From Solea solea (lineage: Eukaryota > Chordata > Actinopteri > Pleuronectiformes > Soleidae): a DNA stretch of 64,000 nucleotides. Shown here piece after piece: positions 1 through 64,000 of this stretch. Position 1 is the stretch's first letter, and every line of letters starts with the position of its first letter. A program made the translations under genes and the position numbers. Location of the stretch: assembly GCF_958295425.1 (NCBI RefSeq), contig NC_081154.1, forward strand, positions 21,486,540-21,550,539, in the 5' to 3' direction. The notes beneath the pieces were generated by a model, which was not told where the DNA came from, did no database searches, and saw only the letters and a list, made by a program, of their open reading frames with translations.

Positions 1-1987
1 CGGATGCTGCGGAACCTCCTGCCAGACGCCAGCAGGGAGAACAGTCCATGGTGGGGGTGGGTGTGGTCGGTGAGGATCTGGTGAGCCCTTGTAAGGCAGC
101 GCTTGTGTGCAATGTCCTGGATGGGTGGGAGTGGAGTCCCAATGATCCTCTCCGCTGATCTCACCACCCTCTGCAGAGACTTCCAGTCGGAGGCCTTGCA
201 GCTCCCAGACCAGACGGAGATGCCACTGGTCAGCAGGCTCTCGATGGTCCCTCTGTAGAAGGTGGAGAGGATGGGAGGGGGGAGAGACACCCTTCTCATC
301 CGTCGCAGGAAGTGTAGGCGCTGCTGGGCTTTCTTCACCAGGGAGGTGGTGTGAAGTGTCCAGCTGAGGTTGTCTGTGATGTGAACTCCCAGGAACTTGG
401 TACTGCTGACGACCTCCACCGCTGTGCCATTGATGAGAAGTGGTGTGTGGCTGGGACGGGATCTCCTGAAGTCGACGATGATTTCTTTTGTCTTGTCAAC
501 ATTCAGGAGCAGGTTGTTCACCCTGCACCAGTCCACCAGATGTCGCACTTCCTCTCTGTAGGCCAGTTCGTTGTTGTCCTGAATGAGGCCCACAACTGTT
601 GTGTCGTCCGTATATTTTAGGATGTGGTTGGTGTTGTACCTGGGACGACAGTCGTGGGTCATCAGGGTGAACAACAGGGGACTCAGGACGCAGCCCTGTG
701 GGGAACCGGTGCTCAGGGAGATGACATTTGAGGTATTGTTACCCACACGGACAGACTGGGTTCTGTCGGTGAGGAAGTCCAGCAGCCAGTTGCACAGGGG
801 GGTGTTGAGGCCCAGCGGGCCCAGTTTGTGTACCAGGTCCTGGGGGATAATCGTGTTGAATGCTGAGCTGAAGTCCAGAAACAGCATCCGCACGTGGGTG
901 TTCTTATCCTCCAGGTGCTCCAGGCTCAGATGGAGAGCAGTGGAGATGGCGTCCTCAGTGGAGCGGTTAGGTTGGTACGCAAACTGGAGCGGGTCGTATG
1001 ATGGAGGCAGTATGGAAATGATGTGGTCCTTAACCACCCGCTCGAAGCACTTCATGATGGTCGTTGTTAGTGCAACAGGGTGAAAGTCATTAAGGCATGT
1101 GATGGTTGGTTTCTTGGGCACTGGGATGATCGTGGCAGACTTGAAGCACGGGGGGACAACGGCCTGGATCAGTGACGTGTTGAAGATGTCTGTGAGCACG
1201 CAGGCCAGCTGGTCTGCGCACTCCTTGATCAGCCGTCCTGGGATGTTATCAGGGCCAGATGCTTTCCGTGCGTTAACTTTTCTCAGGGCTCTCCGTACAG
1301 CAGTGGTTTCGAGCCTGAGTGCCTGTTCATCGAGGTGGGGGGTGGCTTTCCTCGCGGGGGTGTTGTTCAGAGCTTCAAATCTCCCGAAGAAGTTGTTGAG
1401 CTCATTGAGGAAGCTGATGTCGTCTCGGCAGGGTGGGGGTGTGGCTTTGTAGTCTGTGACGGTCTTGATGCCCTGCCACAGTTGTCTGGAGTTGCTGGGG
1501 TCATGGAAGAAACCTTGGACCTTCTGGCTGTGGGCGCGTTTTGCTGCCTTGATGGCCCGGTTCAGATTGGCCCTCGCTGTTCTGAGTGCCTCCGCTTCAC
1601 CGGATTTGAAGGCAGCATTACGCTCCCTCAGTCTTGTGCGCACCTCCTTAGTCATCCAAGGTTTCTGGTTGGCCCGTGTGACTATTGTCTTTTCTACTGT
1701 AACCTCCTCCATGCACCACTGAATGTAGCCGGTCACAGATGCAGCATACTCCTCCACATCTGTATGTTGACTGTCTGTTGCAGCCTCTCTGAACATGTCC
1801 CAGTCAGTGCATTCAAAGCAGTCCTGCAGTGCAGACATAGATCCCTCAGGCCACACTCTCACCTTCTTCACAGCAGGCTTTTCTCTGGTGAGCAGGGGCT
1901 GATATGCTGGAATGAGCATAACAGAGAGATGGTCTGAGGAGCCGAGGTGGGGGCGGGGGGCTGCTCTGAAGGCCTTCTTGTGTACGG
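1..1987 (-). mobile_element. LINE ORF2 (late endonuclease plus reverse transcriptase), jockey superfamily, runs off left edge
   Basis: Reading on the minus strand, a single frame (codon low coordinates divisible by 3) stays open from about 1987 to position 1 wherever I checked it. It begins at the end of the endonuclease domain (GSSDHLSVM), continues through a linker rich in basic residues, then gives RT motifs: [26 protein letters not shown], and YTDDTTVVG at about 590-615, followed by the thumb and the end FRSI at the left edge. The second copy at 4.1-4.8 kb shows that only about 20 codons lie beyond the edge. This is a CR1/L2/Rex1-type element; the exact clade is not certain. The catalytic box reads YTDD rather than the usual F/YADD. 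The N-terminal half of the endonuclease is missing, because the frame stops at an inverted segment at 1988. The frame looks intact enough to suggest a fairly young insertion. Confidence 0.85.
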
Positions 1988-2830
1988 AAGATGGCGGCGC
2001 CCTGTACGGCAGCGGCTGCTTCGGCTCCCGGTAAAATAGCCAATACATCGCTTAATTCGCCATCTACACTACTGTCTGCTCAGCGGAACAGCTCACAAAC
2101 GGTATATGACCGTCAGGTCATGCTTAGTTTACGCAAATTCAGTCTTTCTGACTACGTACATTTAGAGACGCGGACCACACTACAAAGCCTTGGTCTGCTA
2201 CACCAGTCGGACCCAGCGGCCTACAAAGCAGCGGAGTCTCCCACCAGCGCAGTCCGCCCACGGAGACACCGGAGGCGGTGCGGGAGGAAACAGAAGCGCG
2301 GTTGTCGCGGCGGACTTACAGCTAAGCTAAAAGCTAAAAAAAAAGTGACTAGAGACCAGCGTAGCGTTGTTACACCAGCTGTTATTAGTGTAGATGCAAA
2401 TTCCACCCCCTCGGGTTTTACCTGTGAGAACGTGACTCCTGTCGGCTCTGAATGTTGTTAGCCCGTCCAGGCTAATGGCTGCTTCAGGGACAGTTGCGTT
2501 TAGCCACGTCTCAGTGAAAATGAGGATGCAGCAGTTTTTTGTTTCCCTTTGGTGGTTAAGTCCAGCTTCAGATAGTCCAGTTGGCTTTCCAGGGAGCGTA
2601 CATTGGCGAGCAGGATGGAGGGAAGCGGCGATCGGAACGGGTTAGCTTTTTGCTTAGCTGTAAGTCCGCCGCGACAACCGCGCTTCTGTTTCCCCCCGCA
2701 CCGCCTCCGGTTTCTCCGTGGGCGGACTGCGCTGGTGGGAGACTCCGCTGCTTTGTAGGCCGCTGGGTCCGACTATTTTACCGGGAGCCGAAGCAGCCGC
2801 TGCCGTACAGGGCGCCGCCATCTTGAAGGT
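1988..2830. repeat. Large imperfect palindrome formed by inverted LINE 5' segments
   Basis: Plus-strand 1989-2330 and minus-strand 2825-2648 both begin with AAGATGGCGGCGCC and carry the same GC-rich sequence, so they form an inverted repeat around a 300-bp centre. The right arm lacks about 170 bp (after ..AAAATAG it jumps to TCGGACCC). On the minus strand, 2640-2461 continues into the start of a LINE endonuclease (NVRSLESQLDYLKLDL, then relics of FTETWLNATVPEAAISLDG). The plus-strand arm holds an open frame of 156 codons (1991-2461), which looks like a LINE ORF1 N-terminus with basic, nuclear-localisation-like stretches. The simplest reading is one LINE 5' end plus an inverted second piece, as left by twin priming or by a rearrangement. 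Confidence 0.7.
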
Positions 2831-3990
2831 ATTGGTGGAACGTTCTGACACCAAACACCAAACACAAATCCCAGAGACTCCCTTTTAATCTGAGCATAAT
2901 TGCTCTCTGCTTTGCTGAGCGTGCAAGAAGCAAATGCAATTGGGCGCTCCTCGCCGCTGAGCATTATGTGTGAAACAACTGCTCCTACCCCGTAGGGGGA
3001 AGCATCACATGCAAGCTGTAAGGGCAATCTTGGGTCAAAATGTGTCAGAGCATCCGATTCCAGCAATGCTGTTTTTGTTTGTGTGAATGCTTGCTCACAT
3101 TGCTCTGTCCATTTCCAGGCTTTGTCGTCACACAGTAGCTGGTGAAGTGGTTTGAGCATTGAAGACAGGTTCTGTATGACTCTATAATAGTTCAAAAGTC
3201 TAAGAAAAGAGTGCAGCTGACTCACATTTTGTGGGGCAGGTGCTTCTAGAATTGCCTTGACTTTGTACAGGCCATCAGAGTCGATAACATGCCCCAAATA
3301 ATCCACTGAGGGCTGGAAAAACTCACCCTTGGATTTGCGCACTATGAGTCCATACTCTTCCAGTCACTCCAGTGTGGCATCCAGGTTTTTTAGATGCTCT
3401 TCCTCTGTCTCTCCTATGACAAGAATGTCATCTAGATAGCACATGACTCCAGACAATCCACTCAGAATCTGGTCCATTGCCCACTGGAAAAGAGCTGGGG
3501 CCGTAGCAGTCTGCCATATCTGTAGAGGCCTTTGTGAGTAACTAGCGTGGGCAGCTTTTTAGACTTCTCATCAACATGCATCTGGAGTTAAGCTTGGTTG
3601 AGATCAATCTTGCTGAATTTTTTTCCTCCAGCCAAACCAGTGAACACTGGTTTTAAGATGACTTTGAAATCTCCACATACTCTCACTGAGTCGTCCTTCT
3701 ACATGACCTGGTCTTATTGCATAGGGAACAGGTTGAGCTTTAAGGAACCTGTGTCGGCTATCAGGCTTTGGATTCAGTTTTACTGAAAAATCTTTCATGT
3801 AACCAAGTTCCTCTCTGAAGACTGCAGTGTGTTTATTCAGCACAACTGTAAGACGTGAGTCCTCTTTGCTCAGCCTGTGAACTGCTGGACAGTCCAGTAT
3901 AAAATCCTCCAACCATGAGTGGCCCAGCAGAGATGTAAAGCTTCCTTCAACCACGTATAGTGGTAAATTACAGCGTATTTCAACCGGCTC
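2831..3990 (-). mobile_element. Ty3/Gypsy LTR-retrotransposon pol relic (protease end, RT, RNase H)
   Basis: Minus-strand translation gives, in order: the segment after protease and the RT entrance (3954-3604, with HTAVFREELGYMKDF and AQPVPYAIRP), the RT catalytic box CYLDDILV at about 3427-3445, the RT/RNase H connection VDYLGHVIDSDGL and FLRLLNYYR, then the RNase H motif LACDASPYGVGAVVSH and FASCTLSKAESNYAQI. This is the classic Ty3/Gypsy order. Stops at about 3545-3600 and 3365 break the frame. A 7-bp tandem duplication (ACACCAA twice, about 2850-2870) shifts the frame just before RTFHQYL. The relic ends where the LINE 5' end begins (about 2828), so the LINE probably inserted into it. No LTRs are seen. 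Confidence 0.85.
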
Positions 3991-4130
3991 TACTTGCTTG
4001 CCTCACCTCAGCACGGCCCGACACGACAAGATTAGGTTGAATCTCTACTACAAAAAAGTACCTACTTACCGTGGGCGGAGTCATCACTGCACGGCTGAGT
4101 AAAACTGCAGTGACATCGTTTTATACTTGG
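3991..4130. repeat. Short interspersed repeat of uncertain class
   Basis: This stretch contains AGCACGGCCCGACACGAC and a following AAAAAAGTACCTACTTACC, a pattern I associate with TIR-bearing DNA elements of fish. I cannot find both ends, so the class is open. No coding potential. Confidence 0.3.
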
Positions 4131-4845
4131 ACGACTTAGACTTCCTTTTATTGTCATTGCACAGAAAACACAGCAGTGGAAACTGGCAACGAAATTTCGT
4201 TGCTTGGCAAGCAGATAAAAACCAACACATAGCATTGAATTTTGAGGTAGATTATTGTGTACTATGATTAATAAAAAAATAAATAAGTAAGTGTTTATGT
4301 ATATAAATATATATAAAAGTAGTGCAAAAAGAAAAACAGGAATGAAATCTGTAAGCAGCAATATGAAAAGAAAAAAAATTATTGCACAGATAATGTCGGG
4401 GGGGCGGAAAGTAACTATTCTTGTGTCTGTTTGTTCTGCAGCGGATGCTGCGGAACCTCCTGCCAGACGCCAGCAGAGAGAACAGTCCATGGTGGGGGTG
4501 GGTGTGGTCAGTGAGGATCTGGTGAGCCCTGGTTAGGCAGCGCCTGTGTGCAATGTCCTGGATGGGTGGGAGTGGAGTCCCAATGATCTTCTCCGCTGTT
4601 CTCACCACCCTCTGCAGAGACTTCCAGTCGGAGGCCTTGCAGCTCCCCGACCAGACGGAGATGCCACTGGTCAGCAGGCTCTTGATGGGCCCTCTGTAGA
4701 AGGTGGAGAGGATGGGAGGGGGGAGAGACACCCTTCTCATCCGTCGCAGGAAGCTGCGCTTTCTTCACCAGGGAGGTGGTGTGAAGTGTCCAGCTGAGGT
4801 TGTCTGTGATGTGAACCCCCAGGAACTTGGTACTGCTACGGGACA
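4131..4845 (-). mobile_element. LINE 3' fragment (same family as 1-1987)
   Basis: Minus-strand 4838-4252 encodes the RT thumb and C-terminus ([14 protein letters not shown], then [19 protein letters not shown] and [16 protein letters not shown]) with one frameshift near 4755, where about 14 bases of the first copy are missing. It ends with a stop at about 4252, followed by an AT-rich 3' UTR ending around GCAATGACAATAAAAGG (4145-4160 on the minus strand). It is 5'-truncated at a (CA)n stretch at 4846-4868. It shows what lies just beyond the left edge for the first copy. Confidence 0.85.
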
Positions 4846-5189
4846 CACACAGACACACACACACACGAGTAACTAGTGACTTTACACCAGACTCCTGTAG
4901 TTGTTGGAGATTAACCAACATTTTTAGGATTGTTAAGTAGTTTTAGTTTTAACTTATCTACAGTTCGGCATTGTTCAGCTTGATTGCTGTCCACACGTCT
5001 CCAACGGCAGCGGTCTGTGATGCCACTCGTGATCGCCGGGGCTGTCCCTAAATATACCAGACTCCTCTGTTAAATATAGAGATTTCCCTGGTAGTTGTTG
5101 GAGATTAACCCACGTTTTAGGATTGTTAAGTACTAATGTACAGTTTGGCGCTGTTTGGCTTGATTTGTATCCATCGCAAGTCCATCACA
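4846..5189. repeat. (CA)n run and an imperfect direct repeat
   Basis: A short CA run (4846-4868) is followed by two related blocks, about 4888-4945 and 5057-5133. Both contain AGACTCCT, GTAGTTGTTGGAGATTAAC and TTTTAGGATTGTTAAGTA, and the second has a 28-bp insertion. No coding signal. It may be 5' sequence of the adjoining L2 copy or older repeat debris. Confidence 0.4.
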
Positions 5190-6303
5190 GTGGCAGGTTT
5201 TAGATTAAACCATAGCACAGAAACAGCACTAGTTAAAGTCAGTAATGATCTTCTCTTGGCCTCAGATAATGGTCTAGTTTCTTTACTTGTCCTGTTAGAT
5301 CTTAGTGCTGCATTTGACACCATTGATCATAATATTCTACTGCAGAGATTGGAGCAGACCCTTGGTATCACAGGTGCTGCCCTCTGCTGGTTTAAATCAT
5401 ACTTATCTGATAGATTCCAGTTTGTTCATGTTAATGATGAAGCCTCACTACAAACTAAAGTTAATTGTGGAGTTCCACAAGGCTCAGTGCTTGGGCCTAT
5501 ATGTTTTACCTTATATATGCTTCCTCTAGGGAACATTATTAGAAAGCACAACATACACTTTCATTGTTATGCAGATGACACACAGCTATATTTATCAATG
5601 AGGCCGGATGAAATAAATCAGGTTGTTCAACTCCAGGAATGTCTCAGAGACATTAAGTCCTGGATGACCTGTAACTTTCTACTTTTAAACTCAGAAAAAA
5701 CTGAGGTCATTATACTCGGCCCTAAACACCTCAGAGAAAAACTCTCTGATCACATTGTCACTTTAGATGACATCACCCTGGCTTCCAGTTCCACTGTGAG
5801 GAACCTTGGAGTTACTTTTGACCAGGAAATGTCATTTGATTCACACATAAAACTAATTTCCAGAACAACCTTCTTCCACCTGCGGAACATTATGAAAATT
5901 AGAAACATTCTGTCTTTACAGGATGCTGAAAAACTAGTTCATGCTTTTGTTACATATAGATTAGATTACTGTAACTCCTTATTATCAGGATGTTCCAACA
6001 AGTCTGTTAGAACCCTTCAGTTAATTCAAAATGCTGCAGCACGAGTTCTGACAGGAACTAGAAAGAGAGACCATATAACTCCAGTGTTAGCTTCTCTACA
6101 CTGGCTCCCCGTACAGTTTAGAATTCAATTTAAAATCCTCCTCATGTACAAACAGTGCCGGCCCTGAGTAATTTGGTGCCCTAGGCAAGATTTTAGCTGG
6201 CACCCCCTTACATCGCAGCAGTCAATTTCACAATCAACTTTCATACAATCACACAGAAACTGCATGTGTGTATTCAAGATTTTATTTCTTTGAGTAAAAA
6301 ATA

Positions 6304-6658
6304 TCACACCAAATAAAAACAGTGCAAGCTATCATTCTTTTTGGAGTACATCAGCCAGCTCCTTTTAATTTTTTCCCCATTAACTAAGACTCTTTTAAAA
6401 AAGTCATGTTGACACCTTCTCCCATCGTTGTTTTGGGGAAATGTGTAACTGTTTTTTGTTTGAAATGGTCCTCTGTGAACTAACTCTCTTCTTACTTTGT
6501 CTGTAAGAAGAGATGGCCAGTCAGCAGGGTCTATAGCTGCAGCCTTTAGTCCTGATGCTGTGTCACTGGGCTGTGCAGAGGTAGACGGGACAGCAGCACC
6601 TGATGCTGTGTCACTGGGGGTGGTACTGAAATTTGAAGTGCATCTGAAGAGAGAAGAG
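6304..6658 (-). pseudogene. hAT transposase fragment with TTF-type zinc finger
   Basis: Minus-strand translation gives a Ser/Thr-rich lead with an internal repeat, then IDPADWPSLLTDKVRREL, GPFQTKNSYTFPQ and NGEKIKRSWLMYSKK followed by NDSLHCF. This is the N-terminal TTF/BED-like zinc-finger region typical of ZMYM1-like hAT transposases. It breaks off just where the next cysteines should follow and reaches a stop at about 6304, so the DDE core and dimerisation domain are gone. A possible acceptor (CTTCTCTCTTCAG) lies at about 6658, but joining it to the upstream piece does not keep the frame, so decay is likely. Confidence 0.7.
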
Positions 6659-7268
6659 AAGTATATGTGACGACTGCATGTTACATTTTAATAAAAAAAC
6701 AGATGCTTGGTGTGCTACACATGAGACTAATATAGACTAATAATGAAAATGTGATGAGATTCATTCAACTTTATTGTCATTGCAATGCAATTCAGTCTAA
6801 CCAGAGTGCAAAAACCAGTAAAGTGCAGTGAAATGAATATATATGTATATATAGACTATGAATGATATGGGAAAGCTAAGGTATGAAATATTAACAGTAA
6901 TACACAAACTGCACTTTAACACTGATGTAAACTTTAACAAACATAAACTGTGACACATAAAACCAAAGGCTTACAACCACCCTATTACAAAGGGGATGGA
7001 CAACTAAAAGCATTTTAACTGACATACAAGCAGGAAAGACACCTGTAAAATAACACCTGAACAGGCCTAACGTTAAGTTTCCAAACGTCCCTGATGAATT
7101 TAAGGTGGAGTAACATTAACACACGTCGACTCAGCTATTTAGTGATTATTAAACAATGTTGCTATCGTCCGAAGTAAGCTAGCAAGCTAACACTCTGCTC
7201 CAACAACGGTAACTACAATGCATTAAACTATTAATTTCATGCACTTCATCACATTGACATTACTGTAC

Positions 7269-7350
7269 CTCTATCTTTTTCACGTTTTTCTTCCTCTAAT
7301 TTCCTTCTTTTCCTTCCTTGGGCGGCGGATGACTTCAGTCTTTTGGACAT
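7269..7350 (-). pseudogene. Probable first exon of the hAT transposase
   Basis: Minus strand from an ATG at 7350: MSKRLKSSAAQGRKRRK and further basic/acidic residues, then a GAG|GTACAGTA splice-donor-like site at 7269/7268. Short, highly basic N-termini like this are common in ZMYM1-like hAT proteins. Too short to identify alone; its place upstream of the zinc-finger piece on the same strand supports the call. Confidence 0.5.
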
Positions 7351-7575
7351 TATTCCGATACAGTGTCATTATTCTTTTTCTTCGTCTCTGGGTCAGATTC
7401 AGGCAGCTGGCCTCTTGACCCCGCCCCCTTACAGAGGGCAGGTACAGAGCAACGGCTCGTTGCACCCAGAAAAAAGGCTTCTGCCTTATTTAATAGTCTT
7501 TGCTATGACTTTATGTTGCTGTGGGCTTATATAATATTTCGAAATAATAGTAATAATGGCAGAAGACAGAAGTAG

Positions 7576-7614
<39 letters not shown>

Positions 7615-8652
7615 TTATTTTATTTATTTATTTATTTATTTTTTCGTTTTCGGCGCCCCCTGCGGATGACGGCGCCCCTAGCATTTGCCTATACTGCCTA
7701 TGCCCAGGGCCGGCTCTGCGTACAAAGCACTTAATTGTCAGGCCCCTTCATACCTGAAAGACCTAGTCTTACCTTATCACCCTAACAGACCACTTAGGTC
7801 ACAAAATACAGGTTTACTTGTGGTTCCCAGAGTCTGTAAGAGTAGAATGGGAGGCAGAGCCTTTAGTTACCAGGCTCCTCTCCTGTGGAACCAGCTCCCA
7901 ATGATAGTTCAGGAGGCGGACACTCTCTCTGTATTTAAAGTTAGACTTAAAACTTTACTTTTTGATAAAGCTTATAGTTAGAGCTGGTTCAGGGAAACCT
8001 GGACCATCTCTTAGTTATGCTGCTATAGACCTAGACTGCTGGGGGATTTTCCTGTGGTGCACGCACATTCACTCTCTCACACTCAGGATATGCTTATGAC
8101 TTTTTGTATGTCATTAACCTTGTCTCTTTCTCTCCCTAGTTTGTGTCTTTCCTTCCTTCCCTCTCTCTCTCTCTGTATTCTCATCATGCAGGTTGTGGGA
8201 CCAAGATCCAGTTTTCGAGGCTACCCACATCATCACCATTATTATTGTGCTATAATTAAAAAGTTGATATCATTAACTGTATGAACTTCTAACCTGATAC
8301 AGTTGTTGTGTATATGCTCCTGGTCTCTCTCTCTCTTCTGTCTCTACCTCATCTCCCTCTTGTCCTTTCTCTCCCCCCCTTTCTGTCTCCCACCTCTCCG
8401 CTGTCCCCCATTTTCCTTTCACCCCGACCGGTCGAGGCAGATGACCGCACATCTCTGAGCCTGGTTCTGTCAGAGATTTCTTCCTGTTAAGAGGGAGTTT
8501 TTTCTCTACACTGATGCCTAGTGCTTGCTCATTGTGTGAACTGTTGGGGTTCTCTGCTCTCCTTGATGTTGTCTATGTACAGTGCCTTGAGATAATGTAT
8601 GTTATGATTTGGCGCTATACAAATAAAATTGAATTGAATTGAATTGTATTGA

Positions 8653-8848
8653 AAAGAGCACGCAGACGAGGGACCAAAAAACGACTTCAAAATAAGAGGG
8701 GAATTTCACAATAAAATGACATGGACAACGGACCATGACACTAACACAAACATGATTTTTTAAGTGGTTAGTTATCTTTAAGTCACTGAAATGAATCTAG
8801 AAGTCCACTTGTTACTGATGCAATAACTTTGGGTTAATGTGTGTTTCA
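8653..8848. other. Spacer 3' of receptor gene 1
   Basis: Contains a short repeat-like stretch (about 8655-8750, sharing GCACGCAGACGAGG with the LTR-like element at 28252) and then sequence shared with the 3' flank of gene 3. No gene and no clear polyadenylation signal seen. Confidence 0.4.
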
Positions 8849-11800
8849 TCATTTCTTTTCTTTCCCCATCAGGTGCTGTTTTGTATTCTTTTCAGGCTTC
8901 AGTAAAATAATGTAACTCTTTGGAGCAAACAGGCAGAACAATAAACCAAAGCTGGAGGCCAAGATGGCAAATGACTCAACTGCATCTGCATAATTTCCAG
9001 GCGAGCTGATATAAGCAGGGATAAATGCTAGCCACACAGCACTGAAGATCAGCATGCTGAATGTGATGAACTTGGCCTCGTTGAAGTTTCCCGGCAACTT
9101 TCGAGCCAGAAAAGCCAATACAAAGCACAGACAGGCCTGTAGACCAATATATCCAAGAACACACCAGAAGGCCAGGCTAGAGCCCACACTACACTCCACT
9201 ATAATCTTTGAATGTTCATATTGTGTATTTCTGGATGGAAACGGGGGAGCATCAATGAGCCAGGCAGCACAGATAACCACCTGAACCAGAGTACAACTAA
9301 AGATAATGGTCCTCTGTTGCTTAGGCCCCAGCCACTTCATGATGTTGTGCCCTGGCCTGGTGGCAGTGAATGCAGCCAGTACCACCAGGGTCTTCCCCAG
9401 GATGCAGGAAATACAAAGTGAAAATGTGATGCTAAAGGCAGTGTGGCGCAGCATGCAGGACCAATATGTTGGCTTTCCAATGAAAAGCAGAGAACAGAGG
9501 AAACACAGAGTCAGTGCAAACAGTATGAAGAAACTGAGCTCAGAGTTATTCACACGGACAATGGCTGTGTGTCTGTGACAGAAGAAGACTCCACAGACAG
9601 CCAGAGTGAAGCAGGCGCCCACCACAGACATCACTGTCAGGGCTATTCCTAATGAATCGAAGGTCAAGTACTCCACTTTCTTGGCGATGCAGGCTGTTCT
9701 GTCGTTGTTTGACCAGAAGTCCTCAGGACAAATTGTACAATCTACTGAGTCTAAAGGGAAGAAAGTATGAACAATTTTCAGTATTGCATTACTTCTCTAC
9801 TACAATTATATATACTTTTTATTGTTCAGCTCAAACTCACCTATCTGATTGCTAATTTTGCCACTGTCACATGGTACACAGTCAAAGCAGCAGATAGGCT
9901 CCCCACGACGGACAGCCTTCCGGGAGCCTGGAAGACAACTGGCACTGCACACAGACACTGGCACCTAGAGTGGAAAGACCATGTGGTGATATCGGTCAAT
10001 TTCATTGGTTAATCTATTGACAAGTGGAAAATTCCTCCAAACCACGTGTCAGTAAAATATTTGTTACTTCTAGTTTCTGAAGTGTGTTTAACACAGTATT
10101 TTGAGTTTTATGTCGATTAGATATATTTGATAACTATCAAACAACCTTTTGATAGTCACATGGTTACAAGCTGTACACTGAGGACTGGGTTACTGCTCAA
10201 AAGCTATTCCATAATCTCTGGTTCAGTTAAATATATTTAGCTGTAGATCTATGAGAGCTCTTTAATGTCATGAAGAATAATCCATTCATTGTCTACTGCT
10301 ATATCCTGCACATGAGGTTCGCGAGGAGCCAGAGCCAATTCCAGCTGACATAAGACAACAGTTGGGGTCAGACCCAGGACGGGTCGGATCCATGAGGAAA
10401 ACAACCATGGAAAATAGGTCATAATCACATCACAGCTGGGCTTTGAATCTTTGTTGTGTATGAAAACAAATGACCCTGTATCAGATCCAGTCTGTTCCGT
10501 CCACCTGACTTACCTCCATCTCAACCTACAGAACTTCAACAGTTGGCATCTGATGAAGGTAAAAACACAGTGTGAGCAGCTTGCCTCACTCTGATGTCCT
10601 GCCCACATTATCCTGTCCTCTTGGATCAACAGCTCCTCTCCAATAGCCTTGGTTCCATCAAACAAACCCACGTTGACAAATGCGATGTTTCCTTTTGTGC
10701 CTCTCTGCCAGTTGATGATATCAAAATAGGGTACAGAGTCGCCCTTGGCATCAAAGGCCACCTCCTCACCAGCAATCTGAAAGTTCACTTCCTGGAGGTA
10801 GTGTTGCAGCTTGAAAATTAGGAAATGCACACAATGAAACACTGAATTGCACTAAACAAGGTTTTCAGTCTTCAGAGTTTTAAGGTTTAAGGCCCCTAAA
10901 AATCCACAGCCTAAATGTGTACAGCAGTAGAAATGTAACAGAACGGTAAAGTGAACACATCACATGGAAATTAAAACATGTTGACCCACGTTGCTAGGTC
11001 AATCAACGTCAATATTGATCAGAAATAATTGCAATAATCTTTTTGGCCATAAGTGAGAAGTCCAGTGCTGTGTTTACAGAAGAGGAATTATAATTTATTA
11101 ATCCCCTTAGGGGGACACACGGTGGTGTAGTGGTTAGCACTCTCGCCTTGCAGCGAGAAGACCCGGGTTCGAGCCCCGGTTGGAACAAGGGCCTTTCTGC
11201 ATGGAGTTTGCATGTTCTCCCCGTGTGTGCGTGGGTTCTCTCCGGGTTCTCCGGCTTCCTCCCACAGTCCAAAAACATGCAATGTGGGGATAGGTAAATT
11301 GGACACTCTAAATTGACCATAGGAGTGAGTGTGAGAGTGAATGGTTGTTTGTCTGTCTCTCTATGTGGCCCTGCGATTGACTGGCGAACTGTCCAGGGTG
11401 TACCCCGCCTAGCACCCCCCGCGACCCTCTAGCAGAGGATAAAGCGGTACATGATGACTGACTGACTGACTGACTGACTTAATCCCCTTAGGGAAATTAT
11501 TTCTCTGCATTTGACCCATCCTACAATCAGGAGCAGTGGGCTGTCACACTGAGTAGCGCCCGGGGAGCAATGGGGGTTGGGTACCTTGCTCAGGGGTACC
11601 CCAGCCCTTTTGACCGGGTGGGGACTTGAACAGGCAACCCTCCAGTTACATGCCAAGTTCCCTTTCCACTTGGCCACAGGCTGCCCCACTTCACCATGGG
11701 CTGCCCATTTAAAAATATATATATTAAGATTTTTTAGAACACAGAAAATATGTATGTACAGTATGTTACATGACTTTGGGAAATGGGAGATAATTATTGT

Positions 11801-14800
11801 GGTCTGAATCCCACCGACAATAATTACAAGGCCCACCATTGGGCTTTGACCCACAGTGTGTAATGATAAAGACATAGTGGATTATACAGTACCTGCCAAG
11901 GTTGTATGTTGTTGCTCTGAGCACATGAGTTGTTCTGGAAAGGCCCCCTCCCTGGCTGACAGAGAAGGAGGTTGTGCAGAGAATGAGCAATGGCATATAC
12001 AGCCTTATAGACATTATATGCGACTCTAGGGCTGGATGTATTCATGTAGGCTGAGTGCTGTTCCAGCAGAGACTCCTGCCCTGAGCACGGTGGCATCTGG
12101 GTGACAGAGGATGGAAAAGGACTGCAGCCATACAGAGACTCCCACAACTCATGCACCAGCTCATTGTCAGGATATCTCTTAGGGTTTACTGTCTGCAGGA
12201 AGTCACCAAGTCTGGAGATATGACCGTTTCTGTTGCTAAACCCAATGGTTCCTCCCAAGTAAGGGTAATACTCTCTCCCTGAAAAGACTGATGCTTTGAC
12301 CAAGGCACTAATCGCCACCCACTGGATTCCAGTGATGTTCTGAGTCATGTAGTCTCTCAAGAAAGGTGTCATCTCCCCCTGAGTTGCAAATACCAACACC
12401 ACTTTTGCAGTAGAGCTATGCATCACCTTTACAGAGGGTCAGATAATGTAGATAACAGGGTTGTACAAGGAGACAAAAACAAAACTGAGTGACATAAAGA
12501 AATCCCAGATGTACACAGTGAAAAACAACTAGAGTTTCTATAGATCTTAGTATTATTCAATATTTAAACCCTTAATAGCAAAATAATTTATATGTCAGTG
12601 ACCAAACAGAAATCAGGAGAGACACAAATGTATGTTGCCTCTTTACATCAAAAATAAATAATAACAGGTACATTTTATTTCTTTTATGTTTTATTTAATT
12701 TGGTATACTTTTTCCACCTGTGACATTATTCATCTTCCTCTTGTTATGAGCTCTTCATTTTCTAGACATTGTCTTGTGTTTTGCAATTCTGATCCTTTTG
12801 TCTTTTTTTGATTGAAAGCACTTGTACTGACCTATTGTGGACTTAGTTAAGTGATGTTCTTGGGAAAGTTTTTTTTTATATACATGGTTACAGAGTTACA
12901 ATTCATGTCATGACTCTCTTCTCCTTTCTGGATCTAATATGGGCCTGATGAGATAAATGGATGAAAGTGAGACAAACACACAGTTTTCTCCTGGAGTGTC
13001 TAAATTGAATGACCACAGTAGGTCCACAAATATGAGCTTTAATGGCTCTATGTCTTAATATGTGTTAATATGTGTTAGCAGCACAAAGTGTCTTTAACAG
13101 AAACTCATTTACACTATAAAACTTCAGTTATTTTTTTTATAGCATCAAATCACCACTCTACCCAGTCCCTAGAGACTGTTATTATTTTATCTTGTGGTAA
13201 GAACACATTAAAGGAGCAATGGTGGGTCAGTGGTAGAGTGAACTGTCTTTCAACTGAAAGGTTGAGGGGTTGATTCCTGGCTCCATGAGTCTACATGCTG
13301 ATGTTTCTTTGGGCAAGACACTGATACTCACATTACTGTGCCAGCAGTGTGTGAATGGGTATAAAAGATGTGTGTCAAAGTGCTTTGAGTGGTCATCAAC
13401 ACTAGAAAAGCTCTATATAAGTACAGACCACTTAACATTTAAAGGTAGAAGTCAACAGCTTCCTCAGTGTTTTCATACCTTCATGATCCTTAGTCCCGCT
13501 GGGCGAGTGTAGAGTAGAGGAATCATTTCTTGGTACGCTACACATACTTTGGTGTCCTGTAATTCTCTCAGTAAACCTTTTGCAGCAAAGCGGCCATAAT
13601 CATTGTCTCCTCGCAGCAGCCCCACCCAAGTCCAGTTAAAGTGCACCAGCAGCTGTGCAATGGCTTTCACCTGGGCTCAAGAGAAAAGACAATCAACTCA
13701 CTCAGTTTCATATCACAGACATTAAAAAACTTTCATAAATGAAAAGCAATATCTTCATAAATTATTTGATGTTGTGTCCTGTTATAACATGTCTGTATTC
13801 TGTAAATGATAAAGCATGGAAGTTTGGCACAACAAATAAAAATTGATGTATTATTGGATAGGGACAATACATATAAGCATTGTTCCATCTTAATAAAATG
13901 TAAGCAGTGCTGTAAGACTCTTAAACAAGCAGAAAGATTTACAAGGAAAAAAACATCACCAAACATCAATAATGAGGATTATAACAATAAAGGATTATCA
14001 ACTGTGATTTTTGTTATGACATAACCTGAAAAGAACACTAACATAATATAAGAAAGAGGAAAACTTATATATTTAAATAAATGTCTTAGTGTTTGAAGAT
14101 TTGCCTCTTTTGTATTTATAGTTTTAATTTGACAGTTTAAAGCTTTAAAGGCAGTTGTAATACTTATTTCTGATGACAGAGTAGTAAATGTGTTGAGCTT
14201 TGACTCAAAACAATAATTGACCACATGTTTTACATTTTACCTGGTAGTCATCACTAGGAACTACTCTGAAGAAGGTTGGATATTTTTGTCTGTCTGACAA
14301 ACATGCACATGTAGAAGCGTAGCTGATCTGTGTAAAAACAGAGTGCAGTGTTACTGAGGAAAGAAGAACATTTTTGGGATGATTGACATAAATACGAGTG
14401 ACTGTTACCATGGGGATCCTGAATGTTTGCAGGATTCTTGACACAACAATAGACTGAGTAGATCCAGAAGCCCCAATCACAGCGAGGAGTGATGAGGCAT
14501 TTGTGCACATAGAAGAGTTTTCCTGACTCACTCCGTTCAGCATCGATAAAACAGCTCTCTGTCCTGTCAGTGGATATCCACATGAATCAAAGATTTTGTA
14601 GCCCAGAGTGTGATTCTGCAACAGCACTGGATTCTGGTTTATCTCCTCCACTGCCAGTCTCATAGTCTGAGCCCACCGGAAAGCCCTGGGATCAATTCTG
14701 TGGCTGATACAGATGAATGTTGTCTGTTCATTTAAAAACTCTAATGACTATAAACACATTCAGTCCATTTTATATTAAGAGTGTTGGGATTAGGAGCGTG

Positions 14801-15374
14801 ATTGGTTATGAATTTAGAATATTAATAATTAATTAATTATGGAATAATTAATTTCTTATAAAAAGTTGAGTCAAATCCTCACACGTGGCAACAATATGTT
14901 GGGCATCAACTATAGTGGCAATAATTTGATTGATAAAAATAAAGTAATAAAAGATAAAGTAATACAATATTTTAATTAAATATTTTGGAAAATTAATGAA
15001 ATGTTAATTAATTCTAGAACGGGGCACCACCCTGTAAACAGGGAAAAGACAATCAATCTATGCCTTTAAAATCAGTCTTAAATAATAACTGTAATTGACT
15101 AGGATATCAAAGATATTCCAATTTAACAGTATTGAAGGTATGAATCCGAGCACAGACCCTTTCAACCCCCATTTGTCACAGTATTCATGTACAAAAGACA
15201 TAGAGCATTCCTTCAGGTTAATAAAGTAACAATTTATTAAATCAAACAATGAAATTAATTAAACAATCATGTTCACTAAAAGTGAACACTAATGTAAAAC
15301 GACAATCTATTGGTTGAATCAACAAATATCACTTGCTAAGCTACAACAACACAGGCTATATACAACATAAACAC

Positions 15375-15409
<35 letters not shown>

Positions 15410-18400
15410 ATGTGATGTGTGTGTGTGTGTGTGTGTGTGTGAGTGTAACATGAGACAAAGATAAGATAGGGGAGTGACGCGGTTGGCCGAGCAAAGCCAC
15501 TCCCACTTCCAACACCAAAGTGGAGAAGACATGCGCAGTAGCAGTGACTGTAGACGCACGCTTCCACCAAAGATGGCGCCAGAAACACATTAACATGAGG
15601 TCGCAGATCTTGGGTCGAACATGTGATAGCATGGCTGCAGAGACACGTGTTTGACGCAAGATGGCGCCTATGAGGAGACTCTCATTCATGAATGAAAGAG
15701 AGAGAGTGAGTGAGTGAGAAAGAGAGAGAGAGAGAGAGAGAGAGTGAGTGAGAATCGCGCTTGAATAGCGGCAGACCAAAGGTGTGTTTCAAAGCACAGT
15801 GTGTTCAGTGAATGAAACAAAAGGATCGCGTACGTGAGAGTTTATGTCAGTTTAAACCACACAGACTTGACACAGGCAAAGCCAGGCCAGTCTGTGAATC
15901 TTAACGTTCATGCCGACATTCTCTCACCACGTGATCTGTCTACGCGCTCACAGCGGGAGAAGAAACGTCACTGCAGGGTGCGTTAAACATACAGGTCGAT
16001 CAAAGAAAACTATCTCACTGCGTGATCGCATGGCATGAGAAGGGAATTAACAAACGTGTGAACAAATACAAACAGTTAACAATTGTAGAACAAATACGAA
16101 CGTGTGGGTGCGCAATCCAACACGTTTAACACAAAGGAAAGTTATAAAACACAGAACCTTAACCTAACTCTGCCCAGAACACTTTGCCTCTTACTGTGAG
16201 CTGATAACACGTTTTGCGGTCCGTCGGGTCTGGTCCTGTTCATTGGAGTCGCAGAGCGTGGACGGGCCGTGGTGTGGATCACAGCGGACAGCTGATGATT
16301 CTATGCGTCGGCGGAAGACGGTAGTTTGGGCGTCTGGTTCGGAGAGAGATGTCGGCTCAGGTGCGGACATCGCGGGTCGAAGGATGGCAGCTGGCGGCTG
16401 CAGCGTCTCCATTTCAGTTCTGGAAGGATGCGTGGTTAGACGCAAATCAAGTTTCTCACTCGGGCAGCGAGTGTGAAACTGGCACGGCTTCTTCAAAAAG
16501 GGCATAGTTCGTGTGGCATGGGGCCGCATTGCCGGAGCTCTGGGCTCCAGGGCCCCGGGGGCCCTTTGGGCGGCCCCCGAAGGAGAAGAGCCCCAGGAGA
16601 GCAAAAATAGGAAGAGTGGAGGACAAAGAGAAGTAGGAAGAGGAACACAAAGAGAACGAAAAATGTCTGTCCTCTGGTTTTATAGTGTTTTCGGGGGAAG
16701 GCCATAAAACAGAGAACGGCCAATGAGATTCACTGACCCTATGGAATGCTGACCAGTCGTAAAACCAAGAATGTCCCAAATGGTGGACTGAGACTTTGTT
16801 GAAAACTCAAATCAGGCTTTTGAAACTGCATGTAGGCCTTACCCATGGAGAACAATAGAAAAGTGGATTACAGTAGACATCTCGGCCCCAACAGTCCCCC
16901 TTTTGGTCTGAAGGCTGGGATGCCGGTCGCAGGGTTCAGAGCAACCGAAGGGCTGAGATGCCGGTGTGGTCTGCCGGTGTTAACGGCTGTCAACAGTTCG
17001 GGTTCTGAATGGCACGGTCCATACTCCAGGGGTCATTGAAAAGACCAAAGTCCATCAGTCCCTAGAGTTGAGAGTGGGCACAGTTCATAGTCCTAAGGGT
17101 TAACAGTTCAGATGCTTAACAGTAAGAGGGTTGTGTCTGGGCAACCTTGAGGCACATCTGGGCAGATGTAATAAGCTAAGTTAGCTAGTGATATACACAT
17201 TACAACAGTCAGAAAACATACACAATCACACAGTCCTTAAATTTTTGCTGTTGGTCCAAGAGAGGCACCTAGGGAAGTGTAAGGTGCTCGGTGGAAGGGA
17301 CTGCAAGCAGAAAGGAGACAGGACAGTGTGAGGTTGGCTTAACCTCAAAGTGGTTAGTAGTAGCCAAAGAGTTTTCAGGCTATTTGTGTATCAGTAAATG
17401 CAATGTGCAACGAGAGCCGTGATGGCCCAGCAGCTAAGGAGAAGGCCAAGTGCAGTAAGCTAGATTGTCTCTATAACAGGCCTGTTTAGGTGACCAAGCC
17501 TGTGGTTTCAGTACTTTTGGGACTGAAACTCACCATTTAGTTCCCTCTGCAATAAGTTGCTGATGGAAGGTGGTGTTTACTGTGATGTGACCGTTAAAAT
17601 GGCGTCCACAATTTTGATCTCCCAGTCTTGTTGATTGGAGTCAAGGTGAGTGGAGGCCTAGGTCATCAACATGCACAATGGTTCCTGGAGGAACCCCTGA
17701 GAGAAAAACAATCTATTTTTGGCAGGTTCAACTTAGTAGCTGTGTCATGCCGGTCACGCCATCAGGACACCGTTCACTTTACCTGAGTCTTTGTGTCTGG
17801 TTTCTTGAACAGACATGCAACCCTGGCACATGTACTCAGATGCAGAAATTCTGAGACTACACAGATAATTGGTTATTGGGACACACCCAGTGACTATCTA
17901 TTGTTTAGGTGCGCAGGTTCAGAGTCAGGAAAAGTGAGGGATCCTCATTGTGAAATGCGAGGAGGTGTTTCAGTTGCACATGTGTGTTGACCTTTCCAAC
18001 AATCGACGTAGAGCACGGATTTCAAGTGACACACGTACTCTAGTCCGATGATTAGAAGGTTCAGTAAAAGTCCTATCTCTAACCTGTAGGTTTCAAAGAT
18101 AGGGATTGCACTGCCAAGACTGCGTGAGAGGTGTACCTGAGAGACAACAACCAAAGTGGTGGTGGAGGTAAGGATCTATTCGACCAGGTCAAGTGGGACT
18201 GAATAAGGAGGGTTTTACCTCTACTTTAAGTCACTGACGGGCGAGCTGACTTCTCTGTTCAAAGTCCTGCATAAGAGTCCTAACTACACACAAAAGTTTC
18301 AATCTTCTCAGACCCTCTGACAGAGTCCTTCTGACATGCAATGATGTTGAGTGGAGGTTACTCCTAAACAATCTAATAGACTTATTGAGCTGGTTCTTAT

Positions 18401-21400
18401 AAATGGTTGGTGCATGCTGACAAGGTAGGGCACACAACCTTGTAAGTGGTGAGGTGAACAGTAATGTGTTTCCCATTCATTGGGTGAGAGAGAGAGAGAG
18501 AGCTCCAGCACTGGTTGCTGGAACCTGCTTCCCCCTTTCCGGATGTGGAAAACGGCTTATAGGTTCAAATAAAACAATGGTTGACAAAAAAAACACATTA
18601 AACGAAGACTTCAGGGCCAGGAGTAGGCTCTGAGCAAGAAGCTTGAATCGGTGAGGAGCAGCTGGTTTCTTGGCAGCAGCCACTTTGTTATTCGCGATTT
18701 AACAAAATGCTAGCTGGACCAAAAACTAAGGTGGAGTTACCTGAGCTAAAATGTGACATGGTCGGCAGTCACAAGCAGAGAAACCATTGAGGAGATTCTC
18801 ACCGATGTGCAAAGAATCTGTTGTTGAAAACACAGATGTGGATGGGGTGCACTAAGGTCAAACCCCTGAAAGTTCAAGTCACTTTACACGTGCTATGTGA
18901 TCAAGGACTCGTCCTATTTGTAGCCCATGATGCTGGGACTACAAGATTTTGTCCACAGAGGTTTGCTTAAAGTGAGCCTTTAACAAACATGCTTGAACAT
19001 GTCAGGTGGATTTGGAGCCTGACTCAAGAAGTGCAAAGTGAGTACATCCCCCTTTACCACCACGGAGATGCATGAATCATGCACGTTACCCTGGGAAATG
19101 AGTTCACCTGGGAAAGAAAGAAGAAGGAAGGGTTGAAGTGCTAGTAAGTGTAGGTGGAGAGGGGACCCAGCCTCCTCCGCTTCTCTTCCCCACCCAACAA
19201 AGTCCAGCTTTGTGGCTGAGTTAGGCGGAGTCTGGCTTAGTCCACATCAGTGTCCAGGCTTCTCTGGCAGACACTGGGCTTTACCTTATGTCTGGCAAAG
19301 AAGCTACACACACACTGTCGGATCCAGTCCTCTACTTCTGACGTGGCAACTTCAGTTTTCTGCCGCTCGGCATACTTCCCTTGCTCTTCTGGTTCTATGC
19401 TGGCTTGTCTGGCAAACAGCATGTCAAGAAAGCTTATGACCCTGGACTCTGTTTCTGGTGATTCTTAGCTAGTCGCCGAGCCTTGTGCTCTTGCACCAGA
19501 AGCAGTTGTCTAAGTAGGTCCGAGATAGTGCGTTTCGGTTTGCCTACTGGGTCAGTGAGGGGCTTGAGGAGGTTTTATCTCCTCAGGTGAGTTTATTCAG
19601 GATGGGCTAGCCACTATGTCCTGTGAGACGAAAGTGGTCACATCACTGGCGTTTTGAGCGGTGCCGTTAGAGTTCCTTGGCGGGCTCATCTTCGTTCAGC
19701 TCAGCTGCTGACATGGCGGGCTAGGGTTCAACACAGACCACGTTATCCTGTGTCCTAGGGCGATGCAGAGCTTCCTTAAGGAGCTGAGCGTGCACAGGGA
19801 ACATCGTCCTGTGGCTAACAGGGTGCCGCAGTTTCTGTACTGGGCTAGGCGCAAGGAGAATTGACCTGTGGCCTATAAGTGGTCACAGCTACCTGTGTAG
19901 GCTGGGACAATGCACGGGGAAAAAACATCCGGTGACTAACAGTACCGCAGTTACTGTGAACTGGACTAGGCGCAGGGAGATTGACCCGTGGCCTGTAAAT
20001 GGTCGCGGCTATCTTCGTGGGCGGGGACCATGCACGGGGAAAAACGTCCCGTGACTCACTAGCAGGGTGCAGGGGAAAGTCCGCCTGGCCTGAATAAATA
20101 AACAGCCACAGCTCTTTGTAGCTGGGCTGTGAACAGGGGAATGTCCACCCGTAACTCAAGATGTACCACAGTTCCTGTGAACTGGGGTAGGTGCAGGGAA
20201 AGCTCAACCTGGCTTAAATAAATAACAACCACAGCTCTTTATAGCTGGGTTGTGCATGGGGAAATGTCCTCCCATGGCTCGCTAGATGCCACAGTTCCTG
20301 TGAACTGGGCTAGGCGCAGGGAAAGCTCGACCTGGCCTATCTAAAATGAACAGCCACAGCTCTTTGCAGCTGGGCGGTACACGGGGGAAAGTCCTCCCGT
20401 GATTCACTAAATGCCACAGTTCCTGTGAACTGGGCTAGGCGCAGGGAAAGCTCGACCTGGCCTAAATGAATGACAGTGAGCTACTGTATTAGCTAAACTG
20501 TGCACGGTTATTGTGTCAGTTATGTTTAACTAACTGCTAAAGAGGTATATCAGAGATCAAACCACTTAGCACACAATATTAAAAGTATTCAAATCTGATC
20601 AAATTATCACGATTGAATGGCAGGGTGACCACCAGCAATCGGGCACCAGTCAATAGCTTAGCCAGTTAACAATTTCCACCAGGTTTCGGAGATAGACATC
20701 CAGAAACCGGTCAAAAATTGAAACAAGCTAAGGTAACATGCTAACACACGGGACAATTTTAGCAGGTTTCGGTGCTAGACCTTAAGAAACCAATCAAAAT
20801 CATAATAAGCTAGGTTAGCATGCCAACATGCTAACACATGCTAATATGCTAACATATGCTAACACACGCCAACACACGCTTAGCAGTAGCAATACACCAT
20901 CAGGAAGGTTTGGTTTACCCAGCAGTCAAATTCAAGGAATTTAGGAGGCGAAACTCCAAACATTCTGGAAATTTAACACAATATCTGGTGTTTTGTACAT
21001 GTACAGTTGTGACAAAGTTGGTATATTTAAGGGCCTCACACGGGGCACCAATATGTTGGGATTAGGAGCGTGATTGGTTATGAATTTAGAATATTAATAA
21101 TTAATTAATTATGGAATAATTAATTTCTTATAAAAAGTTGAGTCAAATCCTCACACGTGGCAACAATATGTTGGGCATCAACTATAGTGGCAATAATTTG
21201 ATTGATAAAAATAAAGTAATAAAAGATAAAGTAATACAATATTTTAATTAAATATTTTGGAAAATTAATGAAATGTTAATTAATTCTAGAACGGGGCACC
21301 ACCCTGTAAACAGGGAAAAGACAATCAATCTATGCCTTTAAAATCAGTCTTAAATAATAACTGTAATTGACTAGGATATCAAAGATATTCCAATTTAACA

Positions 21401-21646
21401 GTATTGAAGGTATGAATCCGAGCACAGACCCTTTCAACCCCCATTTGTCACAGTATTCATGTACAAAAGACATAGAGCATTCCTTCAGGTTAATAAAGTA
21501 ACAATTTATTAAATCAAACAATGAAATTAATTAAACAATCATGTTCACTAAAAGTGAACACTAATGTAAAACGACAATCTATTGGTTGAATCAACAAATA
21601 TCACTTGCTAAGCTACAACAACACAGGCTATATACAACATAAACAC

Positions 21647-21681
<35 letters not shown>

Positions 21682-23488
21682 ATGTGATGTGTGTGTGTGT
21701 GTGTGTGTGTGTGAGTGTAACATGAGACAAAGATAAGATAGGGGAGTGACGCGGTTGGCCGAGCAAAGCCACTCCCACTTCCAACACCAAAGTGGAGAAG
21801 ACATGCGCAGTAGCAGTGACTGTAGACGCACGCTTCCACCAAAGATGGCGCCAGAAACACATTAACATGAGGTCGCAGATCTTGGGTCGAACATGTGATA
21901 GCATGGCTGCAGAGACACGTGTTTGACGCAAGATGGCGCCTATGAGGAGACTCTCATTCATGAATGAAAGAGAGAGAGTGAGTGAGTGAGAAAGAGAGAG
22001 AGAGAGAGAGAGAGAGTGAGTGAGAATCGCGCTTGAATAGCGGCAGACCAAAGGTGTGTTTCAAAGCACAGTGTGTTCAGTGAATGAAACAAAAGGATCG
22101 CGTACGTGAGAGTTTATGTCAGTTTAAACCACACAGACTTGACACAGGCAAAGCCAGGCCAGTCTGTGAATCTTAACGTTCATGCCGACATTCTCTCACC
22201 ACGTGATCTGTCTACGCGCTCACAGCGGGAGAAGAAACGTCACTGCAGGGTGCGTTAAACATACAGGTCGATCAAAGAAAACTATCTCACTGCGTGATCG
22301 CATGGCATGAGAAGGGAATTAACAAACGTGTGAACAAATACAAACAGTTAACAATTGTAGAACAAATACGAACGTGTGGGTGCGCAATCCAACACGTTTA
22401 ACACAAAGGAAAGTTATAAAACACAGAACCTTAACCTAACTCTGCCCAGAACACTTTGCCTCTTACTGTGAGCTGATAACACGTTTTGCGGTCCGTCGGG
22501 TCTGGTCCTGTTCATTGGAGTCGCAGAGCGTGGACGGGCCGTGGTGTGGATCACAGCGGACAGCTGATGATTCTATGCGTCGGCGGAAGACGGTAGTTTG
22601 GGCGTCTGGTTCGGAGAGAGATGTCGGCTCAGGTGCGGACATCGCGGGTCGAAGGATGGCAGCTGGCGGCTGCAGCGTCTCCATTTCAGTTCTGGAAGGA
22701 TGCGTGGTTAGACGCAAATCAAGTTTCTCACTCGGGCAGCGAGTGTGAAACTGGCACGGCTTCTTCAAAAAGGGCATAGTTCGTGTGGCATGGGGCCGCA
22801 TTGCCGGAGCTCTGGGCTCCAGGGCCCCGGGGGCCCTTTGGGCGGCCCCCGAAGGAGAAGAGCCCCAGGAGAGCAAAAATAGGAAGAGTGGAGGACAAAG
22901 AGAAGTAGGAAGAGGAACACAAAGAGAACGAAAAATGTCTGTCCTCTGGTTTTATAGTGTTTTCGGGGGAAGGCCATAAAACAGAGAACGGCCAATGAGA
23001 TTCACTGACCCTATGGAATGCTGACCAGTCGTAAAACCAAGAATGTCCCAAATGGTGGACTGAGACTTTGTTGAAAACTCAAATCAGGCTTTTGAAACTG
23101 CATGTAGGCCTTACCCATGGAGAACAATAGAAAAGTGGATTACAGTAGACATCTCGGCCCCAACAAGAGTGCAAAATTAGACATAATTCACAGGAAAAAG
23201 TAAATCAAATGCTCCCACGATCATCTATGAAACTCACCCATTGCAATTTATTGGTGGTGGTCTGTAGGTGCCGTTAAGGTCTGGTATTTTCAGATTAAAA
23301 TGAATGGGGAAAATCCCACCGATGACATAGTCACCCTGGACCACAAAGCCTGGCTGGAAGCTGTTTAGAAGAGTGCACTTTGAGGCTGCTGGTGCAGCTG
23401 CAGTGCTGATGCTGGAAAGTAAGCTATCAGTTAAAGTGAGGACACTGACAGCAAAGTAAAGCAAACACAATAAAGCAAGTGAAGTCAT
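8849..23488 (-). CDS. V2R-type (OlfC) olfactory chemoreceptor, gene 1, eight exons
   Basis: Class C GPCR, plasma membrane of olfactory sensory neurons by family. Inferred exons on the minus strand: 23488-23238, 14703-14409, 14327-14241, 13670-13479, 12426-11893, 10809-10585, 9964-9841, 9750-8849. These sum to 2610 nt (869 codons plus stop) with matching phases. Residues 1-25 form a signal peptide. The Venus-flytrap ligand domain follows, with SYAST and PSDDYQ at the positions of the amino-acid-binding residues of CaSR relatives. A cysteine-rich domain comes next ([34 protein letters not shown]), then seven membrane segments from about residue 600 and the C-terminal [14 protein letters not shown]. 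Odd points: introns inside exons 2 and 3, a GC donor after exon 4, and an 8.4-kb LTR element in intron 1. The ligand is unknown, most likely an amino acid. Confidence 0.88.
10290..10400 (-). repeat. SINE 3'-end relic in intron 4
   Basis: Minus strand matches the 3' part of the tRNA-derived SINE at 11102 (GCTGGAATTGGCTCTGGC, CGCGAACCTCATGTGC, then AATGAATGG). The same relic lies at about 39135-39240 (copy 2) and 59620-59720 (gene 3), so it is older than the duplications. Confidence 0.6.
11102..11484 (+). mobile_element. tRNA-derived SINE
   Basis: The head has RNA polymerase III boxes like a tRNA (A box TGGTGTAGTGGTTAGC, B box GGGTTCGAGCCCC). It is followed by a long unrelated body (TGCATGTTCTCCCCGTG, TCCGGCTTCCTCCCAC) and a (TGAC)n-type tail. 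It sits between exons 3b and 4 of gene 1 and is absent at that place in gene 3, so it arrived after the duplication. It is not a working tRNA gene, because the anticodon arm does not lead to a proper acceptor end. Confidence 0.75.
11485..11697 (-). mobile_element. tRNA-derived SINE, second family
   Basis: Minus strand starts with a tRNA-like head (A-box-like TGGCCAAGTGG, B-box-like TTGCCTGTTCAAGTCCCC), continues through AGGTACCCAACCCCCATTGC and ends TTTCCCTAAGGGGATT. It abuts the preceding SINE end to end. Confidence 0.65.
12427..13478 (-). other. Extra intron inside the ligand-domain exon (exon 3) of gene 1
   Basis: Minus strand AAG|GTATGA at 13479/13478 and CTGTAAAG|GTGATG at 12427/12426, phase 0, joining LRIMK to [10 protein letters not shown]. 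In CaSR and mammalian V2R genes this exon is continuous. The intron holds a SINE at 13205-13440; the rest (12430-13200) is AT-rich with no gene. The equivalent in gene 3 is 61202-62598. Confidence 0.7.
13205..13440 (+). mobile_element. tRNA-derived SINE in the extra intron
   Basis: tRNA-like head (GTGGGTCAGTGGTAGAG and GGGTTGATTCCTGG) with a body and the tail GTGCTTTGAGTGGTCATC ... CTCTATATAAGTACAG. Present also in gene 3 (62275-62560) and in pieces in copy 2 (about 42840-42930 and 43180-43235), so it predates the duplications. Confidence 0.7.
14328..14408 (-). other. 81-nt extra intron inside exon 2 of gene 1
   Basis: Minus strand ATG|GTAACA ... TTTTACACAG|ATC. Without removal the frame would read 27 extra codons between RIPM and ISYAST, two blocks that are adjacent in other class C receptors. 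The length is a multiple of three and has no stop, so retention would also give a readable protein. The same intron sits at 63324-63404 in gene 3. Confidence 0.7.
14778..14781. repeat. Left target-site duplication AGAG
   Basis: AGAG lies just before TGTTGGG and is repeated at 23166-23169 just after CCCCAACA. Gene 3 shows the empty site (ATTAAGAGTGCAAAATTAG), which proves a clean insertion. Confidence 0.85.
15233..15238 (-). promoter_or_regulatory. Polyadenylation signal AATAAA in the LTR
   Basis: Minus strand AATAAATTG; the same signal is at 21505-21510 in the other LTR. It is in sense with the receptor gene and so could end host transcripts inside intron 1. Confidence 0.4.
16678..16685 (-). 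promoter_or_regulatory. TATA box in the LTR
   Basis: Minus strand CTATAAAACC, about 210 nt inside the LTR from its 5' side; the copy in the 5' LTR is at 22950-22957. This would place U3 at roughly 240 nt, with a long R/U5. Confidence 0.5.
16894..16910 (-). other. Polypurine tract of the LTR element
   Basis: Minus strand ACCAAAAGGGGGAC directly precedes the 3' LTR (TGTTGGGG). This is the normal place and composition of the plus-strand primer, and fixes the orientation. Confidence 0.75.
16911..19759 (-). other. Non-coding interior of the LTR element
   Basis: About 2.8 kb with no frame longer than about 80 codons and nothing I recognise as gag or pol on either strand. Moderately GC-neutral, non-repetitive. 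Confidence 0.6.
19760..20510. repeat. ~120-bp tandem array, six units, each with several small hairpins
   Basis: The units share CAGTTCctgtGAACTG, CAGCTctttgcAGCTG, TAGGC..GCCTA and a CACGGG..CCCGTG stem. Stem starts at 19793, 19913, 20033, about 20134, 20255 and 20380 give a spacing near 120. It lies 0.5-1.3 kb downstream of the primer-binding site in the element's own direction, the leader region where packaging signals sit. The 120-codon open frame across it (minus 20207-19845) is a by-product of the repeats. Confidence 0.8.
20740..20885. repeat. Short degenerate repeat of GCTAACA(T/C)
   Basis: ATGCTAACA-type words repeat irregularly about 8-10 times. Low complexity; no further role visible. 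Confidence 0.5.
21033..21050 (-). other. Primer-binding site of the LTR element
   Basis: Minus strand TGGTGCCCCGTGTGAGGC starts three bases after the 5' LTR ends, as expected of a tRNA primer site (TGG pairs with tRNA CCA). I could not assign the tRNA from memory. Confidence 0.75.
21054..23165 (-). repeat. Right LTR (5' LTR of the minus-strand element)
   Basis: Second LTR, apparently base-for-base the same as the left one; all open frames in it translate identically. Provides the promoter: TATA box on minus at 22950-22957. Confidence 0.9.
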
Positions 23489-23539
23489 AATGTTTCACTG
23501 TGCTGAGGAGAGAATGAGACAGAGCTAAAAAATAAAGTA

Positions 23540-23549
23540 CTTTATAAAG
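23540..23549 (-). promoter_or_regulatory. Candidate TATA box of gene 1
   Basis: CTTTATAAAG lies 52-61 nt upstream of the gene 1 start codon (23488). The distance leaves a short 5' leader, plausible for a V2R gene. Not tested against transcripts. Confidence 0.4.
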
Positions 23550-23990
23550 GCTACAGTATCACATTCTCAGTCTTGCATCTTATTGATGACAGAGTGGCTT
23601 TGGATTGGACAGTAGTCCACAATCAGGAATTAAAGTGGGTTAATGAAAACTGTGGGGAAAAAGCTGAGGACCTAAACAAAGAGAATTCTCGCTGCAAGGC
23701 GAGAGTGCTAACCACTACACCACTGGTAGCCCCATATGATAATGTACCTGTTATTATTTATTTTTGATGTAACGAGGGCAACATACATTTGTGTCTCTCG
23801 TGATTTCTGTTTGGTCACTGACATAAAGATGAAAGTAAAGACTCAACTACTGTACTTTTCCTTTAGAGCTGATTTTGTCATGACCCCAGGAACTTTTCTC
23901 CTCGACATTAAATATTGCATGTTTTTCCATTTTATATTAAGGTGTTTGGGTCTCTGTTTAGTATTTCTGACAAATGTTCAAGTACTTGTT
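23550..23990. other. Upstream flank of gene 1
   Basis: Holds a minus-strand tRNA-like SINE scrap (about 23690-23735, CGAGAGTGCTAACCACTAC) and AT-rich sequence. No gene seen. Confidence 0.4.
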
Positions 23991-24328
23991 GTGTACTAGA
24001 TGGTGTGCTAATATGTGTACTAGATGTTGTGCTAATATGTGTACTAGATGTTGTGCTAATATGTGTACTAGATGTTGAGCTAATATGTATACTAGATGTT
24101 GTGCTAATATGTGTACTAGATGTTGTGCTAATATGTGTACTAGATGTTGTGCTAATATGTGTACTAGATGTTGTGCTAATATGTGTACTAGATGTTGTGC
24201 TAATATGTGTACTAGATGTTGTGCTAATATGTGTACTAGATGTTGTGCTAATATGTGTACTAGATAGTGTGCTAATATGTGTACTAGATGTTGAGCTAAT
24301 ATGTGTACTAGATGTTGTGCTAATATGA
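23991..24328. repeat. 24-bp minisatellite, about 14 copies
   Basis: Unit GTGTACTAGATGTTGTGCTAATAT, nearly perfect, with single changes (GTTGAG, GGTGTG, AGTGTG). Because 24 is a multiple of three, all frames stay open and produce false repeat proteins on both strands. Confidence 0.95.
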
Positions 24329-24879
24329 TTCCATGGTGCTCCTCACCAACTGAAGCGTCACCACAATGGCAAATGGTACAAGGTTTCATTTACAGTACAT
24401 GCATGGAACTTGGCAGGGTGATCAGACCAAGAACTAGACAAAGACCAAGTGACCTACTGAGTTGACATCTGTTTGATCTTTAAACATTAAACATGAAAAG
24501 TTAGGAAAAGTTCCAAGCTACCTTACAGGGTTCGGCTGTGGCACAGCAGTGAATTTTCATGATCGCTATGAAAGGCAAAACTCGTATTTCCTATGTATAA
24601 CAAGTGATATTATATTAAGATCTACTAAAAAAAACCTCTTGGTGTCATGACCTACACTCAAGAGGTAGTTGGTCATACATGTAATACATCGGTCCCTGGT
24701 ATATTCAGTCATTACAGATGAAAAGTTTATTTTTTTGTGCAACTGTGTGGGCTTAGTGCAGTGAATGACATTCCACCATGACGGTGGAATTTGCTGTAAC
24801 ATGGCTGCACATGGTTGAATCTGCACCAAACCTATGTGTTTGAACTTCACATTCATGCTGTCTATGCAAAAATTCCAAT
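24329..24879. other. Intergenic, nothing recognised
   Basis: AT-rich; the 125-codon minus frame at 24943-24566 overlaps the conserved 3' flank of the receptor copies and looks like chance. Confidence 0.4.
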
Positions 24880-25384
24880 GCGACTGTGTAAATCTAATCT
24901 GAATTTGTGGTGAGATGTATACACCGTCAATATTGTGTGACATAAGATATCATATAAATGATGTAATCTTCCAATATCCTGTTATAGCTTGTTAGATTTT
25001 GTTAGATTTTTGGACAAACAACATTTTTGAAGGAACTGCAACCGGACCCAAAGAAAAATATTCTTAGCCAGCTGACAAAATCATATAAGTGATACTAGAG
25101 CTTTGTCTAATATTAAACCATCACCTCAATGCATTGTGCAATTCCAAGCTCATGGCTAGGCTAAATATTTATTCACATCTCACACCACCACAGTTTAATG
25201 ATGTATCAGTTTTGAGAGTCATATCTGTAAAGAAATATCAATATCAAAACAACATTGATTAGCAAAACATTTTTTTAATGGTTTGTTATCCATAAGTCTG
25301 CAAGTCCACTTGCGACTAATTCAATAACTTTGGGTTGATTTGTGTTTCATCGTTTCGTATTCTTTTCAGGCTTCAGTAAAATAA

Positions 25385-28195
25385 TTCAATTCAATTCAAT
25401 TCAATTCAATTCAATTCAATTCAATTCAATATTATTTGTATAGCACTGTTGGGCCCAGCATAAGTCAACTGTGAGGCCTTACTGCATTCCTGAAGCCTGA
25501 CTGCGGCCTGGTCAAAAGTTAGGGGTCATAAAAGCCTGGCCTCATGGGCCGAGAGAGACAAAGACATTCCTCTGACCCCCACTTTCAACGGGTGGGGGCC
25601 CTGAGTAGGCCGGACTCAAACTCCCAGAAACCACTGCGATGTGTGACATCAGCAGCATACAGCTCGTTGCCCATTGGTGAGAATCACTGGGGGGTCAACC
25701 CCCCAGGGGAGACCTTTAAAACCCACGGGCGGCCGTAACCTCCTCCCTTCCAAGCTGACATCGTCGACGTTAAAGGAGGTCACGAGCCCCTGAAAATCGT
25801 TCATTCTTGCTGGCCGAGCTGAAGATTTTTCCTGTCCATTTTTGTTTTTGTTGAGTTTGAGGATCCTGTGAATAACTCCCCTTGAGAGTTATTCCAACAT
25901 TACCTGCAGAAGAGGAAGTGGCGATTGCAAACTCCTAAAAAAACGGTCGACCAGCTGTCCCTGCCGTACGCTGCACGCTACGCTCCACACAGCGCCCTGA
26001 GACGTCTGCTCTGTCTCTCCCTCATCTCCACTGATCGCCGAATCGGACATTCACCACGGAGCGGGAGCCCCACGTTTGCCCCAGAAGACAACTCATAGTA
26101 AGAGGATTTATGTCTGGGCAGACAAGTTTATCCCAGTGATTATTATAGGAACGGGTAGTGCACACCCGATAATTTCTCTGTGTTTATTTATTATTATTTT
26201 CTTTGTGTTTTTCTTTTCATATTACCGTGCGCATGTTCCACGCACGGCTGTAAATCACCTGTGTTAAAATCAGTGAGATCGCGACTAGCGAACTGTTTAT
26301 ATAACTCAGGTGTATGTCTGATTAATGTTAACGTGTGTCACGCACACTCTGTGAAATATAGTTGTGATTGTAGTTAGTTCAGTATAGATCGCGACTAGCG
26401 AGCTCAATATATTGACTGCAAGTTTGCTACAATATATTGACTGCAAGTTTGCTTCTTTAACGGCGGTGCCGAACGCACAACTGCTTGTGAATATTTTATG
26501 TCCATCGCGCCGCTGCTTCGTGCGGAGCGCGATCACACGGAAGGATAGATATTTTACTCGATCTGTAAAACTACAGAGTAACTGGACAAACTCCAGTTAG
26601 ACTGTGTGATCGAGGGAAATCTCTATTTCCCGTGTGTCTCCTCCTTCATATCTTCTCCCTCTTCTCTCTTGCTGATGATCTATGTGATCCTTATGTCCCT
26701 GTTATTATTTTGATCACCCTGTGTCTTCAACACGGATCGTGATCACGTGGTGAGACGGGAAATCTCCGTTGATCTGTTACAATCGCAGTTTAAGTCGAGT
26801 CCGATCGGATAAACCGCGTGATCAACCGAAGATTTACGATTTACAATTTAAATACTTTAATAAATTATAACCTTTTCTAATGTACTGCTTTCTGTCTTTT
26901 GTGTTTGTGTGTGTGTAACAAGGGTAATTGAAAGAAGCCAGTGTACGACCTCACACCTTCCCTTCCTAAATTTTACCTTAATTAATAATAATTTGTTTAT
27001 TATGAATTAATGATAACTGATAGTCGAGAGCCATCTCAAGGTTGTTAAGTGACAGTCCTTACTGGACCTGTCATTCTCCTCTGTGAGAGGAGTGGTGCCC
27101 CGTTGTTATTGATCATTTTAAGTAAATTAATAAAATAATTAATTTAAAAATTAATTAATTATTCATATTTACATTTTCTCACCAATTACATTGTTGAACC
27201 CCAACAGCGCCAAATCATAACATACATCATCTCAAGGCACTAAAGGAGAGCAGAGAACCCCAACAGTTCACACAATGAGCAAAAACTAGGCATCAGTGGA
27301 GAGAAAAAAACTCCCTCTTAACAGAAGAAGAAATCTCTGACAGAACCAGGCTCAGAGATGTGCAGTCATCTGCCTCAACCATTTGGGGTGAAAGGAAAAT
27401 GGGGGACAGAGGAGAGGTGGGGGACAGAAAGGGGGGAGAGAAAGGACAAGAGGGAGATGAGGTAGAGACAGAAGAGAGAGAGCGACCAGGAGCAGATACA
27501 CAACAACTGTATCAAGTTACAAGTTTATACAGTCAATGATTACATGTTTATAGCAATACAATGTTATTTATAAAGCAGCAACAGAGAGTGTTGATAAAAA
27601 TTATACTAATATCAACTTTTAATTATAGGACAATAATAATGGTGATGATATGTATGATATGGATAGCCTCAAAAACTGGATCTTGATCCTGCAACCTGCA
27701 AGATGAGAATACAGAGAGTGAGAGAGAGGGAAGGAAGTAAAGACACAAACTAGGGAGAGAAAGAGACTAGGTTTATGACATATAAAAAGTCATATTCATA
27801 CCCTGAGTGTGAGAGAGTGAATGTGCGTGCATCACAGGAAAATCCCCCAGCAGTCTCGGTCTATAGCAGCATAACTAAGAGATAGTCCAGGTTTCCCTGA
27901 ACCAGCTCCAACTATAAGCTTTATCAAAAAGGAAAGTTTTAAGTCTAACTTTAAATACAGAGAGAGTGTCTGCCTCCCGAACTGTCATTGGAAGCTGGTT
28001 CCACAGGAGAGGAGCCTGGTAACTGAAGGCTCTGCCTCCCATTCTGCTCTTACAGACTCTGGGAACCACAAGTAAACCTGTATTTTGTGACCTAAGTGGT
28101 CTGTTTGGGTGATAAGGTAAGACTAGGTCTTTCAGGTATGAAGGGGCCTGACCATTAAGTGCTTTGTACGTGAGGAGGAGGATAAATAATTAATA
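25385..28195 (-). mobile_element. L2 LINE 3' part, interrupted by a solo LTR
   Basis: Starts with an (AATTC)n tail (25383-25432, reverse of AATTG repeats) and resumes after the solo LTR at 27207 with the L2 3' UTR. It reaches the RT C-terminus on the minus strand ([18 protein letters not shown], 28069-27930). The 5' end is truncated near 28190. It sits in the last exon of copy 2, with AATAAT-like duplication on both sides. Confidence 0.85.
25447..27206 (+). mobile_element. Solo LTR related to the intron-1 LARD-like element
   Basis: TGTTGGGCCC..CCCCAACA, 1760 bp, flanked by GCAC and GCGC (4 bp, one mismatch; the intact L2 reads GCGC). It shares GTGGTGCCCCGTT near its 3' side, the AATTAATTAATTATT-rich end, and the terminal words with the LTRs at 14782 and 21054, but is otherwise diverged. 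Two direct copies of ATCGCGACTAGCGA (26278, 26388) occur inside. AATAAATTATAACC at about 26861 may be its polyadenylation signal. Confidence 0.75.
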
Positions 28196-28251
28196 ATGTA
28201 ACTCTTTGGAGCAAACAGGCAGAACAATAAGCCAAAGCTGGAGGCCAAGAT

Positions 28252-28739
28252 TGTCATGAACTATGGCAAAGCAGAACAAGGGACTCAAATGCAGGATTCT
28301 GGACACGATTCAGTCAGTAACAGAGTGCCTTTATTCCAGGCAGAGGTTTGGTACACGGAAGGTCAAAGAGATCAGGCAGAGGTACAAAAATGTCAGGCAA
28401 AAAGGCAAGGTCAAAAAAGGCAGGCAAGGTTCCAAAACACGAGAAGACTAGACCATGGCTGTGAAACAAGAGTGCTGGAACGTAAGCTATGAACTACAAT
28501 GAACTGGTGACGAGACAAGACACAGAGGGGAATATAAGCAGTGCTTGATTAGTGAGTGATTGGATGCAGGTGTGGAAGACACAATCAGGGATCAGGTGCA
28601 CGCAGACGAGGAAGGGGGCGGGGTAGACAGGAACCTGAAACAGACACAAGCGTGAGTGATTTCAAAATAAAACAGAAAGACATGGAACATGAAGGGAGAA
28701 ACAAAACAAGATACTTAACAGAAGTGACAAATCATGACA
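28252..28739 (-). mobile_element. Short LTR-like element (TGTCATGA..TCATGACA), 5-bp duplication
   Basis: 488 bp with TG..CA ends and inverted ends TGTCATGA/TCATGACA, flanked by AAGAT on both sides. The receptor genes show the empty site (GGCCAAGATGGC). TG..CA plus a 5-bp duplication indicates a solo LTR or terminal-repeat miniature element. An AATAAAGG signal on the minus strand near 28330 gives the orientation. The 78-codon frame inside is chance. Confidence 0.75.
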
Positions 28740-29207
28740 AAGATGGCTAATGACAGAATGTCATGCCAGAGCCCACACTCCACTCCTCTATGATCTTTGA
28801 ATGTTCATATTTATTTATTCATTTATTTGTATGTTTATTTCGGTCATGACAGTTAGATCACTCATCACACATCATCGTATTGTAGTTCACACAATACACA
28901 TAACCGAAAGGGAAAACGGGAGAAGCAAAAGCTTATCTAGTCCTGCGCCTATTATCTACAGAATACATATTTTCATCATACAATACATAATTATTCTTTT
29001 CTTATGACATTTTGACAAAAACATGTTTCAGCATCCAGTAGCAGCTGTAGTCCACTCTAGACAGTCAATCAGAATCCATGTGTGTCTGTACATGTATCCA
29101 TAATATTCCATCGTGAGTGACAGTCTCGACTTGTTGCCTGGCATGTTCAACTTCCCAAAAGTCACAAAATGATCCAATCAATAGAGGTAAATTCATCAGG
29201 TTAACTA

Positions 29208-29669
29208 TTAACTTGGATGGTGTGATAGCCCGTTTCCTTTTTTGTTTTTTTTTACCCTTAAGTCATCCATCTCATCTGTAGGATTCGCCTTGCTTTGCTT
29301 CTCCATTCTTTTCACATGCTCGAAGGTTGTGGAGATGTCGGAGCGCAGCCCAACCATGGCCCTCTGTGTTATTGCGCTTTCCACCTTCACATTGATCAGC
29401 TCATTGCCGATCTTTCTCAGTTTCCGATATTGCATGAACATACCACATCCCAAGGAGAGCATTCCAATTGTCATGAATGTGAATATGTACACATCCTCGA
29501 CATCCTCTACATCCAGTGGGGCAAGGCACACGACTTTCCACTTATCCCATCCGTCCCGAATGTAGCCAGCCATGAAGGTCCCATCTGGGCAACTAGGTTC
29601 ACCAGAACCTGCACTTCTTGTTGAGAACACTCTGTCGATCGCATTCAGTGACCAGCTAAGCAGTTCCAT
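29208..29669 (-). CDS. Unrecognised 153-codon ORF downstream of the LINE RT
   Basis: I do not recognise this protein. It starts MELLSWSLNAIDRVFS, then a Cys/Gly-containing segment (CPDGTFMAGYIRDGWDKW, VVCLAP), a Glu/Asp-Val stretch, one hydrophobic span (IFTFMTIGMLSLGCGMF) that could cross a membrane, and a basic, probably helical C-terminal half ending with a KK-rich tail. It lies about 170 nt after the RT stop, on the same strand, and before the A/T tail, so it could be a third ORF of this LINE, a captured host fragment, or a separate insertion. It is open throughout, unlike the broken RT beside it. No splice sites were needed. Confidence 0.45.
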   Translation of the reverse strand: MELLSWSLNAIDRVFSTRSAGSGEPSCPDGTFMAGYIRDGWDKWKVVCLAPLDVEDVEDVYIFTFMTIGMLSLGCGMFMQYRKLRKIGNELINVKVESAITQRAMVGLRSDISTTFEHVKRMEKQSKANPTDEMDDLRVKKNKKGNGLSHHPS

Positions 29670-30877
29670 CTTGGATCAATTGATTCTCCGTAGTGACTCG
29701 ATTCACAGGGGCAGCTAAATACTTCTCATGTGTTGACATTTGTGCTTATCAATGTCAACTGTTATTTGGGTACATTCGCTTCTTGTTTTTGTTTGGTTAC
29801 ATTTGCTTCCACCACCGATTCCAAACGGTGTCTACAGATTTCTGTCTCTGACCTTTGTCATACTTTCCTCCTGGGTCATTCTGTATCGATTAATAGTCAT
29901 CTCTACATACTTCTTTTTATATACACTCAGTTTTGCTGATTTTTTCATCTCCTCATCCAGATTATTCCACTGTCTGACCCCGTGACCGATACGGTAAAGG
30001 ATTTTGATGTAGTTCTTACCCTTCTCTGCCTGAACCTCATGTTCCCTCTTAGATTGTGTCCCCTCTGGTAAGGAATAATATCTGTAGATTGTGAGGGAGG
30101 TTTTTGTTGGCAGCCCTGTAAATCATCTGTACTGTGCGGTATTTTATTGAGTCATATAATTTGAGTATTTTGGATTTGATAAATAGTTGATTTGTATGTT
30201 CTCTGTAACTGGCATAGTGTAGAATTCTCAAGGCTCTTTTTTGGAGTATAAACAGGGGATAAGTAGTGTGTTTGTAAGTGTGTCCCCCAGACCTCTGTAC
30301 AGTATTGCAGGTGTGGAGAGACTAGTGTGCAGTACAACAAGTATAGTGACTTCTGATTTAATAGTTTTTGTGCCCTCCAAAGTATGGACACACTCCTGGC
30401 CAGCTTACCTTTTAAGTGTCTGGTGTGTGGCTTCCAACTTAACATGTCATCAATAATCACTCCCAGCACTTTGTACTCACTAACCCTTTCAATATCCACT
30501 CCATTAACTTGTATGTTAATACTAGTCTTACAGCCTTTTTTCCCATACAGCATATATTTAGTTTTCTCTAAATTTAGTGATAGTTTATTTATATTAAACC
30601 ACGCATGCAGCATGGCCATTTCATTATTGACTGTTCCCACTAATTGGTTCAAGTCATCCCCAAAGAGAAAATATTAGTGTCATCTGTGAATAGTATTAAT
30701 TTCAGAATATTGGATACCTTGCATATGTCATTAATGTATAGTATAAACAGTTTTGGACCCAGTACTGACCCTTGTGGGACCCCACAAACTATGTCCAAGC
30801 AAGTCGATGTGCTATCGCTATCCTAACGTATTGAGATCTTTTATGAAGATAGCTCTTGACCCATTCCAGTACTACCA

Positions 30878-31280
30878 CCACTGATTGGTGGTGGATCCCA
30901 GGTGAAGTCAACGTCGCTGATCTCGTCACGAGAGGGTGTTCACCCAAGCGACTAGACGAAAACTCCGCGTGGTAAAAGGGTCCCGAGTTCCTGTCTAGTC
31001 CAGTTAAAGATTGGCCTATGAAATCTGCAGCAAAAGTGGCGGCTGATGCTACAGAGACAGTGAGTAAACTCCAGAAGAAAGACTTTACAGCTCTCACCAG
31101 AACCCAAGCGCAGAAGTTGTTAAATTCCGGTAGTGAAGGCTGGAATTTCACAGATGGAGTTAGCAGGTCTCTAGCAGGGCTCCAGTCGGCAGGATATGAG
31201 ACAAAATCGATCCCTGTTGAGACCAAGAAAGATGAGACACTGTGGGGAGCCGCACTCGGCAATCAGACAAGGTACCATTG
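30878..31280 (+). repeat. Extra copy of the RNase H-integrase junction ahead of gag
   Basis: Encodes TDWWWIPGEVNVADLVTRG and FLSSPVKDWPMKSAAK, closely matching 34437-34800 of the same element. It has one stop (SAW*KG). It is out of place: this region normally follows RT. Confidence 0.8.
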
Positions 31281-31429
31281 AGACTGGGTGTGGCACCATC
31301 CCCCCTCACCAGCCCCCTTAGTGGTCTCAACAACCTAATCACGGACCTACTGTCAGTTTCGCTCAGCCTCCAACCCTCACTAGTACACCACGACCACCAA
31401 GGTTTCATACCGCTCCTGCTAACACCAGC

Positions 31430-33022
31430 ATGGCACAAGAGGGCACAGTAAATGCTAGCAACTTTGGTATGAACAATTCCCTTGCCCATGTAAGATTCAC
31501 GCCAATAAACTTACCCAAATTCTCTGGAGAGAGTAGAGAGTATTGGTGCTGGAAGGCTGAATGGGCGATACTCCAGGCTCATGCGGATCCCTCAAGATCA
31601 GAAGAGATTAAGAGGCTTCAGCTGTTGGAAAGCATAAGTGAGCCCGTAAGGAAGGACCTCCAATTGTCTCGTTGCAAGGATGTAAGCGACGTTTTCAAAG
31701 AACTAGAGAGCTGCTACGGCGATATATCAGCCACAGTAGAAGACATTTTGTTGGAATTACATTCCAAACCGGTTGTGAAGGATCCTCACCCTAGGGAGAC
31801 ACTAGAGTTGGTCTCAGATTTGGAAAATGCAGTATCAGATCTAACAGACTTAGGGTGGGGAGAAGCTATGAATAATCCCATAGTGATGGGGCCATTGGAG
31901 AGCAGACTCCCTAAAAGTATGCAAACTCAGTGGCTCAAAGAGGAGTGCAACGCCGAGCAAAATGCTCTCCCCGGGACTCGTATCAAGAGACTTCTACTGT
32001 TCTTGCAAAGCGAAAAGAAGATACTTAGAAGATTGGCGCGTTTGCCCAGTGAATCCAGCAAGCCACGCCCCACTCATGCTTCTGAAAGGCCCAATTACCG
32101 TGAGAAGTCAGCTGATTGCAAGAAGGAGAGGACGGCGTTCACTAGAGCAACTGCAACTAAACTCATAACCTGTACCGGAGAAAACAAGCAGAAACTTTGC
32201 GCCTTGTGCGGTGAGGGAGAGCGTGAACTGTTCCGCTGTGCCACGTTTAGGAAAGCTTCCCCATCAGAAAGAAAGGTCCTAGTAGAAAAAGCAAGATCAT
32301 GCAAAAAATGCCTAGATAACCACAAAGCAGACGGTCCCTGCAATGCAAGGTTCCTCTGTACCAATGTGAGGTGTAAGGACGGCCCGGCAGATCACCACTA
32401 TCTTCTCTGCCCAAAGGCTACTGCAAAGTCGGGGAGACCTCGCGGTTCCACAGTGGAGCGGGAGGCTGCGCTCGCCCAAATAGGATTATCGCCTGACCAG
32501 CTAGAAAGAGTGCGCCAAGCCTACACAAATAAGGTGACAATGACTGTGTGTACCGACAGGAACATACTAAAGCTGTGTAAAGTCAAGCCAAAACGCCCTA
32601 TCCTCATGATGCTTATGTTCGTCACAGCAAAAGGGGGAAACAGTGTTGGAACTATGCTCGACCTTGCCTCGGACACGAATTACATAACACACCCAGTCGC
32701 AGAGAAACTCGGATTAACTGGTGAACCTGTCCTAATTGCCTTGCATGGAGTAAAAACATTCAAAGAGATAATACAAACAAAAAGGTATCTTGTAACAATA
32801 AAGGTCTGGACTCCGCAAAGGACTTTGAGGCTTCGCCAATTGATCTGCTGTGGGTTGGACACCATCGCGAGAGTGAGTCACTTAGTGACATCAGAGCGCT
32901 TGGAGAAGTTCTTCTCGGGAGTTGAACCGGGAGAGCTGACTCGCCCAGAAAGCATCAAGCTACTAATCGGCGCTGGAGAAAGCTCCCTAGCCCCAAACAA
33001 ATTGCAAGAGATCGGTAATTAG
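31430..33022 (+). CDS. BEL/Pao gag and protease
   Basis: 530 codons from the ATG at 31430; the same frame is open upstream to about 31320, so the true start may be further 5'. Capsid-like part near residue 25 (FTPINLPKFSGESREYW, as in DUF1759). A cysteine/histidine region at about 255-330 (CALCGEGERELFRC, CKKCLDNHKADGPC, DHHYLLCPK), typical of BEL/Pao nucleocapsid. An aspartic-protease-like block at about 410-440 (MLDLASDTNYITHPVAEKLGL). The usual D-S/T-G triad reads DLA, so activity is doubtful unless this is a family trait. Ends at a stop (33020) where the polyprotein should continue. Confidence 0.85.
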   Translation: MAQEGTVNASNFGMNNSLAHVRFTPINLPKFSGESREYWCWKAEWAILQAHADPSRSEEIKRLQLLESISEPVRKDLQLSRCKDVSDVFKELESCYGDISATVEDILLELHSKPVVKDPHPRETLELVSDLENAVSDLTDLGWGEAMNNPIVMGPLESRLPKSMQTQWLKEECNAEQNALPGTRIKRLLLFLQSEKKILRRLARLPSESSKPRPTHASERPNYREKSADCKKERTAFTRATATKLITCTGENKQKLCALCGEGERELFRCATFRKASPSERKVLVEKARSCKKCLDNHKADGPCNARFLCTNVRCKDGPADHHYLLCPKATAKSGRPRGSTVEREAALAQIGLSPDQLERVRQAYTNKVTMTVCTDRNILKLCKVKPKRPILMMLMFVTAKGGNSVGTMLDLASDTNYITHPVAEKLGLTGEPVLIALHGVKTFKEIIQTKRYLVTIKVWTPQRTLRLRQLICCGLDTIARVSHLVTSERLEKFFSGVEPGELTRPESIKLLIGAGESSLAPNKLQEIGN

Positions 33023-33420
33023 GTGTTGTGGGACGGCCCTCTGGGCAAAACTGTGAGTGGCAGGCACCCTCGCCTTATTGAAAAAGTAAGGGCGACAGTC
33101 GAACAGTACCTAAGGACGGCTATGTGCAATAAAGAGATCCTCGAATGGCTGAGATGGGACAGCATCGGCGCTGCCTGCAACCCTGCCTGTGGAGGGTGCC
33201 GTTGTGGAAAGTGCCCACCGGGAGGGAAGGAGATGACCCTTGCTGACGAAAAGGAGCTTGAAGTGATAAAGGCAGGCTTAACCTTTAAAGAGAGTGACAC
33301 TCACTGTAACCAGCCGCACTGGGACGCAAAGTACCCCTGGAAAGAAAACCCGGCATCCCTTCCCAACAACAGGAAGGCCGTAGAAGCAACGTTCCTGAGG
33401 ACGCTGGGTGCATCGCACAA
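33023..33420 (+). pseudogene. BEL/Pao connector between protease and RT
   Basis: Frame with WDGPLGKTVSGRHPRL, a CNPACGGCRCGKC cysteine cluster and EKELEVIKAGLTF, the linker before RT. After about 33417 the RT fingers and most of the palm are missing. Confidence 0.7.
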
Positions 33421-34407
33421 GTGGCCATGCGGGAGACTGCGAAGTTACCCCAATTCACCGACATGGTGGAGGAGAGGAGAGTCATCGAAGAGGATGCTTA
33501 CGTTGATGATCCTCTCGTGTCACACAATGATTCACAACACTTAGATGAGATTCTAGAGAGAGTGGAGAAGATTCTGGGAGCAGGAGGCTTTTACCTCAAG
33601 CCTTGGGTCCGGTCTGGTCAAAGTGGGAGGAAGGACGAGGCAAAGCCCGACCAAATGACGCTGGTGTTGCCCAACCAGTTGAGGGAAGAAGACAACAAAG
33701 CGTTAGGGGTGGGTTACCTTGTGCAAGAAGACAAACTCTTTGTGATGGCCTCCATTAATTTCTCCAAAAGAAAGAAGAAGATAAGAACCGGAATTGACCT
33801 TACCGAAGGGGAAGTGGAGGAGAAAACACCAAATCCATTAACTCGTTGCGTCCTACTGAGTCAAATTGCTGGATTGTATGACCCCATCGGTCTGATAACA
33901 CCTGTGAAACAGAAAGGTGTCATTCTTGTGAGGAAGGCTTTCCAGGAAGCGGGCAAGCTCTCTAAGGACACTTGGGATGAGTCCCTCTCTAACGAACTCC
34001 GACGGAAAGCAATCGAGCTGTTCAAGGAGTACACTCGCTTAAGGAGCATCAAGTTCCACAGAAGCCTCACACCCTCCGGCTGGAGGGGCGAGCCCTGGGG
34101 AATCACATTCTCTGACGGAAGCTGTGAATTTTACGACGCCGTACTGTACCTGCGATGGGAAACGTCAGATGGTGTAGTTACCCGGTTGGTGGACTCAAAG
34201 GCCAAGTTATCCCCCTTGAACCAGAAAGGCGACACTGTCAAAGCCGAAATTTGTGGGGCTGTCTTCGCCGCACGCCTGAAGGAATACATGCTGAAGCATG
34301 GGAGATTGGCTGTAGAAAAGTGGTACCACTTCATAGATACCACTTCAGACTGTGCTGGGAGCCATCCAGCGAGACAGTTACGGGTTTCAAACATTCTTTG
34401 CGAATAG
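33421..34407 (+). pseudogene. BEL/Pao RT (C-terminal part) and RNase H
   Basis: Opens directly before EEDAYVDDPLVSHND, which holds the RT catalytic YVDD pair. It continues through RCVLLSQIAGLYDPIGLITP to the RNase H region ITFSDGSCEFYDAVLY. Residues upstream of YVDD that form the fingers and first catalytic Asp are deleted. Ends in a frameshift at about 34350-34400, where the next frame takes over. Confidence 0.85.
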
Positions 34408-35758
34408 GGTCGGGGAGATCCAGAAGGCTGGGCCCGTAACTGATTGGTGGTGGATCCCAAGTGAAGTCAACGTCGCTGATCTCGTCACGAGAGGGTGTTC
34501 ACCCGAACAACTAGACGAAAACTCCGCGTGGCAGAACGGTCCCGAGTTCCTGTCTAGTCCAGTTAAGGATTGGCCTATGAAATCTGCAGCAACAGTGGCG
34601 GCTGAAGCTAGAGAAACAGTGAACGGACTCCAAAGAAAAGCCTTTACAGCAGTCCTCACCAGGACTCAAGCCAAGGGGTCATTGAAACCCGCTAACAATG
34701 ACCCAATAGCCACAGACGCTCTAGAGCTCGCAGAACTTGAGGCCAAATCTGTTGGCACGAATGCGAATGAGACACTGTGGGGAGCCGCGCTCATAGATCA
34801 AGTGGGTCCGGAAAAGTACAGCTCTCTAGCTGAGCTCTGTGGAGTAGTCGGCTATACCAGAAGGGCTGTGAAGACATGGTTGGCTTGTATAGGGAGAGCC
34901 CCTATCCCAGCAAAGTGGGGGATGGTACTGTCAGTAAAGGAACTTGAGGCTGCGTTCCACGACCTGTGCCTGGCCGCCCAAAAAGAGGTTGCATTCCCTG
35001 TAACGACACTAGACAGACTTGTCGTCAACAAGGACGAAGCTTCGGGGCTCCTGCGGTGCTACGGCAGAGTCCAAGCCATCACCTGGGGAAACCCCGGAGT
35101 ACCCCTGGTCCCATATAATGCCTGGATCAGCACCCTCCTCACATGGGAAGCCCACGGAGCCAACCATGAAGGCATCGCTGGCACACTCCTCAGAGTGAGG
35201 TCCAAAGCATGGGTAGTACAGGGGCCAAGAATCGCAAGAAGCATCATTGACTCCTGCGTGCACTGTCGAAAGACCAAGGCAAGGTTATGCAGGCAACAGA
35301 TGAGTGAGCTTCCTAGTGAACGATCTGAACCAGCCGCACCGTTTGAGCTAACAGCACTGGATCTCTTTGGCCCCTATGTTGTCAGAGACACTGTAAAGCG
35401 AAGAACAAAGATGAAAGTCTGGGGAGTAGTATTCAGTTGTATGGCTTCCAGGGCACTGCATGCTGACATCGTGGAAGACCTGTCAACGGATGGCTTCCTA
35501 AAGGCGTACCAGCGCTTCACAGCTCTCAGGGGCCACCCAAGGAAACTTTGGTCGGATCAAGGGACCAACTTCGTGGGCGCCAAGCCAGCTTTAAAGGAGC
35601 TCTACGAATTCCTGAACAACATCGACAAGGATCAAGTCCAGAAGAAAGCAACCGCCGCTGGGACCGACTGGTCGTGGGTGTTTCACCCAGCAGACTCTCC
35701 CCATCGAAACGGAAAAGACCAATCGGCGCCAGAGTCCAGGTACAAGACGAGACTGTAG
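34352..35758 (+). pseudogene. BEL/Pao integrase, truncated
   Basis: RNase H tail (TDWWWIPSEVNVADL), a linker, then the integrase zinc-binding region (NHEGIAGTLL..CVHCRK), and core motifs LDLFGPYVV (first Asp) and WSDQGTNFVGA (second Asp). It breaks off at DSPHRNGKD, just before the expected catalytic Glu. The C-terminal domain resumes at about 35700-36210 in another frame (LLLGRAGPSGDSRGFEYL, KWHTPARNVTVGDLVWLV), with another break near 35985. Confidence 0.85.
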
Positions 35759-36231
35759 GAGTCATCACTCCCAACTCACTTCTGCTTGGCCGTGCTGGGC
35801 CTAGCGGGGACTCTCGAGGGTTCGAATACCTGACTTACCCCGTGGCGCGCCTGAGAGCGGTCCAGATCGAGGTCGACAAGTTCTGGAAGCGGTGGAGCCA
35901 GCTGGCGGGCCCGGGCCTCTTCGTCCGACAGAAGTGGCACACACCCGCAAGGAACGTCACAGTGGGAGACTTAGTGTGGTTGGTTGGTTGACCAGAATGC
36001 ACTGAGAGGCCAGTTTAGGCTCGGTCGAGTTGTGGAGGCCCATCCTGATGTGAAAGGCATAGTACGAGATGTGAAAGTGAGGACGTGCCAGAGTTGCCCA
36101 GTTTTCAGTGGACAAAGTGGGAAAGGCAAAGAGAAGGTGAACTGTCCCTCCACCATCCTTCACAGAGATGTCAGAAGGCTGGTGGTTCTGTTACCAGTGG
36201 AGGAACAGAAATAGATTCCCCACCACATGAT

Positions 36232-36497
36232 GGTGTGTTTCGGAAAAAGGGATCAAGACCCCCCCCCACCATCCTCCACGAGAGGGTGGTGGTGTGTTTC
36301 GGAAAGAAAAAGGATCAAGACCCCCCCTCCACCATCCTCCACGAGAGGTGGTGGTGTGTTTCGGAAAGAAAAAGGATCAAGACCCCCCCCCTTCACCATC
36401 CTCCACGAGAGGTGGTGGTGTGTTTCGGAAAGAAAAAGGATCAAGACCCCCCCCTCCACCATCCTCCACGAGAGGCTGGTGGTGTGTTTCGGTAAAG
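36232..36497. repeat. ~62-bp minisatellite in the BEL/Pao 3' region
   Basis: Four units of TGTGTTTCGGAAAGAAAAAG, then GATCAAGACC, a C-run, and ACCATCCTCCACGAGAGG with varying C-run length. Follows the end of pol directly. Confidence 0.9.
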
Positions 36498-36565
36498 GGT
36501 GCCACTGTGTCATCAAGGACAATGTGAAACCTTTATTTGTCATTTGTATCTGTTATTCATGTCGC

Positions 36566-36800
36566 GTGTAATACGTTCGTACCTAGCGATGTAGCTTTAT
36601 GTACCCATTTGAAAGGTAAAAAATTGGGTGTAATACGTTCGTACCCAGCGATGTAGCTTTATGTACCCATTTGAAAGGTAAAAAATTGTGTGTAATACGT
36701 TCGTACCCAGCGATGTAGCTTCATGTACTCATTTAAAAGGTAAAGTCGTGTGTAACACGTTCGTACCCAGCGATGTAGCCATTTCGAAAGGCAAAATTTG
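36566..36800. repeat. 62-bp tandem repeat before the BEL/Pao LTR
   Basis: Units begin GTGTAATACGTTCGTACC at 36566, 36628, 36690 and about 36749; the last is shortened. Confidence 0.9.
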
Positions 36801-36850
36801 TGGTTGTTGTGGCCTACTTGGATTTAGGAATCAGTAGGCCAAGTGGGAGG

Positions 36851-37261
36851 TGTAGAACTTTCTAGCAGGCAAAGCTATTTGTCTTTCATTCTATTTATCT
36901 GTTCATTGTTGTAACTTGTATCAAAGCACCGTTGCCTTTAAAGTGCCTTTAAGGTGCATCGTCAAAGCCATGTTTTGTTATATATTGCCTTCGTATGCGC
37001 CTTTGTAAATCTATCTATCATTAGAACCTGTACGACTTGTCAGTTTTACAACCTGACTGACTGTCTAACTGACTGTACTTAGTAACTAACAAGATGCTGT
37101 CTAACTAACTTCAAACTAACTTCAACTTAACTGCTGCTTAACTGTGTATGTGGAATAAACCTTCATAAAGACAGTCGAGTTGTGCCCGCCGTACTTGTTC
37201 TGGTTACCCTTTCCAGAAGGGAGCATTGAGCTGGAAAGACCAGCCAGCAGAAATCTGGACA
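36851..37261 (+). repeat. Probable 3' LTR of the BEL/Pao element
   Basis: TGTAGAACTTTC to TCTGGACA with AATAAACC at about 37154. The paired 5' LTR is absent, so the ends rest on the TG..CA rule and the junction with the LINE. Confidence 0.55.
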
Positions 37262-37854
37262 CCTCTAATACCATATCTCTCCAGTTTTGCTATCAAGATA
37301 TCATGGTTGATGGTGTCAAATGCTTTTTTTTAATTCTATGAATATTCTATCGTTAAATAGTTTCTCCAGAATTTTTGACAGTTGTGGTCGTATTGAGACT
37401 GCTCTGTAATTAGTACATTTGTGTATGTCCCCTTTCTTGAACAATAGCACTACTTTTGCCACTTTAATTTTGGTGGGAAATGTCCCTGTTTGAAATGACA
37501 GGTTGCAGATATATGCTAGAGGTGAAATGATTCCATCTATTACTTTCTTGATTAGCTTCATGTCGAGGTCATCAACATCCGTGGATGTTTTTGCTACGCA
37601 TTTGTTGAAGAGGTGTCTAATCTCTCTGTCCTTCACTGGGGTAAGAAACATTGTGCTGGGGTTTCTGTCTCTGTCCTTATCAAAGTGGTCCCAGTGAAGG
37701 AGTGAGTCAGGAATGTTCTTCGCCAGATTCGGCCCCACATTGACAAAGAATTCATTAAATCTTTCTGCTATGATTTCCTTGTTGTCTTCCTATTGTGTAT
37801 TTCTGGATGGAAACGGGGGAACATCAATGAGCCAGGCAGCACAGATAACCACCT

Positions 37855-38212
37855 TGTTACGACCCCAGGGTTGTGACTGCTTTTTCCCTGTATGTGTCTG
37901 CATGTGAGTGTGAGATGGGTTGCAGGTGTGCATGTTTGAGCGAATGACCTGTGTGAGTGAGTCTAGGGTGGATCCTAGGAGCTGATTGGTCCTGCACGTA
38001 AGGAATCCAAATAAGAGGCCTGAACATCCCAGCTGCAGTGGACTTCCTCAAACGACTCACAGGCAGAATGCCAGCAGACATTTTGTGCTTGATTTTAATA
38101 AACCTTTAAAATGGTTTGTTTGACGTGTTGCTGGTGGTTTCTTGGGAGTTGGAAAGAGGGAGTCTCATTATTCATGTTGTGATCAGGTTTTTCCATGGGC
38201 CTGATCATAACA
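37855..38212 (+). mobile_element. Short LTR-like element (TGTTACGA..TCATAACA), ACCT duplication
   Basis: 358 bp with TG..CA ends; flanked by ACCT (37851-37854 and 38213-38216). Genes 1 and 3 show the empty site. An AATAAACC signal at about 38098 suggests plus orientation and solo-LTR origin. Confidence 0.75.
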
Positions 38213-38819
38213 ACCTGAACCAGAGTACAGCTGGAGATAATGGTCCTCTCTTGCTTAGGCCCAAGCCACTTCATGATGTTGTGCCCTGGCCTGGTGGCAG
38301 TGAATGCAGCCAGTACCACCAGGGTCTTCCCCAGGATGCAGGAAATACACAGTGAAAATGTGATGCTGAAGGCAGTGTGGCGCAGCATGCAGAACCAATA
38401 TGTTGGCTTTCCAATGAAAAGCAGAGAACAGAGGAAACACAGAATCAGTGCAAACAGTATGAAGAAACTGAGCTCAGAGTTATTTACACCGACAATGGCT
38501 GTGTGTCTGTGACAGAAGAAGACTCCACTTACAGCCAGAGTGAAGCAGGCGCCCAAGAAAGTATGAACAATTTTCAGTATTGCATTACTTCTGTACTACA
38601 ATTGTAAGAATGGATTTGCTTTGACTTTTTATTGTTCAGCTCAAACTCACTTCGTCTTGTTGCCGCTGTCACATGGTACACTGTCAAAGCAGCAGATAGG
38701 CTCCCCACGACGGACAGCCTTCCGGAAGCCTGGAAAACAACTAGCACTGCAAATAGATACTGGCACCTAGAGTGGAAAGACCATGTGCTGATATTGGTCA
38801 ATTTCATTGGTTAATCTAC

Positions 38820-39400
38820 TGACAGGTGGAAAATTCCACAAACCACGTGTCAATAAAGTATGTGTTACTTCTTGGTTCTTAAGTGTGTTTAACACAATGT
38901 TTTGAGTTGTATGTTGATTAGATATATTTGGTCTGCAGATGTCAGTCTAGTTTACAGGTAGCCAGTAGTCAGTAAACAACCTTTTGATGGTCACATGGTT
39001 ACAAGCTGTACACTGAGGACTGGGTTCCTGCCCAAAAGCTATTCCATAACCTGTGGTTTAGTTAAATATATATAGGATATAGGTATAGATCTATGAGAGC
39101 TCTTTGAGAAACATTTAATGTCATGAAGAATGATTCATTCATTGTCTACTGCTATATCCTGCACATGAGGGTCGCGAGGAGCCAGAGCCAATCCCAGCTG
39201 ACATAAGACAAAAGGTGGGGTCAGACCAGCATACAGAGACAAACAACCATTCACTCTTCCATTCCATAAAGAAAGATCCATGAGAAAAACAACAGTGGAT
39301 TTTAGGTCACCAATCACATCATAGTCCAGCTGGGCTTTGAATCTCCATTGTGTATAATAACAAATAACCCTGTATCAGATCCAGTCTGTTCCGTCCACCT
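38820..39400. other. Copy-2 intron 4
   Basis: Matches intron 4 of genes 1 and 3, including the SINE relic at about 39135-39240. No gene. Confidence 0.6.
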
Positions 39401-39839
39401 GCCTTACTTCCATCTCAACCTACAGAACTTCAACAGTTGGCATCTGATGAAGGTAAAAACACAGTGTGAGCAGCTTGCCTCACTCTGATGTCCTGCCCAC
39501 ATTATCCTGCCCTCCTGGATTAACAGCTCCTCTCCAACAGACTTGGTTCCCACGTTGACAAATTCAATGTTTCCTTCTGTGCCTCTCTGCCAGTTATAAT
39601 AGGGTACAGAGTTGCCCTTCACATCACAGTCCACCTCCTCACCAGCAATCTGAAAGTTCACTTCCTGGAGGAAGTGCTGCAGCTTGAAAATTAGAAAGAC
39701 AAAATGTTCCATTAATTAAGTAAAACATCTAAAATTCCCTCCATGCAAAACAAAGGCTTATTTTGTACTATTATTATTAATTCAATTTGTTCAAATCTGT
39801 TTTATTGAGACACCTGATGTGGCATCCTAGGTTGGTGTG

Positions 39840-40100
39840 GTTACATGTGGTCTGCAGTTAGGAGGCCTTGAATGAACCGTCCAATTTTCTTAAACCTTAT
39901 GGCAGTGAAATTCAATTATATTATACTTTTATAGCGCTAAATAATACCATACATTATCTGAAGTATCTGTACATAGTTAGACAGAAACCTTTAAAATGTT
40001 ATAGAGAAAAGAAACCCTACTATTCACACAATGAACAACCACTTGGCATCAGTGCAGAGAAAAAAACTCCCCATTTAACAGGAAGAAGTCTCTGTACTGC
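39840..40100 (-). mobile_element. Diverged L2 3' UTR fragment
   Basis: TTCAATTATATTATACTTTTATAGCGC, ACATTATCTGAAGTATCTG and ACTCCC(C/T) TTAACAGG follow the L2 3' UTR on the minus strand with many changes. Confidence 0.5.
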
Positions 40101-40990
40101 CCCTCCGGGAGCTGCCACCATATCAGCTAAACCCCATTTGGAGCCGGCTGGCTCCGGGGTGGGGTGGGGTGAGGTGGGGGGGCACAGCCCGAAGAGGCAA
40201 CGTGGGTCTCTCTTCCCTTGGGCTCACCACCTGTGGGAGGGGCCATAGAGGTCGGGTGCAGTGTGAGTTGGGTGGTGGTCGAAGGCAAGGACCATGGTGG
40301 TCCAACCCTCGGCTGCAGAAGCGGCTCTAGGGACGTTGAACGTCACCTCTCCGGTGGGTAAGGAGCCTGAGCTGGTGCACGAAATTGAGAGGTTCTGACT
40401 AGATATAGTCGGGACTCGCTTGGGCTCTGGAACCAGTCTCCTTGAGAGGGGTTGGACTCTTTTCCCCACTGGAGTCGCCCCTGGTGAGAGGCACCGAGCG
40501 GGTGTGGGCATACTTATTTCCCCCCTGGCTTGGGGCCTGTACATTGGGGTTCACCGTGGTAGACAAAAGGGTAACCTCCCTCTGCCTCCGGGTGCTAGAA
40601 AGTGCTCCTGCTCGGGATTCCCTCGTTCTGCTGGGAGACTTCAATGCTCATGTGGGCAATGACAGTGAGACCTGGAGGGGTGTGATTGGGAGGAACAATC
40701 CCCCCAATCTGAACCCAAGTGGTGCTTTATTGTTGGACTTTGGTGCTCGTCACGGATTGTCCATAACGAACACCATGTTTAAGCATAAGGGTGTCCATAT
40801 GTGCACTTGGCACCAGGATTCGCAGTCATGGACACTCTGGTGAAGAGAGGGGTGGAGCTGTCAACTGATCACCTGGTGGTGAGTTGGCTCAAATGGCAGG
40901 GGAGGATGCTGGTCAGACCTGGCAGACCTAAACGTATTGTGAGGGTCTGTTAGGAAAGTCTGGCAGAGTCCCCTGTCAGAAAGAGTTTCA
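40101..40990 (+). mobile_element. LINE endonuclease fragment
   Basis: Translation gives [37 protein letters not shown]-like [28 protein letters not shown] and STDHLVVSWLKWQGR. This is an apurinic-endonuclease-type LINE domain (GDFN motif; STDHLVV near the catalytic His). Broken by shifts; clade uncertain. No RT follows in this family. Confidence 0.65.
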
Positions 40991-40999
40991 ACTCCCACC

Positions 41000-42592
41000 T
41001 CCGGCAGCACTTCGACTGAGATGGTCTACCAACCATACATTCATCTCCTTCTCTATCCTCTTTCACCCCTCTATCTCATTATCAAGTTCTTTCCCTAATA
41101 ACCTCTGCCCGCCCCACCTCCTGCCCCCTTGACCTTATCCGTTCTCATCTTCTTCAGTCAATTGCTTCTGATCTTCTTCCTTTCCTCACCCATCTCATTA
41201 ACACATCTCTATCATCTGGTTGTTTTCCGGACTCTCCTAAAGAGGCCAGAGTGACCCCCCTCCTTAAAAAACCCACCCTTGACCCGTCTGAAGTAAATAA
41301 CTACAGACCTGTCTCTCTTCTTCCTTTTCTTTCCAAAACTCTGGAGCCTGCTATATTTAATCAACTCTCCTCCTACCTTCACCGGAACAACCTTCTTGAT
41401 CCACTTCAGTCTGGTTTTAAAGCAGGTCACTCGACCGAAACTGCACTTCTTGCTGTCACTGAGCAACTCCACACTGCCAGGGCTGCCTCTCTGTCTTGTC
41501 AAACGCTCCTTTCTGCAGCGTTTGACACAGTTAACCACCAGATCCTTACTTCCTCTTGGTTCTGTTATTCACTCTCATGGTTTTTTACTATCACAGCTAC
41601 GCCGATGACACCCAACTCATTCTCTTTTTTCCCAGCTCTGAAACACATGTAGCAGAACGGATCGCCGCTTGTCTGACCGACATCTCTCAGTGGATGTCTG
41701 ACCATCACCTGAAACTCAATCTCGACAAGACTGAGTTTCTTTTTCTCCCAGGAAAGGGCTCTCCCACCACAGACCTGACCATCACCCTCGACAACTCTGT
41801 GGTAGATCCTTCTCATACCACAAGGAACCTGGGTGTGACACTTGATGACCATCTCTCCCTCACTGCCAACATTGCTCCAACAGCTCGATCTTGCAGATAC
41901 ATGTTGCACAACATCAGAAGGATACGGCCTCTTCTAACCCAGAAGGCGGCACAGGTTCTGGTACTGCAACTCCCTCCTGGCTGGTCTCCCTGCGTGTGCC
42001 ATACGACCTCTGCAACTCATCCAGAAGGCAGCAGCTCGACTGGTCTTCAACTTACCAAAATTCTCCCACACTACACTGCTCCTCCGCTCCCTTCACTGGC
42101 TTCCTGTAGCTGCTCGCATCCGCTTCAAAACTCTTATGCTTGCATTCCATGCTACAAACGGATCCGGTCCAGTTTACATCCAGGACATGATCAAAACCTA
42201 CACCCCACCCTGCCCACTCCGCTCTGCCTTGGCAAATCGGCTTGCTGCCCCCTCACTGAGTGGATTGCAGAAGAACTCGAGACTGTTCACTGTCCTGGCT
42301 CCCAAATGGTGGAACAAACTCCCCATCGACATCAGGACAGCAGAAAGCCTCCACTTCTTCCGCTGCCGACTAAATACACATTTCTTCTGACTCTACCTCG
42401 ACTAAGAAAACAACAACAAAAAATAAATAAATCACTTGCTTATACATCACATTTATGACTAGCACTTTATAGTTTGGCTTACTTGAAGCTCATACTTACT
42501 TCTAGCACTTGTTTGTACCCAGATGTTTAAATGCACTTATTGTAAGTCGCTTTGGATAAAAGTGTCTGCTAAATGACATGTAATGTAATGTA
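41000..42592 (+). mobile_element. LINE RT fragment (L2/CR1 group) with ATGTA-repeat tail
   Basis: RT motifs: ARVTPLLKKPTLDPSEVNNY, RPVSLLPFLSKTLEPAIF, GFKAGHSTETALLAV, then a deletion taking out the central palm, then YADDTQLILFFP, RNLGVTLDDHLSL and, in another frame, FHATNGSGPVYIQDM to RCRLNTHFF. The 3' end is TGTAAGTCGCTTTGGATAAA, AGTGTCTGCTAAATGAC and ATGTAATGTA repeats, the tail also used by SINEs nearby. Inserted in intron 3 of receptor copy 2, replacing exon 3b. Confidence 0.8.
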
Positions 42593-43014
42593 ATTCATGT
42601 CATGACTCTCTTCTCTTTTCTGGATCTAATATGGGCCTGATGAGATAAATGGATGAAAGTGAGACAAACAAACAGTTTTCTCCTGGAGTGTCTAAATTAA
42701 ATGACCACAGTAGGTCCACAAATAGGAGCTTTAATGGATCACTTTATACATGTTAATATGTGTTAGCATTTCTTTAACAGAAACTCATTTACACTATAAA
42801 ATACTTCTGTTGATTTTTTTTAGCATCAAATCACCACTGATTTGGTTGAGGGGTTGATTCCCGGCTCCATGAGTCTACCTCACATTACTGTGCCAGCGGT
42901 GTGTGAATGGGTATGAAAGATGTGTGATATAAAAAAAAATGTGCTCCACATAGATGCAATATGTAGATGTTTGAATTCATGTGAATGGTTTACTGATTAA
43001 CACTAGTTTCAAGC

Positions 43015-43175
43015 AAGGGTGGAGTGGCTCAGTGGTTAAGACCGGTACCATGTGTGCGAAAAACATCATGGTCACAAGTTCGACTCCACCCCTGGCTGAT
43101 TGTACTCAATTCCATTGTAAGGCGCTTTGGATGAAAGTGTATGCTAAATGACATGACATGACATGACATGTAATG
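43015..43175 (+). mobile_element. tRNA-derived SINE with LINE-type tail
   Basis: tRNA-like head (GTGGCTCAGTGGTTAAGAC; AAGTTCGACTCCACCC) joined to GTAAGGCGCTTTGGATGAAA and ATGACATGACATGTAATG, the tail of the LINE just upstream. A truncated relative lies at 62150-62275. Confidence 0.75.
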
Positions 43176-43231
43176 TAAAAGCAGCTTTGAGTGGTCATCA
43201 ACATTAGAAAAGTGCTAAATACTGACCAGCA

Positions 43232-44078
43232 GGGTGGGCTGGCCCTGTCAAAATCAAAAATGGATTTTGTTTAATAATTAAATGAATGTGTGTCTGAACA
43301 TGTCCAGTGATGTGTCTGGTGCTAGCCCCCGCTGATGTAATCAACGAAGTTTGAACCTTTGGCGGGTTTTTCTGAGCGATGTGAGTGAACTATGACATGT
43401 AATGTAATGAACTAAGCTATGGCCGCTACCTTCACACCACCTATCGATCCCGTTTCCGATCTCATTTGTGTGCCTTTTTCAAGGCACGAGTGAGAAGAAA
43501 GTGACGGTTTGCAGTGGCCGTGTAGCGGCCGGCAGGCAGCTCGAAGAAGGGCGGCACGGGCTCGGATCCAAGTCCTGCGGCAACGACGGATGAAAGCCTG
43601 GACAGACAGGCAAGTGCTCTCTCTCTCCAGAGCTGGGAACAGGGGCCATAGGCTTCTGTGCAACAGAAGCCACAGGCACATTTGAAAGGGGATGAGGCCC
43701 GTTGAAGAGGTGGTTAAGGTGTTGTGGGCATACTCGACCCACAGCAGTTGTTCGGACCAGGACGACTGGTGTTGAGACGTCATGCAGCGGAGGGTCTGAG
43801 AACCCTGGCGCAGCAGTAGCTGTGCTTGACACAGGGGGCGAAGGTTGGAGGGTTTAGCTGTATGACTGACCTCCTCCCTCACTGGTGAGCCCGACCTTTT
43901 ACTGGACACTGCCACCCCGAATACCTTGTGGAGCTTGGCAGCGAAGGCGTGGAAGGAGGAGCAGGCTGGTGTGTTGCTCCCACTCGGCCGTTCCCCACAG
44001 TTGAGCACGACCTGTCCCGTCCTGGGTGGGCCATCGGCTCAGGGTTGTGTGCTGGGTCATTGTCCGGCCAGATTGTAC
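43232..44078 (-). mobile_element. Ty3/Gypsy integrase relic
   Basis: Minus strand: LRCMTSQHQSSWSEQLLW, VEYAHNTLTTSSTGLIPF and SVQAFIRRCRRTWIRARAAL match the C-terminal part of a fish Ty3/Gypsy integrase (tail of the catalytic core and after). The left 200 bp (43232-43410) show nothing clear. Confidence 0.65.
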
Positions 44079-44747
44079 TGTAACAGGTCAGGTGAGGACC
44101 CAAATGCAGTACCCGGAGGCAGGCAGACAGTTGGCAATGACGTTTATTTAACACAGTTCAGCGATAGTTCAATGAAAACCCTGCAATGGGGAGCTGGGTT
44201 CACTGGAGATCTCTGGTTGTCTGAGGAGGACGGAGCGTGTCTGCTGTAAGCGGACGGGGAAGCAGACTGGTGTGTGATGCACAGGCACACACACAATAGT
44301 TTGTAGGATGAGCTGCGTACCGTGAAATGCAGAGGGAACTGAAAAACCAAGACAACAAGCCCACACAAGGGAGATGACAGGTCCAGTGCAGGGCTGTTCC
44401 GCCACAGGAACAAGCAGGTAGAAGTCAGGCAGGGAGCAGGCAGAATCTGTTGTCGGGGGAAAGAGGCAGAGTAGATCGGGGCAGAGACAGAGCAGACAGG
44501 TTGGGGACAGGCAGGGTCAGTACCGGGGAATCAATCGCTGGAGAGACTAGTACTGGCGACATAGAACAATCTGGCACTGAGTGAACTGGGAGGTGAGTTT
44601 ATATACAGGGTTGATTGGTGATCAGAGGCAGCTGAGTGCAACAGGTGGCGAGAGTTGGTCGAATGAGCAGGGAGTGGCTGGCAGGCATGTGAGAAGGAGG
44701 GCCTGGTGAGCTGAGGTGAATGAGGTGACAGATATAAGATCATGACA
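44079..44747 (-). mobile_element. LTR-like element related to that at 28252
   Basis: Starts TGTAACAGG, shares GAGGACCCAAATGCAG and a TTTATTTAAC stretch with the group, ends TCATGACA. I see no clear target duplication. The open frames inside are chance. Confidence 0.5.
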
Positions 44748-44789
44748 ATCAGTTTGTTTATAAAAGTGCTGGGAACAAGTATTAATCCG

Positions 44790-45837
44790 TTTGCAGTGTT
44801 GTAATGTAACAAAGTACAAATACTTTGTTACTGTACTTAAGTAGAATTTTCACATATATGTACTTTACTCCGTTATTTATATTTCTGACCACTTTTACTC
44901 CACTACATTTCCTAAATAAAATGTGTACTTTTACTCTGACACATTTCCCTTAACCATCTTCGTTACTCGTTACTACAAAATAAAAGTTGATTTGGTGCCT
45001 GTTTGTTGTCCTAGTTTTAGGCGGCACCAGTTGTTAGCCACTCAGCTGTTAGCCGTAGATTTTGGCTCCAAGTGGACTTAAAACACATCAACAGCTGACA
45101 CCCAGGCTCTGGTCTTCGGGTTTCTGGTCTCCTGTCTCCAGATTTCTGTTGTTCACTCTGGATGCTGGGTTTCAGCAATCAGCTGTTTCAGCTCTCAGCT
45201 GTCAGCTGAGTGGCTAACCGGTGAGCTAGCGAGCTCATGCAGATAAACCGCAGATTTCGTCTCCAAGTTGAATTAAAACACAGTTTGACGTCTAGAAGCT
45301 CCACAGACTCCAAAAGTTTCAAAAATACAAGCAGACAGAGAGGTTGAGAGAGCGAGAGAGAGCTTGTCACCATTCATGAGAGAAGGTTAATTTTAATGTT
45401 GTTTGACGTTGTTCGCCTGTACTTATTATTATGCTTTTCCAATCTAATCCAATCCAAATTTATTTATAAAGCACATTTAACTGGAGGCCAGTTTAGAGGC
45501 TCAGAGACAGTGGTGTTGGTATGAGTGGAGTGGTGGCACCAGGGCAGGGTAAAACAAAAAAAATGTCTGCATTTTAATCACTGTCCACCCGGCTGTGACC
45601 ATCACAAGTGGGGAAAAGGCTACAAAAGGCTTACAACTCAAAGTGCTTTCCATTCCACCCACACGCAGATGACCAGTGGCAGTAATAAATGCCTCAGTTC
45701 TTAATAAAAAAAAACGCGTGTGCGCTATCGTTGTTGCAGATCAACTGTCTCGTTGGTGTTAGTGCATATAGTGCATGATAGTTTTTTTTTTACTGAAGAT
45801 CTTGACTGAAACCCCACGGTACGCTACTGCATTTAAT
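44790..45837. repeat. Fish interspersed repeat, possibly hAT-type
   Basis: Begins CAGTGTTGTAATGTAAC followed by ACTTTGTTACTGTACTTAAG, a start I associate with non-autonomous hAT elements of fish. The right end was not found. Within it AGCTGTTAGCC/CAGCTGTCAGCTGAG words recur. No gene. Confidence 0.4.
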
Positions 45838-47764
45838 TCAATTCAATTCAATTTTATTTGTATAGCGCCAAATCATAACATACATTATCTCAAGGACTGT
45901 ACATAGACAACATCAAGGAGAGCAGAGAACCCCAACAGTTCACTCAATGAGCAAGCACTAGGCATCAGTGGAGAGAAAAAACTCCCTCTTAACAACTGTA
46001 TCAAGTTACAAGTTATACAGTCAATGATATCGACTTTTAATTATAGCACAATAATAATAGTGATGATATGTATGATATGGATAGCCTCGAAAACTGGATC
46101 TTGATCCTGCAACCTGCAAGATGAGAATACAGAGAGAGAGAGAAGGAAGGATGGAAGGAAAGACACAAACTAGGGAGAGAAAGAGACAAGGTTATTGACA
46201 TATAAAAAGTCATATTCATACCCTGAGTGTGAGAGAGTGAATGTGCGTGCACCACAGGAAAATCCCCCCAGCAGTCTAGGTCTATAGCAGCATAACTAAG
46301 AGCTGGTCCAGGTTTCCCTGAACCAGCTCTAACTATAAGCTTTATCAAAAAGTTAAGTTTTAAGTCTAACTTTAAATACAGAGAGAGGCTCCACCTCCCG
46401 AACTGTCATTGTAAGCTGGTTCCACGGGAGAGGAGCCTGGTAACTGAAGGCTCTGCCTCCCATTCTGCTCTTACAGACTCTGGGAACCACAAGTAAACCT
46501 GTATTTTGTGACCTAAGTGGTCTGTTAGGGTGATAAGGTAAGACTAGGTCTTTCAGGTATGAAGGGGCCTGACCGTTAAATGCTTTGTATGTGAGGAGGA
46601 GGATTTTAAATTGAATTCCAAACTGTATGGGGAGCCAGTGTAGAGAAGCTAACACTGGAGTTATATTGTCTCTCTTTCTAGTTCCTGTCAGAACTCGTGC
46701 TGCAGCATTTTGAATTAACTGAAGGGTTCTAACAGACTTGTTGGAACATCCTGATAATAAGGAGTTACAGTAATCTAACCTAGATGTAGCAAAAGCATTC
46801 ATTAGTTTTTCAGCATCCTGTAAGGATAGAATGTATCTAATTTTAATAGTGTTCCGCAGGTGGAAGAAGGCTGTTCTGGAAATTAGTTTTATGTGTGAAT
46901 CAAATGACATTTCCTGGTCAAAAGTAACTCCAAGGTTCCTCACAGTGGAACTGGAAGCCATGGTGATGTCATCTAAAGTGACAATGTGATCATAAAGTTT
47001 TTCTCTGAGGTGTTTAGGGCCAAGTATAATGACCTCAGTTTTTTCTGAGTTTAAAAGTAGAAAGTTACAGGTCATCCAGGACTTAATGTCTCTGAGACAT
47101 TCCTGGAGTTGAACAACCTGATTTATGTCATCCGGCCTCATTGATAAATATAGTTGTGTGTCATCTGCATAACCATGAAAGTGTATGCTGTGCTTCCTAA
47201 TAATGTTCCCTAGAGGAAGCATATATAAGGTAAACGGTATAGGCCCAAGCACTGAGCCTTGTGGAACTCCACAATTACTTTTGTTTGTAGTGAGGCTTTA
47301 TCATTAACATGAACAAACTGGAATCTATCAGATAAGTATGATTTAAACCAGCAGAGGGCAGCACCTGTGATCCCAAGAGTCTGCTCCAATCTCTGCAGTA
47401 GAATATTATGATCAATGGTGTGCATGGTATGATCAATCAAATGCAGCACTAAGATCTAACAGGACAAGTAAAGAAACTAGACCATTATCTGAAGCCAAGA
47501 GAAGATTGTTACTAACTTTAACTAGCGCTGTTTCTGTGCTATGGTTTAATCTAAAACCTGACTGAAAATCTTCAAACAGGCCATTAATGCGCAAATATTC
47601 ACATCATTGATTAGCAACTGCCTTTTCTAAGATTTTAGAAACAAAGGGAAGATTAGATATAGGTCGGTAATTAGCACCTGGTGCTTCTAAAGCTCTTGCG
47701 CTAAAAGATGAGTCAGTCCCAATATGAGGGAGAAGATGATCCATTTTTACTCTAATTGATGTCA
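45838..47764 (-). mobile_element. L2 LINE, 5'-truncated
   Basis: Tail AATTC repeats at 45838, L2 3' UTR, then the RT on the minus strand: 47252-46353 holds [25 protein letters not shown] to SVFKVRLKT; 47449-47210 the preceding part in another frame. The N-terminal part goes on to about 47764 (MDHLLPHIGTDSSF reversed). CATTTAA at 45834 and at 47763 suggests a target duplication. YADD is intact but the frame is broken. Confidence 0.85.
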
Positions 47765-47866
47765 TTTAAAGGTAGAAGTCAACAGTGCCCACAGTGTTTT
47801 CATACCTTCATGATCCTTAGTCCTGTCTGGCGAGTGTAGAGCAGAGGAATAATTTCTTGGTGCGCT

Positions 47867-49751
47867 TGGTAGGTCGTCATTCCAACCGCAGTCAGACTGT
47901 TCAATAATAAACTGTGTTAACTGCTGTTTTAACTACCTCTACCTAAAGTGCAATAGTCAAAATTCTGTGTAATAATTAGCAGCATAAGCCACTTTTGTAA
48001 ATACAATCTATATTTTCTGTACAGTATTCAGTTTCTCTACACATCTAAATACATAGTGTTGATGTGAAATGCACGAAACTTGGTACACACATTCCTTAGG
48101 TCGGGACGGTCAAAAAAGTCAGCGTAGCCTATGCTCTAAAACGAACAGGAAAGCCGCCATCTTGGATTGAAAGTACATTTTTCAATCCAAAAACAGCGCC
48201 CCCTGGTGACGGCAGACACTATGACGTCTGGTATTTGAATGAACTAGTCCTAGAGCTTTTGTGCAATCACCAGTGAGGTCACTGAACAAGTTGAGGAGCT
48301 GAAGTTATCAAACGTTTTTCAATATGTCACATGGTGTACGAGATAGGGGGCGCCAAAGTTGGCGTTCATTCACATTTTTCACAACAAAAGGCGAAACTCT
48401 TATAACCCCTAAAACTTGTGGGCCTGAGGAGCACGTTTAATGTACATGCACCACACTTGGTACACATGTTCCTTAGGTCGGGACGGTCAAAAAAGTTGGC
48501 GTAGCCTATGCTCTAAAACGAACAGGAAAGCTGCCATCTTGGATTGAAAGTAAATTTTTTGCTGATTTTGGCCATTTTGCACCAACGGTATTTGAACAAA
48601 CTTGTCCTACAACTTTCATGGGATCACCTTCAAACTTGGTGAGGTCACTGTGGACAAGTTGAGGATCCAAAGGTATCAAAATCTTTTCAATAAGTATCAC
48701 GGCGAATAAGAAGAAGGGCGGCAAAGTTGGCGAAAATCAAGATTCGCAACACACAACTCTTATAACTTTGCGATGGAAGGTCAGATCGTAACCAAACTTG
48801 TGACGATCGATGATGGGCCCTTGCTGAAGATGCCTATGCAAAAAATGTACATTTTGAAAACAGCGCCTCCTTGTGGTAACAGAAAATACAACAAATTCAC
48901 AATTTCGGTAATAACTTACAGAGTTCATCGTATCAAACTCAAAATTGGTGAAAACACATGGTAGATGATGCGTGCTGAATATGATAACAAATCGTTCAAT
49001 GGTGTTGCCATGGCAACACTGCAAAGGATTCACTCAACTGAGTGGTTCTTTCGTTCGTTTTCATGCAGTACCTTCCTTCGCCACATGATGGAGGCAGCTG
49101 CATACAAATCTATATGAAAATGTTCCCTGTCAAAATCAGCACCCCCTGGTGACGGCAGACGAAATTACATTTACAGTTTTTCATGCTGCTCTAACATCGA
49201 TTGTTGTATCCACTTTAAACTTGATATGTGAGACCTCAGACACGTCCTGAACATGTCTGTAAAGGATGACCTCCCAACAGGAAGTAGAACTCCCGAAACA
49301 GGAAGTAAAGTCTAACATTGTCCGATCTTCACGAAACTTAATATGCGACTCAAGGGACCGTCCTTGAACACATTTACGGACACACCTTTCACCCAACAGG
49401 AAGTCGGCCATTTTAAACAGGAAGAGCCCTCTAACTTAGCACAGGGACGCTGAAAATAGTCCAAGCTGAAAATAACTAGGACTGAAAATAACTAGTACCG
49501 CAAGCGGTAAATGAACGGGAGATGAGCTAGAGGACGGCGTGGGCGCACGGACACTCGCGAGCCCTCGAGCTCGAACCCGTTCATTACCGCTTGCGGTACT
49601 AGTTTTATTTTATTTTTATTTCATCTTATTTTAATATTTGTTTCTTTAGATAATCTCTGTTCTGTTCTGTCCTGTCCTTTGTAACATGTATGCTACTGCA
49701 TAAGTGAATTTCCCCGTTGTGGAATCAATAAAGTACAATCTAATCTAATCT
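47867..49751. mobile_element. Composite insertion in exon 3a of receptor copy 2
   Basis: Contains a ~380-bp tandem duplication (blocks at about 48069-48190 and 48447-48570 share CCTTAGGTCGGGACGGTC and AACGAACAGGAAAG), more diverged sequence to 49470, an inverted-repeat element (49491-49604), and a LINE 3' end (49605-49751: GTGAATTTCCCCGTTGTG, AATCAATAAAG, then TCTAATC repeats). No gene found in it. Confidence 0.6.
49491..49604. repeat. Inverted-repeat element with ACCGCAAGCGGT in each arm
   Basis: Arms ACTAGTACCGCAAGCGGT..ATGAACGGG (49491-49519) and its reverse complement (49576-49604), differing by one base gain, around a 56-bp GC-rich centre (GGGCGCACGG, CTCGCGAGCCCTCGAG). Could be a MITE or a stable hairpin. 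Confidence 0.75.
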
Positions 49752-49982
49752 ACACATACTTTGGTGTCCTGTAATTGTCTCAGTAAACCTTTTGCAGTAA
49801 AGCGGCCATAATCATGGTCTCCTCGCTGCAGCCCCACCCAAGTCCAGTTAAAGTACACCAGCAGCTGTGCAATGGCTTTCACTTGGGTTCAACAGAAAAA
49901 GACAATCAACTCACTCAGTTTCATATTACAGACATTAAAAAAACTTTCATAAATGAAAAGCAATATCTCGCAGTGCAGTGTG

Positions 49983-50017
<35 letters not shown>

Positions 50018-50095
50018 GTGTATATATACATATACACACATAAGACTTTTAAACCAGCAGAAAGACTTACAATGAAAAAGACATCACCAAACATC

Positions 50096-50528
50096 TGTAG
50101 TGTCTGAGAAAACACTGGACCAAAGAGCACGATTAAGAGTGTCCAAAAAAGGTTTTTATTTAAAGTAAAAAAACCCAAGCAGCAAACAAAGGTGTAAACT
50201 AACTGTGGGAGGGAGGTCCAGAAAAACCTCTGGCATAAGTAGCAGGCAAAAGTTTTAGGCAGCGCAAAACTGGCAGGACGAGAGCAGGACATGTGGCACG
50301 ACGATCTGACAGAGGGTGAATGAGAATGGGTTGTATTTGTAAGGGAGGCTGATGAGGATAATGAGGGCCAGGTGTGGAAGTGGGCGGGGAGACTCAGGTG
50401 AGTGGAATGAGGTTATTGCAGGGCCGACGTGATTGACAAGATCTGCAATGACAAGAGAGTTAGTGAGGGCAGATCAACACAGGGAAAAATAAACAAAAGA
50501 CAGTCCCGAAGCAGGTGACCTTGTGACA
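50096..50528 (-). mobile_element. Short LTR-like element, ACATC duplication
   Basis: TGTAGTGTC..TTGTGACA, 433 bp, flanked by ACATC (50091-50095 and 50529-50533). Gene 1 has the empty site near 13960. Minus-strand AATAAAAACC at about 50150 suggests orientation. Confidence 0.75.
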
Positions 50529-50664
50529 ACATCAATAACAAGGATTATAACATTAAAGGATTATTACCATGATTATTATAATGACCAAACCTGAAAAGAA
50601 CACTAACATAATATAAGAAAGAGGAAAACTTATATATTTAAATCAATTTCATAGTGTTTGAAGA

Positions 50665-51062
50665 GGTCTCTGACAGAACCAGGCTCAGAGATGTGTGGTC
50701 ATCTGCCTCGACCGGTTGGGGTGAAAGGAAAATGGGGGACAGCAGAGAGGTGGAGGACAGAAAGGGGAGGGGGGAGAGAGGACAAGCGGGAGATGAGGTA
50801 GAGACAGAAGAGAGAGAGAGACCAGGAGCAGATACACAACAACTGTATCAAGTTACAAGTTTATACAGTTAATGATATCGACTTTTTAATTATAGCACAA
50901 TAATAATGGTGATGATGTGGGTAGCCTCGAAAACTGGATCTTGGTCTCGCAACCTGCATGATGCGAATACAGAGAGAGAGAGAGGGAAGGAAGGAAATAC
51001 ACAAACTAGGGAGAGAAAGAGACAAGGTTAATGACATATAAAAAGTCATAATCAAATCGAGG
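50665..51062 (-). mobile_element. L2 3' UTR fragment
   Basis: Minus-strand L2 3' UTR (CTGCCTCGACCGGTTGGGG to CATATAAAAAGTCATAATC), truncated at both ends; replaces the region where exons 1 and 2 of receptor copy 2 should be. Confidence 0.8.
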
Positions 51063-51074
51063 TGTTTAGGGCCG

Positions 51075-51419
51075 AGTATAATATATATATACATGATGAT
51101 ATATATATATATATATATATATATATCTTGATATTTTTTCTGTGATGTAATTAGGGTTTCCCCCAAAGCATTATAGCATATTAAATAAAATCCAGAGGCA
51201 AACCCTTTAAAAAAATAAACAAACAGTCCGTTATAGGTTTAAGCCACATGCCAAATGTCAGAGGTCACTGAAATAAAAATGCTCCTTGAAAAAAATAAAA
51301 CAAATCTTTCCTGTATGACAATAATTTAAAGTAATTAATTCAATAATACAATACTGTTACAATTTTAACAGAAATAAAATCGGACTTAATAAAATTGAAA
51401 CAAACATGACTAATCTTAT
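51075..51419. other. (TA)n microsatellite and unassigned AT-rich sequence
   Basis: TA runs at about 51080-51127, then AT-rich DNA with no recognised feature. Confidence 0.5.
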
Positions 51420-54400
51420 CTGGTCCTTTGCCCAATGTAACCAGTGATGACATGTATAGCCGCATGTCATCATTCAATCGCTGGCTGTCGAGGTGGTGTC
51501 CAGAAAACAACATTGGGTTTTTAGATAACTGGCAAAACTTCTGGGGGAAACCTGGTCTCATGAAGAGAGACGGCGTCCATCCCACTTTGGATGGAGCAGC
51601 TCTCTTATCTAGCAGCTGAGGACATTTTATTAGAAACCCATGACAATCCAGAGTTGAGACCAGGACACAGAGTTGCAGTCTTTCATGCTTCTCTGTGCTT
51701 CTTTTCGAGCAGTCACCAATTAAAAACCCCATAGAGACTGTGTCTGTCCCTCGACCTGCTAAAGTAAAAACTAAAGTAAATAAAGTAAATAAATCAATAA
51801 CAAACAGAAGAGGAGTTAGACATTCTAACTTAATAAAGATTAATACTAACAATAAAATAGAGTCAAATAATACCACTTTTAAATGTGGACTATTAAATAT
51901 TAGGTCTCTAAAATAAATGAATCTCATTTCTGACAATTGTATTGATTTATTCTGTGTAACTGAAACTTGGTTTCATGAAGAAGATTACGTTAGTCTAAAT
52001 GAGTCAACTCCACCCACTCATGCTAATACCCATATTCCTAGAAGCTCAGGCCGAGGAGGTGTAGCAGCCATTTTTAATACTAGATTATTAATCAATCCCA
52101 AACCCAAACTAGGATATTCATCGTTTGAAAGCCTTATTCTTAATCTAGCTCATCCTAGTTGGAAATCACAGAAACCAATTATGATAGTCACAGTTTATCG
52201 TCTACCTGCACCTTATTCATAGTTCCTATCAGAGTTCTCTGAGTTCTTATCTGAGTTAGCGCTTATGACAGATAAAATCATAATTGTAGGGGATTTCAAC
52301 ATCCATGTAGATGTTGACCGTGATAGTCTTAGCTGCGCATTTAACTCGCTGTTGGAATTAATAGGTTTTATTCAACACATTAATAAACCAACTCATTGCC
52401 TTAATCACACTCTCGACCTTGTTTTAATTTATGGTATTGATATTGATAACTTAAACATAGTTCATCAAAACCCTCTCCTTACTGATCATTATTTACTCAC
52501 ATTTAATTGTACAATAATGAACTACAATAACATAAATAAGAAATACTGTCTGATAATAATATAAATACATTCAAAGAGACAGTGCAACCTTTATTTAACT
52601 CGGTGCCATATGTCAGTACATCTGAAGGTACCTTTTGTGATTTTACCCCCGCCCTCATAGATAACCTTGTTGATAGTACAGCAGCCTCACTGCGTACTAC
52701 ATTATATTGCGTTGCCCCTCTGAAAAAGAAAGTGGTGAATCAGATGAGACGAGCACCATGGTTTAACTCCAATACTCGTGCTCTTAAACAGACGTTACGT
52801 AGATTAGAAAGAAAATGGCGTTCCAATAACCTAGAGGAATTTTATATAGCCTGGAAAGATGGTTTTGTAGCTTACAAAAAAGCCCTACACAAAGCTAGAG
52901 TTGCCTATCATTCTTCTCTAATTGAAGAAAATAAGAACAATCATAGATTTCTTTTCAGCACTGTAGCCAGGCTGACACAGAGCCACAGCTCCACTGAACC
53001 ATCTATTCCTTTAACACTGAGCAGTGATGACTTTATCAACTTTTTTGTGAATAAAATAACATCAATTAGAGAAAAAATGGATCATCTCCTCCCTTATATT
53101 GGGACTGACTCATCTTTTAGCACAAGAGCTTTAGAAGCACCAGGTGCACATTTAGACAGGTCTCCCCTATAGATCTCCCTGAGTTAACATCATTAGTTTC
53201 ATCATCTAAGCCACCAAACTGTTTAAAGATGTCTTTCCTTTAATTAACAGCTCTATATTAACTCAAATTAATCTATCCTTATTAACTGGATATGTGCCCC
53301 AAACGTTTAAAATAGCAGTTATTAAACCCCTTCTCAAAAAAGCGACCCTTGACCCAGACATTTTAGCTAACTACCGACCTATATCTAATCTTCCCTTTGT
53401 TTCTAAAATCTTAGAAAAGGCAGTTGCTAATCAATGATGTGAATATTTGCGCATTAATGGCCTGTTTGAAGATTTTCAGTCAGGTTTTAGATTAAACCAT
53501 AGCACAGAAACAGCACTAGTTAAAGTTAGTAATGATCTTCTCCTGGCCTCAGATAATGGTCTAGTCTCTTTACTTGTCCTGTTAGATCTTAGTGCTGCAT
53601 TTGACACCATTGATCATAATATTCTACTGCAGAGATTGGAGCAGACCCTTGGTATCACAGGTGCTGCCCTCTGCTGGTTTAAATCATACTTATCTGATAG
53701 ATTCCAGTTTGTTCATGTTAATGATAAAGCCTCACTACAAACTAAAGTTAATTGTGGAGTTCCACAAGGCTCAGTGCTTGGGCCTATACTTTTTACCTTA
53801 TATATGCTTCCTCTAGGGAACATTATTAGAAATCACAACATACACTTTCATTGTTATGCAGGTGACACACAGCTATATTTATCAATGAGGCCGGATGAAA
53901 TAAATCAGGTTGTTCAACTCCAGGAATGTCTCAGAGACATTAAGTCCTGGATGACCTGTAACTTTCTACTTTTAAACTCAGAAAAAATTGAGGTCATTAT
54001 ACTCGGCCCTAAACACCTCAGAGAAAAACTCTCTGATCACATTGTCACTTTAGATGACATCACCCTGGCTTCCAGTTCCACTGTGAGGAACCTTGGAGTT
54101 ACTTTTGACTAGGAAATGTCATTTGATTCACACATAAAACTAATTTCCAGAACAGCCTTCTTCCACCTGCGGAACATTATGAAAATTAGAAACATTCTGT
54201 CTTTACAGGATGCTGAAAAACTAGTTCATGCTTTTGTTACATATAGATTAGATTACTGTAACTCCTTATTATCAGGATGTTCCAACAAGTCTGTTAGAAC
54301 CCTTCAGTTAATTCAAAATGCTCCAGCACGAGTTCTGACAGGAACTAGAAAGAGAGACCATATAACTCCATTGTTAGCTTCTCTACACTGGCTCCCTGTA

Positions 54401-55372
54401 CAGTTTAGAATTCAATTTAAAATCCTCCTCCTCACGTACAAAGCACTTAATGGTCAGACCCCTTCATACCTGAAAGACTTAGTCTTACCTTATTGCCCTA
54501 ATAGACCACTTAGGTCACAAAATACAGGTTTACTTGTGGTTCCCAGAGTCTGCAAGAGCAGAATGGGAGGCAGAGCCTTTAGTTACCAGGCTCCTCCCCT
54601 GTGGAACCAGCTCCCAATGATAGTTCGGGAGGCAGACACTCTCTCTGTATTTAAAGTTAAACTTAAAACTTTCCTTTTTGATAAAGCTTATAGTTAGATC
54701 TGGTTCAGGGAAACCTGGACCAGCTCTTAGTTATGCTGCTATAGAACTAGACTGCTGGGGGATTTTTCCTGTGGTGCACGCACATTCACTCTCTCACACT
54801 CAGGATATGATTATGACTTTTTATATGTCATTAACCTTGTCTCTTTCTCTTCCTAGTTTGTGTATTTCCTTCCTTCCCTCTTTCTCTCTCTGTATTCTCA
54901 TCATGCAGGTTGCGAGACCAAGATCCAGTTTTCGAGGCTACCCACATCATCACCATTATTATTGTGCTATAATTAAAAAGTCGATATCATTAACTGTATA
55001 AACTTGTAACTTGATACAGTTGTTGTGTATCTGCTCCTGGTCTCTCTCTCTCTTTGTCTCTACCTCATCTCCCTCTTGTCCTTTCTCCCCCCTCCCCTTT
55101 CTGTCCTCCACCTCTCCGCTGTCCCCCATTTTCCTTTCACCCCAACCGGTCGAGGCAGATGACTGCACATTTCTGAGCCTGGTTCTGTCAGAGATTTCTT
55201 CCTGTTAAGAGGGAGTTTTTTCTCTCCACTGATGCCTAGTGCTTGCTCATTGTGTGAACTGTTGGGGTTCTCTGCTCTCTTTGATGTTGTCTATGTACAG
55301 TGCCTTGAGATAATGTTATGTTATGATTTGGCGCTATACAAATAAAATTGAATTGAATTGAATTGAATATAT
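51420..55372 (+). mobile_element. L2 LINE, nearly full length, decayed
   Basis: Order: end of ORF1 (51428-51619); ORF2 endonuclease in pieces (51860-52560: LLNIRSLK, DLFCVTETWF, RGGVAAIFN, IIIVGDFNIHVD, LLTDHYLLTFN); linker (52582-53172); RT (53270-54697: [60 protein letters not shown]); 3' UTR and AATTG repeats to 55372. The RT catalytic box reads YAGD instead of YADD, a stop replaces Gln in TFD*EMSF (54110), and several more stops and shifts occur, so it is inactive. It is the best reference copy for the four shorter L2 pieces in the window. Confidence 0.9.
51428..51619 (+). pseudogene. L2 ORF1 C-terminal part, SGNH/esterase type
   Basis: [31 protein letters not shown] and [23 protein letters not shown] is the Asp-x-x-His block of SGNH hydrolases, found in ORF1 of L2/CR1 elements. 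The Ser and Gly/Asn blocks upstream are not present, so only the end survives. Confidence 0.7.
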
Positions 55373-55500
55373 ATATCGAGTATCGCCATTCAGCTAAAAA
55401 ATATTGAGATATGACTTTTAGTCCATACCGCCCAGCCTCAAGTAAAAATCGAGTGTCACTCGTGCTTTTTGAATATTTTGGCTAGCGTTAGCGAACCTGT
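55373..55500. repeat. Fish interspersed repeat scrap
   Basis: ATATCGAGTATCGCC, AAATATTGAGATATGAC and CATACCGCCCAGCC resemble the end of a common fish repeat. Class not certain. Confidence 0.35.
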
Positions 55501-56190
55501 TGCCTCTTGTCTGTCAATTCACTCATGTCATTCTTCACATCCAAAATTAACTTAATCCATCAACAACTCATCCCAAACATCTCCGAAGCTTCATCTTCCC
55601 TGGTCCCCTCTGTGTCCCTCTCCCACCCATTCTCCTCCTTTACACTACCCTCTGCTACTGTAATTTCTGATCTCATTAAAAAATCTAAATGTTCTTGTTG
55701 CCAGTTGGACCCCCTCCCTACCATTCTAGTCAAAATCACCCTTCTGTCACTGGTCCCCATCATAACACAAATAATTCATTCTTTCCTCACCACTGGTATT
55801 GTCCCCTCTTCACTAAAAACAGCTGCTGTCACTCCTATTCTGAAAAAACCCGGTCCAGACCCCAATGCCCTCAATAACCTCCATCCCATTTCGAATCTCC
55901 AGTTCATCTTAAAAATCCTAGAAAAAACAGTCACTACTCAGCTCCACACCCATCTTTCTCATAATAACCTCTATGAACAGTTGCAATCTGGTTTCTGCCC
56001 CGTCCACAGCACAGAAACAGCACTGGTTAAAATCACCAACGACCTCCTCCTTGCAGCTAACTCCGGACTTTCATCAATACTCATCCTACATGATCTAACT
56101 GCTGCCTTTGACACCATCTCACACCCTATCCTCCTAGACAGACTTCACTCCATTGGAATTTCACACATACCCCTGACTGTCCCTTTTTAT
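55501..56190 (+). mobile_element. LINE RT fragment, N-terminal half (L2/CR1 group)
   Basis: 230-codon frame (55507-56199) with [53 protein letters not shown] and LILHDLTAAFDTISHPIL. Ends before the catalytic box, cut by unrelated AT-rich DNA at about 56180. A family distinct from the L2 copies. Confidence 0.8.
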
Positions 56191-56840
56191 TATTATTAAC
56201 CAATGGGTTACATAAATTTTAACCTTCAACATAAGAATATTCAATTTTTTACATACAGTCTATGGTTAATTTCATCAGGAGGAAAAGTACCAAGTGCTAA
56301 TGGGGGTGTTTTCAGAACACCCGTGTTACACAGGTAACAGCGGGTCTTCAGAGAACACCCCCCTTGTTTTCACTATTTTGGATTAGCCTAACCCACACAG
56401 GTTGAGTGACTCGTCCTGCAGGTCAACCCGGAGCCCGGGGACCGGCCCCGCAGAAGAAATTAGCTCTGTGTGTGGAGTTCAGGACACATTTAAAACACAG
56501 AAAGCTCTTGGCATGGCTGTTTTTTGGGTATAATTAACAAACGGAGGCTGTTCAAAGTCGACAGGTGGCGCTGGTTTATGAAATAATGTTGTTTAAGCAG
56601 CTCACCTCAGGATGAGCTAGCGTGGTGCTAACAGCTATCCTGGCTCGCTGTGTGCGGCTTCGTAGCCTCTGATTTCAGAGGTTAAAGAAAAATGTTTAAC
56701 CTGAAATAGCAGTAGCACACACACACTGTTGTTGTCATCATGTGGGCTCTACATGCATCCAACACGCAGAGCCCATGTGATCACAACGGGCACTGCTGGA
56801 TAGAAGTGCTGGCGCGGAATGGACTGCTTGTATTGGAACG
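56191..56840. other. Unassigned spacer
   Basis: No coding frame or clear repeat ends; includes GC-rich stretch 56395-56470. Confidence 0.4.
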
Positions 56841-56950
56841 CTTATATCAGAGATTTTAGAGGCAGTCCGATATAATCCGATACTCGTTTTTTGGCTGATA
56901 TCGGACCGATATCCGATATCAATATCGGATCGGGATATCCCTAGTGCAAA
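56841..56950. repeat. hAT-type repeat end with GATATCGG words
   Basis: TATCGGACCGATATCCGATATCAATATCGG and the end GGGATATCCCTAG form overlapping inverted words typical of a fish hAT-derived repeat. Confidence 0.5.
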
Positions 56951-57500
56951 TTCCAAATAATATCACTTTAATCAAATTTTTGGGCTGTTAAACTGTTAAG
57001 ATGAGTTGATGAGTTGTCATCTTTATCTTTTTGTCACTGCTCACACTTGCACTCATACAGTACTCCTTTTTTTTTTTTTCACTAACAAGTTGTGGTGGGG
57101 TGTGGTGCATCCTATGGTGTGACACTATATGATTTGGTGTGACATTCAAAATTGTGACAATAAAAAGGCCTTTTTCGTGATAATCTCAATGCAACAGTGC
57201 AAGTGTCACAGGAATGTTGTTAGATTTATGGCAGCGTTTGTCAGAATTAATCTAAAATATGTTGAAAGACTGAGGACAGATGTCTTACTGTGTACGATAA
57301 TTAAAAAAATTCAAAATGTAATCGATCTGAATAAGATTATGACAAAAGTGAATTACTTAACAAAGTTTTACCCCATTTTAATTTTCTATACAATAACTTT
57401 CATAATTTTAGGGACTAGTAAAATAAATGAGTTAATAAATCGAGATTCGAATAAACATTTTAAAAGACCACATATGTTTTAAAAAAAATAACAGTCAGTA
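56951..57500. other. Unassigned AT-rich sequence
   Basis: A 117-codon plus frame (57129-57482) exists, but it is AT-rich with Ile/Lys/Asn bias and no motif; I judge it non-coding. Confidence 0.4.
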
Positions 57501-58189
57501 CAACATAACTCAGTCATTTTCATAAGTAATATTTGAAGTTTTTTTTGAAAACATTTTTTTAGGCTCAAATGTCATCCACCCAAATGTGAGGCCAAGCCCG
57601 ACAAAGCGAGTCTCAGTTTGAAATACAGCAAACATTCCCATGAAACTGTTTGAATCTGATCTGAATTTGTGGTGCGATGTACACACCGTCAATATTGTGT
57701 GACACAAGATATCTCTGTAACATAAACAATGTAATCTTTCAATTTCTTCTTATCATGTTTCTGATCAGTGATTTGTACATCTTTTGTCTTGTTAGTGGAG
57801 CCTCAATATATTTTCCTGAATAGATTTTGTTTAGTGTCATTTGTATAATACTGAATAACAACACTTTTGAAGGAAGCAACCTGACCCAAAGAAAAATATT
57901 CTTAGCCAGCTGACAAAATAATTTAAGTGATACTAGAGCTTTGTCTAATATTAAACCATCGCCTCAATGCATTGTGCAAGTCCAAGTTAATGGCTAAGCT
58001 AAATAATAATCACATCTCACACCACCACCGTTTAATGATGTATCAGTTTTGTAAGATTGTCACTACAGAGTCATATCTGTAAAGATATATCAATTTCAAA
58101 ACAACATTGACTAACAAACATGTTTTTTAAATGTTTAGTTATCCAAGTCTTGTTACTGATGCAATAACTTTGGGTTAATGTGTGTTTCA
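57501..58189. other. 3' flank of gene 3
   Basis: Homologous to 24880-25340 next to receptor copy 2 (for example ACACCGTCAATATTGTGTGA in both), so it was part of the duplicated block. Confidence 0.6.
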
Positions 58190-61100
58190 TCATTTCTTTT
58201 CTTTCCCCATCAGGTGCTGTTTTGTATTCTTTTCAGGCTTCAGTAAAATAATGTAACTCTTTGGAGCAAACAGGCAGAACAATAAACCAAAGCTGGAGGC
58301 CAAGATGGCAAATGACTCGACTGCATCTGCATAATTTCCAGGCGAGCTGATATAAGCAGGGATGAATGCTAGCCACACAGCACTGAAGATCAGCATGCTG
58401 AATGTGATGAACTTGGCCTCGTTGAAGTTTCCCGGCAACTTTCGAGCCAGAAAAGCCAATACAAAGCACAGACAGGCCTGTAGACCAATATATCCAAGAA
58501 CACACCAGAAGACCAGGCTAGAGCCAACACTACACTCCACTATAATCTTTGAATGTTCATATTGTGTATTTCTGGATGGAAACGGGGGAGCATCAATGAG
58601 CCAGGCAGCACAGATAACCACCTGAACCAGAGTACAACTGAAGATAATGGTCCTCTGCTGCTTAGGCCCCAGCCACTTCATGATGTTGTGCCCTGGCCTG
58701 GTGGCAGTGAATGCAGCCAGTACCACCAGGGTCTTCCCCAGGATGCAGGAAATACACAGTGAAAATGTGATGCTAAAGGCAGTGTGGCGCAGCATGCAGG
58801 ACCAATATGTTGGCTTTCCAATGAAAAGCAGAGAACAAAGAAAACACAGAGTTAGTGCAAACAGTATGAAGAAACTGAGCTCAGAGTTATTGACACGGAC
58901 AATGGCTGTGTGTCTGTGACAGAAGAAGACTCCACAGACAGCCAGAGTGAAGCAGGCGCCCACCACAGACATCACTGTCAGGGCTATTCCCAATGAATCG
59001 AAGGTCAAGTACTCCACTTTCTTGGCAATGCAGGCTGTTCTGTCGTTGTTTGACCAGAAGTCCTCAGGACAAATTGTACAATCTACTTTGTCTAAAGGGA
59101 AGAAAGTATGAACAATTTTCAGGATTGCTTTACTTCTGTACTATACTTGTAAGAATGGATTTGCTTTGACTTTTTATTGTTCAGCTCAAACTCACTTGTC
59201 TGATTGTTAATTTTGCCGCTGTCACATGGTACACAGTCAAAGCAGCAGATAGGCTCCCCACGACGGACAGCCTTCCGGGAGCCTGGAAGACAACTGGCAC
59301 TGCACACAGACACTGGCACCTAGAGTGGAAAGACCATGTGCTGATATCAATGACAGGTGGAAAATTCCTCAAAACCATGTGTTAATAAAGTATTTGTTAC
59401 TTCTAGTTTCTCAAGTGTGTTTAACACAGTGTTTTGAGTTTTATGTTGATTAGATATATTTTGTGTGCAGATGTCAGTCTAGTTTACAGGTATGCCATCA
59501 AACAAGCTGTACACTGAGGACTGGGTTCCTTCCCAAAAACTATTCCATAACCTGTAGTTCAGTTAAATATATTTAGCTGTAGATCTATGAGAAGCATTTA
59601 ATGTCATGAAGAATGATTCATTCATTGTCTACTGCTATATCCTGCACATGAGGGTCGCGAGGAGCCAGAGCCAATCCCAGCTGAAAACAACAGGTGGGGT
59701 CAGACCCAGGACAGGTCACCAGAGCAGCATACAGAGACAAACCATCATTCACTCTTCCATTCCATAAAGAAAGATCCATGAGGAAAACAACAGTGGATAG
59801 TATGTCACCAGTCACATCATAGCTGGGTTTTGAATCTCTGTTGTGTATGAAAACAAATGACCCTGTTTCAGATCCAATCCGTTCCGTCCACCTGACTTAC
59901 CTCCATCTCAACCTACAGAACTTCAACAGTTGGCATCTGATGAAGGTAAAAACACAGTGTGAGCAGCTTGCCTCACTCTGATGTCCTGCCCACATTATCC
60001 TGTCCTCCTGGATCAACAGCTCCTCTCCAATAGCCTTGGTTCCATCAAACAAACCCACGTTGACAAATTCGATGTTTCCTTCTGTGCCTCTCTGCCAGTT
60101 GATGATATCATAATAGGGTACAGAGTCGCCCTTGGCATTAAAGGCCACCTCCTCACCAGCAATGTGAAAGTTCACTTCCTGGAGGTAGTGTTGCAGCTTG
60201 AAATTTAGGAAATGCACACAATGAACACTAAACACGTTTTTCAGTCTTCAGAGTTTTGAGGTTTAAGGCCCCTAAAAATCCACAACCTAAATTTGTAAAG
60301 CAGTAGAAATGTAACAGAACGGTGAAGTGAACACATCACATGGAAATTAAAACATGTTGACCCACGTTGCTAAGTCAATCAATGTCAATATTGATCAGAA
60401 ATAATTCTAATGATATTTTTGGCCATAAGTGAGAAGTCCAGTGCTGTGTTTACAATGGAACAATGAACAATTTAAAAATATTCATAAACATATTTCATTA
60501 AGATTTAAATATATTTAGATTTTTTAGAACACAGAAATAGGGGTATCATATGTACAGTATGTTACATGACTTTGGTAAATGGGAGATAAAGATCGTGGTC
60601 TGAATCCCAAGGATTGGGCTTTGACCCACAGTGTGTAATGGTAAAGAAATAGTGGATTATACAGTACCTGCCAAGGTTGTATGTTGTTGCTCTGAGCACA
60701 TGAGTTGTTCTGGAAAGGCCCCCTCCCTGGCTGACAGAGAAGGAGGTTGTGCAGGGAATGAGCAATGGCATATACAGCCTTATAGACATTATATGAGAAT
60801 CTAGGGCTGGATGTATTCATGTAGGCTGAGTGCTGTTCCAGCAGAGACTCCTGCCCTGAGCACGGCGGCATCTGGGTGACAGAGGATGGAAAAGGACTGC
60901 AGCCATACAGAGACTCCCACAGCTCACGCACCAGCACATTGTCAGGATATCTCTTAGGGTTTACTGTCTGCAGGAAGTCACCCAGTCTGGAGATATGACC
61001 TATTCTGATGCTAAACCCAATGGTTCCTCTCAAGTAAGGGTAATACTCTCTCCCTGAAAAGACTGATGCTTTGACCCAGGCACTACTCGCCACCCACTGG

Positions 61101-64000
61101 ATTCCAGTGATGTTCTGAGTCATGTAGTCCCTCAAGAAAGGGGTCATCTCCCCCTCAACTGCAAATACCAACACCACTTTTGCAGTAGAGCTACGCATCA
61201 CCTTTACAGAGGGTCAGATAATGTAGATAACAGGGTTGTAAAAGGAGACAAAAACAAAACGAGTGACATAAAGAAAAACCCAGATGTACACAGTGAAAAA
61301 CTACAGTTTCGATAGACCTTAGTATTATTTGATATTTCAACCCTCAACAGCAAAATAATTTCTGTAACGCCATAATAATCTTCCTCTAGTCCTTTTATTT
61401 CTTTTATGTTTAATTTATTTGGTATACTTTTTCCTTGTGTATTTTTGTTTGGGTCTTTTTTAATGTCTTGTATGTGTGTAAAAAAAATGTCACCAGTTGG
61501 TGTCAGACAAATAAAGTTTCTATTGTATTCATTTTGAAGAAAGTACTTACTTTAACAAAGTCAGTTTTTCCTGTTGTACGTCGGTACTAACATTGTCTAT
61601 TGACTTCACACAATGAGATTTTCTACTCTGCCCCAATAGTTCCACCTGTAACATTATTCATCTGACTCTTGTTATGAGTGCTTCATTTTCTGGACATTGT
61701 CTTGTGTTTTACAATTCTGATGCTTTTGTCGTTTTTTGATTGAAAGCACAAGTACTGACCTATTGTGAACTTAATTAAATGATGTTCTTGGGAATTTTTT
61801 TTTTTTTTTTTATACATGGTTACAGAGTTACAATTCATGTCATGACTCTCTTCTCCTTTCTGGATCTAATATGGGCCTGATGAGATAAATGGATGAAAGT
61901 GAGACAAACACACAGTTTTCTCCTGGAGTGTCTAAATTGAATGATCACAGTAGGTCCACAAATAGGAGCTTTAATGGCTCTATGTCTTAATATGTGTTAA
62001 TATTTGTTAGCAGCAAAAGGTTTCTTTAACAGAAACTCATTTACACTATAAAACAACTTCAGTTAATTTTTTATAGCATCAAATCACCACTCTACCCAGT
62101 CCCTAGAGGCTGTTATTATTTTATCCTGTGGTAAGAACCCATTAAAGGAGGGTTGAAGAGACATCATGGTCACAAGTTCAACTCCACCCATGGCAGGTTG
62201 TACTTAATTCCCTTGTAAGTCGCTTTGGATAAAAGTGTCTGCTAAATGACATGTAATGTAATGTAATCAGTGGTAGAGTGAACTGTCTTTCAACTGAAAG
62301 GTTGAGGGGTCGATTCCTGGCTCCATGAGTCTACATGCTGATCTTTCTTTGGGCAAGACACTGAACCTCACATTACTGTGCCAGCAGTGTGTGAATGGGT
62401 ATGAAAGATGTGTTATAAAAAAAAAAACTGCTCCACATAGATGCAATATGTAGATGTTTGAATTTATGTGAATGGTTGAATGACAAAAACTGTAGTTTAA
62501 AGCAGCTAGTGGTCATCACCACTAGAAAATCTCTATATAAATATAGACTACTTAACATTTAAAGGTAGAAGTCAACAGTTTCCACAGTGTTTTCATACCT
62601 TCATGATCCTTAGTCCCGCCTGGCGAGTGTAGAGCAGAGGAATAATTTCTTGGTACGCTACACATACTTTGGTGTCCTGTAATTCTCTCAGTAAACCTTT
62701 TGCAGCAAAGTGGCCATAATCATTGTCTCCTCGCAGCAGCCCCACCCAAGTCCAGTTAAAGTGCACCAGCAGCTGTGCAAAGGCTTTCACCTGGGCTCAA
62801 CAGAAAAAGACAATCAACTCACTCAGTTTCATGTCACAGACATTAAAAAACTTTCATAAATGAAAAGCAATATCTTCATAAATTATTTGGTGTTGTGCCC
62901 TGTTATAACATGTCTGTATTCTGTAAATGATAAAGCATGGAAGTTTGGCACAACAAAGAAATATATAATAAGGATTATAACAATAAAGGATTATCAACCG
63001 TGATTATTATAATGACCAAACCTGAAAAGAACACTAACATAATATAAGAGAGAGGAAAACTTATATATATAAATCAATTTCTTAGTGTTCAAAGATTTGC
63101 CTCTTTTTTATTAATAGTTTTAATTTGACAGTTTAAAGCTTTAAAGGCAGTTGTAATACTTATTTCTGATGACAGAGTAGTAAATGTGTTGAGCTTTGAC
63201 TCAAAACAATAATTGACCACATGTTTCACATTTTACCTGGTAGTCATCACTAGGAATTACTCTGAAGAAGGTTGGATATTTTTGTCTGTCTGACAAACAT
63301 GCACATGTAGAAGCGTAGCTGACCTGTGTAAAAACAGATTGCAGTGTTACTGAGAAAAGAAGAACATTTTTGTGATGATTGACATAAATACAAGTCACTG
63401 TTACCATGGGGATCCTGAATGTTTGCAGGGTTCTTGACAAAATAATAGACTGAGAAGATCCAAAAGCCCCAATCACAGCGAGGAGTGATGAGGCATTTGT
63501 GCACATAGAAGAGTTTTCCTCACTCACTCCGTTCAGCATCGATAAAACAGCTCTCTGTGCTGTCAGTGGATATCCACATGAATCAAAGATTTTGTAGCCC
63601 AGAGTGTGATTCTGCAACAGCATTGGATTCTGGTTTATCTCCTCCACTGCCAGTCTCATAGTCTGAGCCCACCGGAAAGCCTTGGGATCAATCCTGTGGC
63701 TGATACAGATGAATGTTGTCTGTTCATTTAAAAACTCTAATGACTATAAACACATTCAGTCCATTTTATATTAAGAGTGCAAAATTAGACATTATTCACA
63801 CTATCATCTATGAAACTCACCCATTGCAATGTATTGGTGCTGGTCTGTAGGTGCCGTTAAGGTCTGGTATTTTCAGATTAAAATGAATGGGGAAAATCCC
63901 ACCGATGACATAGTCACCCTGGACCACAAAGCCTGGCTGGAAGCTGTTTAGAAGAGTGCACTTTGAGGCTGCTGGTGCAGCTGCAGTGGTGATGCTGGAA
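58190..64000 (-). CDS. V2R-type (OlfC) olfactory chemoreceptor, gene 3, exon 1 cut by the window edge
   Basis: Same plan as gene 1. Exons on minus: from beyond 64000 to 63821 (exon 1, signal-peptide end not in window), 63699-63405, 63323-63237, 62790-62599, 61201-60668, 60196-59972, 59319-59196, 59091-58190. Lengths after exon 1 are 295, 87, 192, 534, 225, 124 and 902, identical to gene 1, with matching phases and no stop. Conserved parts: [35 protein letters not shown], the seven membrane segments, and [14 protein letters not shown]. In the last exon I see one residue differing from gene 1 over 275 (SSLAFW versus SSLVFW). More differences lie in the ligand-binding part (for instance TQGEM versus VEGEM, and NRNGH versus IRIGH). 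No LTR element in its intron 1. Probably functional. Confidence 0.88.
61430..61620 (+). repeat. Retroposon 3'-end scrap in gene 3 intron
   Basis: GTCACCAGTTGGTGTCAGAC and ACAAATAAAGTTTCTATTG look like a LINE or SINE 3' end; not present in gene 1 at this place. Confidence 0.4.
62150..62275 (+). mobile_element. 5'-truncated SINE/LINE tail inside the extra intron of gene 3
   Basis: ACATCATGGTCACAAGTTC through TAAGTCGCTTTGGATAAA to ATGTAATGTAATGTAAT. It interrupts the older SINE, which is whole at 13205 in gene 1, so it arrived after the duplication. Confidence 0.7.
62276..62560 (+). mobile_element. Older tRNA-derived SINE in gene 3 intron
   Basis: Counterpart of 13205-13440 (CAGTGGTAGAGTGAAC, GGGTCGATTCCTGG, CTCTATATAAATATAG). 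Confidence 0.65.

What the first reader, a model, noticed from the sequence alone, without database searches (positions are those of the whole stretch)
19760..20510. Tandem hairpin array with paired base changes inside a gag-pol-less LTR element
Six ~120-bp units each carry short stems. In one stem both sides change together: CACAGG/CCTGTG (19793-19798, 19808-19813), CACGGG/CCCGTG (20033-20038, 20048-20053; also 20380-20385, 20396-20401) and CATGGG/CCCATG (20255-20260, 20271-20276). Two different positions of the stem thus show compensatory change (A-T for G-C, T-A for C-G). Other stems (CAGTTC/GAACTG, CAGCT/AGCTG, TAGGC/GCCTA) stay perfect. Two units (near 19913 and 20134) are imperfect. The array lies in the transcribed leader, 0.5-1.3 kb after the primer-binding site. 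A selected RNA structure, such as a packaging or dimerisation signal recognised by a helper element's Gag, would explain this. This is inference beyond the seen pairing.
Basis: partly seen in the sequence, partly recalled or inferred. Interest (0 to 1): 0.85.

Follow-up and report, generated by a model that had tools for sequence, protein, structure and literature searches.

The report
Amplified RNA hairpins in retrotransposon leader
A fish-like genome carries a recently mobile transposon that codes for no protein but whose RNA leader holds a many-times-repeated pair of hairpins whose pairing appears to be kept by selection, possibly a handle by which it is packaged by another element's proteins.

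Summary
The element is on the minus strand: identical 2112-bp LTRs, AGAG target duplication, PBS 21034-21050, polypurine tract, no long frame. The array (19758-20464) has six units of about 120 nt, built of two paralogous ~60-nt modules with two hairpins each. Unit-like matches occur in 13 of 20 searched sources. At 24 modelled pairs 90% of cells pair against 70% in a CpG-preserving phylogenetic null, with 16 against 8 covarying pairs (both 0/500). Strand preference is not significant.

Three full copies have LTR pairs identical over all bases held, so this non-coding element moved recently, in trans. A family with a gag-like frame (no pol frame in the two copies read) shares its PBS and the last ~112 bp of its LTR, perhaps a recombination trace of co-packaging; but its leader lacks the array. 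So a signal copied from the helper is not supported by the one partner found; a packaging or dimerisation handle peculiar to the parasite is my best guess, unproven.

The parts
21054..23165 (-). 5' LTR (2112 bp) of the element, sense on the minus strand; TGTTGG...CCAACA
   Evidence: identical to 14782-16893 at offset 6272
14782..16893 (-). 3' LTR
14778..14781 (.). target-site duplication AGAG, low side
   Evidence: AGAG directly before 14782
23166..23169 (.). target-site duplication AGAG, high side
21034..21050 (-). primer-binding site TGGTGCCCCGTGTGAGG (elongator tRNA-Met by recall, not tested against a tRNA gene)
   Evidence: the site next to CAACA occurs 23 times in the genome, reversed-pattern control 0
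16894..16904 (-). polypurine tract AAAAGGGGGAC before the 3' LTR
21054..21165 (-). LTR tail (LTR 2001-2112), 93% identical over 113 columns to the LTR tail of the gag-like family; begins with a PBS-like remnant (21149-21165)
20340..20464 (-). array unit U1: hairpins A, B, C, D
20217..20339 (-). array unit U2
20093..20216 (-). array unit U3
19996..20092 (-). array unit U4, lacks hairpin B
19876..19995 (-). array unit U5
19758..19875 (-). array unit U6
19730..19754 (-). lone hairpin after U6, possibly a partial seventh unit
20515..20534 (-). leader hairpin GTTAGTTA/TAACTGAC; two older copies (L012, L017) have GTTGGTTA/TAACCAAC
20682..20708 (-). leader hairpin GGTTTC/GAAACC (copy b)
20765..20791 (-). 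leader hairpin GGTTTC/GAAACC (copy a)
19712..19714 (-). ATG 15 nt after the last hairpin, opening a very short frame; possible relic of a gag start
   Evidence: inference
19437..19574 (-). gag-like remnant (46 codons) matching residues 54-94 of protein P0025 (41% identity over 41 residues)
   Evidence: E 4e-7 against the 27 proteins plus the L070 frame
18705..18873 (-). gag-like remnant matching residues 442-498 of P0023 in two adjoining pieces
   Evidence: tblastn E 7e-6 against the element's internal region

Best explanation
The array is a tandemly amplified RNA structural module in the 5' leader of a recently mobile, protein-less LTR retrotransposon of a fish-like genome. The basic module is about 60 nt: one hairpin with a ~10-nt loop ending in pyrimidines, and one hairpin with a bulged pyrimidine in its 3' arm; two modules make the ~120-nt unit. 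Shown: the anatomy, further genomic copies, pairing and two-sided change beyond a CpG-aware phylogenetic null, recent movement without coding capacity. Inferred: the folded RNA is selected because it brings the element's transcript into particles made by another element (Gag binding and/or dimerisation), the repetition giving avidity. Inferred from a shared LTR tail and PBS: RNAs of this element and of a gag-like family have met in one particle.
For: Unit-like matches in 13 of 20 sources. 24 modelled pairs, 37 rows: 90.5% of cells paired vs 69.5% in a CpG-preserving phylogenetic null, 16 vs 8.3 covarying pairs, 50 vs 19.3 cells, each 0/500; two-sided changes on internal branches 9.8 vs 0.6, reached in 0 of 200 null replicates. 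All 34 pairs on a MAFFT alignment (hairpin D columns shifted by hand), 29 rows: 86% vs 63% paired, 0/1000; 11 vs 5.0 covarying pairs, 11/1000; 41 vs 10.6 cells, 0/1000. Refolding every null alignment: sense energy -7.95 vs -0.63 (sd 1.13), 0/400. Slid partners pair 21-41% vs 90%. Hairpin B loop ACAG in 26 of 29 rows; bulged pyrimidine in 24 of the 25 B rows (of 28) and 23 of the 24 D rows (of 30) that form both flanking pairs; 32 of 32 A loops and 30 of 33 C loops end in at least 3 pyrimidines. Position between PBS and a possible gag-start relic. LTR pairs identical over the bases held in three non-coding full copies. Shared LTR tail and PBS with the gag-like family.
Against: The gag-like family has no array unit in its leader. 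Preference for G-U over A-C intermediates is not significant: 0.33 of null replicates are as extreme. The number of further standard pair types does not exceed the null (22 vs 21-23) and the RNAalifold covariance term alone is not significant (325/400 nulls as low). The antisense strand also beats its null (3/400). The array is on the whole not more conserved between copies than neighbouring element sequence. Local folding is only moderately low. No binding or packaging data.
Confidence: 0.5

Rival explanations
1. Ordinary repeat decay: a unit that happened to be palindromic was amplified by slippage or template switching and now drifts; apparent compensation is CpG decay on both arms.
Against: CpG-preserving phylogenetic nulls are exceeded for pairing and two-sided change; two-sided changes at pairs 92-116, 91-117 and 97-111 are by my reading of the alignment not CpG on both arms; retained bulge and loop.
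Confidence: 0.2
2. Nuclear-export or translation element (constitutive transport element or IRES-like) in the leader of an unspliced RNA.
For: Leader position just before a possible relic start codon; pyrimidine-ended loops and a bulged pyrimidine.
Against: No long coding frame is left to translate; no Rfam match inside the element at gathering thresholds; no functional data.
Confidence: 0.15
3. DNA-level function: palindromic protein-binding sites or an enhancer array downstream of the promoter.
For: Both strands beat their nulls in consensus folding, the plus strand has the lower raw energy, and there is no significant strand asymmetry.
Against: Single-base bulges and asymmetric loops at fixed places are not expected of symmetric DNA sites; relative to shuffles the minus strand is the more exceptional (z -8.4 vs -4.5).
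Confidence: 0.1
4. Templated mutation: reverse transcriptase switching between the two arms copies changes from one arm to the other, making compensatory pairs without selection.
For: Two-sided changes are frequent on internal branches (9.8 vs 0.6 in the null); the element replicates by reverse transcription.
Against: One-sided G-U states are also common at several pairs; retained loop and bulge are not explained.
Confidence: 0.05

Closest known systems
ETn / MusD (mouse)
   Same: Protein-less LTR element moved by a coding relative; passages of PMC6466679 seen say that coding-competent MusD provides the machinery for ETn.
   Different: Here only the last ~112 bp of the LTR and the PBS are shared with the gag-like family, and the leader array is absent from it.
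BARE2 / BARE1 (barley)
   Same: Element without Gag packaged into particles; passages of PMC3735527 seen link this to conserved dimerisation and packaging signals in BARE2.
   Different: A plant Copia element; there the signals are conserved with the relative, here the array is not found in the partner.
VL30 (rodents)
   Same: Retroelement RNA packaged into MoMLV virions; passages of PMC4859993 seen.
   Different: The rat VL30 signal is described there as a 68-bp stretch (not found conserved in mouse VL30); here a module repeated about twelve times.
LARD and TR-GAG classes (recalled)
   Same: Long non-coding LTR element; gag-only LTR element for the partner family.
   Different: Described mainly in plants (recalled); I recall no leader hairpin array in them.

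Membership tests
Non-autonomous LTR retrotransposon (LARD-like) | Two LTRs, TSD, PBS and PPT | tested here: met
Non-autonomous LTR retrotransposon (LARD-like) | No gag-pol coding capacity | tested here: met
   ten different frames scanned, no credible Pfam match (best E 0.088), longest minus-strand internal frame 122 aa
Non-autonomous LTR retrotransposon (LARD-like) | Recent mobility | tested here: met
   LTR pairs with 0 mismatches in three copies: over 2112, 1706 and 1747 compared bases (the last two 3' LTRs are held only in part)
ETn/MusD- or BARE2-like parasite with coding partner | Coding partner sharing LTR and PBS | tested here: inconclusive
   PBS and LTR tail only are shared with a family with a gag-like frame; no pol frame in the two copies read
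ETn/MusD- or BARE2-like parasite with coding partner | Leader signal shared with the partner | tested here: not met
   no array unit in the partner leaders searched (six loci, the L070 leader again); other possible partners unread
Retroviral packaging/dimerisation signal | Structured RNA between PBS and gag start | tested here: inconclusive
   structure supported; the gag start is only inferred from a relic
Retroviral packaging/dimerisation signal | Binds Gag and raises RNA content of particles | not testable with these tools
   needs experiment
Constitutive transport element / IRES | Export or cap-independent translation activity | not testable with these tools
   needs experiment; no Rfam match inside the element
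Gag protein (partner frame) | Capsid fold | tested here: inconclusive
   AF2 model mean pLDDT 71; the weak Foldseek hits include Arc, HIV, RSV and PEG10 capsid domains beside unrelated helical proteins, none below E 0.3; no Pfam match

The most novel reading that the evidence does not exclude
A protein-less retrotransposon has evolved its own packaging handle by multiplying a two-hairpin RNA module about twelvefold, so that it wins capsids from a gag-bearing element whose leader lacks the module, and has in turn acquired that element's LTR tail and primer site by template switching inside shared particles.
Probability: 0.3. Interest if true: 0.8.

Novelty: new variant of a known kind. Interest (0 to 1): 0.62.

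Why it matters
How non-coding retroelements get into particles made by others is worked out for few pairs, and the best-known ones rest on a signal shared with the helper. Here a candidate pair lies in one genome with a natural series of array lengths (six units down to about one), a possible recombination trace between the two, and a module whose pairing can be tested by stem-breaking and stem-restoring changes in vitro. If the array is a packaging handle it would be a case of a parasite amplifying its own recognition element.

Tried and rejected
Presence only in this copy: rejected.

Choice of pairs: one search counted 34 pairs. Model R1 keeps 24 of them; I left out three outer pairs of hairpin A (1-30, 3-28, 5-26, where A-C cells are common) and seven of hairpin D (89-119 and 90-118, paired in 21 and 12 of 30 rows, and the five inner pairs, which the automatic alignment does not hold in register) after seeing those counts, so percentages on R1 pairs are favourable. 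One search used all 34 pairs, but on an alignment whose hairpin D columns I had shifted by hand to fit the pairing, and with 6 of 35 short rows dropped.

Strand choice from wobble intermediates: in four helices (A inner, B, C, D outer) internal branches show 8.2 G-U against 1.3 A-C events and terminal branches 7 against 7; over all six helices it is 8.2 against 7.3, and over R1 pairs 9.4 against 3.8, not significant.

Autonomous copy with the same whole LTR: the LTR search listed 44 matches and scored 40 of 226 candidates; pairs of LTRs appear only on C41, C2 and C29. I fetched the 3' flank of 20 of these LTR places; none shows PBS or leader; the rest were not read. Frames of 70-110 aa or more in other fetched relatives showed nothing that I could assign to this element; these were judged by eye, not all scanned. 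Exact B-hairpin pattern in viral contigs: 0. Nine literature searches: no listed title or abstract describes such an array; most subscription papers are not held. The genome search with the P0025 protein did not complete.

Full report
What is there. The window comes from a 642-Mb genome of 211 contigs, fish-like by my reading of its content; the five named relatives among the 27 relatives of the partner protein below are fish. Two identical 2112-bp direct repeats at 14782-16893 and 21054-23165 begin TGTTGG and end CCAACA and are flanked by AGAG on both sides. On the minus strand the higher copy is followed by a primer-binding site at 21034-21050 (elongator tRNA-Met by my recall) and the lower copy is preceded by a polypurine tract. 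The 4160-bp internal region has no minus-strand frame above 122 aa and ten different frames gave no credible Pfam match (best E 0.088).

Array anatomy. Six units (U1-U6, 20464 down to 19758) and a lone hairpin at 19730-19754. U1-U3 carry hairpins A, B, C and D clearly; U4 lacks B; U5 and U6 are imperfect. The two halves AB and CD are paralogous: in the 8 units that I picked for the test, 0 to 18 of 1000 dinucleotide shuffles reach the local alignment score. So the module is about 60 nt: a hairpin with a ~10-nt loop whose 3' side is pyrimidine (32 of 32 A loops, 30 of 33 C loops end in at least three), then a hairpin with a bulged pyrimidine in its 3' arm (24 of the 25 B rows, of 28, and 23 of the 24 D rows, of 30, that form both flanking pairs), B having loop ACAG in 26 of 29 rows. 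A C-G pair present in hairpin C is missing on both sides in hairpin A of U1-U4 and present on one side only in U5-U6 (alignment; my reading).

Copies. The genome search with the array gave 16 matches. Fetched neighbourhoods show the order LTR - PBS - leader - array - internal sequence - LTR in L009 and L010 and parts of it in older copies. The covariance model gives 48 matches in 20 sources; 47 lie in arrays or array fragments of 13 sources, some of them weak, and one is a weak match elsewhere in the window (11590-11703, E 0.017). LTR pairs have 0 mismatches in the window copy over 2112 bases and in L009 and L010 over the 1706 and 1747 bases held: all three moved recently without coding for a particle protein.

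Is the pairing selected? From 42 unit hits (35 distinct) I counted 34 pairs. With the 29 rows of at least 85 letters, 86% of cells pair against 62-63% in nulls that replay the same substitutions at random places on the tree, with or without keeping CpG context (0/1000 each); covarying pairs are 11 against 5.4 (7/1000) and 5.0 (11/1000), covarying cells 41 against 11 (0/1000), while the number of further pair types is no higher than in the nulls (22 against 23.2 and 21.4). Letting RNAalifold choose the structure for every null alignment, the observed sense energy is -7.95 against -0.63 (sd 1.13; 0/400) and the antisense energy -5.84 (3/400), while the covariance term alone is not significant (325/400). 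On the model-fitted alignment 18 of 24 pairs vary on both sides, 90.4% of cells pair and slid controls pair 21-41% (the weak window match included); in the tree test on it (37 rows; 4 rows dropped, 7 identical) 90.5% against 69.5%, 16 against 8.3 pairs, 50 against 19.3 cells, all 0/500, and two-sided changes on internal branches 9.8 against 0.6 (0 of 200). Each alignment has a bias towards the structure: that is fitted to it and its pair list was trimmed after seeing counts; that has hairpin D columns shifted by hand.

Against. Less open to that reading are cases in hairpin D: CG and UA at 92-116, GC to AU at 91-117. If sense RNA were the selected molecule, G-U should outnumber A-C intermediates on internal branches: 9.4 to 3.8 there, and 15.0 to 15.2 on terminal branches, in the expected direction but not significant against the null (0.33). 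Local folding of 120-nt windows is only moderately low in the array, the plus strand has the lower raw folding energy, and conservation between copies is on the whole no higher in the array than beside it.

The rest of the leader. Hairpins GGTTTC/GAAACC occur twice upstream; GTTAGTTA/TAACTGAC of the young copies is GTTGGTTA/TAACCAAC in L012 and L017, again with a two-sided change, while L011 has lost the pairing in part. In L033 a relative has repeated a segment with GAAACC four times and shows no array unit. A copy 96-98% identical inside (L040) has lost LTR end, PBS, leader and array in the 3.2 kb held.

A partner. The pattern LTR end plus PBS occurs at 23 places (control 0), 3 of them the known full copies. 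I read 6 of the other 20: L069 is an LTR end with a duplicated tail; L070, L071, L073 and L074 belong to one other family and L072 shares pieces of its leader. L070 and L071 carry stop-to-stop frames of at least 410 and 403 codons whose first ATG lies about 740 nt after the PBS. Its 27 relatives are 273-688 aa long; Pfam is silent on the L070 frame; the weak structural matches of its model include Arc, HIV, RSV and PEG10 capsid domains beside unrelated helical proteins, none significant: gag-like, not proven. From there to the end of the 3' LTR (1411 nt, 100% identical to the 5' one in the C2 copy) the frame continues for 164 and 171 codons in the C2 and C4 copies and no longer frame follows. 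Its LTR shares with the window element only the last ~112 bp (93%), starting at a PBS-like remnant; LTR matches of older copies of the array family stop about 95 bp earlier, at that remnant. The simplest reading is a template switch at the primer site between RNAs in one particle (inference; which family gave to which is not shown). Remnants in the window element match another subtype of the same protein family: 41% over 41 residues of P0025, E 4e-7, with weaker matches to P0020-P0023 and P0026. The partner's leader holds no array unit.

Verdict. A real hairpin array, present in many copies of one recently mobile parasite element, with pairing that looks constrained. The packaging reading is the best mechanism available but rests on position and on the co-packaging inference; the shared-signal version was tested on the one partner found and not met. 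Papers: passages of PMC4859993, PMC3735527 and PMC6466679 were seen; the others were seen as search listings only.

Noticed in passing
window 21054-21165 and 14782-14893; L012, L014, L017, L019, L034-L036, L069: LTR tail growth: the young LTR carries a relic PBS at LTR 2001-2017 followed by ~95 bp that LTR matches of older copies lack; L069 shows the tail module twice in a row.
   Followed up: partly
L033:4580-5290: A relative whose leader repeats another hairpin-bearing segment (GGTTGTTCAGCACTGAAACC) four times.
   Followed up: partly
L040 (C30:27559873-27563097): Copy 96-98% identical inside but lacking everything from within the LTR to just past the array.
   Followed up: no
G000 C25:30033031-30629972: Six LTR fragments at intervals of about 77-259 kb, 95% identical to the window LTR, as if carried by a large segmental duplication.
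   Followed up: no
L070, L071, L075-L077: LTR element with only a gag-like frame: 5' and 3' LTR identical over 1411 nt in the C2 copy, C2 and C4 copies 97.7-99.1% identical in the pieces read.
   Followed up: partly
window 42529-42582 and 62202-62255: UnaL2 LINE 3' hairpins (Rfam RF00436).
   Followed up: no
window 23990-24327, 36231-36497, 36566-36779: Tandem arrays of 24, 64 and 62 bp units.
   Followed up: no
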